Part shown: piece after piece, positions 1-34,401 of the stretch | How the letters are laid out: each line of letters starts with the position of its first letter | Position numbering within the stretch: the first letter of the stretch is position 1 | Assembly: GCA_001314815.1 (NCBI GenBank) | Contig: LJXT01000026.1 | Location: forward strand, 1-34,401 | Length of the DNA stretch: 34,401 nucleotides | Reading direction: 5' to 3' | DNA from: Algoriphagus marincola HL-49 | Lineage (GTDB): Bacteria; Bacteroidota; Bacteroidia; Cytophagales; Cyclobacteriaceae | The notes under the pieces: generated by a model | What the model was told of the DNA's origin: nothing | What the model saw: only the letters and a program-made list of their open reading frames with translations | The model's database searches: none | Translations under genes and position numbers: made by a program

Positions 1-56
1 ACTTGCGACCTCCTGCTCCCAAAGCAGGCGCGATAACCGGGCTACGCTACACCCCG
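1..56 (-). tRNA. tRNA-Pro (anticodon TGG), 3' part cut by window edge
   Basis: Read on the minus strand, the sequence begins CGGGGTGTAGCGTAGCCCGG, a typical proline tRNA acceptor and D arm. A 5-bp anticodon stem CCTGC/GCAGG follows, closing a TTTGGGA loop whose anticodon TGG decodes proline CCN codons. The variable region and the start of the T arm (GGTCGCAAGT) are present. The rest of the T arm and the 3' acceptor strand lie outside the window. The 5' end is placed at 56 from the acceptor sequence. A Bacteroidota -7 box lies about 34 bases upstream. Confidence 0.95.
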
Positions 57-89
57 AGATTTGATGAGCTTAGCTCCCCAAACGGAATG

Positions 90-97
90 CAAATGTA
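90..97 (-). promoter_or_regulatory. -7 promoter box for tRNA-Pro
   Basis: On the minus strand this is TACATTTG, an exact match to the Bacteroidota -7 consensus TAnnTTTG. Its distance to the mature tRNA 5' end at 56 leaves room for a short leader. A good -33 TTTG at the usual 19-21 base spacing is not visible; the nearest TTG is about 24 bases upstream. Confidence 0.5.
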
Positions 98-122
98 TGG
101 AAATTATTGAAAGTTTATTGAC

Positions 123-152
123 AAGCCTGAAAAAATATCAGGCTTTATTTTC
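123..152 (+). terminator. Stem-loop with weak U tract, possible terminator
   Basis: Arms AAGCCTG (123-129) and CAGGCTT (139-145) form a 7-bp stem around a 9-base A-rich loop. It is followed on the plus strand by TATTTTC. The U tract is interrupted, so this is only a candidate. No plus-strand gene is visible just upstream inside the window. Confidence 0.35.
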
Positions 153-266
153 ATAGGATTGATTAGAAATAAAAAGTATCATGCATGAAAGGATTACGTT
201 TTTATTCTGACTTGATGGAAAACTCATTTTACTCTAGATTGAATGGATTGAGTTTCTCTTTGAAAT

Positions 267-298
267 AAAAAAACCTGCCTTAAAAAAGTCAGGTTTTT
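267..298 (-). terminator. Rho-independent terminator (better in minus direction)
   Basis: AAAAACCTG (269-277) pairs with CAGGTTTTT (290-298) across a 12-base loop. On the minus strand the stem is followed by a run of seven T; on the plus strand there are five. It lies downstream of the candidate minus-strand mini-ORF at 358-447, so it probably ends a short minus-strand transcript. It also insulates the upstream tRNA. Confidence 0.55.
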
Positions 299-357
299 AG
301 GGGTGATCAGACTAGAGTTTAGTCCAGCTTTTCTATGTACAACTTTTACTTTTTACT

Positions 358-447
358 CTATCGCTTTTTCCTATTCATCAATCTATGTACCACTTCAGCA
401 ATAATAATTAAGATTGCTATGACTGCAAAAAGGTAAACCGGATTCAC
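358..447 (-). CDS. Candidate 29-residue single-pass membrane peptide
   Basis: The minus strand has a short open frame starting with GTG at 447 and ending in TAG. It encodes about 5 polar residues, a hydrophobic stretch (PVYLFAVIAILIIIA), then a charged end finishing MNRKKR. This is the shape of a small inner-membrane peptide with a cytoplasmic basic tail. The frame can be extended upstream for several codons but contains no ATG, which weakens it. A terminator at 267-298 lies about 60 bases beyond the stop. It could equally be the remnant of a longer decayed gene, or chance. No family is recognised. Confidence 0.25.
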   Translation of the reverse strand: MNPVYLFAVIAILIIIAEVVHRLMNRKKR

Positions 448-491
448 TTTGAGGCTATTGTTAATGATCGCGCAATGATAAGATAATATTT

Positions 492-546
492 ACTTAACAT
501 GGCAAAAATGTTTGTTAAGTTTTTCCCAATTGCCAAAAACTTAACA
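492..546. repeat. Three copies of an 8-base element ACTTAACA in alternating orientation
   Basis: ACTTAACA occurs at 492-499 and 539-546, with its reverse complement TGTTAAGT at 513-520. The first and third copies continue as ACTTAACATGG and ACTTAACATTGG. GGCAA at 501-505 is also mirrored by TTGCC at 530-534. The cluster lies just upstream of the -33 box of the lipoprotein gene at 616, a normal place for a regulator-binding site. No matching regulator is recognised. Confidence 0.35.
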
Positions 547-558
547 TTGGAAAGTGCT

Positions 559-591
559 TTTGAAGAGCTTCATTGAAATTTTCTACCTTTG
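559..591 (+). promoter_or_regulatory. Promoter (TTTG-N21-TACCTTTG) of the transglutaminase-like lipoprotein gene
   Basis: TTTG at 559-562 and TACCTTTG at 584-591 are separated by 21 bases, matching the Bacteroidota housekeeping promoter TTTG-N19-21-TAnnTTTG. Transcription should start near 598, only about 18 bases before the ATG at 616. The box overlaps an in-frame TTG at 589, which therefore cannot be the start codon of this transcript. Confidence 0.7.
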
Positions 592-615
592 AAGATAAAG
601 TTTATTCATCGTCCT

Positions 616-1974
616 ATGTTCAAGTTTAAATTATTGTTTCCGGTATTGTTTTGCTGTTTGATTGCTGCTATCACAAGCTGTCAATCGAGCGAGGTGCAAG
701 AAAAAGAATCAGCTAAAAAGGTTGAGAAAGTCTCTATTGCAGAAATCGAGAAAGGTATCAAGGAATTTATCGATCAGAAAACTACTGAAAATGGAGGGCT
801 GTTCCCCGTAAAGGATGAGAATCATGATTTGCGAATGAAGCTGGTAAGAGTGCATACTGAATACCTTTCCAATTTGGGGCCTGAGAGACATTTTGCCTGT
901 GTGGACTTGGTCGATGAAAGTGGAGAAGTCTATGATGTTGATTTTTTCATGGAAGGAAAGCCTGGAGAGATGACAGTGACGGAAACCTCCGTTCATAAAC
1001 TCAATGGCAAACCATTCTACTCTTGGAAGCAAAATAAAGAGGATAAAACGTGGTATCGTGTCGAACTTGAAGAGTCATCCAATCAGCTTTTGGGCGTGAT
1101 CGAAGGAAGTGATTCTTTTGAATTTTATTATCAAGTCATGGTTCCAGAGTTGGATTCAAAGGCCAAAATGTGGATACCGGTGCCGATCTCTGATCATTAT
1201 CAGCAGATAGAAGTGCTGGAGATGCAGCTTGCAGGTGAAACGGTCGAAATAGAGGACCAAGACTTTGGAAATAAGCTGGTGTATTTTGAATTGGGAGTCG
1301 AGGATAGTGGGAAAGAAATTATGCTTTCCTATGCGGTCAATCGGAAGGAAAAAGGGCCTTATGAGGCACCAAGCCCGAATCCAGATTTATACCTTGCTTC
1401 CAATCGTCTGATGCCTAAAGGTGGTCGCTTTGAAGAGATTGCTAAAGAGGTACTAGGGCCAAAAATCAATGATTCCAAGCTTATCCAAGCAAGAGCATTG
1501 TATGATTATATCATTGACAATATGCGCTATATGAAGTTTGGTGACTATGGAAACGGCGATTCGAACTACGCTTGCGATTCCAAAACTGGTAATTGTTCAG
1601 AATTTCATTCCTTCTTTATCTCATTGGCTAGATCTGTAGATATTCCTGCTCGCTTTGCAATCGGAGCTTCCATCCCTTCGGATAGGAATGAGGGAGGAAT
1701 TGATGGGTATCATTGTTGGGCGGAATTTTATGCAGATGGAAAGTGGTGGCCCGTGGATATCTCAGAGGCTAATAAGTATACCGCCTTGGCAACTTATTAC
1801 TTTGGAAGGCATCCAGCTAATAGAATCGAGCTAAGCCGAGGTCGCGATCTAGTGGTGAACCCAAGCCCGGAGGCAGGACCAATAAATTTCATTGCCTTTC
1901 CTTATCTAGAAATTGATGGTAAAGAGGTAAAAGCCTCTTCCAGATTCACCTTTCAACGAAAAGTAAATTCCTAA
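616..1974 (+). CDS. Secreted transglutaminase-like lipoprotein
   Basis: This is a 452-residue protein. Residues 1-22 form a lipoprotein signal peptide: basic start, hydrophobic core, then AAITSC with Cys22 as the lipidation site. The C-terminal third is a transglutaminase-like domain with the full Cys-His-Asp triad: Cys327 in GNCSEFHS, His366 in GYHCWAEF and Asp381 in WWPVDIS. This is the papain-like fold shared by bacterial protein-crosslinking enzymes and proteases; the substrate cannot be read. The middle region (about 150-270) looks like the beta-rich N-terminal part often found before this domain. The start is set at ATG 616: an upstream in-frame TTG at 589 lies inside the -7 box, and only the ATG gives a compact signal peptide. 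The gene stands alone and meets a minus-strand lipoprotein gene at a shared terminator. Confidence 0.85.
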   Translation: MFKFKLLFPVLFCCLIAAITSCQSSEVQEKESAKKVEKVSIAEIEKGIKEFIDQKTTENGGLFPVKDENHDLRMKLVRVHTEYLSNLGPERHFACVDLVDESGEVYDVDFFMEGKPGEMTVTETSVHKLNGKPFYSWKQNKEDKTWYRVELEESSNQLLGVIEGSDSFEFYYQVMVPELDSKAKMWIPVPISDHYQQIEVLEMQLAGETVEIEDQDFGNKLVYFELGVEDSGKEIMLSYAVNRKEKGPYEAPSPNPDLYLASNRLMPKGGRFEEIAKEVLGPKINDSKLIQARALYDYIIDNMRYMKFGDYGNGDSNYACDSKTGNCSEFHSFFISLARSVDIPARFAIGASIPSDRNEGGIDGYHCWAEFYADGKWWPVDISEANKYTALATYYFGRHPANRIELSRGRDLVVNPSPEAGPINFIAFPYLEIDGKEVKASSRFTFQRKVNS

Positions 1975-1976
1975 AA

Positions 1977-2006
1977 AAAGCGAGCCTTTCGTGGCCCGCT
2001 TTAGTT
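1977..2006. terminator. Bidirectional terminator between convergent genes
   Basis: AAAGCGAGCC (1977-1986) pairs with GGCCCGCTTT (1993-2002), with one A-C mismatch and a 6-base loop. A-rich sequence precedes it and TAGTTTT follows. It lies between the stop codons of the plus-strand lipoprotein gene and the minus-strand lipoprotein gene, so it can serve both. Confidence 0.7.
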
Positions 2007-2243
2007 TTAGCTGTTATCAGGATGTTCTCCTCCATCTGTAGGATGTTCCCCGCCTTCAGATGGATGCTCTGAGCTATCACTAGGATGCTCGCCTCCGTCA
2101 GAGGGATGCTCACTGCTTTCAGCAGGTTGCTCGGTAGTGGCTTCTTGACTTTCTTCCTTTTTGCCACCGCAGGATGTCAATGTTGTAGCTGCTAAAAAGC
2201 TAAATGCAAGACCCAATGTTAAGAGTGATTTGATTTTTTTCAT
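2007..2243 (-). CDS. Small lipoprotein with EHP heptad repeats
   Basis: This is a 78-residue protein. Residues 1-25 are a lipoprotein signal (MKKIKSLLTL..., lipobox TLTSC with Cys25). The mature part has two lysines just after the Cys and is then strongly acidic. From residue 45 it contains five tandem copies of a 7-residue unit, EHP followed by S/T/D, D/E/N and GG or SS, bringing five His-Pro pairs and many Asp/Glu. It should be an unfolded, surface- or periplasm-facing tail, possibly able to bind divalent metal (inference). A different reading frame covers the same DNA but lacks a signal peptide. An imperfect -7 box (TAGCTTTC) lies at 2276-2283. No known family is recognised. Confidence 0.7.
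   Translation of the reverse strand: MKKIKSLLTLGLAFSFLAATTLTSCGGKKEESQEATTEQPAESSEHPSDGGEHPSDSSEHPSEGGEHPTDGGEHPDNS
2010..2111 (-). repeat. Degenerate 21-base tandem repeat coding for EHP(S/T)(D/E)GG
   Basis: Five in-frame units of about 21 bases make up the C-terminal half of the small lipoprotein. On the plus strand each is marked by GGATG(T/C)TC. The units differ at third codon positions and in SS/GG codons while keeping Glu-His-Pro, which suggests the peptide rather than the DNA is being kept. Confidence 0.75.
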
Positions 2244-2329
2244 GATAATTTTGATGGTTTTTTGTGAAATTATCAGAAAGCTATCAATAATGCAATGAAA
2301 TGCTCTTAACTCTTATTTCCGGGATTCAA

Positions 2330-2905
2330 TTATCGTAGGATTTTTTTGACTACCTCTCTTTTTACATAGACAATCAAAAACCAAACAGTGTAGGCTGATA
2401 ACATCCCAACTAATGCGCCAACAAACAGGTCTAAGGGGTAATGTACTCCAAGGTAGATTCTAGTATAGCTGACCAAAGCTGCATATAAAAAAAGCCAACC
2501 GAAATAAGGGACCTTCTTCCGCATTTTCAAATTGAGGAAGGTGGCCATACCAAAAGTATTGGCTGCATGCGAGGATGCAAATCCATATAGTCCACCACAT
2601 CTTTCATAATTGTGAATCAACCCATCCCAGCGATCATCGTGACAGGGTCGAAGTCGCTCGAAAAAAGGCTTCATAAAACTTGATGTAATCTGATCCGCAA
2701 ATAATATAGTCAAAGCAACGCCGCCAAAGACCCACCAACTGTTTTTGGGGTCATGTCGATAAATCTTATAGATCAAAAATAAGAATAAAGGGAGCCAGGT
2801 AATGGTTTTTGTAAGCTGAAATACGATGGGATCCAACCAGTCTGCATGAAAGGAATTTAGCCATAAAAATAGCAGCTCGTCCCATATTGATAATTGCTCG
2901 ATCAT
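2330..2905 (-). CDS. PAP2-family membrane phosphatase
   Basis: This is a 191-residue integral membrane protein of the type-2 phosphatidic acid phosphatase family, which removes phosphate from lipid phosphates such as undecaprenyl diphosphate or phosphatidate. All three signature motifs are visible: KxxxxxxRP at Lys79-Pro87 (KPFFERLRP), a SSHAAN form of the PSGH motif at 111-116, and TRxxxxxHxxxD at 148-159 with the nucleophile-activating His155 and Asp159. About five hydrophobic segments flank them. The start is taken at 2905, where ATG overlaps the hemF stop as ATGA, suggesting translational coupling; an ATG 18 bases upstream is possible but overlaps more. Which lipid it uses is unknown. Confidence 0.88.
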   Translation of the reverse strand: MIEQLSIWDELLFLWLNSFHADWLDPIVFQLTKTITWLPLFLFLIYKIYRHDPKNSWWVFGGVALTILFADQITSSFMKPFFERLRPCHDDRWDGLIHNYERCGGLYGFASSHAANTFGMATFLNLKMRKKVPYFGWLFLYAALVSYTRIYLGVHYPLDLFVGALVGMLSAYTVWFLIVYVKREVVKKILR

Positions 2906-3813
2906 ACAGAATAGTTTAGCCAATCAATATCTTTCTTCAAGTGCTTCAGAGTAAACTCCTCCTGACTGCCTACAGTAGGTTCATGCATATAGGTCCACTC
3001 TGCCTGTGGAGGCATACTCATCAAAATACTCTCCGTCCGGCCATTTGTATCTAGTCCGAACTTAGTACCTGCATCCCACACAAGATTAAATTCTACATAA
3101 CGACCCCGGCGGAGGCTCTGCCATCTTTTCTCATTTTCTCCAAAACTGATCGGCGAGTTTTTCTTCATAAAATACCCGTATACCTCGGGAAAAAGCCGTC
3201 CCAAAGCCAAGCTGAATTGTAGGATTTGCTCAAAATCATCATCTGATTTACCCGAAAGGCGATCATAGAAAATTCCTCCAATCCCCCGAGTTTCATTGCG
3301 GTGCTTCAGATAGAAATAATCATCTGCCCATATTTTGAATTTTGGGTAGTAAGTCTGGTCGAATGCGTCGCAGGTCTTTTTTACTTCCTTATGAAAGTAT
3401 TGGGCATCTTCGGGCACAATGTAGTGGGGAGTCAAATCAATCCCTCCACCAAACCAATGAACACCATTATCCATTTCGAAATACCTGATATTCATATGGA
3501 TAATCGGAACCATAGGACTAAATGGATGCAAAACGATGGAAACTCCAGTGGCAAAAAAGTCCGCTTTTTCAAGCCCTAGTTTCGCCAAAATCTTTTCTGG
3601 TGTCGGCCCATGAACAGCAGAAAAAGCCACTCCTCCCTTCTCAATTATTTGACCATTTTGGAAAATCCTGGTTCTCCCGCCTCCTCCTTGCGCACGGTCC
3701 CACTTATCTTCCAGAAAATGGCCCTGACCGTCATATTCTTCGAGTTTGGAACAAATATGATCCTGCATTTGCTGGTAAATCAGCGCTATTTCTTCTTTTG
3801 TTTTTCTAGCCAT
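2902..3813 (-). CDS. hemF: Oxygen-dependent coproporphyrinogen III oxidase
   Basis: This is a 303-residue cytoplasmic enzyme that converts coproporphyrinogen III to protoporphyrinogen IX with O2, a late step of heme synthesis. The highly conserved family blocks are present in order: GGGGRTRIFQNG near residue 43, GGVAFSAVHG, HPFSPMVPIIHMNIRYFE, WFGGGIDLTPHY, KIWADDYFYLKHRNETRGIGGIF and RRGRYVEFNLVWDAGTKFGL. The length matches the family. The start is placed at ATG 3813, eight bases after the tamL stop. A longer in-frame version exists, but it would read through the tamL 3' end and adds residues with no family similarity. It is second in a tight tamL-hemF-PAP2 minus-strand cluster. Use of this form implies aerobic heme synthesis. 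Confidence 0.95.
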   Translation of the reverse strand: MARKTKEEIALIYQQMQDHICSKLEEYDGQGHFLEDKWDRAQGGGGRTRIFQNGQIIEKGGVAFSAVHGPTPEKILAKLGLEKADFFATGVSIVLHPFSPMVPIIHMNIRYFEMDNGVHWFGGGIDLTPHYIVPEDAQYFHKEVKKTCDAFDQTYYPKFKIWADDYFYLKHRNETRGIGGIFYDRLSGKSDDDFEQILQFSLALGRLFPEVYGYFMKKNSPISFGENEKRWQSLRRGRYVEFNLVWDAGTKFGLDTNGRTESILMSMPPQAEWTYMHEPTVGSQEEFTLKHLKKDIDWLNYSV

Positions 3814-3821
3814 AACTAATT

Positions 3822-6263
3822 TTAGAAAGGGTAACCGATCCCAAAATTGAATACGGTTTGTCCTCTGACCCCAAAAGGTCGTCTGAATGAAATATTGTCT
3901 AAAACCCAACGCTCTCCTTCAGGCTGAGCTGGGTCAATTGCTTTGGTAGCAAGGTCCAGTCGGATAATCAGGAAATCAAAATCCATCCGGAGTCCAATGC
4001 CTGAACCTACTGCCAGTTCTTTGTAAAATCTATCAAAACGGAAGTCGGCTCCTGGTCTGGTTTGATCCACTCCGATGACCCAGGAGTTTCCGATGTCCAA
4101 AAATAAAGCCATGTCGAAATAGCTGAATAAATTTCTCCGATATTCCAGCATGGATTCGATGATCATTTCTGCTGGCTCTTCAAAAGGGTAATCATACTCA
4201 CCCTCAGGACCTCTTCGAGGGTTTGAGCTACCGGGGCCAAGTCGTCTGGCTTGCCAAGCCCGGATACTAGTTCCACCTCCCGCAAAGAAATATTTTTCGT
4301 AAGGAAGAATGCCGTTACTGACACCATAAGGTCGGGCTATTCCAAAGTTTAGCCGGTAGGCGAATGTTTGCTTCTCGTCCAAAGGATAGTACCTCCTAAA
4401 GTCTGCCTGTAGCTTCAACCACTGGAAATTTGCGATTTCGGTTTCCTCACTGTTCGTCGCGATATCCCGAAAATTTAAAAGCGTACCGCCACTTTCTACA
4501 AAAAGTCTAAGCATGGAGGAAGGACGGTTTCTGAAGTTCCCGTAACTGTTGAAATTGATTATAGACTGGCCTGAAATACTGCTGATGTAAGAAGGTAAAA
4601 ATGACCAAATCAGATTGTTTCCTTGATTGGCAAGATCTAGCAGGATTTCCCCAAACTCTGGAGTAATGGCAGGCGTCTGAATATAGTTTAGATCAGCTAG
4701 GTTCACGGTAAATTGCTGCCGATTATTCAGGGTAGCCCATGTGTAGGCAAGTTTTCCGTTAAAACTGGTTCGGGTATACTCAGGGCGGTTGGTATAATTA
4801 TAACCTATCTGAACCCGGGTGTTAGGATTGTACCGTCCGAATTTCCTCAAGCTCGATGGATAAAAAGGGACTAAAAACCGAGGAAAGATCACTGAGGAGG
4901 AAATACCAAGTTCCCGGCTTTGATAAACGCCTTGATTAGTAGCTGAGGCAACTCCCTCCAAGCCTGCTCTGAAGTTGAATTCGAGGATTTCTCCCCCTCT
5001 AAAAAAGTTTCTGTTTCGAAGTGAGGTACTGAAGAATGGCCCCGGTAGCTGTTCCGTAATGCTTAAACCTATCTGATTGGTTAATTGATATTTTTCTGCT
5101 GGCTGAGTGAAGATGTTAGCAGTCAGTGAGTTGCCTAAGGTGTCAAAGGTGATATTGACAAAGCGAAATAAGTCAAGATTACTGAGCTGTTTTTGACTCT
5201 CTATGACCATGTTTCTTTGGTAGGTACTTCCTTTTTCGAACAGTACCCTTGAATCAAGAATCTTTTCGGAATACCTATCTCTGTAAAAAGAAAAGTCAAT
5301 TCCATTGTACTCTGCGTTCACCTGCTGGTCAGCAAATTCATTGGATGGTGGGTTTACCCGAAAGTTAATTTCATCCAAGGAATAGACTCGATGCTTCTCG
5401 GCAAATGTTGGTTTTTTGATTTCCTGACTGATTTTCACTGTTTTTGCAACGGTATCCTTGTAAACCAAGTATTCTAGATAGGTCTTGGTAAACATGTAGA
5501 AACCATTGTTTTTCAGGAGCTCTTCTACTCGGTTTCTTTCGGCGGTAATATCATCCTGAGCATAAGCTTTGCCTGTTTTTAGAAGGCTTCTTTGCTTTGA
5601 TTGATTGAGTAGTTTGATGATTTCTTCGTTGTCCGTACGGGTGTAGATCGAGTCGATAAGGTAGGGTGATCCTTCCTCAATCTCATAAGTGACATAGGCT
5701 TTTTTCTTTTTGGTTTCTACCTCAAAATCCACCTTTGATTCAAAGAAACCATTGTTGTTAAGGTAACCTGAAATATTTTGGCTCGTGCTTTTGATAGCAG
5801 CGGAATCCAAGCGTGTCACAGGATTACCTGTTCGCATAAGTCCATTCCCATATTCTTCCTTGTACTTCAAACTTTCAATTCGGCCAGAGACTTTTTCAAT
5901 ACGTTTTTCTTCTTTGCGGCTTAAAGAATCAGACTCCTCCTTTTCTTCTAAAGACTGTAGTTCGGCCTCAAAGTTTTTTCTTTTTTCTGCCACTTTGCTA
6001 CTATCGAAAAACGAACGGCCAATTCGATAAATGGAGACACCAGGGGAAACATTCAGAAGAGGAATTCGAAAGTTCGTTTCAGGCTGAAGGAGAGCAGACA
6101 ATCGTTCTTCATCGGCTTTTTCGACGCCTTTTAGCTCATTTTCAAAAAGCGCATATTCATTCTCTCGAAGATTTTTGGTGAGTGAGCAGCCAAATGATAG
6201 TCCAAGCAGCAAAAGAAAAAGTATATATTTGGAGCTCTTCAAAATGGTGTAATCAGACGACAT
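3822..6263 (-). CDS. tamL: TamL: BamA/TamA-family outer membrane lipoprotein
   Basis: This is an 813-residue protein. A lipoprotein signal ends in LSFGC (Cys26). It is followed by a charged, coiled-coil-like stretch (about 75-120), POTRA-like repeats up to about residue 370, and a long C-terminal beta-barrel of the surface-antigen D15 type ending in a terminal Phe (GIGYPF). The lipidated N-terminus marks the Bacteroidota TamA variant called TamL, which works with TamB in outer-membrane biogenesis and lipid or protein transfer. The GGGTSIRAWQARRLGPGS block is the conserved loop that folds into the barrel in this family. The start is ATG 6263; an upstream in-frame TTG at 6272 would overlap the divergent gene more. 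No tamB is adjacent inside the window, so its partner must be elsewhere. Confidence 0.9.
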   Translation of the reverse strand: MSSDYTILKSSKYILFLLLLGLSFGCSLTKNLRENEYALFENELKGVEKADEERLSALLQPETNFRIPLLNVSPGVSIYRIGRSFFDSSKVAEKRKNFEAELQSLEEKEESDSLSRKEEKRIEKVSGRIESLKYKEEYGNGLMRTGNPVTRLDSAAIKSTSQNISGYLNNNGFFESKVDFEVETKKKKAYVTYEIEEGSPYLIDSIYTRTDNEEIIKLLNQSKQRSLLKTGKAYAQDDITAERNRVEELLKNNGFYMFTKTYLEYLVYKDTVAKTVKISQEIKKPTFAEKHRVYSLDEINFRVNPPSNEFADQQVNAEYNGIDFSFYRDRYSEKILDSRVLFEKGSTYQRNMVIESQKQLSNLDLFRFVNITFDTLGNSLTANIFTQPAEKYQLTNQIGLSITEQLPGPFFSTSLRNRNFFRGGEILEFNFRAGLEGVASATNQGVYQSRELGISSSVIFPRFLVPFYPSSLRKFGRYNPNTRVQIGYNYTNRPEYTRTSFNGKLAYTWATLNNRQQFTVNLADLNYIQTPAITPEFGEILLDLANQGNNLIWSFLPSYISSISGQSIINFNSYGNFRNRPSSMLRLFVESGGTLLNFRDIATNSEETEIANFQWLKLQADFRRYYPLDEKQTFAYRLNFGIARPYGVSNGILPYEKYFFAGGGTSIRAWQARRLGPGSSNPRRGPEGEYDYPFEEPAEMIIESMLEYRRNLFSYFDMALFLDIGNSWVIGVDQTRPGADFRFDRFYKELAVGSGIGLRMDFDFLIIRLDLATKAIDPAQPEGERWVLDNISFRRPFGVRGQTVFNFGIGYPF
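6224..6231 (+). promoter_or_regulatory. -7 box upstream of the RNA methyltransferase gene
   Basis: TATATTTG is an exact TAnnTTTG match, 30 bases before the ATG at 6262. It lies inside the N-terminal coding part of tamL on the other strand. No TTTG is seen at the expected -33 distance. Confidence 0.45.
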
Positions 6264-7014
6264 GCTAAGCAAAAATACAATTAAGTTTTTTAAATCCTTA
6301 CATCAAAAGAAATACCGAATTGCTCATCAGCAGTTCTTTGTGGAGGGTAGAAAAAGCGTTTTGGAACTCTTGGAATCCTCCTTTGTGACCGATTGTGTTT
6401 ATGCAACTCAAGAATTCTTGGATACCTATGGAGACCGGCTCCACCAATCTAAGGTATCCTTTGAGCTTGCTACCCCGGCACAGCTCGAAAGTATGGGCCA
6501 GTATCAAAGTAATGACTCTGCAATCGCTTTGGTCCGAATGAAAGAAAATCATTTGCCGGAAATTCAACCCTCAGATTGGGTTTTAGCTTTAGATGATGTA
6601 CGGGATCCGGGCAATTTGGGTACGATCATTCGCATCGCTGATTGGTATGGAGTCAAAAATTTGCTCTTTTCCAAGCAAACGGCCGATTTCTACAATCCTA
6701 AAGTGATACAATCAACGATGGGTTCCTTCACAAGGGTTAATTTTTACTACTGTGATTTAGCAGAAGTTTTGACAGCGTTGAATTTACCCGTCTATGGAGC
6801 ATTTATGGGTGGAGAGAATGTCCACGCCATCCAATCTGTCGAACAGGGAGTTTTATTGATGGGGAATGAGTCAAATGGAGTTTCTCAAGAGCTGGAACCC
6901 TTTATCAGCAAAAAGCTAGCTATTCCTGCTTTCGGTCAAGCTGAGTCACTCAATGTAGCGGTTGCCACAGCTATTCTTTGTGACAACCTCAAAAGAATTA
7001 CCTCCGGGAAATGA
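6262..7014 (+). CDS. SpoU/TrmH-family RNA 2'-O-methyltransferase
   Basis: This is a 250-residue cytoplasmic S-adenosylmethionine-dependent RNA ribose methyltransferase. An N-terminal substrate-binding region (about 1-95, with FFVEGRKSVLE) precedes the knotted SPOUT domain. Motif 1 is LDDVRDPGNLGTIIRIADW (110-128) with the catalytic Arg124, motif 2 is MGNESNGVS (200-208) and motif 3 is IPAFGQAESLNVAVATA (221-237). The exact tRNA or rRNA nucleotide cannot be told from sequence. It is divergent from tamL, and the two ATG codons overlap within a single CATG. The next gene follows with an ATGA overlap, so the two are probably cotranscribed. Confidence 0.9.
   Translation: MLSKNTIKFFKSLHQKKYRIAHQQFFVEGRKSVLELLESSFVTDCVYATQEFLDTYGDRLHQSKVSFELATPAQLESMGQYQSNDSAIALVRMKENHLPEIQPSDWVLALDDVRDPGNLGTIIRIADWYGVKNLLFSKQTADFYNPKVIQSTMGSFTRVNFYYCDLAEVLTALNLPVYGAFMGGENVHAIQSVEQGVLLMGNESNGVSQELEPFISKKLAIPAFGQAESLNVAVATAILCDNLKRITSGK
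6270..6277 (-). promoter_or_regulatory. -7 box upstream of tamL
   Basis: On the minus strand this is TATTTTTG, an exact -7 match that ends only 6 bases before the tamL ATG. If used, the tamL mRNA would be nearly leaderless. It sits inside the first codons of the divergent methyltransferase gene. No -33 TTTG is present at normal spacing, so a promoter deeper in the neighbouring gene is also possible. Confidence 0.35.
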
Positions 7015-8003
7015 AAAAAGTAAAAAACCTGCTCCAGAAAGTCGGATTCAATACCTTTTTACTAGGCTTGATCTTAGCCATTTTTATGGCTTGGCTTTTC
7101 CCAAAATTGGGAAGTTCAGAAGGCCCCATCCATTGGAAGCCTTGGATCAATGGCGGGATAGCATTGGTTTTTTTCTTTTATGGAGTCAAGCTAAATCCAA
7201 GGCAGCTAATGGAGGGCTTGTCAAATTGGAAATTGCATCTGACGATTCAGCTTTTCACCTTCATTGTTTTTCCCTTTTTAGTTCTGCTGATATTCAGGTG
7301 GTTGCCCTGGGTCGATGAAGATTTCGAGTTGGGAATTACTTATTTAGCTGCTTTGCCTTCCACGGTCAGTGCCTCTGTGGTGATGGTAAATATCGCGGGT
7401 GGAAATGTTCCTGCCGCCATTTTCAATGCAAGTATTTCAGGTTTACTAGGAGTGGTTATTACTCCTGCCTGGATGGGTATTTTGGCTGAAAACCTCGGAC
7501 AGGGTGAGGTGGATTTCTGGCCTACCTTTGTGGACTTGACCATTAAGGTCATCTTGCCGGTTTTTGCGGGTGTTTTATTGCACGGAAAGTTATTTCCATT
7601 GATCAGATCGCATCTTAAAAGACTGAAATATCTCGATCAGGCGATTATAATGATGATTGTGTTCACCGCTTTTTCAGATAGCTTTTACCAGAAAATATTT
7701 CAACCTTATTCCTGGCTAAGTCTTTTGAAAATAGCCTTTTTGATGCTCATACTCTTTCTGATGGTGCTATTGTCAATTGAGTTGGTTTCACGCTTTCTCG
7801 GTTTTTCAATCAAGGATAGGATAACGGCGCTTTTTTGTGGATCCAAAAAATCTCTGGTACATGGAGTGGTTATTGGAAAAGTCATGTTTCCAGATCCTGC
7901 TGTTTTGGGATTGGTTTTACTGCCGGTGATGCTTTATCATTTCCAGCAGCTCTTGATTGGGTCATCTTTGGCGGAGTGGTTTGGAAGGAAAAATCTCCAA
8001 TAA
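7011..8003 (+). CDS. SBF-like (bile acid:sodium symporter superfamily) membrane transporter
   Basis: This is a 330-residue polytopic membrane protein with about nine to ten hydrophobic segments. It resembles the SBF-like/DUF4137 branch of the bile acid:Na+ symporter superfamily: an N-terminal GGIALVFFFYGVKLNPRQL block, YLAALPSTVSASVVMVNIAGGN in the middle, and a C-terminal GSKKSLVHGVVIGKVMF segment typical of the branch. Related proteins have been linked to export or calcium/sodium transport, but the substrate here is unknown. ATG at 7011 overlaps the methyltransferase stop (ATGA), which fixes the start and suggests coupling. It faces the acyl-CoA-binding protein gene across a terminator. Confidence 0.85.
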   Translation: MKKVKNLLQKVGFNTFLLGLILAIFMAWLFPKLGSSEGPIHWKPWINGGIALVFFFYGVKLNPRQLMEGLSNWKLHLTIQLFTFIVFPFLVLLIFRWLPWVDEDFELGITYLAALPSTVSASVVMVNIAGGNVPAAIFNASISGLLGVVITPAWMGILAENLGQGEVDFWPTFVDLTIKVILPVFAGVLLHGKLFPLIRSHLKRLKYLDQAIIMMIVFTAFSDSFYQKIFQPYSWLSLLKIAFLMLILFLMVLLSIELVSRFLGFSIKDRITALFCGSKKSLVHGVVIGKVMFPDPAVLGLVLLPVMLYHFQQLLIGSSLAEWFGRKNLQ

Positions 8004-8028
8004 AAAAGCCCGTTTTACCGGGCTCAAA
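8004..8028 (-). terminator. Terminator between transporter and acyl-CoA-binding protein genes
   Basis: AGCCCG (8007-8012) and CGGGCT (8019-8024) enclose a 6-base loop. On the minus strand the stem is followed by six T, so it ends the minus-strand acbP-like gene. On the plus strand only a weak tract follows. Confidence 0.75.
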
Positions 8029-8030
8029 AT

Positions 8031-8291
8031 TTAAATATGTTTTTCGGATAGTTTTTCGACTAGCTCCAGATACTGACTTTCAGCTTCAGTTTTGGAAAGT
8101 CCTTTTAGGTTCAACCATGCATTGTACTTGGCAGCTGCTTTGAAGTCAAATCCTCCTGGACGTTCGGTTTCATTATCACCTTCTGTAGCCTGCTTGTATA
8201 GGGCGTATAATTTCAAAAGTTCTTCATTTGAAGGTCTAGAGGTGAATTTCTTGGTAATCGCTACTGCCTCTTCAAGTGTAGTTGGTTTCAT
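8031..8291 (-). CDS. Acyl-CoA-binding protein
   Basis: This is an 86-residue four-helix protein that binds medium- and long-chain acyl-CoA in the cytoplasm and buffers the pool for lipid metabolism. The family marks are all visible: LKLYALYKQATEGDN around 26-40, RPGGFDFKAAAKYNAWLNLKG around 44-64, and SKTEAESQYLELVEKL near the end. These carry the Tyr and Lys residues that contact the CoA phosphate. Length matches ACBP. The gene is a single unit with its own -7 box upstream and a terminator downstream. Bacterial ACBPs are patchy, but they are common in this group. Confidence 0.93.
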   Translation of the reverse strand: MKPTTLEEAVAITKKFTSRPSNEELLKLYALYKQATEGDNETERPGGFDFKAAAKYNAWLNLKGLSKTEAESQYLELVEKLSEKHI

Positions 8292-8332
8292 TTATGTACT
8301 TGGATAAAATGATTTAGGATTCTAATTATGCT

Positions 8333-8340
8333 CAAAGATA
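8333..8340 (-). promoter_or_regulatory. -7 box of the acyl-CoA-binding protein gene
   Basis: On the minus strand this is TATCTTTG, an exact TAnnTTTG match 41 bases before the ATG at 8291. It lies directly after the gltA terminator, so the gene is expressed independently. The nearest TTG upstream is about 15 bases away, closer than the usual -33 spacing. Confidence 0.55.
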
Positions 8341-8348
8341 GGGCATAA

Positions 8349-8376
8349 AAAAGGCCAACTTTTGGAGTTGGCCTTT
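8349..8376 (-). terminator. Terminator of citrate synthase gene
   Basis: AAAGGCCAACT (8350-8360) and AGTTGGCCTTT (8366-8376) form a perfect 11-bp stem with a 5-base loop. The minus strand continues with a T run. It lies 19 bases after the gltA stop. Confidence 0.85.
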
Positions 8377-8394
8377 GATATTGGTCAATAAAGC

Positions 8395-9681
8395 TTATCG
8401 CTTGTTCATGGAAACGTAGTCGCGCTCGTTTGCACCAACATAGACCTGACGCGGTCTTCCGATTGGCTCTCCATTCTCACGCATTTCTTTCCACTGAGCG
8501 ATCCATCCTGGGAGACGACCCAAGGCAAACATCACCGTAAACATGTCGGTAGGAATACCTAGTGCTCGGTAGATAATTCCTGAGTAGAAATCCACGTTTG
8601 GATAAAGCTTTCTATCGATAAAGTACTGATCATTTAGCGCAGCATATTCGAGTTCTTTTGCGATATCTAAAACTGGATCTTTAACACCTAGCTTTTCTAG
8701 CACATCGTCAGCAGCTTTCTTGATGATTCGAGCTCGCGGATCGAAGTTTTTGTAAACGCGGTGTCCAAAGCCCATTAGACGGAAAGGATCATTTTTATCC
8801 TTCGCCTTGTCCAAATACTTTTTAGCATCTCCACCGTCGGCTTTGATCGCCTCAAGCATTTCGATCACTGATTGGTTAGCGCCACCGTGTAGTGGTCCCC
8901 AAAGAGCATTGATTCCTGCAGAGATAGAAGCGTAAATAGATGCCTGGGAAGAACCTACAATTCGTACGGTAGAGGTAGAACAGTTTTGCTCGTGATCAGC
9001 GTGAAGGATTAGGAGCTGGTCCAAAGCCTTCGCTACCACTGGATCTACATCATACTTTTCAGCAGGAAGTGCAAACATCATTTTCAAGAAGTTGGAACAG
9101 TAATCCAAGGTATTGTCTGGATAATTTACTGGATGTCCCATTTCATTTTTATATGCCCAAGCGGCAAAAGTTGGCATTTTCGCAATCAGCCGGATAATGC
9201 TCAAGTTTACTTCATCTTCGGATCTGTTTGGATTAAGCGACTCTGGATAAAAAGCAGAAAGGGAACAGATCAAAGAGGATAGTACACCCATTGGATGGGC
9301 ATTGGATGGGAATCCGTCCAAAATCTTTTTAATATCCTCATGCACTAAAGTATGGTGAGTTACTTCACTTGAGAAAGCTTCAAATTGATCTTGAGAAGGT
9401 AGCTCACCATAGATTAGCAAGTAAGCCACTTCAAGAAAAGTAGATTTTTCGGCCAAGTCCTCGATACGATATCCTCTGTAGCGAAGTATACCTTTTTCCC
9501 CGTCCAAAAATGTGATAGCACTGGTAGTAGAACCGGTGTTTTTGTAACCTGGATCTAGGGTGATTAAGCCAGTTGAGCCTCGAAGCTTGGCAACGTCAAT
9601 AGCAGGTTCGTTTTCGGTTCCCACTGTGACAGGAAATTCAAAATCTTGTCCGTTATAGGACAGCTTTACGGATTCAGACAT
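8395..9681 (-). CDS. gltA: Citrate synthase (type II)
   Basis: This is a 428-residue cytoplasmic enzyme that condenses oxaloacetate with acetyl-CoA to citrate, the entry step of the TCA cycle. The catalytic triad is in place: His265 in WGPLHGGANQ, His307 in GFGHRVYKNFDPRA and Asp364 in PNVDFYSGIIY. The N-terminal beta-rich segment and the GILRYRGYRIEDLA block place it with the long Gram-negative type II enzymes rather than the short Bacillus type. Length matches E. coli GltA closely. It is transcribed alone, with a promoter upstream (9709-9741) and a strong terminator downstream. Confidence 0.97.
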   Translation of the reverse strand: MSESVKLSYNGQDFEFPVTVGTENEPAIDVAKLRGSTGLITLDPGYKNTGSTTSAITFLDGEKGILRYRGYRIEDLAEKSTFLEVAYLLIYGELPSQDQFEAFSSEVTHHTLVHEDIKKILDGFPSNAHPMGVLSSLICSLSAFYPESLNPNRSEDEVNLSIIRLIAKMPTFAAWAYKNEMGHPVNYPDNTLDYCSNFLKMMFALPAEKYDVDPVVAKALDQLLILHADHEQNCSTSTVRIVGSSQASIYASISAGINALWGPLHGGANQSVIEMLEAIKADGGDAKKYLDKAKDKNDPFRLMGFGHRVYKNFDPRARIIKKAADDVLEKLGVKDPVLDIAKELEYAALNDQYFIDRKLYPNVDFYSGIIYRALGIPTDMFTVMFALGRLPGWIAQWKEMRENGEPIGRPRQVYVGANERDYVSMNKR

Positions 9682-9708
9682 ATAGGTTTATTTTTGGATT
9701 ACTACTTT

Positions 9709-9741
9709 CAAAAACTTGATAATTGCCCTTAAGTTAACAAA
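9709..9741 (-). promoter_or_regulatory. Probable gltA promoter
   Basis: On the minus strand TTTG (9738-9741) is separated by 21 bases from AGTTTTTG (9709-9716). The latter keeps the TTTG half of the Bacteroidota -7 box but lacks the leading TA. Spacing and position, 27 bases before the ATG, are right. Confidence 0.45.
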
Positions 9742-9899
9742 ATCCCCTATTTTATTTAGGATTATTTACACTTGGTGTATTTTGATTGTGCTAAAGGATA
9801 AGGGCCTGTTTTGGTATTCTTCACTTGGTTGGAAGGCTTTTTTGCAAGGCGATATACGGACAGTTTTTTATTCCGAGGTATATCTTTTTTGCCAAACGT

Positions 9900-9923
9900 A
9901 AAAAAAGCCCCGAAGGGCTAATT
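9900..9923 (-). terminator. Terminator of the suf operon
   Basis: AGCCC (9906-9910), loop CGAA, GGGCT (9915-9919). On the minus strand it reads AGCCCTTCGGGGCT followed by a T run. It begins just after the bacilliredoxin stop and is the first terminator seen downstream of sufB. Confidence 0.75.
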
Positions 9924-10346
9924 TTAATCACAAAAATGTTCGAAAACTTCGACTAAGTGGTCTCCGATCATCTGGGCGTTTCTACCTTCGATATGGTGAC
10001 GCTCAATGAAGTGCACCAATTCTCCGTCTTTGAACAGGGCCATAGCTGGAGAAGAGGGAGGGTAAGGCAATACAATCTCTCTAATTTTATTGACGGCATC
10101 GCGATCATTTCCGGCGAAAACCGTGGCAAGTGTACTAGGCTTTTTTGCAGCTTTATCCAATGCATATCGTACACCTGGTCTTGCAGCTCCTGCCGCACAA
10201 CCACATACGGAATTGATAACCACGAAGGTGGTACCCTTATGCTCAGAGCTAAGGTGCTCGCTTACCTGATCAGCTGTACGGAACTCTTCGAATCCGACGT
10301 CTGTCAATTCTGCACGCATCGGTGCGATTAATTCTTCTGGATACAT
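9924..10346 (-). CDS. BrxA/BrxB-family bacilliredoxin
   Basis: This is a 140-residue thioredoxin-fold protein of the YphP/YqiW family (DUF1094). The characteristic CGC motif is present at Cys48-Gly-Cys50 within INSVCGCAAGAARPG, followed by a second conserved block, VLPYPPSSPAMALFKDGE. In Firmicutes these proteins remove bacillithiol from oxidised cysteines; some Bacteroidota also make bacillithiol, which would fit. It is the last gene of the suf operon, 23 bases after the SufT-like gene. This suggests a role in keeping Fe-S assembly cysteines reduced (inference). Confidence 0.9.
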   Translation of the reverse strand: MYPEELIAPMRAELTDVGFEEFRTADQVSEHLSSEHKGTTFVVINSVCGCAAGAARPGVRYALDKAAKKPSTLATVFAGNDRDAVNKIREIVLPYPPSSPAMALFKDGELVHFIERHHIEGRNAQMIGDHLVEVFEHFCD

Positions 10347-10369
10347 ATTCTTTACTTATTATTTGAAAC

Positions 10370-10687
10370 TTACAGAAATCCTAATTCAAGTTTGGCAGCT
10401 TCTGACATCATGTCCTGTGAGTAGGGGGGATCGAAAGTCACCTCTACCTCCACATTATTAATACCTTGAATCTGCTGTATTTTATTCTTTACCTCAGAAG
10501 GAATAAATTCCGCCGAGGGGCAATTCGGTGAGGTAAGAGTCATCAAGACATACACATTATTAACAGGATATACAGTGATCTCATAGATCAAGCCGAGTTC
10601 ATAGACATCTACGGGTATTTCTGGATCATATACCTGCTTGATGGCTTGTATTACCTTCTCTTTTGTCTGTGTTTTGGTTTCCTCCAT
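10370..10687 (-). CDS. DUF59/MIP18-family Fe-S maturation factor (SufT-like)
   Basis: This is a 105-residue protein with a single DUF59 domain. DPEIPVDVYELGLIYEI lies at 21-37 and the conserved Cys56 in LTSPNCPSAEFIP is the key family residue. Family members such as SufT and the eukaryotic MIP18/CIAO2 act late in Fe-S cluster delivery to client proteins; some paaD-like relatives have other roles. It lies one base after the sufE stop and upstream of the bacilliredoxin gene, so its place in the suf operon supports the Fe-S role. Confidence 0.88.
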   Translation of the reverse strand: MEETKTQTKEKVIQAIKQVYDPEIPVDVYELGLIYEITVYPVNNVYVLMTLTSPNCPSAEFIPSEVKNKIQQIQGINNVEVEVTFDPPYSQDMMSEAAKLELGFL

Positions 10688-10688
10688 G

Positions 10689-11120
10689 TTAGGCGTTCAA
10701 TTTGGTTTGATACGCTAGCGCATAGCGTTTCATTTGTTGGATCATAGAGGCCAGTCCATTGGAACGCTGGCTTCCGATGATGCTTCCCATTCCTATTCGG
10801 TCGATAAAATTCAAATCTGCTTGAATGATTTCCTCTGGGCTGCGATTATCCAATACACGAATCAACAGTGAAATCAATCCCTTGGTAATATCTGTGTTAG
10901 AATCAGCGAAATATCTGACCTTCCCATTCTCCTCGTCTGCGATCAACCAAACCTTGGATTGACATCCTTTGATCAAGTTCTCGTCTTTTTGTTCATCAGC
11001 TGGAAATTGAGGCAGCTTTTCACCTAACTCCATAATGTAAAAAATAGTAGATTCCCGATCATCCCCGAGGATTTCAAACTCTGATACAATTTCGTCTTGT
11101 AAGGTACTGATGCTACTCAT
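10689..11120 (-). CDS. sufE: Cysteine desulfuration protein SufE
   Basis: This is a 143-residue sulfur-acceptor protein. It takes persulfide sulfur from SufS onto Cys53, seen in IKGCQSKVWL, and passes it to the SufBCD scaffold. The C-terminal helix with GLASMIQQMKRYA is typical of the family. The start codon overlaps the sufS stop by 4 bases (ATGA), indicating translational coupling with its partner enzyme. Length fits the SufE/CsdE family. Confidence 0.95.
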   Translation of the reverse strand: MSSISTLQDEIVSEFEILGDDRESTIFYIMELGEKLPQFPADEQKDENLIKGCQSKVWLIADEENGKVRYFADSNTDITKGLISLLIRVLDNRSPEEIIQADLNFIDRIGMGSIIGSQRSNGLASMIQQMKRYALAYQTKLNA

Positions 11121-12340
11121 TTGTTTTTGATTCTAGCAATTTTGGCGATTCCTTCCGCCATATTTTCGATTTCGGATTTGGTGTTGTAAACAGCAAAACT
11201 AGCCCGTACAGTTCCCTCAATCCCAAATCGATGCATCAAAGGCTGTGTACAGTGATGTCCTGTCCTCACGGCTATTCCTCTAGCATCCAGCATTTGCCCT
11301 ACGTCAAAAGGATGCATGCCTTGAATGTTGAATGATAGAACCGAAACTTTATCAGCTGCAGTCCCCACCGGGATGAAGCCTTTTATATCTTTGGTAAGCT
11401 GATTTGCATAGTTCAGAAGTTCATCTTCATGCGCTTTGATCTGTTTTTTGCCAAGGGACTGAATAAAATCCAGCGCCTGGCCAAATGCGATTACATCGGC
11501 AATATTGGGTGTCCCGGCTTCGAATTTGAAAGGGATTTCATTGTAAGTAGTCTTTTCAAAGCTGACTTCTTTGATCATTTCACCACCACCAAGGAAAGGA
11601 GGCATTTCTTCCAGAATTTCACGCTTTCCGTACAATACGCCAAGTCCAGTAGGACCATAAAGCTTATGAGCAGAAAAGGCTAAGAAATCACAGTCTAGTT
11701 CCTGCACATCAATCTCTAAATGCGAGGTAGATTGGGCTCCATCCAAAAGCACTTTAGCTCCAATTTCATGAGCCGACTGGATGATTTTTTTGACTGGATT
11801 GATCGTGCCTAGGGCATTGGAAGCGTGAACGACGCTGACGAGTTTTGTCTTTGGGTTAAGCAGCTTTTCAAATTCCTCAAAGACAATTTCTCCATTTTCT
11901 TGAATGGGAATCACTCGAAGTTTTGCTCCCTTTTCTTCACACAGCATCTGCCAAGGCACAATATTGGAGTGATGCTCCATGGTGGAAATAATGATTTCAT
12001 CATCTTTTCCGATAAACTTTCTTCCGAAAGTTTGAGCTACCAAGTTGATACTTTCGGTGGTGCCTTTAGTGAAAATTACTTCCGCAGACTCTCGCGAATT
12101 GATAAAGTCCTTGACTTTTTCTCTAGTGGCCTCGTAATGGCGTGTTGCTCGATCTGCTAAGGTGTGCGCACCTCGGTGAATATTGGAATTGTCGTGTTCG
12201 TAGTAATTCCTCAAAGCATCAAGAACTGCCTGAGGCTTTTGGGTAGTGGCTGCATTATCAAAATAAACCAAAGGCCTGCCATGTACTTCTTGGTGAAGCA
12301 CAGGGAACAGGCCTCTGATTTTTTCCAAATCAAAACTCAT
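11117..12340 (-). CDS. sufS: Cysteine desulfurase SufS
   Basis: This is a 407-residue pyridoxal-phosphate enzyme that releases sulfur from L-cysteine as a persulfide, giving alanine. The PLP lysine is Lys226 in FSAHKLYGPTG and the catalytic persulfide cysteine is Cys364 in RTGHHCTQPLM. Both numbers coincide with those of E. coli SufS. The short loop around the active cysteine marks it as a group II (SufS/CsdA) enzyme that depends on SufE, which is encoded immediately downstream. It lies six bases after sufD. Confidence 0.96.
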   Translation of the reverse strand: MSFDLEKIRGLFPVLHQEVHGRPLVYFDNAATTQKPQAVLDALRNYYEHDNSNIHRGAHTLADRATRHYEATREKVKDFINSRESAEVIFTKGTTESINLVAQTFGRKFIGKDDEIIISTMEHHSNIVPWQMLCEEKGAKLRVIPIQENGEIVFEEFEKLLNPKTKLVSVVHASNALGTINPVKKIIQSAHEIGAKVLLDGAQSTSHLEIDVQELDCDFLAFSAHKLYGPTGLGVLYGKREILEEMPPFLGGGEMIKEVSFEKTTYNEIPFKFEAGTPNIADVIAFGQALDFIQSLGKKQIKAHEDELLNYANQLTKDIKGFIPVGTAADKVSVLSFNIQGMHPFDVGQMLDARGIAVRTGHHCTQPLMHRFGIEGTVRASFAVYNTKSEIENMAEGIAKIARIKNK

Positions 12341-12346
12341 GTAATG

Positions 12347-13612
12347 TTAGAATTTGCTGCCTAGACGATCTTGGATCAGCCCGACAACATGGTTTTTAAA
12401 GCTTTCTTCCTCAATTTTCTCCATCACTTCTCCAGCAAAAGCATATAAAAGCAATCCTTTGGCTTGAACCTTACCGATCCCTCGAGCTTGTAAATAAAAC
12501 AAAGCCTCTTCATCAAGTTGACCTACTGTACAGCCGTGTGAACATTTGACATCATCTGCCCAAATCTCCAATTGTGGTTTGGTATTCACAATCGCATCAT
12601 CAGAAAGAAGGACATTATTGTTCTGTTGGAATGCATTGGTTTTTTGCGCGTCTTGTCTTACGAAAATCTTTCCGTTGAAAACTCCTCGGGACTGAGCATC
12701 AAAAATACCTTTATACATCTCATTGGACTCGGCATGCGGAATCGTATGATCCACGTTGGTGTGGTTATCTACGTGTGTTTTCCCATTCAGCAAGTAAATC
12801 CCGTACATATTTCCTTCCGAGTTGCTGCCAAGAAGGTTTAGGCTTAGGTTATTTCTAACCATATCTCCTGAAAGCGAAATATTCACAGAGGTAAATCGGG
12901 CATCGGACTGAATGTTTGTCTCAATATTGCTGACTTCAATCGCTTGATTGGATTCGTTTTGTAGTCTGTAGTAATTGATGTGGGAGTTTAGTCCTCCTTT
13001 GATTTCAACTACCTTGTTTACAAAGTAAGCATCCTCTCCCATGCTGATACTTTGATCTAGGAAATTGACCTCTGAGAAATCACCCACTTCTATCCAAAAT
13101 CGAGGCGTGATAACCTGCCCTTCATTTGATCCATTGAAAGAGAGCAGCAAGATGGGCTTTTCAACTTTGGTCTTTTTAGGGACTTTGATGCTGATTCCTC
13201 CTGAAAAGCTAGCTTGATTTAGAGCAGCAAAGGCATCTTTTTCTGCTTTTGCAATGGAACCGATCTCCGCTGAACTTGATAGAATATCAGAAACTTCAAG
13301 GTCTTCGATCGTGGAAGATACTTCCTGTAGGAATTTTCCATTGGAAAAAACCAAAACATTTCCCTCAAATCCTTGAAAAACAGATTCTTTGATCAGGTTC
13401 TCGTCTACCGAAAGCTGCTTCGCCTGATTGAAATTACCTAGGCTTTTTTCTAGCTTTTTGGTGATTCCGGTGAATTTATATTCCTCTTCCTTTGGAGCAG
13501 GAAGACCTGATTTTAGGTATAAGTCTTTCGCTGTCTGTCTGGCTTCCGTGAAGTTAGCGGGAGCGCTTTCAAGCAAATTCTCAAATAAATCTTCTTTTAC
13601 TAAAGTGCTCAT
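12347..13612 (-). CDS. sufD: Fe-S scaffold subunit SufD
   Basis: This is a 421-residue protein of the SufB/SufD beta-helix family. It forms the SufBC2D complex in which Fe-S clusters are built. The C-terminal core with KTNAFQQNNNVLLSDDA, NTKPQLEIWADDVKCSHGCTVGQLD and the ARGIG block is the conserved SufBD domain, including the KCSHG site that carries a metal-binding Cys-His pair. The N-terminal half diverges from SufB as usual. It sits 10 bases after sufC and 6 bases before sufS. Confidence 0.95.
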   Translation of the reverse strand: MSTLVKEDLFENLLESAPANFTEARQTAKDLYLKSGLPAPKEEEYKFTGITKKLEKSLGNFNQAKQLSVDENLIKESVFQGFEGNVLVFSNGKFLQEVSSTIEDLEVSDILSSSAEIGSIAKAEKDAFAALNQASFSGGISIKVPKKTKVEKPILLLSFNGSNEGQVITPRFWIEVGDFSEVNFLDQSISMGEDAYFVNKVVEIKGGLNSHINYYRLQNESNQAIEVSNIETNIQSDARFTSVNISLSGDMVRNNLSLNLLGSNSEGNMYGIYLLNGKTHVDNHTNVDHTIPHAESNEMYKGIFDAQSRGVFNGKIFVRQDAQKTNAFQQNNNVLLSDDAIVNTKPQLEIWADDVKCSHGCTVGQLDEEALFYLQARGIGKVQAKGLLLYAFAGEVMEKIEEESFKNHVVGLIQDRLGSKF

Positions 13613-13622
13613 TTTTATTGAT

Positions 13623-14381
13623 TTATACAGCAGCGTCTACTTCTTCTTTGATCCAGTCATAGCCTTTTGCTTCCAGTTCGAGCGCTAGGTCTTTAGTTCC
13701 TGACTTGACGATTTGTCCTTTATACAATACATGCACGAAATCAGGTACAATGTATTCTAGCAGTCTTTGGTAGTGAGTTACTACGATAGTAGCGGTATCA
13801 GGGCTTTTCAGCTGGTTGACGCCATTCGATACGATTCGAAGTGCATCGATATCAAGCCCAGAGTCTGTTTCATCCAAAATGGAAAGCGTAGGCTCTAGCA
13901 TAGCCATTTGGAAAATTTCGTTTCTCTTTTTTTCTCCTCCAGAGAAACCCTCATTGAGTGAACGGCTAAGCAATTTTTGGTCAATCTCAACCAATTTCAT
14001 TTTCTCCTTCATCAAGGAAAGAAACTTTACTGCGTCCAAAGGCTCCTGACCACGGTATTCACGTACTTGATTCAGGGCTGTTCTTAGGAAGTTGGTAGAA
14101 GATACTCCGGGGATTTCTACCGGATACTGAAATGCCAAAAAGACTCCTTCTCTAGCACGGTCTTCCGGCGTCAAGTCTAATAGATCTTTTCCCTTGAAAG
14201 TTACTTCTCCTTCAGTAACCTCATATTCTTCTCGTCCCGCTAAAACAGAAGCAAGCGTAGATTTTCCAGAACCATTTGGTCCCATGATAGCGTGAACCTC
14301 ACCCGGTTTGACTTCGAGATTGATTCCTCTGAGAATAGGCGTGCCTTCCACTGCGGCATGCAGATTTTTTATCGTTAGCAT
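13623..14381 (-). CDS. sufC: Fe-S assembly ATPase SufC
   Basis: This is a 252-residue soluble ABC-type ATPase that drives conformational change of the SufB-SufD scaffold. Walker A is GPNGSGKST at 34-42, the ABC signature region is LNEGFSGGEKKRNEI, and Walker B is LSILDETDSGLDIDALR. The EKKRNE form of the signature region is specific to SufC. The gene lies between sufB (30-base gap) and sufD (10-base gap). Confidence 0.97.
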   Translation of the reverse strand: MLTIKNLHAAVEGTPILRGINLEVKPGEVHAIMGPNGSGKSTLASVLAGREEYEVTEGEVTFKGKDLLDLTPEDRAREGVFLAFQYPVEIPGVSSTNFLRTALNQVREYRGQEPLDAVKFLSLMKEKMKLVEIDQKLLSRSLNEGFSGGEKKRNEIFQMAMLEPTLSILDETDSGLDIDALRIVSNGVNQLKSPDTATIVVTHYQRLLEYIVPDFVHVLYKGQIVKSGTKDLALELEAKGYDWIKEEVDAAV

Positions 14382-14411
14382 AGTTGTGTTATTTCTAATG
14401 GTTTTACTAGA

Positions 14412-15857
14412 TCAACCTACTGATCCTTCTAAGGTCAAGGCAAGAAGCTTTTGAGCTTCTACCGCAAACTCCATAGGAAGTTGATTTAATACTTCTTTAG
14501 CGTATCCATTGACGATCAAGGCTACTGCGTCTTCTGTGCTGATACCACGCTGATTACAGTAGAAAATTTGATCTTCTCCAATTTTAGAAGTAGTAGCCTC
14601 ATGCTCTACTTTGGCACTTGGATTTTGGATATCAATGTATGGGAAGGTATGTGCCCCGCATCGATCACCCATCAATAATGAATCACACTGTGAAAAATTC
14701 CGTGCGTTGGAAGCACGTTTCATCACTTGAACCTGTCCTCGATAGGAGTTTTGAGATTTACCTGCCGAAATACCTTTCGATACAATTCGTGATTTAGTGT
14801 TCTTGCCAATATGGATCATTTTTGTTCCTGTATCAGCTTGCTGCATATTGTTTGTGACAGCTACAGAGTAAAATTCACCGATGGAATTGTCTCCTTTAAG
14901 GATACAAGAAGGATATTTCCAAGTCACCGCAGAACCTGTCTCCACCTGAGTCCAAGAAATCTTGGAGTGATCTCCGGCACAGATTCCACGCTTTGTTACG
15001 AAGTTGTAGATTCCGCCTTTTCCATCCTTGTCTCCAGGGAACCAGTTCTGTACAGTTGAGTATTTCACTTCAGCATGTGCTCCTGCATAAATTTCTACAA
15101 CGGCGGCATGAAGTTGATTTTCATCTCTTTGTGGAGCAGTACAACCTTCCAAATACGATACGTAAGACTCGTCCTCGGCTACAATTAAAGTTCGCTCAAA
15201 CTGTCCTGTATTGGCAGCATTGATACGGAAGTAGGTAGATAGCTCCATTGGACATCTGACTCCTTTCGGTATGTAGCAAAAGGATCCATCAGAAAATACT
15301 GCTGAATTTAAAGCAGCATAATAGTTATCTGTCATGGGAACTACTGATCCCAAGTATTTTTTCACCAGTTCAGGATGCTCTTTTACTGCTTCGCTAAAGG
15401 AGCAGAACACGATTCCCAACTTGGCAAGTGTGCCTTTAAAAGTGGTTGCTACCGACACGGAATCCAAGACTGCATCGACAGCAATTCCTTGAAGCCTTTT
15501 CTGCTCATTCAAAGAAATCCCTAGGCGCTCATAAATGGCCAATAACTCAGGATCGATTTCGTCCAATGATTTTGGCTTTTTGGTTTGCTTAGGAGCTGAA
15601 TAGTATCGAAGTTTTTGGAAATCCACCTTTGGGTAGGTGACGTTAGCCCATTTAGGCTCTTCCATAGCCTCCCAAGCGCGAAAAGCTTTCAAGCGCCAAT
15701 CCAAAAGCCATTGTGGCTCTTCTTTTTTGGCGGAAATCCATCGTATAATTTCTTCATTAAGGCCTAAAGGAGCTTCATCTGCTTCATAATTGACGGACCA
15801 GCCGTGCTCATAATCTTTGGATGTAAACTCTTCTAAAATCTGATTGTCTTTGCTCAT
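14412..15857 (-). CDS. sufB: Fe-S scaffold subunit SufB
   Basis: This is a 481-residue core scaffold of the SUF complex, on which sulfur from SufE and iron are joined. Family blocks include [57 protein letters not shown] and the C-terminal [42 protein letters not shown]. The last of these has the conserved Cys, the His-Glu site and the GEDQ motif. Length matches SufB. It is the first gene of the seven-gene operon. Confidence 0.97.
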
Positions 15858-15892
15858 GGGGCGAGTTATTTAGACTAATTACATTTTGCTTG

Positions 15893-15900
15893 CGAAGGTA
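15893..15900 (-). promoter_or_regulatory. Probable -7 box of the suf operon
   Basis: On the minus strand this is TACCTTCG, one mismatch from TAnnTTTG, 35 bases before the sufB ATG. No TTTG is found at the usual -33 distance, which might indicate an activated promoter (inference). No IscR- or SufR-type site was recognised. Confidence 0.4.
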
Positions 15901-16010
15901 CAACTTATAATCAAAATATAATGTTCCCGGTTATACGAAAATTCTATCAGGGATGCTGTTTGTCAATGAAAATGAGCAGAAAAATGCTGAAATTCAGTTT
16001 AAATAAAAAT

Positions 16011-16036
16011 AAAAAAAAGCCCCAATAGAGGCTTTT
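16011..16036 (-). terminator. Terminator of the Lrp-family gene
   Basis: AAAAGCC (16015-16021) pairs with GGCTTTT (16030-16036) across an 8-base loop. On the minus strand the stem is followed by a long T tract. It lies 44 bases after the regulator's stop and separates it from the suf promoter. Confidence 0.75.
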
Positions 16037-16079
16037 AAACAGGATAGTTTTTTATTTAGATTTAGTCCAAATAGTATTT

Positions 16080-16556
16080 TTATTTTGTTTCTTTATCGAA
16101 AAATTGAATCGGGCGATTGATACTTTCTTCAAGAACGATCAAGGTTTCCGTTCTGTCTATGCCTTCTACCTTTTGAATTTTGTCCAGAACCATTCTGAGG
16201 TGGTTGGTATCTCGGCAGATGATTTTTGCAAAAATGGAATAGTTGCCTGTGGTATAATAGGCGCTGACAACTTCAGATATCTCTTTGAGTCGCTCAATGA
16301 CGGTGTCGTAAAGGGAGCTTTTCTCAAGGTAGATTCCCAAAAATGCCGCGATGTCATATCCAAGTTTGGTGAAGTTTATATTTAAAGTGGCACTTTTCAC
16401 AATCCCCATATCCTCTAGCTTTTTCATCCTGACGTGAACCGTCCCGGATGAGACAAAGACTTTTTTGGCTATTTCCGTGTAGGGAGTCTTTGCGTCCTCA
16501 TTGAGTAAGGAGATAATTTTTAAATCTATATTATCGATATCTGAATTTTTGTCCAT
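16080..16556 (-). CDS. Lrp/AsnC-family transcriptional regulator
   Basis: This is a 158-residue DNA-binding protein. An N-terminal winged helix-turn-helix (about 8-60; IDNIDLKIISLLNEDAKTPYTEIAKKVFVSSGTVHVRMKKLEDMGIV) is followed by a RAM/AsnC ligand-binding domain (about 65-150; ...VVSAYYTTGNYSIFAKIICRD...). Such proteins sense amino acids and regulate amino-acid metabolism; the ligand here is unknown. It is transcribed alone, away from a long AT-rich gap and toward the suf operon, from which a terminator separates it. Autoregulation through the AT-rich upstream gap is plausible but not shown. Confidence 0.93.
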   Translation of the reverse strand: MDKNSDIDNIDLKIISLLNEDAKTPYTEIAKKVFVSSGTVHVRMKKLEDMGIVKSATLNINFTKLGYDIAAFLGIYLEKSSLYDTVIERLKEISEVVSAYYTTGNYSIFAKIICRDTNHLRMVLDKIQKVEGIDRTETLIVLEESINRPIQFFDKETK

Positions 16557-16792
16557 CTTTTTAGATAGTTTTTAGATGATTTTTAACGAAACTGCCTGTA
16601 AATTAGAGATTGTTCAAAATAATGCAAAATTATTTTTTCAATTTGTAATTGAATTGATTTTATTTTTTATTTGTATCCGATTTGAATACGTTTAAAAAAT
16701 TTGGATTTAATTGCTTTTGATTATTTTTAATTTTGAAGTGATTAATGAAATCCGAATTTTCAGCTAAAAATCGGACTTTTAATCTCTAAAGT
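16557..16792. other. AT-rich non-coding gap upstream of the Lrp-family gene
   Basis: No convincing gene lies here. On the minus strand TAATTTTG at 16625-16632 is an exact -7 match, 68 bases before the regulator ATG, and is the likely promoter. On the plus strand TCCGAATTTT (16751-16760) can pair with AAAAATCGGA (16766-16775), with one mismatch. A 14-codon frame starting at ATG 16745 runs through this hairpin, but nothing supports its translation. Long A/T runs could bind an Lrp-type protein or bend the DNA (inference). Confidence 0.5.
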
Positions 16793-16800
16793 TATATTTG
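16793..16800 (+). promoter_or_regulatory. -7 box just ahead of an orphan terminator
   Basis: TATATTTG is an exact TAnnTTTG match. A transcript starting about 7 bases downstream would hit the strong terminator at 16814-16844 almost at once. No -33 TTTG is seen at proper spacing, so it may be non-functional. Confidence 0.3.
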
Positions 16801-16813
16801 GGTTTATATTCTG

Positions 16814-16844
16814 AAAAAAGTCTTGCCGGTGGCAGGACTTTTTT
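16814..16844 (+). terminator. Strong orphan rho-independent terminator
   Basis: AAAAAAGTCTTGCC (16814-16827) pairs with GGCAGGACTTTTTT (16831-16844) along 14 bp with one G-T wobble and a GGT loop. It is symmetrical enough to work both ways. No gene ends nearby on either strand. It also rules out an in-frame start at 16823 for the downstream gene, because that start would lie inside the hairpin. Confidence 0.75.
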
Positions 16845-16877
16845 GTTTGGGTTTTGTAAAATTTAAAATGCAAAAAA

Positions 16878-16909
16878 TTGTATTCGAAAAAAAATTTAAT
16901 GTATTTTTG
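16878..16909 (+). promoter_or_regulatory. Promoter of the 175-residue secreted protein gene
   Basis: TTG (16878-16880) and TATTTTTG (16902-16909) are 21 bases apart; the second is an exact -7 match. The ATG at 16928 follows after about 18 bases, leaving a short leader. This supports the ATG 16928 start over the longer frame. Confidence 0.6.
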
Positions 16910-16927
16910 AGCAATCCTTTAAAAATC

Positions 16928-17455
16928 ATGACAAAAACAGCCCTATCCATCAAGATTTTTGTAGCGTTTTTAAGTGTAACATTGATTAGTGTTCACCCTA
17001 TTCAGCCTTCAAGCGCACAGGCAGCAAGCATTGTCTCCAAAGCTGAAGTAAACTATAATAAGGTTAGTTTCAGAAATTTAGCCTATGAAAACTTAGAAGA
17101 GGACATAGTCTCTTCCGAAGAAGTGACATATTTGCCTTTGACAGTGAAGGAAAAAGAGATTGCTCGCGAACTTGCTTCTAGTTGGGTTTGGCCAGAGTAT
17201 ACCTTAGACATGATTGACTCTTACTCTCCATTTTTGTTCCGTACCAAAAAGTCAAGAGAGTATGAAGAGGTGAAGGTCTTGGTCAAGGTGGATTTTAGAG
17301 GAAAAGTAAGTGGTTATGAGTTCGTCACTGAATTGGATAAAGGTACTCAAGAGCGGATGGATTATTTAATCAGGAAATTACCTGCTTGCAAGGCTGTGCC
17401 AGGATATCCTACTTACAATTCGACGACTTTCGAATTGACAATCCGCAAAGAATAA
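16928..17455 (+). CDS. Secreted protein of unknown function
   Basis: This is a 175-residue protein. Residues 1-31 look like a Sec signal peptide (KTALSIKIFVAFLSVTLISV core) with likely cleavage after SSAQA. The mature part is mixed charged and polar. Its last 60 residues (VKVLVKVDFRGKVSGYEF...LPACKAVPGY...FELTIRKE) vaguely resemble the beta-alpha-beta shape of a TonB C-terminal domain, but the resemblance is too weak for a call. The start is ATG 16928, supported by the promoter box and by the hairpin that blocks the longer reading. The M14 peptidase gene follows after 80 bases in the same direction with its own possible -7 box. Confidence 0.65.
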   Translation: MTKTALSIKIFVAFLSVTLISVHPIQPSSAQAASIVSKAEVNYNKVSFRNLAYENLEEDIVSSEEVTYLPLTVKEKEIARELASSWVWPEYTLDMIDSYSPFLFRTKKSREYEEVKVLVKVDFRGKVSGYEFVTELDKGTQERMDYLIRKLPACKAVPGYPTYNSTTFELTIRKE

Positions 17456-17493
17456 TTCTCCTACATTTTTTTTAAACGGTGGTGAATCGATTT

Positions 17494-17517
17494 CTTGGCT
17501 TTTTTACCTTAGCCAAG
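17494..17517 (+). promoter_or_regulatory. Inverted repeat over a probable -7 box of the M14 gene
   Basis: CTTGGCT (17494-17500) and AGCCAAG (17511-17517) are perfect 7-base arms around TTTTTACCTT. TACCTTAG (17505-17512), one mismatch from TAnnTTTG, spans the spacer and the second arm. The ATG at 17536 is 18 bases further on. It could be an operator or a short hairpin at the mRNA 5' end. Confidence 0.4.
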
Positions 17518-17535
17518 TAATAAAATGCCACCAAT

Positions 17536-19458
17536 ATGTATAAGCAACTCACACTTTTACTCCTAGCCTTTTTTGGTTTGGGGCAGGGATTTGCCCAAGT
17601 CAAGGAGTTCCGAAAGGATAAAGCCTATCCTGAAAAAGACACAAAAGGAAAATATTACACTGTATCTGGTGAACGCCATGGTCCTTCTTTTTTCAAAAAG
17701 GAAGTTTTCCCTGAAGTGGAATATACCCCCGGTGACCAACTGACTTTTGATAAGTATCACACCGTTGATGTGATGTACCATTGGTATGAAAAGTGGGCGG
17801 AGGCTTTCCCTGAAATCACTGACTTGTACATCGTCGGCTATTCATTTGAGGGTAGACCCATTTATCAAATGACGATCACCAATAAGGAGACAGGAAAGGA
17901 TACCGATAAGCCTGCTGCCTATTTCGAAGGAGGGAGACATTCAGGTGAAATCACTTCCTCTGAATCTATTCTTTGGCTGACCAAGCATCTCCTGGAAAAC
18001 TACGGAAAGGACGAAGATATCACTCACCTGATTGATACCAAAGCAATATATCTCCGACCACAGAATAACCCGGACGGATCCAATCTTTACCTTTTTTCAG
18101 CCCAGCGAAATCGAAGTACCGTCCGGCCTCATGACAATGATCGAGATGGTCTAGTAGATGAAGATCCCGAAGAAGATCTGGATGGGGATGGGATTATATA
18201 TCAAATGCGCAAAAAGGCTGTTACGGAGGAAGAAAAGAAAAAAGCCAATTATATCATTAATCCCGAGCACCCATCGGGAAAGCTGATGAAACGAGTTTTT
18301 GCCGGACAAGGCGACTATTTGGTTTTCACCGAAGGCATCGATAATGATGGGGATGGAGAATACAACGAAGATGGGATCGGAGGCTTGGACCTTCATAGAA
18401 ATTACCCGGAGAATTGGCGACCGGATATCGGAGGGGATCTTACAGGAAGAGGTTACACCCAATATGGTGCCGGACAGTATCCCCTCAGTGAAGCAGAAAC
18501 TCGATCTGCTGTGTTGTGGATTCTAAGCCATCCTAATATTTCTGTAGTCAACTCCATGGATACACGTGTTCCCATGCACCTTCGTCCACCATCAACTTCC
18601 AAAAGTGAGGAGCGGATGTATCCAGAAGACTTGGCGATTTACAAGGAAATGGACGAATTGGGGCTTTCCTATACGGCTTATCCATGGGCTGGAGATGTCT
18701 ATGAGACTTATTCTACTCGCTACAAAGTCAATCGATTGACAGGAGACCCACTCAAGCCTTCTCCGCTTTTCGGTCATGGTCCTGACTTTGGCTACTTTTA
18801 TTTCGGAAGCATTTGGTATGGTGATGAGCTCTGGAACAACGGGGCCATGAAAGACTACAACGGTGATGGTATCTACGATGACTATGACGCTCTGGTCTGG
18901 GATGAGGAAGAAAACGGTGGCCGAGGGTTTAAATCTTGGACTCCATTTACCCATCCAGAATTAGGTGAGGTAGAGATTGGGGGCTTCCATCCCAAATTCT
19001 TTGGTCAAAATGGTCCGCCGTGGCAGCTTGAAAATTGGGCCAAAAAGCAAGCTTTATTCAATCTTGCCATGGCCCAACGACTACCGGAGTTGAAAGTAGA
19101 CAGTCCAGAGGTCAAAAAAATATCCGATGGTATATTTGAAGTTTCACTTTCTTGGACCAACGTAGGTGGATTGCCTGTTGCTCTTGAGCAAGCAAAATTG
19201 GTCAAGATTGTTCAGGAAGATCGGGTGTCCTTGGAGTTTGACAAGGAACTGATGCAAGGATATGAAAATGCCAAAGTGAAAATTATTTCTCCTGAGTTTT
19301 ATGATAAGACGATTTATGCGGGATATACAGGAAAGGGAGAGACTAAGAAAGTGACCTTCCGGATTGAAGTAAATGTGGAAGAAAAAGTCATTGGTAAAAT
19401 TAAACTTTCTTCTACACGTGGAGGATTGATCAGTCAAGAAATTACGCTAAATAATTGA
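17536..19458 (+). CDS. Secreted M14-family zinc carboxypeptidase-like protein
   Basis: This is a 640-residue protein. A signal peptide at 1-20 (cleavage after GQGFA) precedes an M14 carboxypeptidase domain of about 75-500. The first zinc ligands are His135 and Glu138 in GGRHSGEIT. A substrate-binding block LDLHRNYPENW lies at 284-294, and the catalytic glutamate is expected in HPELGEVEIGG (473-483). Three Asp-rich calcium-binding-like loops (DNDRDGLVDED, DGDGEYNEDG, DYNGDGIYDDYD) are inserted, as in relatives. The third zinc His, usually in an HTxxGxxLRP block, appears as Asp342 in MDTRVPMHLRPP, with a His at 348. It is either a subfamily variant or catalytically altered. The last 90 residues form a beta-rich extension. 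The S9 peptidase gene starts seven bases after its stop, so the two are probably one operon for peptide breakdown. Confidence 0.88.
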   Translation: MYKQLTLLLLAFFGLGQGFAQVKEFRKDKAYPEKDTKGKYYTVSGERHGPSFFKKEVFPEVEYTPGDQLTFDKYHTVDVMYHWYEKWAEAFPEITDLYIVGYSFEGRPIYQMTITNKETGKDTDKPAAYFEGGRHSGEITSSESILWLTKHLLENYGKDEDITHLIDTKAIYLRPQNNPDGSNLYLFSAQRNRSTVRPHDNDRDGLVDEDPEEDLDGDGIIYQMRKKAVTEEEKKKANYIINPEHPSGKLMKRVFAGQGDYLVFTEGIDNDGDGEYNEDGIGGLDLHRNYPENWRPDIGGDLTGRGYTQYGAGQYPLSEAETRSAVLWILSHPNISVVNSMDTRVPMHLRPPSTSKSEERMYPEDLAIYKEMDELGLSYTAYPWAGDVYETYSTRYKVNRLTGDPLKPSPLFGHGPDFGYFYFGSIWYGDELWNNGAMKDYNGDGIYDDYDALVWDEEENGGRGFKSWTPFTHPELGEVEIGGFHPKFFGQNGPPWQLENWAKKQALFNLAMAQRLPELKVDSPEVKKISDGIFEVSLSWTNVGGLPVALEQAKLVKIVQEDRVSLEFDKELMQGYENAKVKIISPEFYDKTIYAGYTGKGETKKVTFRIEVNVEEKVIGKIKLSSTRGGLISQEITLNN

Positions 19459-19465
19459 TTAAAAT

Positions 19466-22282
19466 ATGATGATTAAAAGTAGAATAGTTGCAGTGGGGTT
19501 TTTCCTACTGCTTTTTCTGAATCTAGAAGGGCAAGCCCAGCAAAAACGCTCTTTGACTCATGCGGACTATGACGGATGGGAGAACCTATCTTCTGATAGA
19601 ATTACCAAAGACGGGAAGTGGGTAGGTTACATGATTTTCCCTCAGGAGGGGGATGCGCGACTGGAATTGATGCCCTATCGGGATCCATCCAAAAAAATGA
19701 TTATTCCTCGGGCAGCAGGCTGGAATTTTTCTCCGGACGATGCATTTGCCGTGGGGAAAATTGTACCTCAATACGATTCAGTCCGCATTTTGAAGCTAAA
19801 AAAGACCAAGAAAGATGAAATGCCTAAGGATAGTTTGTTCATCTATGATTTGGCTAAAGGCTCTATTGAAAAGCTAGCTGAAGTCAAATCCTTTTCCATT
19901 CCTGAAAAGTCCGGAAGTTGGATTGCCATTCATTTTGAAAAGGAAAAACCAGCGAAAAAGGACCCCGTAGACTCAACGGCAAAAGCTGAGAAGCCGAAGA
20001 AAACAGATGGGACGAAGCTAATGGTCCGGTCTTTAGACGGCTCCAAAAAATATGAGTTTGATCGTGTGAAGAGCTACGGTTTTTCGCCAAATGGAAACTT
20101 TCTTCAATTTGTCTTGGCAAAAGAAGATACCTTAGATAATGCATCCATTCACCTGCTCAACCTTCAGACTGGAGAGGAAACTAGCATTCATGAAGGCTTC
20201 ACCGAGTACTCCAGAATGAAGTTTTCTCCAGCATCTAAGTTTTTGGCATTTGTGACCACAGACGATTCTACCAAAGCCGAAAAGCCCTATTACTCCTTGA
20301 TGCTTTATCAAACAGCGTCTCAAAACCTCGAAAAAATAGCGGATGAAAATTCTCAAGGAATTTTATCTGATGCTAGAATCAGTCAGGATGAATCGATCGT
20401 GTTTTCAGAGGATGAAAAGTTACTCTTCTTCGGAGTGACCAATGATTACATGGACTATGCATACGAAAGCGACACCACCATTCTCGATGAAGACAGAGTA
20501 AGCTTGGATATCTGGGGCTGGCAGGATGCCGAAATCCAACCCATGCAATTGAGAAATAAGTCAAGAGAGGAAAAAAGAGCATACAAAGCGGTGATGGATA
20601 TTTCTTCAAAGCAGATCCATCAGCTAGAAGACCGCGAGATTCAAAATCTGATTTTGCCTAGCAAAGTAGAAAATACTACAGCAATCGCTTGGACAGATAG
20701 CCCGTATCGTAGAGAATACAGCTGGAATATTCAGATTGGCAGAGATATTTATTTGGTCGATTTCGAGACGGGTGAACGGACATTGATCGAGAAAGATGTA
20801 CCAGGCTATCCCAGTCTTTCTCCTGAAGGGAAATTCATCACGTGGTATGACTCTCGGGACAGTTCTTGGGTAGCTTTTGATGTAGCAGATAAAAAGCGAA
20901 TCAATCTGACAGAAGCTTTGGATGTGCCATTTTATCAGGAGCTCCATGATTCTCCATCCTTGCCTGGATCCTATGGTACCGGAGGTTGGATGGCAGGAGA
21001 TGCGGCCATCTTGATCAATGATCGCTATGATGTCTGGAAAATTGATCCGCGTAACCCCGGTGCGGCTTTGAATATCACCAAAGGCGAAGGAAGAAAAAAT
21101 AAGATCACTTTTAGAAGGCAATCTTTGGATCGTGAAGAGCGATTTATTGATCCGAAATCTGAATTGTATCTGACTGCCTTCAATGAGGTAACCAAAGAAT
21201 CCGGAATGTACAAGGGAGATTATGCAGGGCAGATGCTTTCAGAAGTTTTGATGACTCCTCACAGATACTATGGATTGAATAAAGCGAAAGAGAGCGATCA
21301 TTTGGTCATTCAGAGAAGCACCTATCAGGAAAGTCCCGATCTGTATATCACAGATTTGAAATTGAAGGATATGAAAAAGGTGTCGAACCTGAATCCTCAG
21401 CAAAGTCAGGTCAAATGGGGTAGTGTTGAATTGGTAAGTTATTTGGCCAATGATGGTACCCCACTGCAAGGATTGCTGTTCAAGCCGGAGTATTTTGACC
21501 CGAATAAGAAGTACCCAATGATGGTTTATTTCTATGAGCGAAACAGTGACGGATTGCATAATTACCGTTCTCCAGCGCCTTCAGCCTCTACGATCAATAT
21601 TCCTTATTTCGTCAGCAATGATTATGTGGTATTTGTGCCTGATATCAAATACGATCTAGGGCTACCGGGACCAAGTGCCTACAATTGTATCATTCCTGGT
21701 GTACAATCTGTGGTGGCCAAAGGATTTGTGGATGCTGAGAATATGGCCATTCAAGGTCAGAGTTGGGGAGGCTATCAAGTTGCTTATTTGATTACCCAGA
21801 CGAATATGTTCAAAGCAGCAGGAGCAGGTGCTCCCGTGGTAAATATGACCTCTGCCTACGGCGGAATTCGTTGGGGAACAGGGATGAGCCGAATGTTCCA
21901 ATATGAGCAGACCCAGTCAAGAATTGGTGGTACGCTTTGGGAAAAGCCCATTTACTATATCGAAAACTCTCCACTATTCTTCATGGATAGAGTACAGACA
22001 CCGGTATTGATCATGCACAATGATGAAGATGGAGCAGTGCCCTGGTACCAGGGAATTGAAATGTTTATGGCTTTGAAAAGACTGAATCAGCCTGCATGGC
22101 TTTTACAGTACAATGGAGAGGATCATAACCTTCGTCAACGCAAAAATCGAAAGGATCTATCTATTCGACTAAGTCAGTTCTTTGACCATTATCTGAAAGG
22201 TGCACCAGCTCCGCTTTGGATGACAGAGGGATTACCCGCTGTAGAAAAAGGAAGGACGCTCAAATATGAGTTAGAAGACTAA
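19466..22282 (+). CDS. Secreted S9-family prolyl oligopeptidase-like serine peptidase
   Basis: This is a 938-residue protein. A signal peptide (about 1-24, ending GQAQ) is followed by a long beta-propeller-like region (about 30-640) and a C-terminal alpha/beta-hydrolase domain. The catalytic triad is Ser766 in GQSWGGYQ, Asp855 in HNDEDGAVP and His887 in GEDHNL. This is the DPP/acylaminoacyl-peptidase type, cutting short peptides in the periplasm. The propeller contains a Lys/Glu-rich insertion near 165-180. Two ATGs occur in tandem at the start; the first is used. It sits directly behind the M14 gene and ends at a strong shared terminator. Confidence 0.92.
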   Translation: MMIKSRIVAVGFFLLLFLNLEGQAQQKRSLTHADYDGWENLSSDRITKDGKWVGYMIFPQEGDARLELMPYRDPSKKMIIPRAAGWNFSPDDAFAVGKIVPQYDSVRILKLKKTKKDEMPKDSLFIYDLAKGSIEKLAEVKSFSIPEKSGSWIAIHFEKEKPAKKDPVDSTAKAEKPKKTDGTKLMVRSLDGSKKYEFDRVKSYGFSPNGNFLQFVLAKEDTLDNASIHLLNLQTGEETSIHEGFTEYSRMKFSPASKFLAFVTTDDSTKAEKPYYSLMLYQTASQNLEKIADENSQGILSDARISQDESIVFSEDEKLLFFGVTNDYMDYAYESDTTILDEDRVSLDIWGWQDAEIQPMQLRNKSREEKRAYKAVMDISSKQIHQLEDREIQNLILPSKVENTTAIAWTDSPYRREYSWNIQIGRDIYLVDFETGERTLIEKDVPGYPSLSPEGKFITWYDSRDSSWVAFDVADKKRINLTEALDVPFYQELHDSPSLPGSYGTGGWMAGDAAILINDRYDVWKIDPRNPGAALNITKGEGRKNKITFRRQSLDREERFIDPKSELYLTAFNEVTKESGMYKGDYAGQMLSEVLMTPHRYYGLNKAKESDHLVIQRSTYQESPDLYITDLKLKDMKKVSNLNPQQSQVKWGSVELVSYLANDGTPLQGLLFKPEYFDPNKKYPMMVYFYERNSDGLHNYRSPAPSASTINIPYFVSNDYVVFVPDIKYDLGLPGPSAYNCIIPGVQSVVAKGFVDAENMAIQGQSWGGYQVAYLITQTNMFKAAGAGAPVVNMTSAYGGIRWGTGMSRMFQYEQTQSRIGGTLWEKPIYYIENSPLFFMDRVQTPVLIMHNDEDGAVPWYQGIEMFMALKRLNQPAWLLQYNGEDHNLRQRKNRKDLSIRLSQFFDHYLKGAPAPLWMTEGLPAVEKGRTLKYELED

Positions 22283-22298
22283 GATAATCCCAAAAAAG

Positions 22299-22331
22299 AA
22301 GGCTGTCATCGAATTTGACAGCCTTTTTTCT
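22299..22331. terminator. Bidirectional terminator
   Basis: AAGGCTGTCA (22299-22308) and TGACAGCCTT (22316-22325) form a perfect 10-bp stem with a 7-base loop. A-rich sequence lies before it and TTTTCTTTT after it. It separates the plus-strand S9 gene from the minus-strand NTF2-like gene and can serve both. Confidence 0.85.
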
Positions 22332-22332
22332 T

Positions 22333-22719
22333 TTAAGAGTAATCTTGAATTTTTGAAATCAAGCCATCTTTAAAGGTGAAAACTGATTTGCCTTTCAGGT
22401 TGATTTCATCACCTTTTTTCAAACTTCCATCGGGAAAATCTTTCCCAAGAATGGCATGATACTTCAAGTGAAGCTCAGTGTGACGTGCCTGGTGAATATA
22501 TTTTTCCGGTGACTGTTCCCGGGTTTCAAAAAAATCCAAGGCTTGAATAGCTTGCTTTTCAAATTCATCAATTCCTTGGGTCCTGTGAGTTATCTCTCCA
22601 TTCGTATAGTTTTCAAAGATTACTTCATCATGAAGGGGTTTTAGCATTCCCTTCACATCCTTTTGATTATAGGAACTGATATAGCTATCGATTAGTGTCT
22701 CTCTTTGTAGATTTAGCAT
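22333..22719 (-). CDS. NTF2-like (SnoaL-type) protein
   Basis: This is a 128-residue protein with the pattern of the NTF2-like/SnoaL cone fold: an N-terminal helix pair with IDSYISSYNQKDVKGMLKPLHDEVIFEN, a central beta region, and a C-terminal strand KGKSVFTFKDGLISKIQDYS. Such proteins are small-molecule binding or isomerase-like domains; no active-site residues can be assigned. It follows thyA by 16 bases and is probably cotranscribed, but a functional tie to dTMP synthesis is not evident. Confidence 0.8.
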   Translation of the reverse strand: MLNLQRETLIDSYISSYNQKDVKGMLKPLHDEVIFENYTNGEITHRTQGIDEFEKQAIQALDFFETREQSPEKYIHQARHTELHLKYHAILGKDFPDGSLKKGDEINLKGKSVFTFKDGLISKIQDYS

Positions 22720-22735
22720 AGCACAAGGTTCTTAA

Positions 22736-23530
22736 TTAGACTGCCACAGGAGCTTTGATATGTGGGTGCGGATCATAGTTTACCAATTCAAAGTCCTCGT
22801 ATTTGAAACTGAAAAGGTCTTTCACCTCAGGGTTTATTTTCATCGTCGGGAGAGGCCTATGGTCTCGGCTTAGTTGGAGTTTGGCTTGCTCAAGATGATT
22901 CAAATAAAGATGGGCATCTCCAAAAGTATGAACGAAGTCTCCTGGCTCGAGATCACATACTTGCGCCAGCATCATGGTGAAAAGCGCATAAGAAGCAATA
23001 TTGAAAGGTACTCCCAAAAACACATCTGCACTTCTTTGATAAAGTTGGCAGGAAAGCTTTCCATCCGCCACATAAAACTGGAAAAGGGTATGACAAGGCG
23101 GAAGAGCCATATTGTCTACATCGGCTACATTCCAAGCACTGACGATATGTCTACGACTATCCGGCTTATTCTTGATTTGCTCTACGAGTTTCTTGATTTG
23201 ATCGATTTCACCGCCTTTGCCATCAGGCCAGTGACGCCACTGATATCCATAGACAGGGCCGAGGTCTCCATTTTCATCCGCCCATTCGTCCCAGATGGAT
23301 ACTCCGTTTTCTTTCAGCCAATCGATATTTGTACTGCCTCTCAAAAACCAAAGAAGCTCGATGATGATGGAACGAAGGTGCAGTTTTTTTGTAGTCACCA
23401 CAGGAAAGCCTTCAGATAGATCAAATCGCATCTGATGACCAAAAATACTCAAGGTTCCCGTACCTGTCCGGTCCGTTTTCTTAGTCCCTTCATCCAAAAT
23501 CTTTTGCATCAAATCGTGATACTGCTTCAT
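22736..23530 (-). CDS. thyA: Thymidylate synthase
   Basis: This is a 264-residue cytoplasmic enzyme that makes dTMP from dUMP using methylene-tetrahydrofolate. The catalytic nucleophile is Cys146 in [12 protein letters not shown] and the phosphate-binding arginines are in [10 protein letters not shown]; both match E. coli ThyA numbering. The [11 protein letters not shown] block and the C-terminal [11 protein letters not shown] are also conserved. The start is ATG 23530 because it gives the exact E. coli length; an 11-residue longer frame adds unconserved sequence. A dihydrofolate reductase gene, often next to thyA, is not adjacent here. A weak -7-like box (CACCTTTG on the minus strand) lies at 23601-23608. 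Confidence 0.96.
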
Positions 23531-23620
23531 GGTCTTTGCTTCAAGTTTTAAATATCGATACAAGATAATAGCTTCCTCGGAAAATCTGAATCTCTACAAA
23601 CAAAGGTGAAGCTTTCTGCT

Positions 23621-23628
23621 TATACTTG
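23621..23628 (+). promoter_or_regulatory. Probable -7 box of the MMPL-type exporter gene
   Basis: TATACTTG differs from TAnnTTTG by one base. It ends 26 bases before the ATG at 23655. Transcription would start near 23635, so the in-frame TTG at 23637 would leave almost no leader. Confidence 0.4.
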
Positions 23629-23654
23629 TCAGAGATTTGGACCAGCTTTTCAGA

Positions 23655-25907
23655 ATGTTTTCAAAAAAACAATCAAACATATTTCTCACGCTTTCAGGAC
23701 TTTTTACCCTCATTCTGTTGATTTGGCGACCCGTTCCGAAATTCGATTATGATTTTGAACAGTTTTTTCCGCAGGATAATGAAGCGCTGAGTTATTATAA
23801 GAGTTATGCGGAAATTTTCGGAGGGGACAATGATTACCTTCTTCTTGCTTTTGAAAATGATGACCAAGAACTCTGGCAGCCTGAATTTCTATCGAATTTC
23901 GAAAGCTTCCAATCTCAAATTAAGGTCTTGGAAGGAGTGGATACCACCATTTCAGTTTTAGACCTAAGAGAGCCTCGAATTGGAGCTTTTGGAGTTCAGT
24001 TTAGGCAGGTAGTCACTTGGGATGAAAGTCGGGTTAACTTAACCTTACCTAAAAATCAGCTTACTGGAAGTTTGGTTTCTGAGGATGGCAATGCCTTGCT
24101 TTTGCTCGTGAAAAATAAAACAGGGATGAGTAAGGAGGCTGGGGATGTGCTTTACCAGGCTATTCGTGAGAAAATCGAGGAGTCAGAATTAAAACTAAGG
24201 GCCGTTGCCGGTAAAATTCAAACTCAGGGAGATTTCGTGAAATTGATGCAATCCGAGTTCGGATTTTTCTTTGCCATTAGTTTGGTGGTCATGCTCTTGA
24301 TTCTGACCCTGTTATTTCGATCTTGGTGGGGAGTGGTGATTCCTTTTGTGGTTCTGTTGATTGGGGTTTTGTGGGCTTTTGGTGTGATTCTTTGGATGGG
24401 AAAGCCCTTGGCCTTGATGTCTGTCATGCAACCAACCATTTTCCTGATAGTTGGGCTGAGTGCGTTGATTCACTTTTTTGTTCATTTAGTCAAAAAGCTT
24501 CAAGCCGATACAGATCAAAAGGAAGCGATTAGACATTCCTATAAACAGCTTTTTATTCCGGTATTGTTGACCATGATGACCACAGCTTTGGGATTTTTTT
24601 CTCTTTGGTTCACTTCCATTCCGGCTCTTCAGGATTTTGGATTGACCACTGCAATAGGGATTTTCATGATTTTTTTGGCTGTGATAGGAATTAGCCCAGG
24701 ACTTCTTTATTTGGTTAGCAAAAGCTTAAATGCCAGACCTTTGAAAGCCAAACGAGCTGTCAGTCTTCGGACATTCTTTTCAATGATTTTAAAGCGAAGA
24801 AAAGTCATCGGTTTTGGCTTTCTGGCGATGAGTATCATTGCGGTTTTTTTAGGATTGAGAATTCCAATTAATGGATATTTGCTGGATAACTTACCCTTTG
24901 ACCACCCCATTCGAGAGGACTTTGGATACTTTGACAGTGAGTTTGGGGGATCAAATCCTTTCGAGCTTTCCTTGGAGCTAGGGGAGGAGGCAAATACATT
25001 TTGGGATTATGAAGTTCTTCAGCAGGTCCAAAAGCTGGAAGAGGAATTGATAGAGGTTTTTGGAGAAAATAAATTTAAATCTCCTGTCACCCTCGCTAAA
25101 GCCCTTAATCAAGCTCAGAATCAGGGCGATGTGGATGCATTTCGATTTCCAAGCCGTGGTCAATTTATCCGCATGCAGCGGATTTTGAGGCAAGGCAGCG
25201 GCGGACTGGAAGAAGGGCTCATCGATTCCGCTGGGAAAATTTCTCGAATCAGTGGAAGATTGCCGGATTTCGGGAGTTATAAAATGGGGGATTTGAGATC
25301 TGAGCTAGATCAGTTTATCCAATCTGAACTGGATTCTGGTCTTTTGAAAACAAGATGGACAGGTACTGCTTATTTGATCGATCAGGGACACGAGTCGGTC
25401 ACCTTGCAAATGGTAAGAGGCTTGGGAGTTGCATTTTTGCTGGTAGGGCTTATCGCGGGGATTTTATTTCGCTCTTGGCGGATTTCATTTTTGCTTTTAA
25501 TCCCAAATGTGATTCCGCTTCTTTTAATGCTGGCAGTCATGTACTTTTTGGGTATCGAATTCAAATTGACTACCGCTATTTTATTTACCGTGGCATTTGG
25601 GATCGCCGTGGATGACAGCATTCATTTTATGACTCGTTTTAGACTTGAATTGGGCTCAGGACGAAGTTTCTTTTATGCGATGAAGCGGACATTTATCGAG
25701 ACGGGAAAAGCTATTCTTCTGACCACTGTAGTCTTGGTCTCTGGCTTTTTGTTGTTTGTGATGAGTGATTTTGGAGTGACCTTTTATTCGGGGGTTCTCA
25801 TTAGTTGTGCCTTGATTTTTGCGCTCTTGGCTGACTTGATGCTACTTCCGCTCCTTCTCATTCCTATGAAGCGCGTTTGGGATGGAAAGCAAAACTCTAA
25901 GACTTAA
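23655..25907 (+). CDS. RND/MMPL-family exporter
   Basis: This is a 750-residue inner-membrane protein with the two-fold RND layout. A transmembrane helix at about 11-27 is followed by a periplasmic loop (about 30-200), five helices (about 205-350), a helix near 388-408, a second loop (about 410-590) and five helices to the end. The second half carries the family hallmark FGIAVDDSIHFMTRFR, whose acidic residues relay protons. This short, single-chain architecture fits the MMPL/HpnN-like branch that moves lipids or hydrophobic molecules, rather than tripartite drug pumps; no adaptor gene is adjacent. Substrate is unknown. The start is ATG 23655; an in-frame TTG at 23637 is less likely. Its stop overlaps the convergent gene in TTAA. 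Confidence 0.88.
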   Translation: MFSKKQSNIFLTLSGLFTLILLIWRPVPKFDYDFEQFFPQDNEALSYYKSYAEIFGGDNDYLLLAFENDDQELWQPEFLSNFESFQSQIKVLEGVDTTISVLDLREPRIGAFGVQFRQVVTWDESRVNLTLPKNQLTGSLVSEDGNALLLLVKNKTGMSKEAGDVLYQAIREKIEESELKLRAVAGKIQTQGDFVKLMQSEFGFFFAISLVVMLLILTLLFRSWWGVVIPFVVLLIGVLWAFGVILWMGKPLALMSVMQPTIFLIVGLSALIHFFVHLVKKLQADTDQKEAIRHSYKQLFIPVLLTMMTTALGFFSLWFTSIPALQDFGLTTAIGIFMIFLAVIGISPGLLYLVSKSLNARPLKAKRAVSLRTFFSMILKRRKVIGFGFLAMSIIAVFLGLRIPINGYLLDNLPFDHPIREDFGYFDSEFGGSNPFELSLELGEEANTFWDYEVLQQVQKLEEELIEVFGENKFKSPVTLAKALNQAQNQGDVDAFRFPSRGQFIRMQRILRQGSGGLEEGLIDSAGKISRISGRLPDFGSYKMGDLRSELDQFIQSELDSGLLKTRWTGTAYLIDQGHESVTLQMVRGLGVAFLLVGLIAGILFRSWRISFLLLIPNVIPLLLMLAVMYFLGIEFKLTTAILFTVAFGIAVDDSIHFMTRFRLELGSGRSFFYAMKRTFIETGKAILLTTVVLVSGFLLFVMSDFGVTFYSGVLISCALIFALLADLMLLPLLLIPMKRVWDGKQNSKT

Positions 25908-26938
25908 TCTATCAATTGAAAAGTCGCTGAAACAGGATAATGATCCGAATAATCTACTTCTCGATGAGTGTCAAATTGGGTCGCTTTCAGATTTGGAGAG
26001 GAGAAAATATGATCGATTCGGAGGAAAAACAGTACCCGATTGTAAGTGAATCCAAATCCTTTTCCGGCCTCCTCAAAGGCATTGGTCAAATTTCGACTCA
26101 AGCGAAAATAGCTATTGGAATAGGGAATTTCATTTAAGTCTCCCATCAAAATGATCGGATGGGGCGAGTTAATGATGTGTTGCTTCAGGACATCGAGTTG
26201 CTGACTCCGGTAAAGACTGCCTTGATGAAGTTTTTTGAGAGTTTGTCGATAATTCGCACGAACCCCCTCGAGATCATCCAGATTTTCAGAGTTGATTTTC
26301 ATGGACTCTAGATGGCAGTTGTAGATTCGGATCGTGTCTTTTTGGTAGAGGACATCTGCGAAAATCGCCCCATTGGTTTTTTTATTATCAAACACCTTCC
26401 CTTGGTTGACTATGGGCAGGGCAGAGCTGATCGCGAGGCCATAGGATCTCCTGTCAGGTTTCCCTTCGATGATTTCGTAGTAAATTTCCTTGTCATTCTC
26501 TTTTCCGAGTAAATTCACGGCATTGCGAGAAGGAGAGCTATAGTCCTGATAAAACTCCTGAAAAACTTTGATCTGAGCCGGGTGCTCCTGAATCCAAGAA
26601 AAAATATTTGGATCAAATTCACCGCCCAATCTCCGCTTGTAGTCAAATAGGTGAACATTATAGCTCAGTACACTTAGGCCATCTTGCTGATCTTCTGTGA
26701 GATTCCACTGAAGCGTGATTTCTGCAAATCGATAGCCAATTACTAGAGCAAAAAGCGGAATAAAGGCTGTTTTTTTCCAACTCAAAGCCAAGACTAAGAA
26801 TAAAAATAGATTGGCCAGCCAGAAAAGGGGAATAAAAAAAGGAATGAGACCGACGTATTCAAAATCACCTGGCCTGACATAGACACTGCCAAATATCAGC
26901 AGAGAAACAAAAAAGAGCAGCCAAGCAAAATATCTCAT
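25904..26938 (-). CDS. Membrane-anchored endonuclease/exonuclease/phosphatase-family protein
   Basis: This is a 344-residue protein. Three hydrophobic segments occupy about residues 1-85, and an EEP (DNase I-like) domain follows. Visible active-site elements are Asn in LSYNVHLFD, the metal-binding Glu in KVFQEFYQD, the YNCHLES strand, Asp/Asn in LMGDLNEIPYS, and the final Asp-His in YSDHYPVSATF. The fold cleaves phosphodiesters or phosphomonoesters; membrane anchoring and family habit suggest an extracytoplasmic phosphodiester or lipid head-group substrate (inference). The start is set at ATG 26938. An upstream in-frame TTG at 26962 overlaps a -7-like AAAATTTG and is unlikely. Confidence 0.87.
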   Translation of the reverse strand: MRYFAWLLFFVSLLIFGSVYVRPGDFEYVGLIPFFIPLFWLANLFLFLVLALSWKKTAFIPLFALVIGYRFAEITLQWNLTEDQQDGLSVLSYNVHLFDYKRRLGGEFDPNIFSWIQEHPAQIKVFQEFYQDYSSPSRNAVNLLGKENDKEIYYEIIEGKPDRRSYGLAISSALPIVNQGKVFDNKKTNGAIFADVLYQKDTIRIYNCHLESMKINSENLDDLEGVRANYRQTLKKLHQGSLYRSQQLDVLKQHIINSPHPIILMGDLNEIPYSNSYFRLSRNLTNAFEEAGKGFGFTYNRVLFFLRIDHIFSSPNLKATQFDTHREVDYSDHYPVSATFQLID

Positions 26939-27095
26939 AAGGTGTGTAAAAGTAAGAATCAAATTTTGATTTTTATTAGGGCGCTACCCAACTTTGGATT
27001 AGGCGAAATCGTATAGCAGCAAATGTGATGCAAAAACAAAATGATTTTGCTTATTTGCTCCAAAACCTTTCCTAAAAGATCAGGCAAGGATTTTG

Positions 27096-27103
27096 TAGCT
27101 TTG
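27096..27103 (+). promoter_or_regulatory. -7 box of the DUF2911 lipoprotein gene
   Basis: TAGCTTTG is an exact TAnnTTTG match, 27 bases before the ATG at 27131. No TTTG stands at the normal -33 spacing. Confidence 0.5.
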
Positions 27104-27130
27104 TTTTAACGAAAACTCCAACCAAATAAT

Positions 27131-27703
27131 ATGATGAAGAAACGATACGTTTTTCCTTTTGCAATGTTGATTACAATGGTGATGGTAGCCTGTGGGGGCT
27201 CTAACGAAGAAAGTTCTGAGGAGATGGATTCAGTGGAAGTATCTGAATCCTCTGAAGCCGAATCTCGACCAAGCCCGCTAGAAGTCAAAGAGGGGCAGAT
27301 AGCCGGGAAAGCATTCAAGGTACAGTATGGATCTCCCGCGGTAAAAGGAAGAACCGTATGGGGAGACTTGGTTCCTTATAATGTAGTTTGGCGTACAGGT
27401 GCCAATGAGGCGACTTACGTAGAACTTTCGGAGGGCATGACAGTTGAGGGACAAAGCCTCAAACCGGGAAAGTATTCTCTTTTCACCATCCCCAAAGAAT
27501 CAGGAACATGGACTGTTATTTTTAATAGTGAGTGGGATCTGGAGCATGGACATTTCCAATATGATGAAAAACAAGATGTATTACGAGTGGAAGTAACTCC
27601 ATCTTGGGAAGAGAGTTCTCAAGAGCGACTCGCCATTGATATTGAGGAGCCAGGTTTGGTCATTCGTTGGGAAAAACTGAAACTTCCAATCAGTATTCAA
27701 TAG
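27131..27703 (+). CDS. DUF2911 lipoprotein
   Basis: This is a 190-residue protein. A lipoprotein signal ends in VMVAC (Cys21), followed by a Ser/Glu-rich linker (22-50) typical of surface-exposed or tethered Bacteroidota lipoproteins. A DUF2911 domain fills the rest, with the defining blocks YGSPAVKGRTVWGDLVPYNVVWRTGANEAT and LKPGKYSLFTIPKESGTWTVIFN. The domain's function is not known. The gene is alone between a promoter box and a 14-bp terminator. Two ATGs are adjacent at the start. Confidence 0.9.
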   Translation: MMKKRYVFPFAMLITMVMVACGGSNEESSEEMDSVEVSESSEAESRPSPLEVKEGQIAGKAFKVQYGSPAVKGRTVWGDLVPYNVVWRTGANEATYVELSEGMTVEGQSLKPGKYSLFTIPKESGTWTVIFNSEWDLEHGHFQYDEKQDVLRVEVTPSWEESSQERLAIDIEEPGLVIRWEKLKLPISIQ

Positions 27704-27722
27704 GAATTGATTTAAAGCAAAT

Positions 27723-27762
27723 AAAACCCTGATTTTAACTAAAATCAGGGTTTTGCTTTTTT
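27723..27762 (+). terminator. Strong terminator after the DUF2911 gene
   Basis: AAAACCCTGATTTT (27723-27736) and AAAATCAGGGTTTT (27741-27754) form a perfect 14-bp stem with a 4-base AACT loop, followed by GCTTTTTT. It is the clearest terminator in the window. Confidence 0.92.
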
Positions 27763-27780
27763 ATAAGTAGGTGTCAAAAC

Positions 27781-27788
27781 TATTTTTG
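27781..27788 (+). promoter_or_regulatory. -7 box of the penicillin acylase-family gene
   Basis: TATTTTTG is an exact -7 match, 39 bases before the ATG at 27828. The TTTG at 27752-27755, 25 bases upstream, could act as a loosely spaced -33 but overlaps the preceding terminator. Confidence 0.4.
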
Positions 27789-27827
27789 ATTTTGCTATAT
27801 TGGCAGTCTTTAAAACACCCGAATTTC

Positions 27828-30251
27828 ATGAAGTATTTCTGGTTTATCCTCGTATTGCTAATCACTCTTTCTCTTGGATATTTTGCTTCGAAGCCTTTAG
27901 GACCGGCACCACCACTTGCGCCACTCCTTGATCCGAATGTTGGTTTTTGGCAAAACATGTACAGCGAAGATGACCTTGCAGCCGAAAATCTAGAACTAGC
28001 AGGGCTAAATTCTCCGGTAAAGGTAGTTTATGACGAAAATTTGATCCCTCACATCTTTGCTGACAATGATGAGGATCTTTATCGAGCTCAAGGCTATGTG
28101 ACAGCAAAGCATCGACTTTGGCAGATGGAGTTTCAGACTATGGCTGCAGCAGGACGTATTTCTGAAATTGTCGGTCCCGTCGCATTAGAATTGGACCGAA
28201 TGACCCGTCGTAAAGGACTTGCCTACGGAGCAGAATTAGGCTATGAATTTGTCCAGGAGAATCATCCAGAAATGTTGCCACTGATTGATGCGTTTGCGGA
28301 TGGTGTGAATCAGTATGTCGAAAGTTTGAATGATGCTAGTCTACCAGTTGAATACAAGATTCTTAATTATCGACCTGAAAAATGGTCCGCGTATAAATCG
28401 CTTTTACTGCTAAAGTATATGTCAGATATGCTGATGGGAGACAGAGATTTGCAATACTCCAATCTTCGAAAGATTATTGGCCAGGAGAAATTGGATGTGC
28501 TTTTCCCTGAGTTTCCTGAAGAGAATGACCCCGTGATTGAAGCAGATCGGGTTTGGGATTTTACTCCCGTCTCTATTGATGTGCCTGATTCATTGAATTA
28601 TCCCAATGACGCTCTGACCATCGACCCATTGCCTCAGCCAGAAGATGGTGTTGGCTCAAACAATTGGGCCGTGTCCGGCTCCAAAACGCAAAGCGGAAAC
28701 CCAATTCTAGCCAATGATCCACACTTAAGCCTGAATCTTCCTTCCCTTTGGTATAGTATGCAGCTCACCACGCCGGAGTTTTCTGTCAAAGGAGCCACAC
28801 TTCCTGGAGCTTTGGGAGTGATTTCCGGGTTCAATGAAAATATTGCTTGGGGAGTGACAAACGCAACCAAGGATGCCAGGGATTGGTACAAAATCACTTT
28901 TGAAGATGAAAGCAGAAGTAGCTATCGATATGGCGATGAATGGCGAAAAAGCTCTTTTCGCATAGAAGAGATAAAAGTAAAAGGCGAGGAAACGTTTATT
29001 GATACAGTGGTTTATACCCATTATGGTCCTGTAGTTTATGATAAGAGTTTCAGGTCGGACCGTCAAGATGTCAACTTTTCGCTGAAATGGACTGTCCATA
29101 TGGGATCGAATGAACAGCTTACATTTTTGAAGATGAATAAGGCCAAAAATCATCAAGATTACATGGCTGCCTTAGACCATTACACGGCTCCCGCGCAGAA
29201 CTTTGTTTTTGCCTCAAGGGAGGGGGACATAGCCATGAGAATTCAAGGCAAATTCCCTGTCAAGTGGGAAGGCCAGGGCAAATTCTTCATGGATGGAGCA
29301 GATCCGCAAATGGAGTGGCAGGCTTATATTCCCAATGAACACAATCCGAGTACATTGAACCCGGAACGTGGTTTTGTTTCCTCAGCCAATCAGCATCCTG
29401 TTGACCCCTCTTATCCTTACTATGTATTTGACAATAGCTATGAACATTACAGAAATAGAAGATTGAATGGAGAGCTGAGAAGGTTAAACTCCATCACAGT
29501 GGAGGAAATGAAGGCCCTTCAATTTGATGATTATTACCTTCATGCTGCGGAGGCCTTGCCTGTAATGATCGAACTTTTGGAAACTCAAGATTTTCAAGAT
29601 GAAAAGGCATCCAAATATTTGCAAGAGTTGAAAGACTGGGATTTTTATGCTGATCCTAATCAGAAAGCACCGACGCTTTTTTATAACTGGTGGGGTAAAA
29701 CTTATGACCAACTTTGGAAAGAGTGGGAAGACTGGGATGTGCCAGTGGTAAGACCAAATTACTACCAAACTGTCAAATTGATGCGGGAGAATCCAGGGAG
29801 TGAATTTTTTGACAATAAAATGACCGATGAAGTTGAAACAGCTAAGACTCATGTCAACAAAGCCTTTGAAGAAATGGTGGCTGATATGAAAGAATGGGAA
29901 AATGAGGAAGGGGATTATGCCTGGGCAAATTATAAACGGACTAGTATTCAGCACTTGGTACCTCAATTTGAGTCTTTCTCGGTGAAGAATGTCTATACCG
30001 GTGGAGGATCGGGTATTTTGAATGCAACTAGTAGCAGAGCAGGGGCAAGTTGGCGAATGGTCGTGGAGTTGGGCGAACCAATAAAAGCCTTTGGTATTTA
30101 TCCAGGAGGTCAATCCGGAAATCCCGGATCAAAATATTACGATAATTTTATATCCAAATGGGCCATTGGGGAGTATCTCAACTTTGATTTAAGAGGATCT
30201 AATCAAACTGAAAACATCTTATTTGAAACCAACCTGACACCAAAACGATGA
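27828..30251 (+). CDS. Penicillin acylase-family (Ntn-hydrolase) protein
   Basis: This is an 807-residue secreted or membrane-anchored amidase. An N-terminal hydrophobic segment (about 2-24) is followed by the alpha-chain region, then the autocatalytic cleavage site GVGSNNWAVSG. Ser277 would become the N-terminal nucleophile of the beta chain after self-processing. Downstream family blocks are ILANDPHLSLNLPSLWY, LPGALGVISGFNENIAWGVTN, HYGPVVYD and PGGQSGNPGSKYYDNFISKWAIGEY. Relatives hydrolyse N-acyl amides, including beta-lactams, acyl-homoserine lactones and lipopeptides; the natural substrate here is unknown. The start is ATG 27828; a GTG at 27771 lies upstream of the -7 box and is unlikely. 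The stop overlaps the next gene as ATGA. Confidence 0.92.
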   Translation: MKYFWFILVLLITLSLGYFASKPLGPAPPLAPLLDPNVGFWQNMYSEDDLAAENLELAGLNSPVKVVYDENLIPHIFADNDEDLYRAQGYVTAKHRLWQMEFQTMAAAGRISEIVGPVALELDRMTRRKGLAYGAELGYEFVQENHPEMLPLIDAFADGVNQYVESLNDASLPVEYKILNYRPEKWSAYKSLLLLKYMSDMLMGDRDLQYSNLRKIIGQEKLDVLFPEFPEENDPVIEADRVWDFTPVSIDVPDSLNYPNDALTIDPLPQPEDGVGSNNWAVSGSKTQSGNPILANDPHLSLNLPSLWYSMQLTTPEFSVKGATLPGALGVISGFNENIAWGVTNATKDARDWYKITFEDESRSSYRYGDEWRKSSFRIEEIKVKGEETFIDTVVYTHYGPVVYDKSFRSDRQDVNFSLKWTVHMGSNEQLTFLKMNKAKNHQDYMAALDHYTAPAQNFVFASREGDIAMRIQGKFPVKWEGQGKFFMDGADPQMEWQAYIPNEHNPSTLNPERGFVSSANQHPVDPSYPYYVFDNSYEHYRNRRLNGELRRLNSITVEEMKALQFDDYYLHAAEALPVMIELLETQDFQDEKASKYLQELKDWDFYADPNQKAPTLFYNWWGKTYDQLWKEWEDWDVPVVRPNYYQTVKLMRENPGSEFFDNKMTDEVETAKTHVNKAFEEMVADMKEWENEEGDYAWANYKRTSIQHLVPQFESFSVKNVYTGGGSGILNATSSRAGASWRMVVELGEPIKAFGIYPGGQSGNPGSKYYDNFISKWAIGEYLNFDLRGSNQTENILFETNLTPKR

Positions 30252-30625
30252 AATTTATAGCATTCTTGATTCTTTCTTTGGTTCTTGTTCTTCTTGTGAA
30301 TGGCGCCACATCCTACATTGGAGCAATGGCTGCGGTGATAGTGCTTGGAACTTTGATTCACCCTGGAAGCTTTGCCGCTTTTTTTGGGGGTGGCTTTGGG
30401 ATGGCATTAGCCTGGACTTCTTTGGCTCTATATTTGAAATTTTCTACAGGAAGTGATTTGCCTGAAAAAATGGGAGAGTTATTCGGAGTAAATTCCGCCC
30501 TGGCTATTCTACTGATCACGGCTGTCATCGGATTCGTACTGGGAGCCTTCAGTGGCCTAAGTGGTCACCTGTTTTGGAAAATGATTCGGAAAAAACCCAA
30601 TAATATCTACAGAGGTAATCCTTAG
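30248..30625 (+). CDS. Small polytopic membrane protein of unknown function
   Basis: This is a 125-residue, very hydrophobic protein with about four transmembrane segments (roughly 3-20, 23-42, 45-65, 84-112) and a short basic tail (KMIRKKPNNIYRGNP). Glycine-rich helices (FFGGGFGMALAW) suggest tight helix packing. No family is recognised. Its ATG overlaps the penicillin acylase stop (ATGA), so the two are probably translated together. A possible terminator overlaps its stop codon. Confidence 0.75.
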   Translation: MKFIAFLILSLVLVLLVNGATSYIGAMAAVIVLGTLIHPGSFAAFFGGGFGMALAWTSLALYLKFSTGSDLPEKMGELFGVNSALAILLITAVIGFVLGAFSGLSGHLFWKMIRKKPNNIYRGNP

Positions 30626-30645
30626 GATTAAATCAGGATTTTTTT
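30617..30645 (+). terminator. Probable terminator after the small membrane protein gene
   Basis: AATCCT (30617-30622) and AGGATT (30635-30640) enclose a 12-base loop and are followed by a run of T to 30645. The left arm lies in the last codons of the gene. The stem is short, so strength is uncertain. Confidence 0.5.
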
Positions 30646-30687
30646 GGCACAATTTTCCGATATATTAGTTTTTTAATTTGTTGAAAT

Positions 30688-30704
30688 GAGTACCTTTGGT
30701 ACTC
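30688..30704 (+). promoter_or_regulatory. Perfect palindrome over the -7 box of the winged-helix gene
   Basis: GAGTACC (30688-30694), TTT, GGTACTC (30698-30704) is a perfect 7-base inverted repeat. Its centre contains TACCTTTG (30691-30698), an exact Bacteroidota -7 box. The ATG at 30724 follows 19 bases later. The overlap makes this a good candidate operator, perhaps for the encoded winged-helix protein itself (inference). Confidence 0.5.
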
Positions 30705-30723
30705 GCTTTATATTTGATTTTTA

Positions 30724-31242
30724 ATGCTTGAGTCTCTTATTACCTCTAAAACACGGCTGAGACTTCTTGTGAAGTTTTTTGTAAATGACCAAAACCGAAG
30801 CCATTTGCGAGGATTGGCGGAGGAGTTTGGTGAATCTACTAATGCCATCAGAAAAGAGCTTAATAATTTAACTCAGGCCGGAATTTTGCTGAAAGAATCC
30901 AACAAAAATAAGATTGCATATAAAGCCAATACCCGTCACCCATTCTTCATCAATATTCAGGAAATAATCCGAAAATATCTTGGGTTGGATAGACTGTTGG
31001 AACATATACTAGACCGAATGGGAGATGTGGGTCAGGTAGTTTTGGTAGGAGATATTGCTAAAGGTATCGATACCGGTACTATCGACGTTTTGGTCACCGG
31101 TGATCAGTTAAATCAGGATTACATCAAAGGACTAAAATCGAGAATAGAGGAGCTAATCGAGCGGAAAGTAGTATTTACCCTTTCTAATGATCGATATGAA
31201 GAAGAAGGCTTAGTCCTTTTTGACCGTGCGGTTGGCGTTTAA
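30724..31242 (+). CDS. Winged-helix DNA-binding protein at the head of a polysaccharide locus
   Basis: This is a 172-residue cytoplasmic protein. The N-terminal 75 residues form an ArsR/MarR-like winged helix (SKTRLRLLVKFFVNDQNRSHLRGLAEEFGESTNAIRKELNNLTQAGIL). The C-terminal half (about 95-172; QVVLVGDIAKGIDTGTIDVLVTG...) looks like a nucleotidyltransferase-type fold, as seen in a Bacteroidota family found beside polysaccharide genes. Catalytic Asp pairs of true nucleotidyltransferases are not clear, so this half may be a sensor. It precedes the SLBB export gene by 65 bases, which suggests local control of exopolysaccharide synthesis (inference). Confidence 0.8.
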   Translation: MLESLITSKTRLRLLVKFFVNDQNRSHLRGLAEEFGESTNAIRKELNNLTQAGILLKESNKNKIAYKANTRHPFFINIQEIIRKYLGLDRLLEHILDRMGDVGQVVLVGDIAKGIDTGTIDVLVTGDQLNQDYIKGLKSRIEELIERKVVFTLSNDRYEEEGLVLFDRAVGV

Positions 31243-31307
31243 TTGACGCTTTTGTGCATGAATTACTCTTAGGTTTCATTTAGTAATGGGACTGAAAGGG
31301 CGAAGCT

Positions 31308-33995
31308 GTGTCCAGACTGTTATATTTAAAGATTAAAAGTTCAAATCAGATAAATTTTATCCAGGATCATTTGAAAAAATCAGTTGAAATATTTCGAAGT
31401 CAAATTCTGAAATCTTTTTGTTTTGCCTTTTTGGCTGTATTGATTTCATTTTCAATTCAAGCCCAGAGTCTATCCGATATTCAATCGGTCAAAGTAGACA
31501 ATCTATCCGATGCTCAGATAGAGAGTCTCATTAAGCGGGCAGAATCTAATGGTCTTTCGACAAATCAGCTAGCTGCTTTGGCAAGAGAGCGAGGTATGCC
31601 TGCCGCAGAAGTTGCTAAACTGCAGCAGCGAATCCAGCAGCTGCAAACTCAATCGCAAAACCCAAATTCTGACAATCCCAGTTCTGAAAGAGAAATGGGT
31701 TTTCAGCAGGAGGATGTGTTCGATTCTCTCAGAAGGTCAGACCCATATTACGATCTTACCCCAAAGCAAAAGAAGATATTTGGATATAAGCTTTTCCATA
31801 ATCGAAACTTGGATTTCAGCCCGAGTTTGAATCTTCCCACACCACAATCCTATGTAGTAGGAAGTGGGGATCAATTACTGATTGATGTTTACGGGGCCTC
31901 TCAGCAATCTTTCGATGTACAGGTGACTCCGGAAGGAAGGATATTTCTACCTAATGTGGGGCCTGTGCCAGTAGGAGGGGCAACGATTGAAGCTGCCACA
32001 GCAAGAATAAAAACGGAGCTGTCCAAGATATATTCAGGTCTGCAAGGAGGAAATCCCAACACCTTTTTGCAAATCAGGTTAGGTAATATCAGGTCGATTA
32101 AAGTTTCAATGGTGGGTGAATTGACCAAACCGGGAACCTACACCTTACCTTCTTTTGCCACTGTTTTCAATGCGCTTTATGCCGCTGGCGGTCCCAATGA
32201 AAATGGAGCTTTCAGAAAAATTCAAGTTTACAGAGGTTCTAAGCTAATTTCTCAGGTAGATATTTATGAATTCCTGTCTAAGGGGGACCAGTCAGCCAAT
32301 ATCAATCTTCAGGATAATGATGTGATCATTGTGCCAGCTGTGGAGGGCCGCGCCGAGGTGATAGGACCGGTCAATCGAGAAGGGTTATTTGAGGTCAAGT
32401 CTGGAGAGAGCTTAAAGGATTTATTTCTTTATACGGGTGGATTTTCCAGTCTGGCCTACAGGGACCGCGTGACAATTCGGAGAATAGAAGACAACCAACG
32501 GAAGATTATTGATGTCCCTTCTTCAGATTTTGGAAGCTTTTATCCGCAGGTTGGTGACGAAATTTTAATAGGTGAGGCATTGGATCGCTATTCAAATAGA
32601 GTGCAGATATCTGGATCTGTCATGCGTCCGGGCGAATTTTCACTTGAGGAGGGATTGACGGTCAAAGACCTGATCGAAAAAGCCGAAGGCCTTCGTCCAG
32701 AAGCTTTTACCAATCGAGTCACTTTATATCGAACCAGCGAGGATTTGACCTTGGCTGCTATCCCAGTAGAACTTTCAGAAATTCTGGCTGGCCATGAAGA
32801 AGATATTCCATTGAAAAATGAAGACCTTCTTTTCATTCCAAGTCGGTATGAAATCCAAGAGGAGTTTTATGTCAAAGTAAGTGGAGAGGTGAGTTTTCCG
32901 GGAACTTATCCATTTGCAACTTCCATGACTATTGGAGACTTGATTCTACGCGCCGGGGGCTTATTGGAGTCGGCAAGCAACTCATCCATTGAGATTGCTA
33001 GAAGAGTTAGAGATCCAAATAGTAGACAAATTGCAGAAATTTCAACCCTAGGTATAGGGCCAGAATTAGAGATTACAGAAGAGGAAAGACAGCTGCCTCT
33101 TCAGCCATTTGATCATGTTTTTATACGAAGAAGTCCGGGCTTTGAACAGGAGCAGATCATGACTGTCAGAGGAGAAGTGAAGTTCCCCGGAGAGTTTGTT
33201 ATTTCCTCGGCCAATGAGCGGATATCGGATGTCATCAAGCGAGCAGGTGGCTTGAGTGATTTTGCTTACCCCAAGGGAGCCAGTCTGATCAGAAGGACAG
33301 TGTATTATAAGGCTAAAACAGAGGAAGAAAAACGAGAAGAGACCTTAAAGGAAATCTATGATAGACTCAATCCAGAGACTAATCGAAATTTGAATGAGGC
33401 GGAAAAATTGCTTTTCGAAAGAGTAGATAAAAAACTAAAAGAAATCGAAGAGAAGAAACTTGACAAAGAAAATATAGTAAATGATACTCCATTGGATCAA
33501 ATTGTTTTCCAACAAGATTCTATTTCTAGGGATAAAGAAATCAGTGCTTCTAGGTTTAAGGAAGAAGATCTGGTAGGAATTGATTTGGAGCAGATCATGC
33601 AAAATCCCGGATCTTCGGCGGATCTCATTTTGATGGAAGGAGATATACTCCAAGTTCCTAAGCAGCTCCAAACCGTCAGAATGGTGGGAGAAGTATTGCT
33701 TCCAACAACAACTCGTTTTGAAGACAACAAATCCTTGAAACATTATATTTCTAAAGCAGGTGGATTTACAGAGCGAGGAAGGAAGAATAAAACTTATGTC
33801 GTTTATGCCAACGGAGATGCGGCTCAGACAAGAGGCTTTCTTGGCCTGAAGTTTTATCCTAGAATTGAGCCGGGTGCAGAAATAGTGGTGCCCCAAAAAC
33901 CTGATCGTGAGCGTATGAATGCAGCTAGTTGGATTGGAATCGCATCCAGTTTGGCCACCTTGGGGATTTTGATCGAAAGATTGATACAAAATTAA
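31308..33995 (+). CDS. SLBB-domain polysaccharide export protein (Wza-like)
   Basis: This is a protein of up to 895 residues. A Sec signal (KSFCFAFLAVLISFSIQAQ) ends near residue 53 of the longest frame. A Gln-rich region with low-complexity features (about 55-130) is followed by a polysaccharide-export domain (about 180-265; YVVGSGDQLLIDVYGASQQ). A series of SLBB domains follows (about 268-345, 347-425, 430-510, 520-600, 620-700 and 790-860), then a terminal hydrophobic helix (WIGIASSLATLGILIERL). It should form the outer-membrane or periplasm-spanning channel for exopolysaccharide or capsule. There is no suitable ATG: the longest frame starts at GTG 31308, and TTG 31371 would give a more normal signal peptide. 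A -7-like TATATTTA lies at 31321-31328, which favours the later start. Confidence 0.88.
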   Translation: MSRLLYLKIKSSNQINFIQDHLKKSVEIFRSQILKSFCFAFLAVLISFSIQAQSLSDIQSVKVDNLSDAQIESLIKRAESNGLSTNQLAALARERGMPAAEVAKLQQRIQQLQTQSQNPNSDNPSSEREMGFQQEDVFDSLRRSDPYYDLTPKQKKIFGYKLFHNRNLDFSPSLNLPTPQSYVVGSGDQLLIDVYGASQQSFDVQVTPEGRIFLPNVGPVPVGGATIEAATARIKTELSKIYSGLQGGNPNTFLQIRLGNIRSIKVSMVGELTKPGTYTLPSFATVFNALYAAGGPNENGAFRKIQVYRGSKLISQVDIYEFLSKGDQSANINLQDNDVIIVPAVEGRAEVIGPVNREGLFEVKSGESLKDLFLYTGGFSSLAYRDRVTIRRIEDNQRKIIDVPSSDFGSFYPQVGDEILIGEALDRYSNRVQISGSVMRPGEFSLEEGLTVKDLIEKAEGLRPEAFTNRVTLYRTSEDLTLAAIPVELSEILAGHEEDIPLKNEDLLFIPSRYEIQEEFYVKVSGEVSFPGTYPFATSMTIGDLILRAGGLLESASNSSIEIARRVRDPNSRQIAEISTLGIGPELEITEEERQLPLQPFDHVFIRRSPGFEQEQIMTVRGEVKFPGEFVISSANERISDVIKRAGGLSDFAYPKGASLIRRTVYYKAKTEEEKREETLKEIYDRLNPETNRNLNEAEKLLFERVDKKLKEIEEKKLDKENIVNDTPLDQIVFQQDSISRDKEISASRFKEEDLVGIDLEQIMQNPGSSADLILMEGDILQVPKQLQTVRMVGEVLLPTTTRFEDNKSLKHYISKAGGFTERGRKNKTYVVYANGDAAQTRGFLGLKFYPRIEPGAEIVVPQKPDRERMNAASWIGIASSLATLGILIERLIQN
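31321..31328 (+). promoter_or_regulatory. Possible -7 box of the SLBB export gene
   Basis: TATATTTA differs from TAnnTTTG at the last base. It lies 42 bases before the TTG at 31371. No -33 TTTG is evident, and the gene may instead be read from the promoter of the upstream winged-helix gene. Confidence 0.25.
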
Positions 33996-34017
33996 CAAAT
34001 AAATTAAATATAGTTTT

Positions 34018-34401
34018 ATGAAAATTGCAGTAGTAGGTACAGGCTATGTAGGTTTGGTATCGGGTGCTTGTTTTGCAGATGTGGGTATCGAAGTTACCTG
34101 CGTGGATATTGATCAGAATAAGATCGATAAGCTGAAGAATGGAATCATGCCCATTTATGAGCCCGGGCTAGAGGAAATAGTCGTTCGGAATTATAAAAGC
34201 GGAAGACTTCATTTCAGCACGGATCTCGGAGAGGCAATTCAAGGTGCAGAAGTAGCATTTATTGCCGTCGGTACTCCTCCGGGAGAAGATGGATCAGCTG
34301 ATTTGAAATATGTCTTGGCAGTAGCGGATGAGATTGGCCAAAAAATGACTGATTACATCGTGGTGGCTACCAAGAGTACTGTACCGGTCACAACCGGAGA
34401 A
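34018..34401 (+). CDS. ugd: UDP-glucose 6-dehydrogenase, N-terminal part (runs off window)
   Basis: This is the first 128 residues of a UDP-glucose/GDP-mannose dehydrogenase. The Rossmann NAD-binding motif [16 protein letters not shown] is at 5-20, followed by [17 protein letters not shown] and the family block [28 protein letters not shown] near 80-97 and [13 protein letters not shown] near 115-127 are also typical. The enzyme oxidises UDP-glucose to UDP-glucuronate, a precursor for acidic exopolysaccharides. It starts 22 bases after the SLBB export gene, consistent with one locus. The specificity (UDP-glucose versus another UDP-sugar) depends on the missing C-terminal part. Confidence 0.92.

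Follow-up and report, generated by a model that had tools for sequence, protein, structure and literature searches.

The palindrome at 30688-30704 is probably the operator of the gene that stands behind it, bound by the regulator encoded there and used by that regulator to repress its own synthesis, a reading whose probability we put at roughly 0.8. It comes from the comparison of sequences and is supported because the arms of the site are conserved well above the surrounding sequence. The DNA analyzed here (the window) is a stretch of 34,401 nucleotides from Algoriphagus marincola HL-49. An earlier note on it had described a perfect 17-base palindrome that contains an exact -7 box and lies 19 bases before a winged-helix regulator gene opening a polysaccharide locus. 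Palindrome and box are indeed exact (Table 1), the 19 bases are 30705-30723, followed by the regulator's ATG at 30724, and the genes that come next encode an SLBB/Poly_export exporter and a UDP-glucose dehydrogenase.

Table 1. Features of the window around the palindrome, with the related sites of the source genome
Feature	Position	Strand	Basis and remarks
T-rich -33 region (weak)	30669..30674	+	TTT block of aligned loci; T run of the window starts one base later
Putative operator GAGTACCTTTGGTACTC (GAGTACC-TTT-GGTACTC)	30688..30704	.	core GAGTA-N7-TACTC; direct reading and conservation
-7 box TACCTTTG (TAnnTTTG) within the operator	30691..30698	+	direct reading; TAnnTTTG in relatives; consensus in PMC9723704
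Predicted transcription start	30703	+	-7 box taken as -12..-5 (PMC9723704); leader of 21 nt
Regulator gene, 172 aa	30724..31242	+	winged helix (~1-86) and nucleotidyltransferase-fold domain (~86-172) in a predicted model
Possible 5' arm GGTTTC, pairing with 31288-31293	31272..31277	+	covariation in 90 copies; weak in the window, with three G-U pairs (our own reading)
Leader element GGGACTGAAAGGGCGAAGC, 19-mer, ops-like candidate	31288..31306	+	between regulator and exporter; sequence comparisons
SLBB/Poly_export polysaccharide exporter, next gene	31308..33995	+	ORF and Pfam; may start further inside the ORF
UDP-glucose 6-dehydrogenase, incomplete at the window end	34018..34401	+	Pfam, NCBIfam
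Exact cores GAGTA-N7-TACTC of the source genome			window site; a pair close to a paralogous regulator and an ABC-2 transporter locus; a single one at a Wzc-like locus; another flanked by a Wzi gene and a second UDP-sugar dehydrogenase (names partly from our own reading of related ORFs)

The palindrome is significant because it is conserved, not because it is palindromic. The regulator was found in 19 of 38 genomes of relatives, and GAGTAC[CT]TTTGT[TG]ACTC stands directly before the start in all 15 orthologous loci from other genomes of the genus (L003-L016 and L020); a 130-bp reading of three loci from the same order showed the core in L017 and L019 but not in L018. A wider set consisted of the best 80 of 576 confirmed regulator relatives in named genomes, among them Algoriphagus, Belliella, Echinicola, Parapedobacter, Flavobacterium and Lutibacter. 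GAGTA-N7-TACTC lies within 300 bp upstream in 79 of these 80 loci, exactly in 52 and with one mismatch in the rest, counts that are not independent given the relatedness of the loci by descent; the single locus with no site over that distance is L132. Shuffled upstream sequences yielded the motif with one mismatch in 12 of 4000 cases and exactly in 0 of 4000. Among the named loci, 77 sites lie 12-24 bp from the regulator start. When the 79 sites, selected at no more than one arm mismatch, are aligned, eight of the ten arm columns are 100% conserved, the left arm is invariant and the central TTT is kept at 99%; the flanks mostly stay below 0.6 bits, except for the bases adjoining the site and a TTT that resembles a -33 element. 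The TAnnTTTG box is kept in 74 of the 79 sites, as tallied from the site list.

On these alignments the conserved core is a pair of five-base arms, GAGTA-N7-TACTC, and not the seven-base perfect arms of the window, because the right arm reads GTTACTC or GTTGCTC in most relatives; GGTACTC occurs there in two of the 79 sites (L090, from A. marincola, and L099). We rejected the full 17-mer arms as a search key: in the source genome (3.8 Mb, 93.8% complete) GAGTACC-N3-GGTACTC matched the window alone, and the core was therefore used for searches, with five exact occurrences in the same genome. The earlier note's searchable operator thus survives, with the shorter core as its key in place of the whole palindrome.

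In a phylum-wide sample of 296 genomes, the site and the regulator co-occur. The regulator family is present in 43 of these genomes, and its 49 matches gave 40 loci for analysis, 4 of them from Algoriphagus, after the exclusion of three window-type loci and one paralog that were known or already covered, and of five matches that were short or second ones. The exact core lies within 1.2 kb upstream in 32 of the 40 loci and a one-mismatch form in 5 more; L180, L205 and L212 have no site within one mismatch over the same 1.2 kb. At 300 bp the exact core precedes 29 of 34 regulator loci (an orientation filter removed 6 of the 40, all of which enter the 1.2-kb count) versus 1 of 3400 shuffles. The arms of these sites are constant and their N7 centre is highly variable. 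Conservation upstream of orthologues, one of the two conditions on which the earlier note had let its operator stand or fall, is therefore found within the genus, in the named genomes and in the phylum sample. The form YGAGTA-N7-TACTCR occurs in 33 of the 43 genomes with a regulator and in 67 of the remaining 253 (Fisher p 5e-10), and a reversed control pattern shows no such difference (24/43 versus 142/253, transcribed by hand from the scan output); the motif in those 67 genomes without a detected regulator represents either background or missed relatives. In many relatives' genomes the raw counts of the exact core are near those of the control, and location, not raw number, was therefore taken as evidence. 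A one-mismatch scan of the source genome was likewise set aside as background, with 61 matches versus 145 for the reversed control.

The site also has a defined place on the predicted promoter. In Flavobacterium psychrophilum the sigma-A box TAnnTTTG occupies -12 to -5, and leaders have a median length of 24 bp (PMC9723704). The predicted +1 of the window follows from the application of this box position, and relative to it the operator covers -15 to +2. The 79 aligned loci have a second conserved block, TTT (81-86%), which precedes the operator by 18-20 bases and, judged by its spacing of about 20 bases from the -7 box, would fit a -33 element; a sigma-70 promoter scan was uninformative for Bacteroidota. 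The window contains a second exact -7 box, TATATTTG at 30709-30716, which is absent from the nearest relative (L090).

The predicted structure of the regulator joins an ArsR-like winged helix to a nucleotidyltransferase-fold domain that lacks the usual catalytic motif. In its AlphaFold2 model (alignment A1, 16 sequences; mc083e2aeaf86; mean pLDDT 87.7), the N-terminal part superposes on BigR 3pqk with a VIA Z of 11.4 (rmsd 2.2, 88 aligned), residues 86-172 on 7bxo with a VIA Z of 10.1 (rmsd 2.5, 87 aligned) and residues 83-172 on 5yep with a Z of 10.1. The N-terminal fold resembles that of the ArsR/SmtB-type repressors BigR, SqrR, HlyU and SmtB (VIA Z 10-11 for the predicted model). In the ArsR/SmtB family the operator lies on the promoter of the regulator gene, and the putative operator of the present regulator has the same layout. 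It differs from that family in that its sequence contains no Cys, and hence no metal-sensing cysteines, in that it reaches none of the curated Pfam or NCBIfam cut-offs (NF033788, 17.4 bits versus a cut-off of 55), and in having the C-terminal nucleotidyltransferase-fold domain and standing at polysaccharide loci. The fold of model residues 86-172 is shared with the MNT-type minimal nucleotidyltransferases of HepT-MntA toxin-antitoxin pairs, chains of which give weak profile matches to the regulator (E 0.17). The usual catalytic motif of MNT enzymes is GSx(8-10)DxD; in its place the 16 aligned regulator sequences have GD...I(D/E/other), with GD invariant and the first Asp of DxD replaced. In a search of titles and abstract openings of the open-licence literature, we found no characterized member of this regulator family, no operator for it and no pairing of such an operator with the leader element described below.

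Behind the regulator, a relative of the window's exporter or dehydrogenase is among the next three ORFs in 52 of the 80 named loci and 10 of the 40 phylum loci. For 20 downstream genes hand-picked from the 58 loci without such a match, the next gene was polysaccharide-related or encoded a NusG-domain protein in 20 of 20 cases; they comprise polysaccharide and nucleotide-sugar enzymes, flippases, exporters, chain-length proteins, ABC-2 permeases and, right after the regulator in five loci (L142, L166, L201, L203 and L208), NusG-domain proteins (Pfam PF02357). Further loci in the list of downstream ORFs look similar, with a NusG-like gene after the regulator. The paralogous regulator (L021-L031 and L174-L176) mostly starts with TTG and sometimes with GTG, and is often preceded by an A/T-rich, repeat-like leader; some of its copies have a four-helix-bundle-like ORF in front, by our own reading.

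Within Algoriphagus, sequence comparison indicates that the site marks other polysaccharide promoters too, and so serves more than autoregulation. Sites precede a second UDP-sugar dehydrogenase gene in nine genomes, with TAnnTTTG inside 8 of the 9, and nine more stand at Wzc/manC-type loci of eight genomes; both groups were found via the motif itself, and their numbers therefore give no frequency of the site among such promoters. At the Wzc/manC-type loci an exact TAnnTTTG follows the site by 7-8 bp in seven cases and TATCTTTA takes its place in the other two, which puts the site upstream of the -7 box, at about -36 to -20; no TTG-like -33 consensus is visible at these nine promoters. The layout for autorepression seen by the earlier note thus stands as regards a site over the -7 box and the predicted start, and has to be widened to the other promoters of the genus. 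The number of sites in two genomes in which the regulator was not found, G002 and G006, had suggested a regulon there, which we rejected, as 11 of the 14 are located within ORFs of at least 80 aa. These sites (L213-L221 and L278-L281) often take the form GAGTAAAAAAAGTACTC inside ORFs, a coding coincidence to be reckoned with in motif searches.

Under the operator reading, an ArsR-like winged-helix dimer would bind GAGTA-N7-TACTC and, sitting on the -7 box and the start point (-15 to +2), would block sigma-A RNA polymerase. This block would limit the regulator's own synthesis and probably also that of the polysaccharide operon behind it, if regulator and exporter are co-transcribed. The regulator would be released by a signal, perhaps a nucleotide or a nucleotide sugar, that its C-terminal nucleotidyltransferase-fold domain reads, and the sites at a few other polysaccharide promoters of the genome would make up a small regulon.

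Other explanations of the site have to be weighed against this one. The regulator might bind as a dual or activating factor that represses its own start and activates where the site replaces the -33 element; this is unlikely, though it would account for the manC/Wzc-type promoters, where seven of nine sites are followed at 7-8 bp by an exact box with no TTG-like -33. A repressor over a weak -33 fits that geometry equally well, and the overlap with the -7 box at the regulator's own promoter and in 8 of 9 UDP-sugar-dehydrogenase-type sites favours blocking. It is considerably less probable that an unrelated regulator binds the site and controls polysaccharide loci including this gene. The motif does occur in 67 of the 253 genomes in which no relative of the regulator was detected, but it is tied to the regulator gene across differing gene neighbourhoods, and its strict form, GAGTACYTTTGTTRCTC, which the window's own site does not fit, occurs three times in the 296 genomes, each time 11-19 bp before the regulator gene and nowhere else. 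That the palindrome arose by chance on an ordinary -7 box has a negligible probability. Chance readily provides such a palindrome, since the window has two cases of perfect 7-base arms around a 3-base loop versus a mean of 3.0 in 20 window shuffles; conservation in 79 of 80 loci refutes this reading all the same.

A site that works as RNA, in the form of a leader hairpin or a terminator, is slightly more improbable than an unrelated binder. The window's 17-mer folds at -8.1 kcal/mol and its 61-nt stretch at -12.5 (z -3.0), with -11.3 (z -2.1) for the 61-nt stretch of L120; the window site was classed as terminator-like, and an A-to-G change in the right arm retains a G-U pair. Against this, orthologous 17-mers fold at just -2.2 and -2.9 kcal/mol, L091 has an unremarkable 61-nt stretch (z -0.75), and there is no covariation in the operator because the left arm is invariant in the 79 sites. 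The site moreover overlaps the -7 box, and the manC-type copies lie upstream of theirs and would not be transcribed from it. We rejected the hairpin and terminator readings on the weak folding of the orthologous 17-mers, the missing covariation and the -7 overlap, and retain the palindrome as the probable binding site of an autorepressor.

A second conserved element lies in the leader between the regulator and the exporter. The source genome has four copies of GGGACTGAAAGGGCGAAGC at up to three mismatches, each downstream of a GAGTA site. For a broader comparison we used 64 exact GAGTA sites, the first 41 hand-picked and the remaining 23 added; the set is complete for G000, G002, G004, G006, G009, G010, G016, G018 and G019, and from G147 and G229 it includes the YGAGTA-N7-TACTCR sites as listed. 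In 39 of the 64 a copy of the element with 0-4 mismatches lies to one side, no more than 750 bp away, and in the other 25 the best match has 7-8 mismatches, with no site between the two groups; the best match in shuffled sequence has 5-9. The element, G[GT]GACTGAnnGGGCGAAGC, accompanies 39 of the 50 sites from the nine genomes with a regulator versus 0 of 14 in G002 and G006. Most of the 11 sites without it in regulator-bearing genomes are located within ORFs, and a paralogous regulator follows two of them (G000:C82:26278 and G147:C6:217730). On the coding strand, it is present at up to three mismatches in 57 of the best 80 named loci. Its form GNGACYGANNNGGCGRAGC occurs 46 times in 16 of the 38 relatives versus 2 control matches, and 54 times in 40 of the 296 phylum genomes versus 7. 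The contexts read, from 30 of those 40 genomes, show that the element lies in leaders of surface-polysaccharide operons, with 5 of the 30 inside coding sequence, probably by chance; within about 1.2 kb there is a NusG-domain gene in 9 and the regulator in 7.

An arm upstream of the element covaries with it: CAC accompanies GTGAC in 26 of 46 elements versus 1 of 44, and YCC accompanies GGGAC in 19 of 44 versus 4 of 46. The pairing of each element with its own arm exceeds all 500 permutations over 90 copies; all these figures are inflated by relatedness. In Rfam no family reached the gathering score for the element in 13 loci, and window positions 30500-31500 gave sub-threshold, unrelated matches only. 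The element also precedes tail-sheath genes in two genomes (L252 and L254; element at 1501; PHROG tail sheath), and given these positions it may serve other long operons.

Systems known from other bacteria suggest what the element might do. It shares its place before long surface-polysaccharide operons with ops/JUMPstart and RfaH of Enterobacteria, UpxY of Bacteroides and the dfn hairpin of LoaP, and its GGGCGAAGC[TC]GTG portion resembles ops, the full sequence of which is GGCGGTAGCGTG. Single base numbers and hairpin details of ops are given in PMC5995543. The element differs in not being the ops sequence, in having no Rfam match, in occurring in Bacteroidota and in forming a longer conserved block with an upstream covarying arm. 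As in ops systems, it co-occurs with extra NusG-family genes: at least two NusG-domain genes are present in 36 of the 40 element-bearing genomes versus 121 of 256 others (Fisher p 2e-7; counts transcribed by hand from the scan output), or in 36 of 37 when three genomes with matches beginning GC or GA are dropped, as they were after inspection. The source genome has two NusG genes, one beside ribosomal-protein-like ORFs and the other a free-standing paralog of 170 aa, which is a candidate RfaH-like trans-acting factor. This paralog (L234 1489-2001, C95) lies between an ABC transporter and a purB-like gene, by our own gene naming.

Published work reports a role of UpxY in leaders (PMC7819879), divergent NusG paralogs in about half of Bacteroidota and, as of 2020, E. 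coli RfaH as the sole such protein with recruitment known in detail (PMC7593976); for LoaP of Bacillus, an RNA hairpin was described later (PMC12691694). Recruitment of a NusG paralog by the leader element is our leading guess, by analogy, because of the resemblance to ops and the role reported for UpxY; judged by location, co-occurrence and that resemblance, such recruitment may let the polymerase traverse the long operon. We found no published description of the element, the ops/UpxY literature included, in titles and abstract openings of open-licence papers. Taken together with the operator, the element leads us to a tentative proposal, held at less than even odds, of a two-stage switch at surface-polysaccharide operons of Bacteroidota. 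Initiation at GAGTA-N7-TACTC would be controlled by a winged-helix/pseudo-nucleotidyltransferase repressor that reads a nucleotide or nucleotide sugar, and the ops-like element would recruit a NusG paralog for elongation, this paralog being free-standing and RfaH-like in Algoriphagus and operon-encoded and UpxY-like in many Flavobacterium-type loci.

For the regulator family, the site would provide a searchable operator at polysaccharide loci in many Bacteroidota. The leader element, if it does recruit, would be a concrete candidate for how the NusG paralogs of Bacteroidota find their operons.
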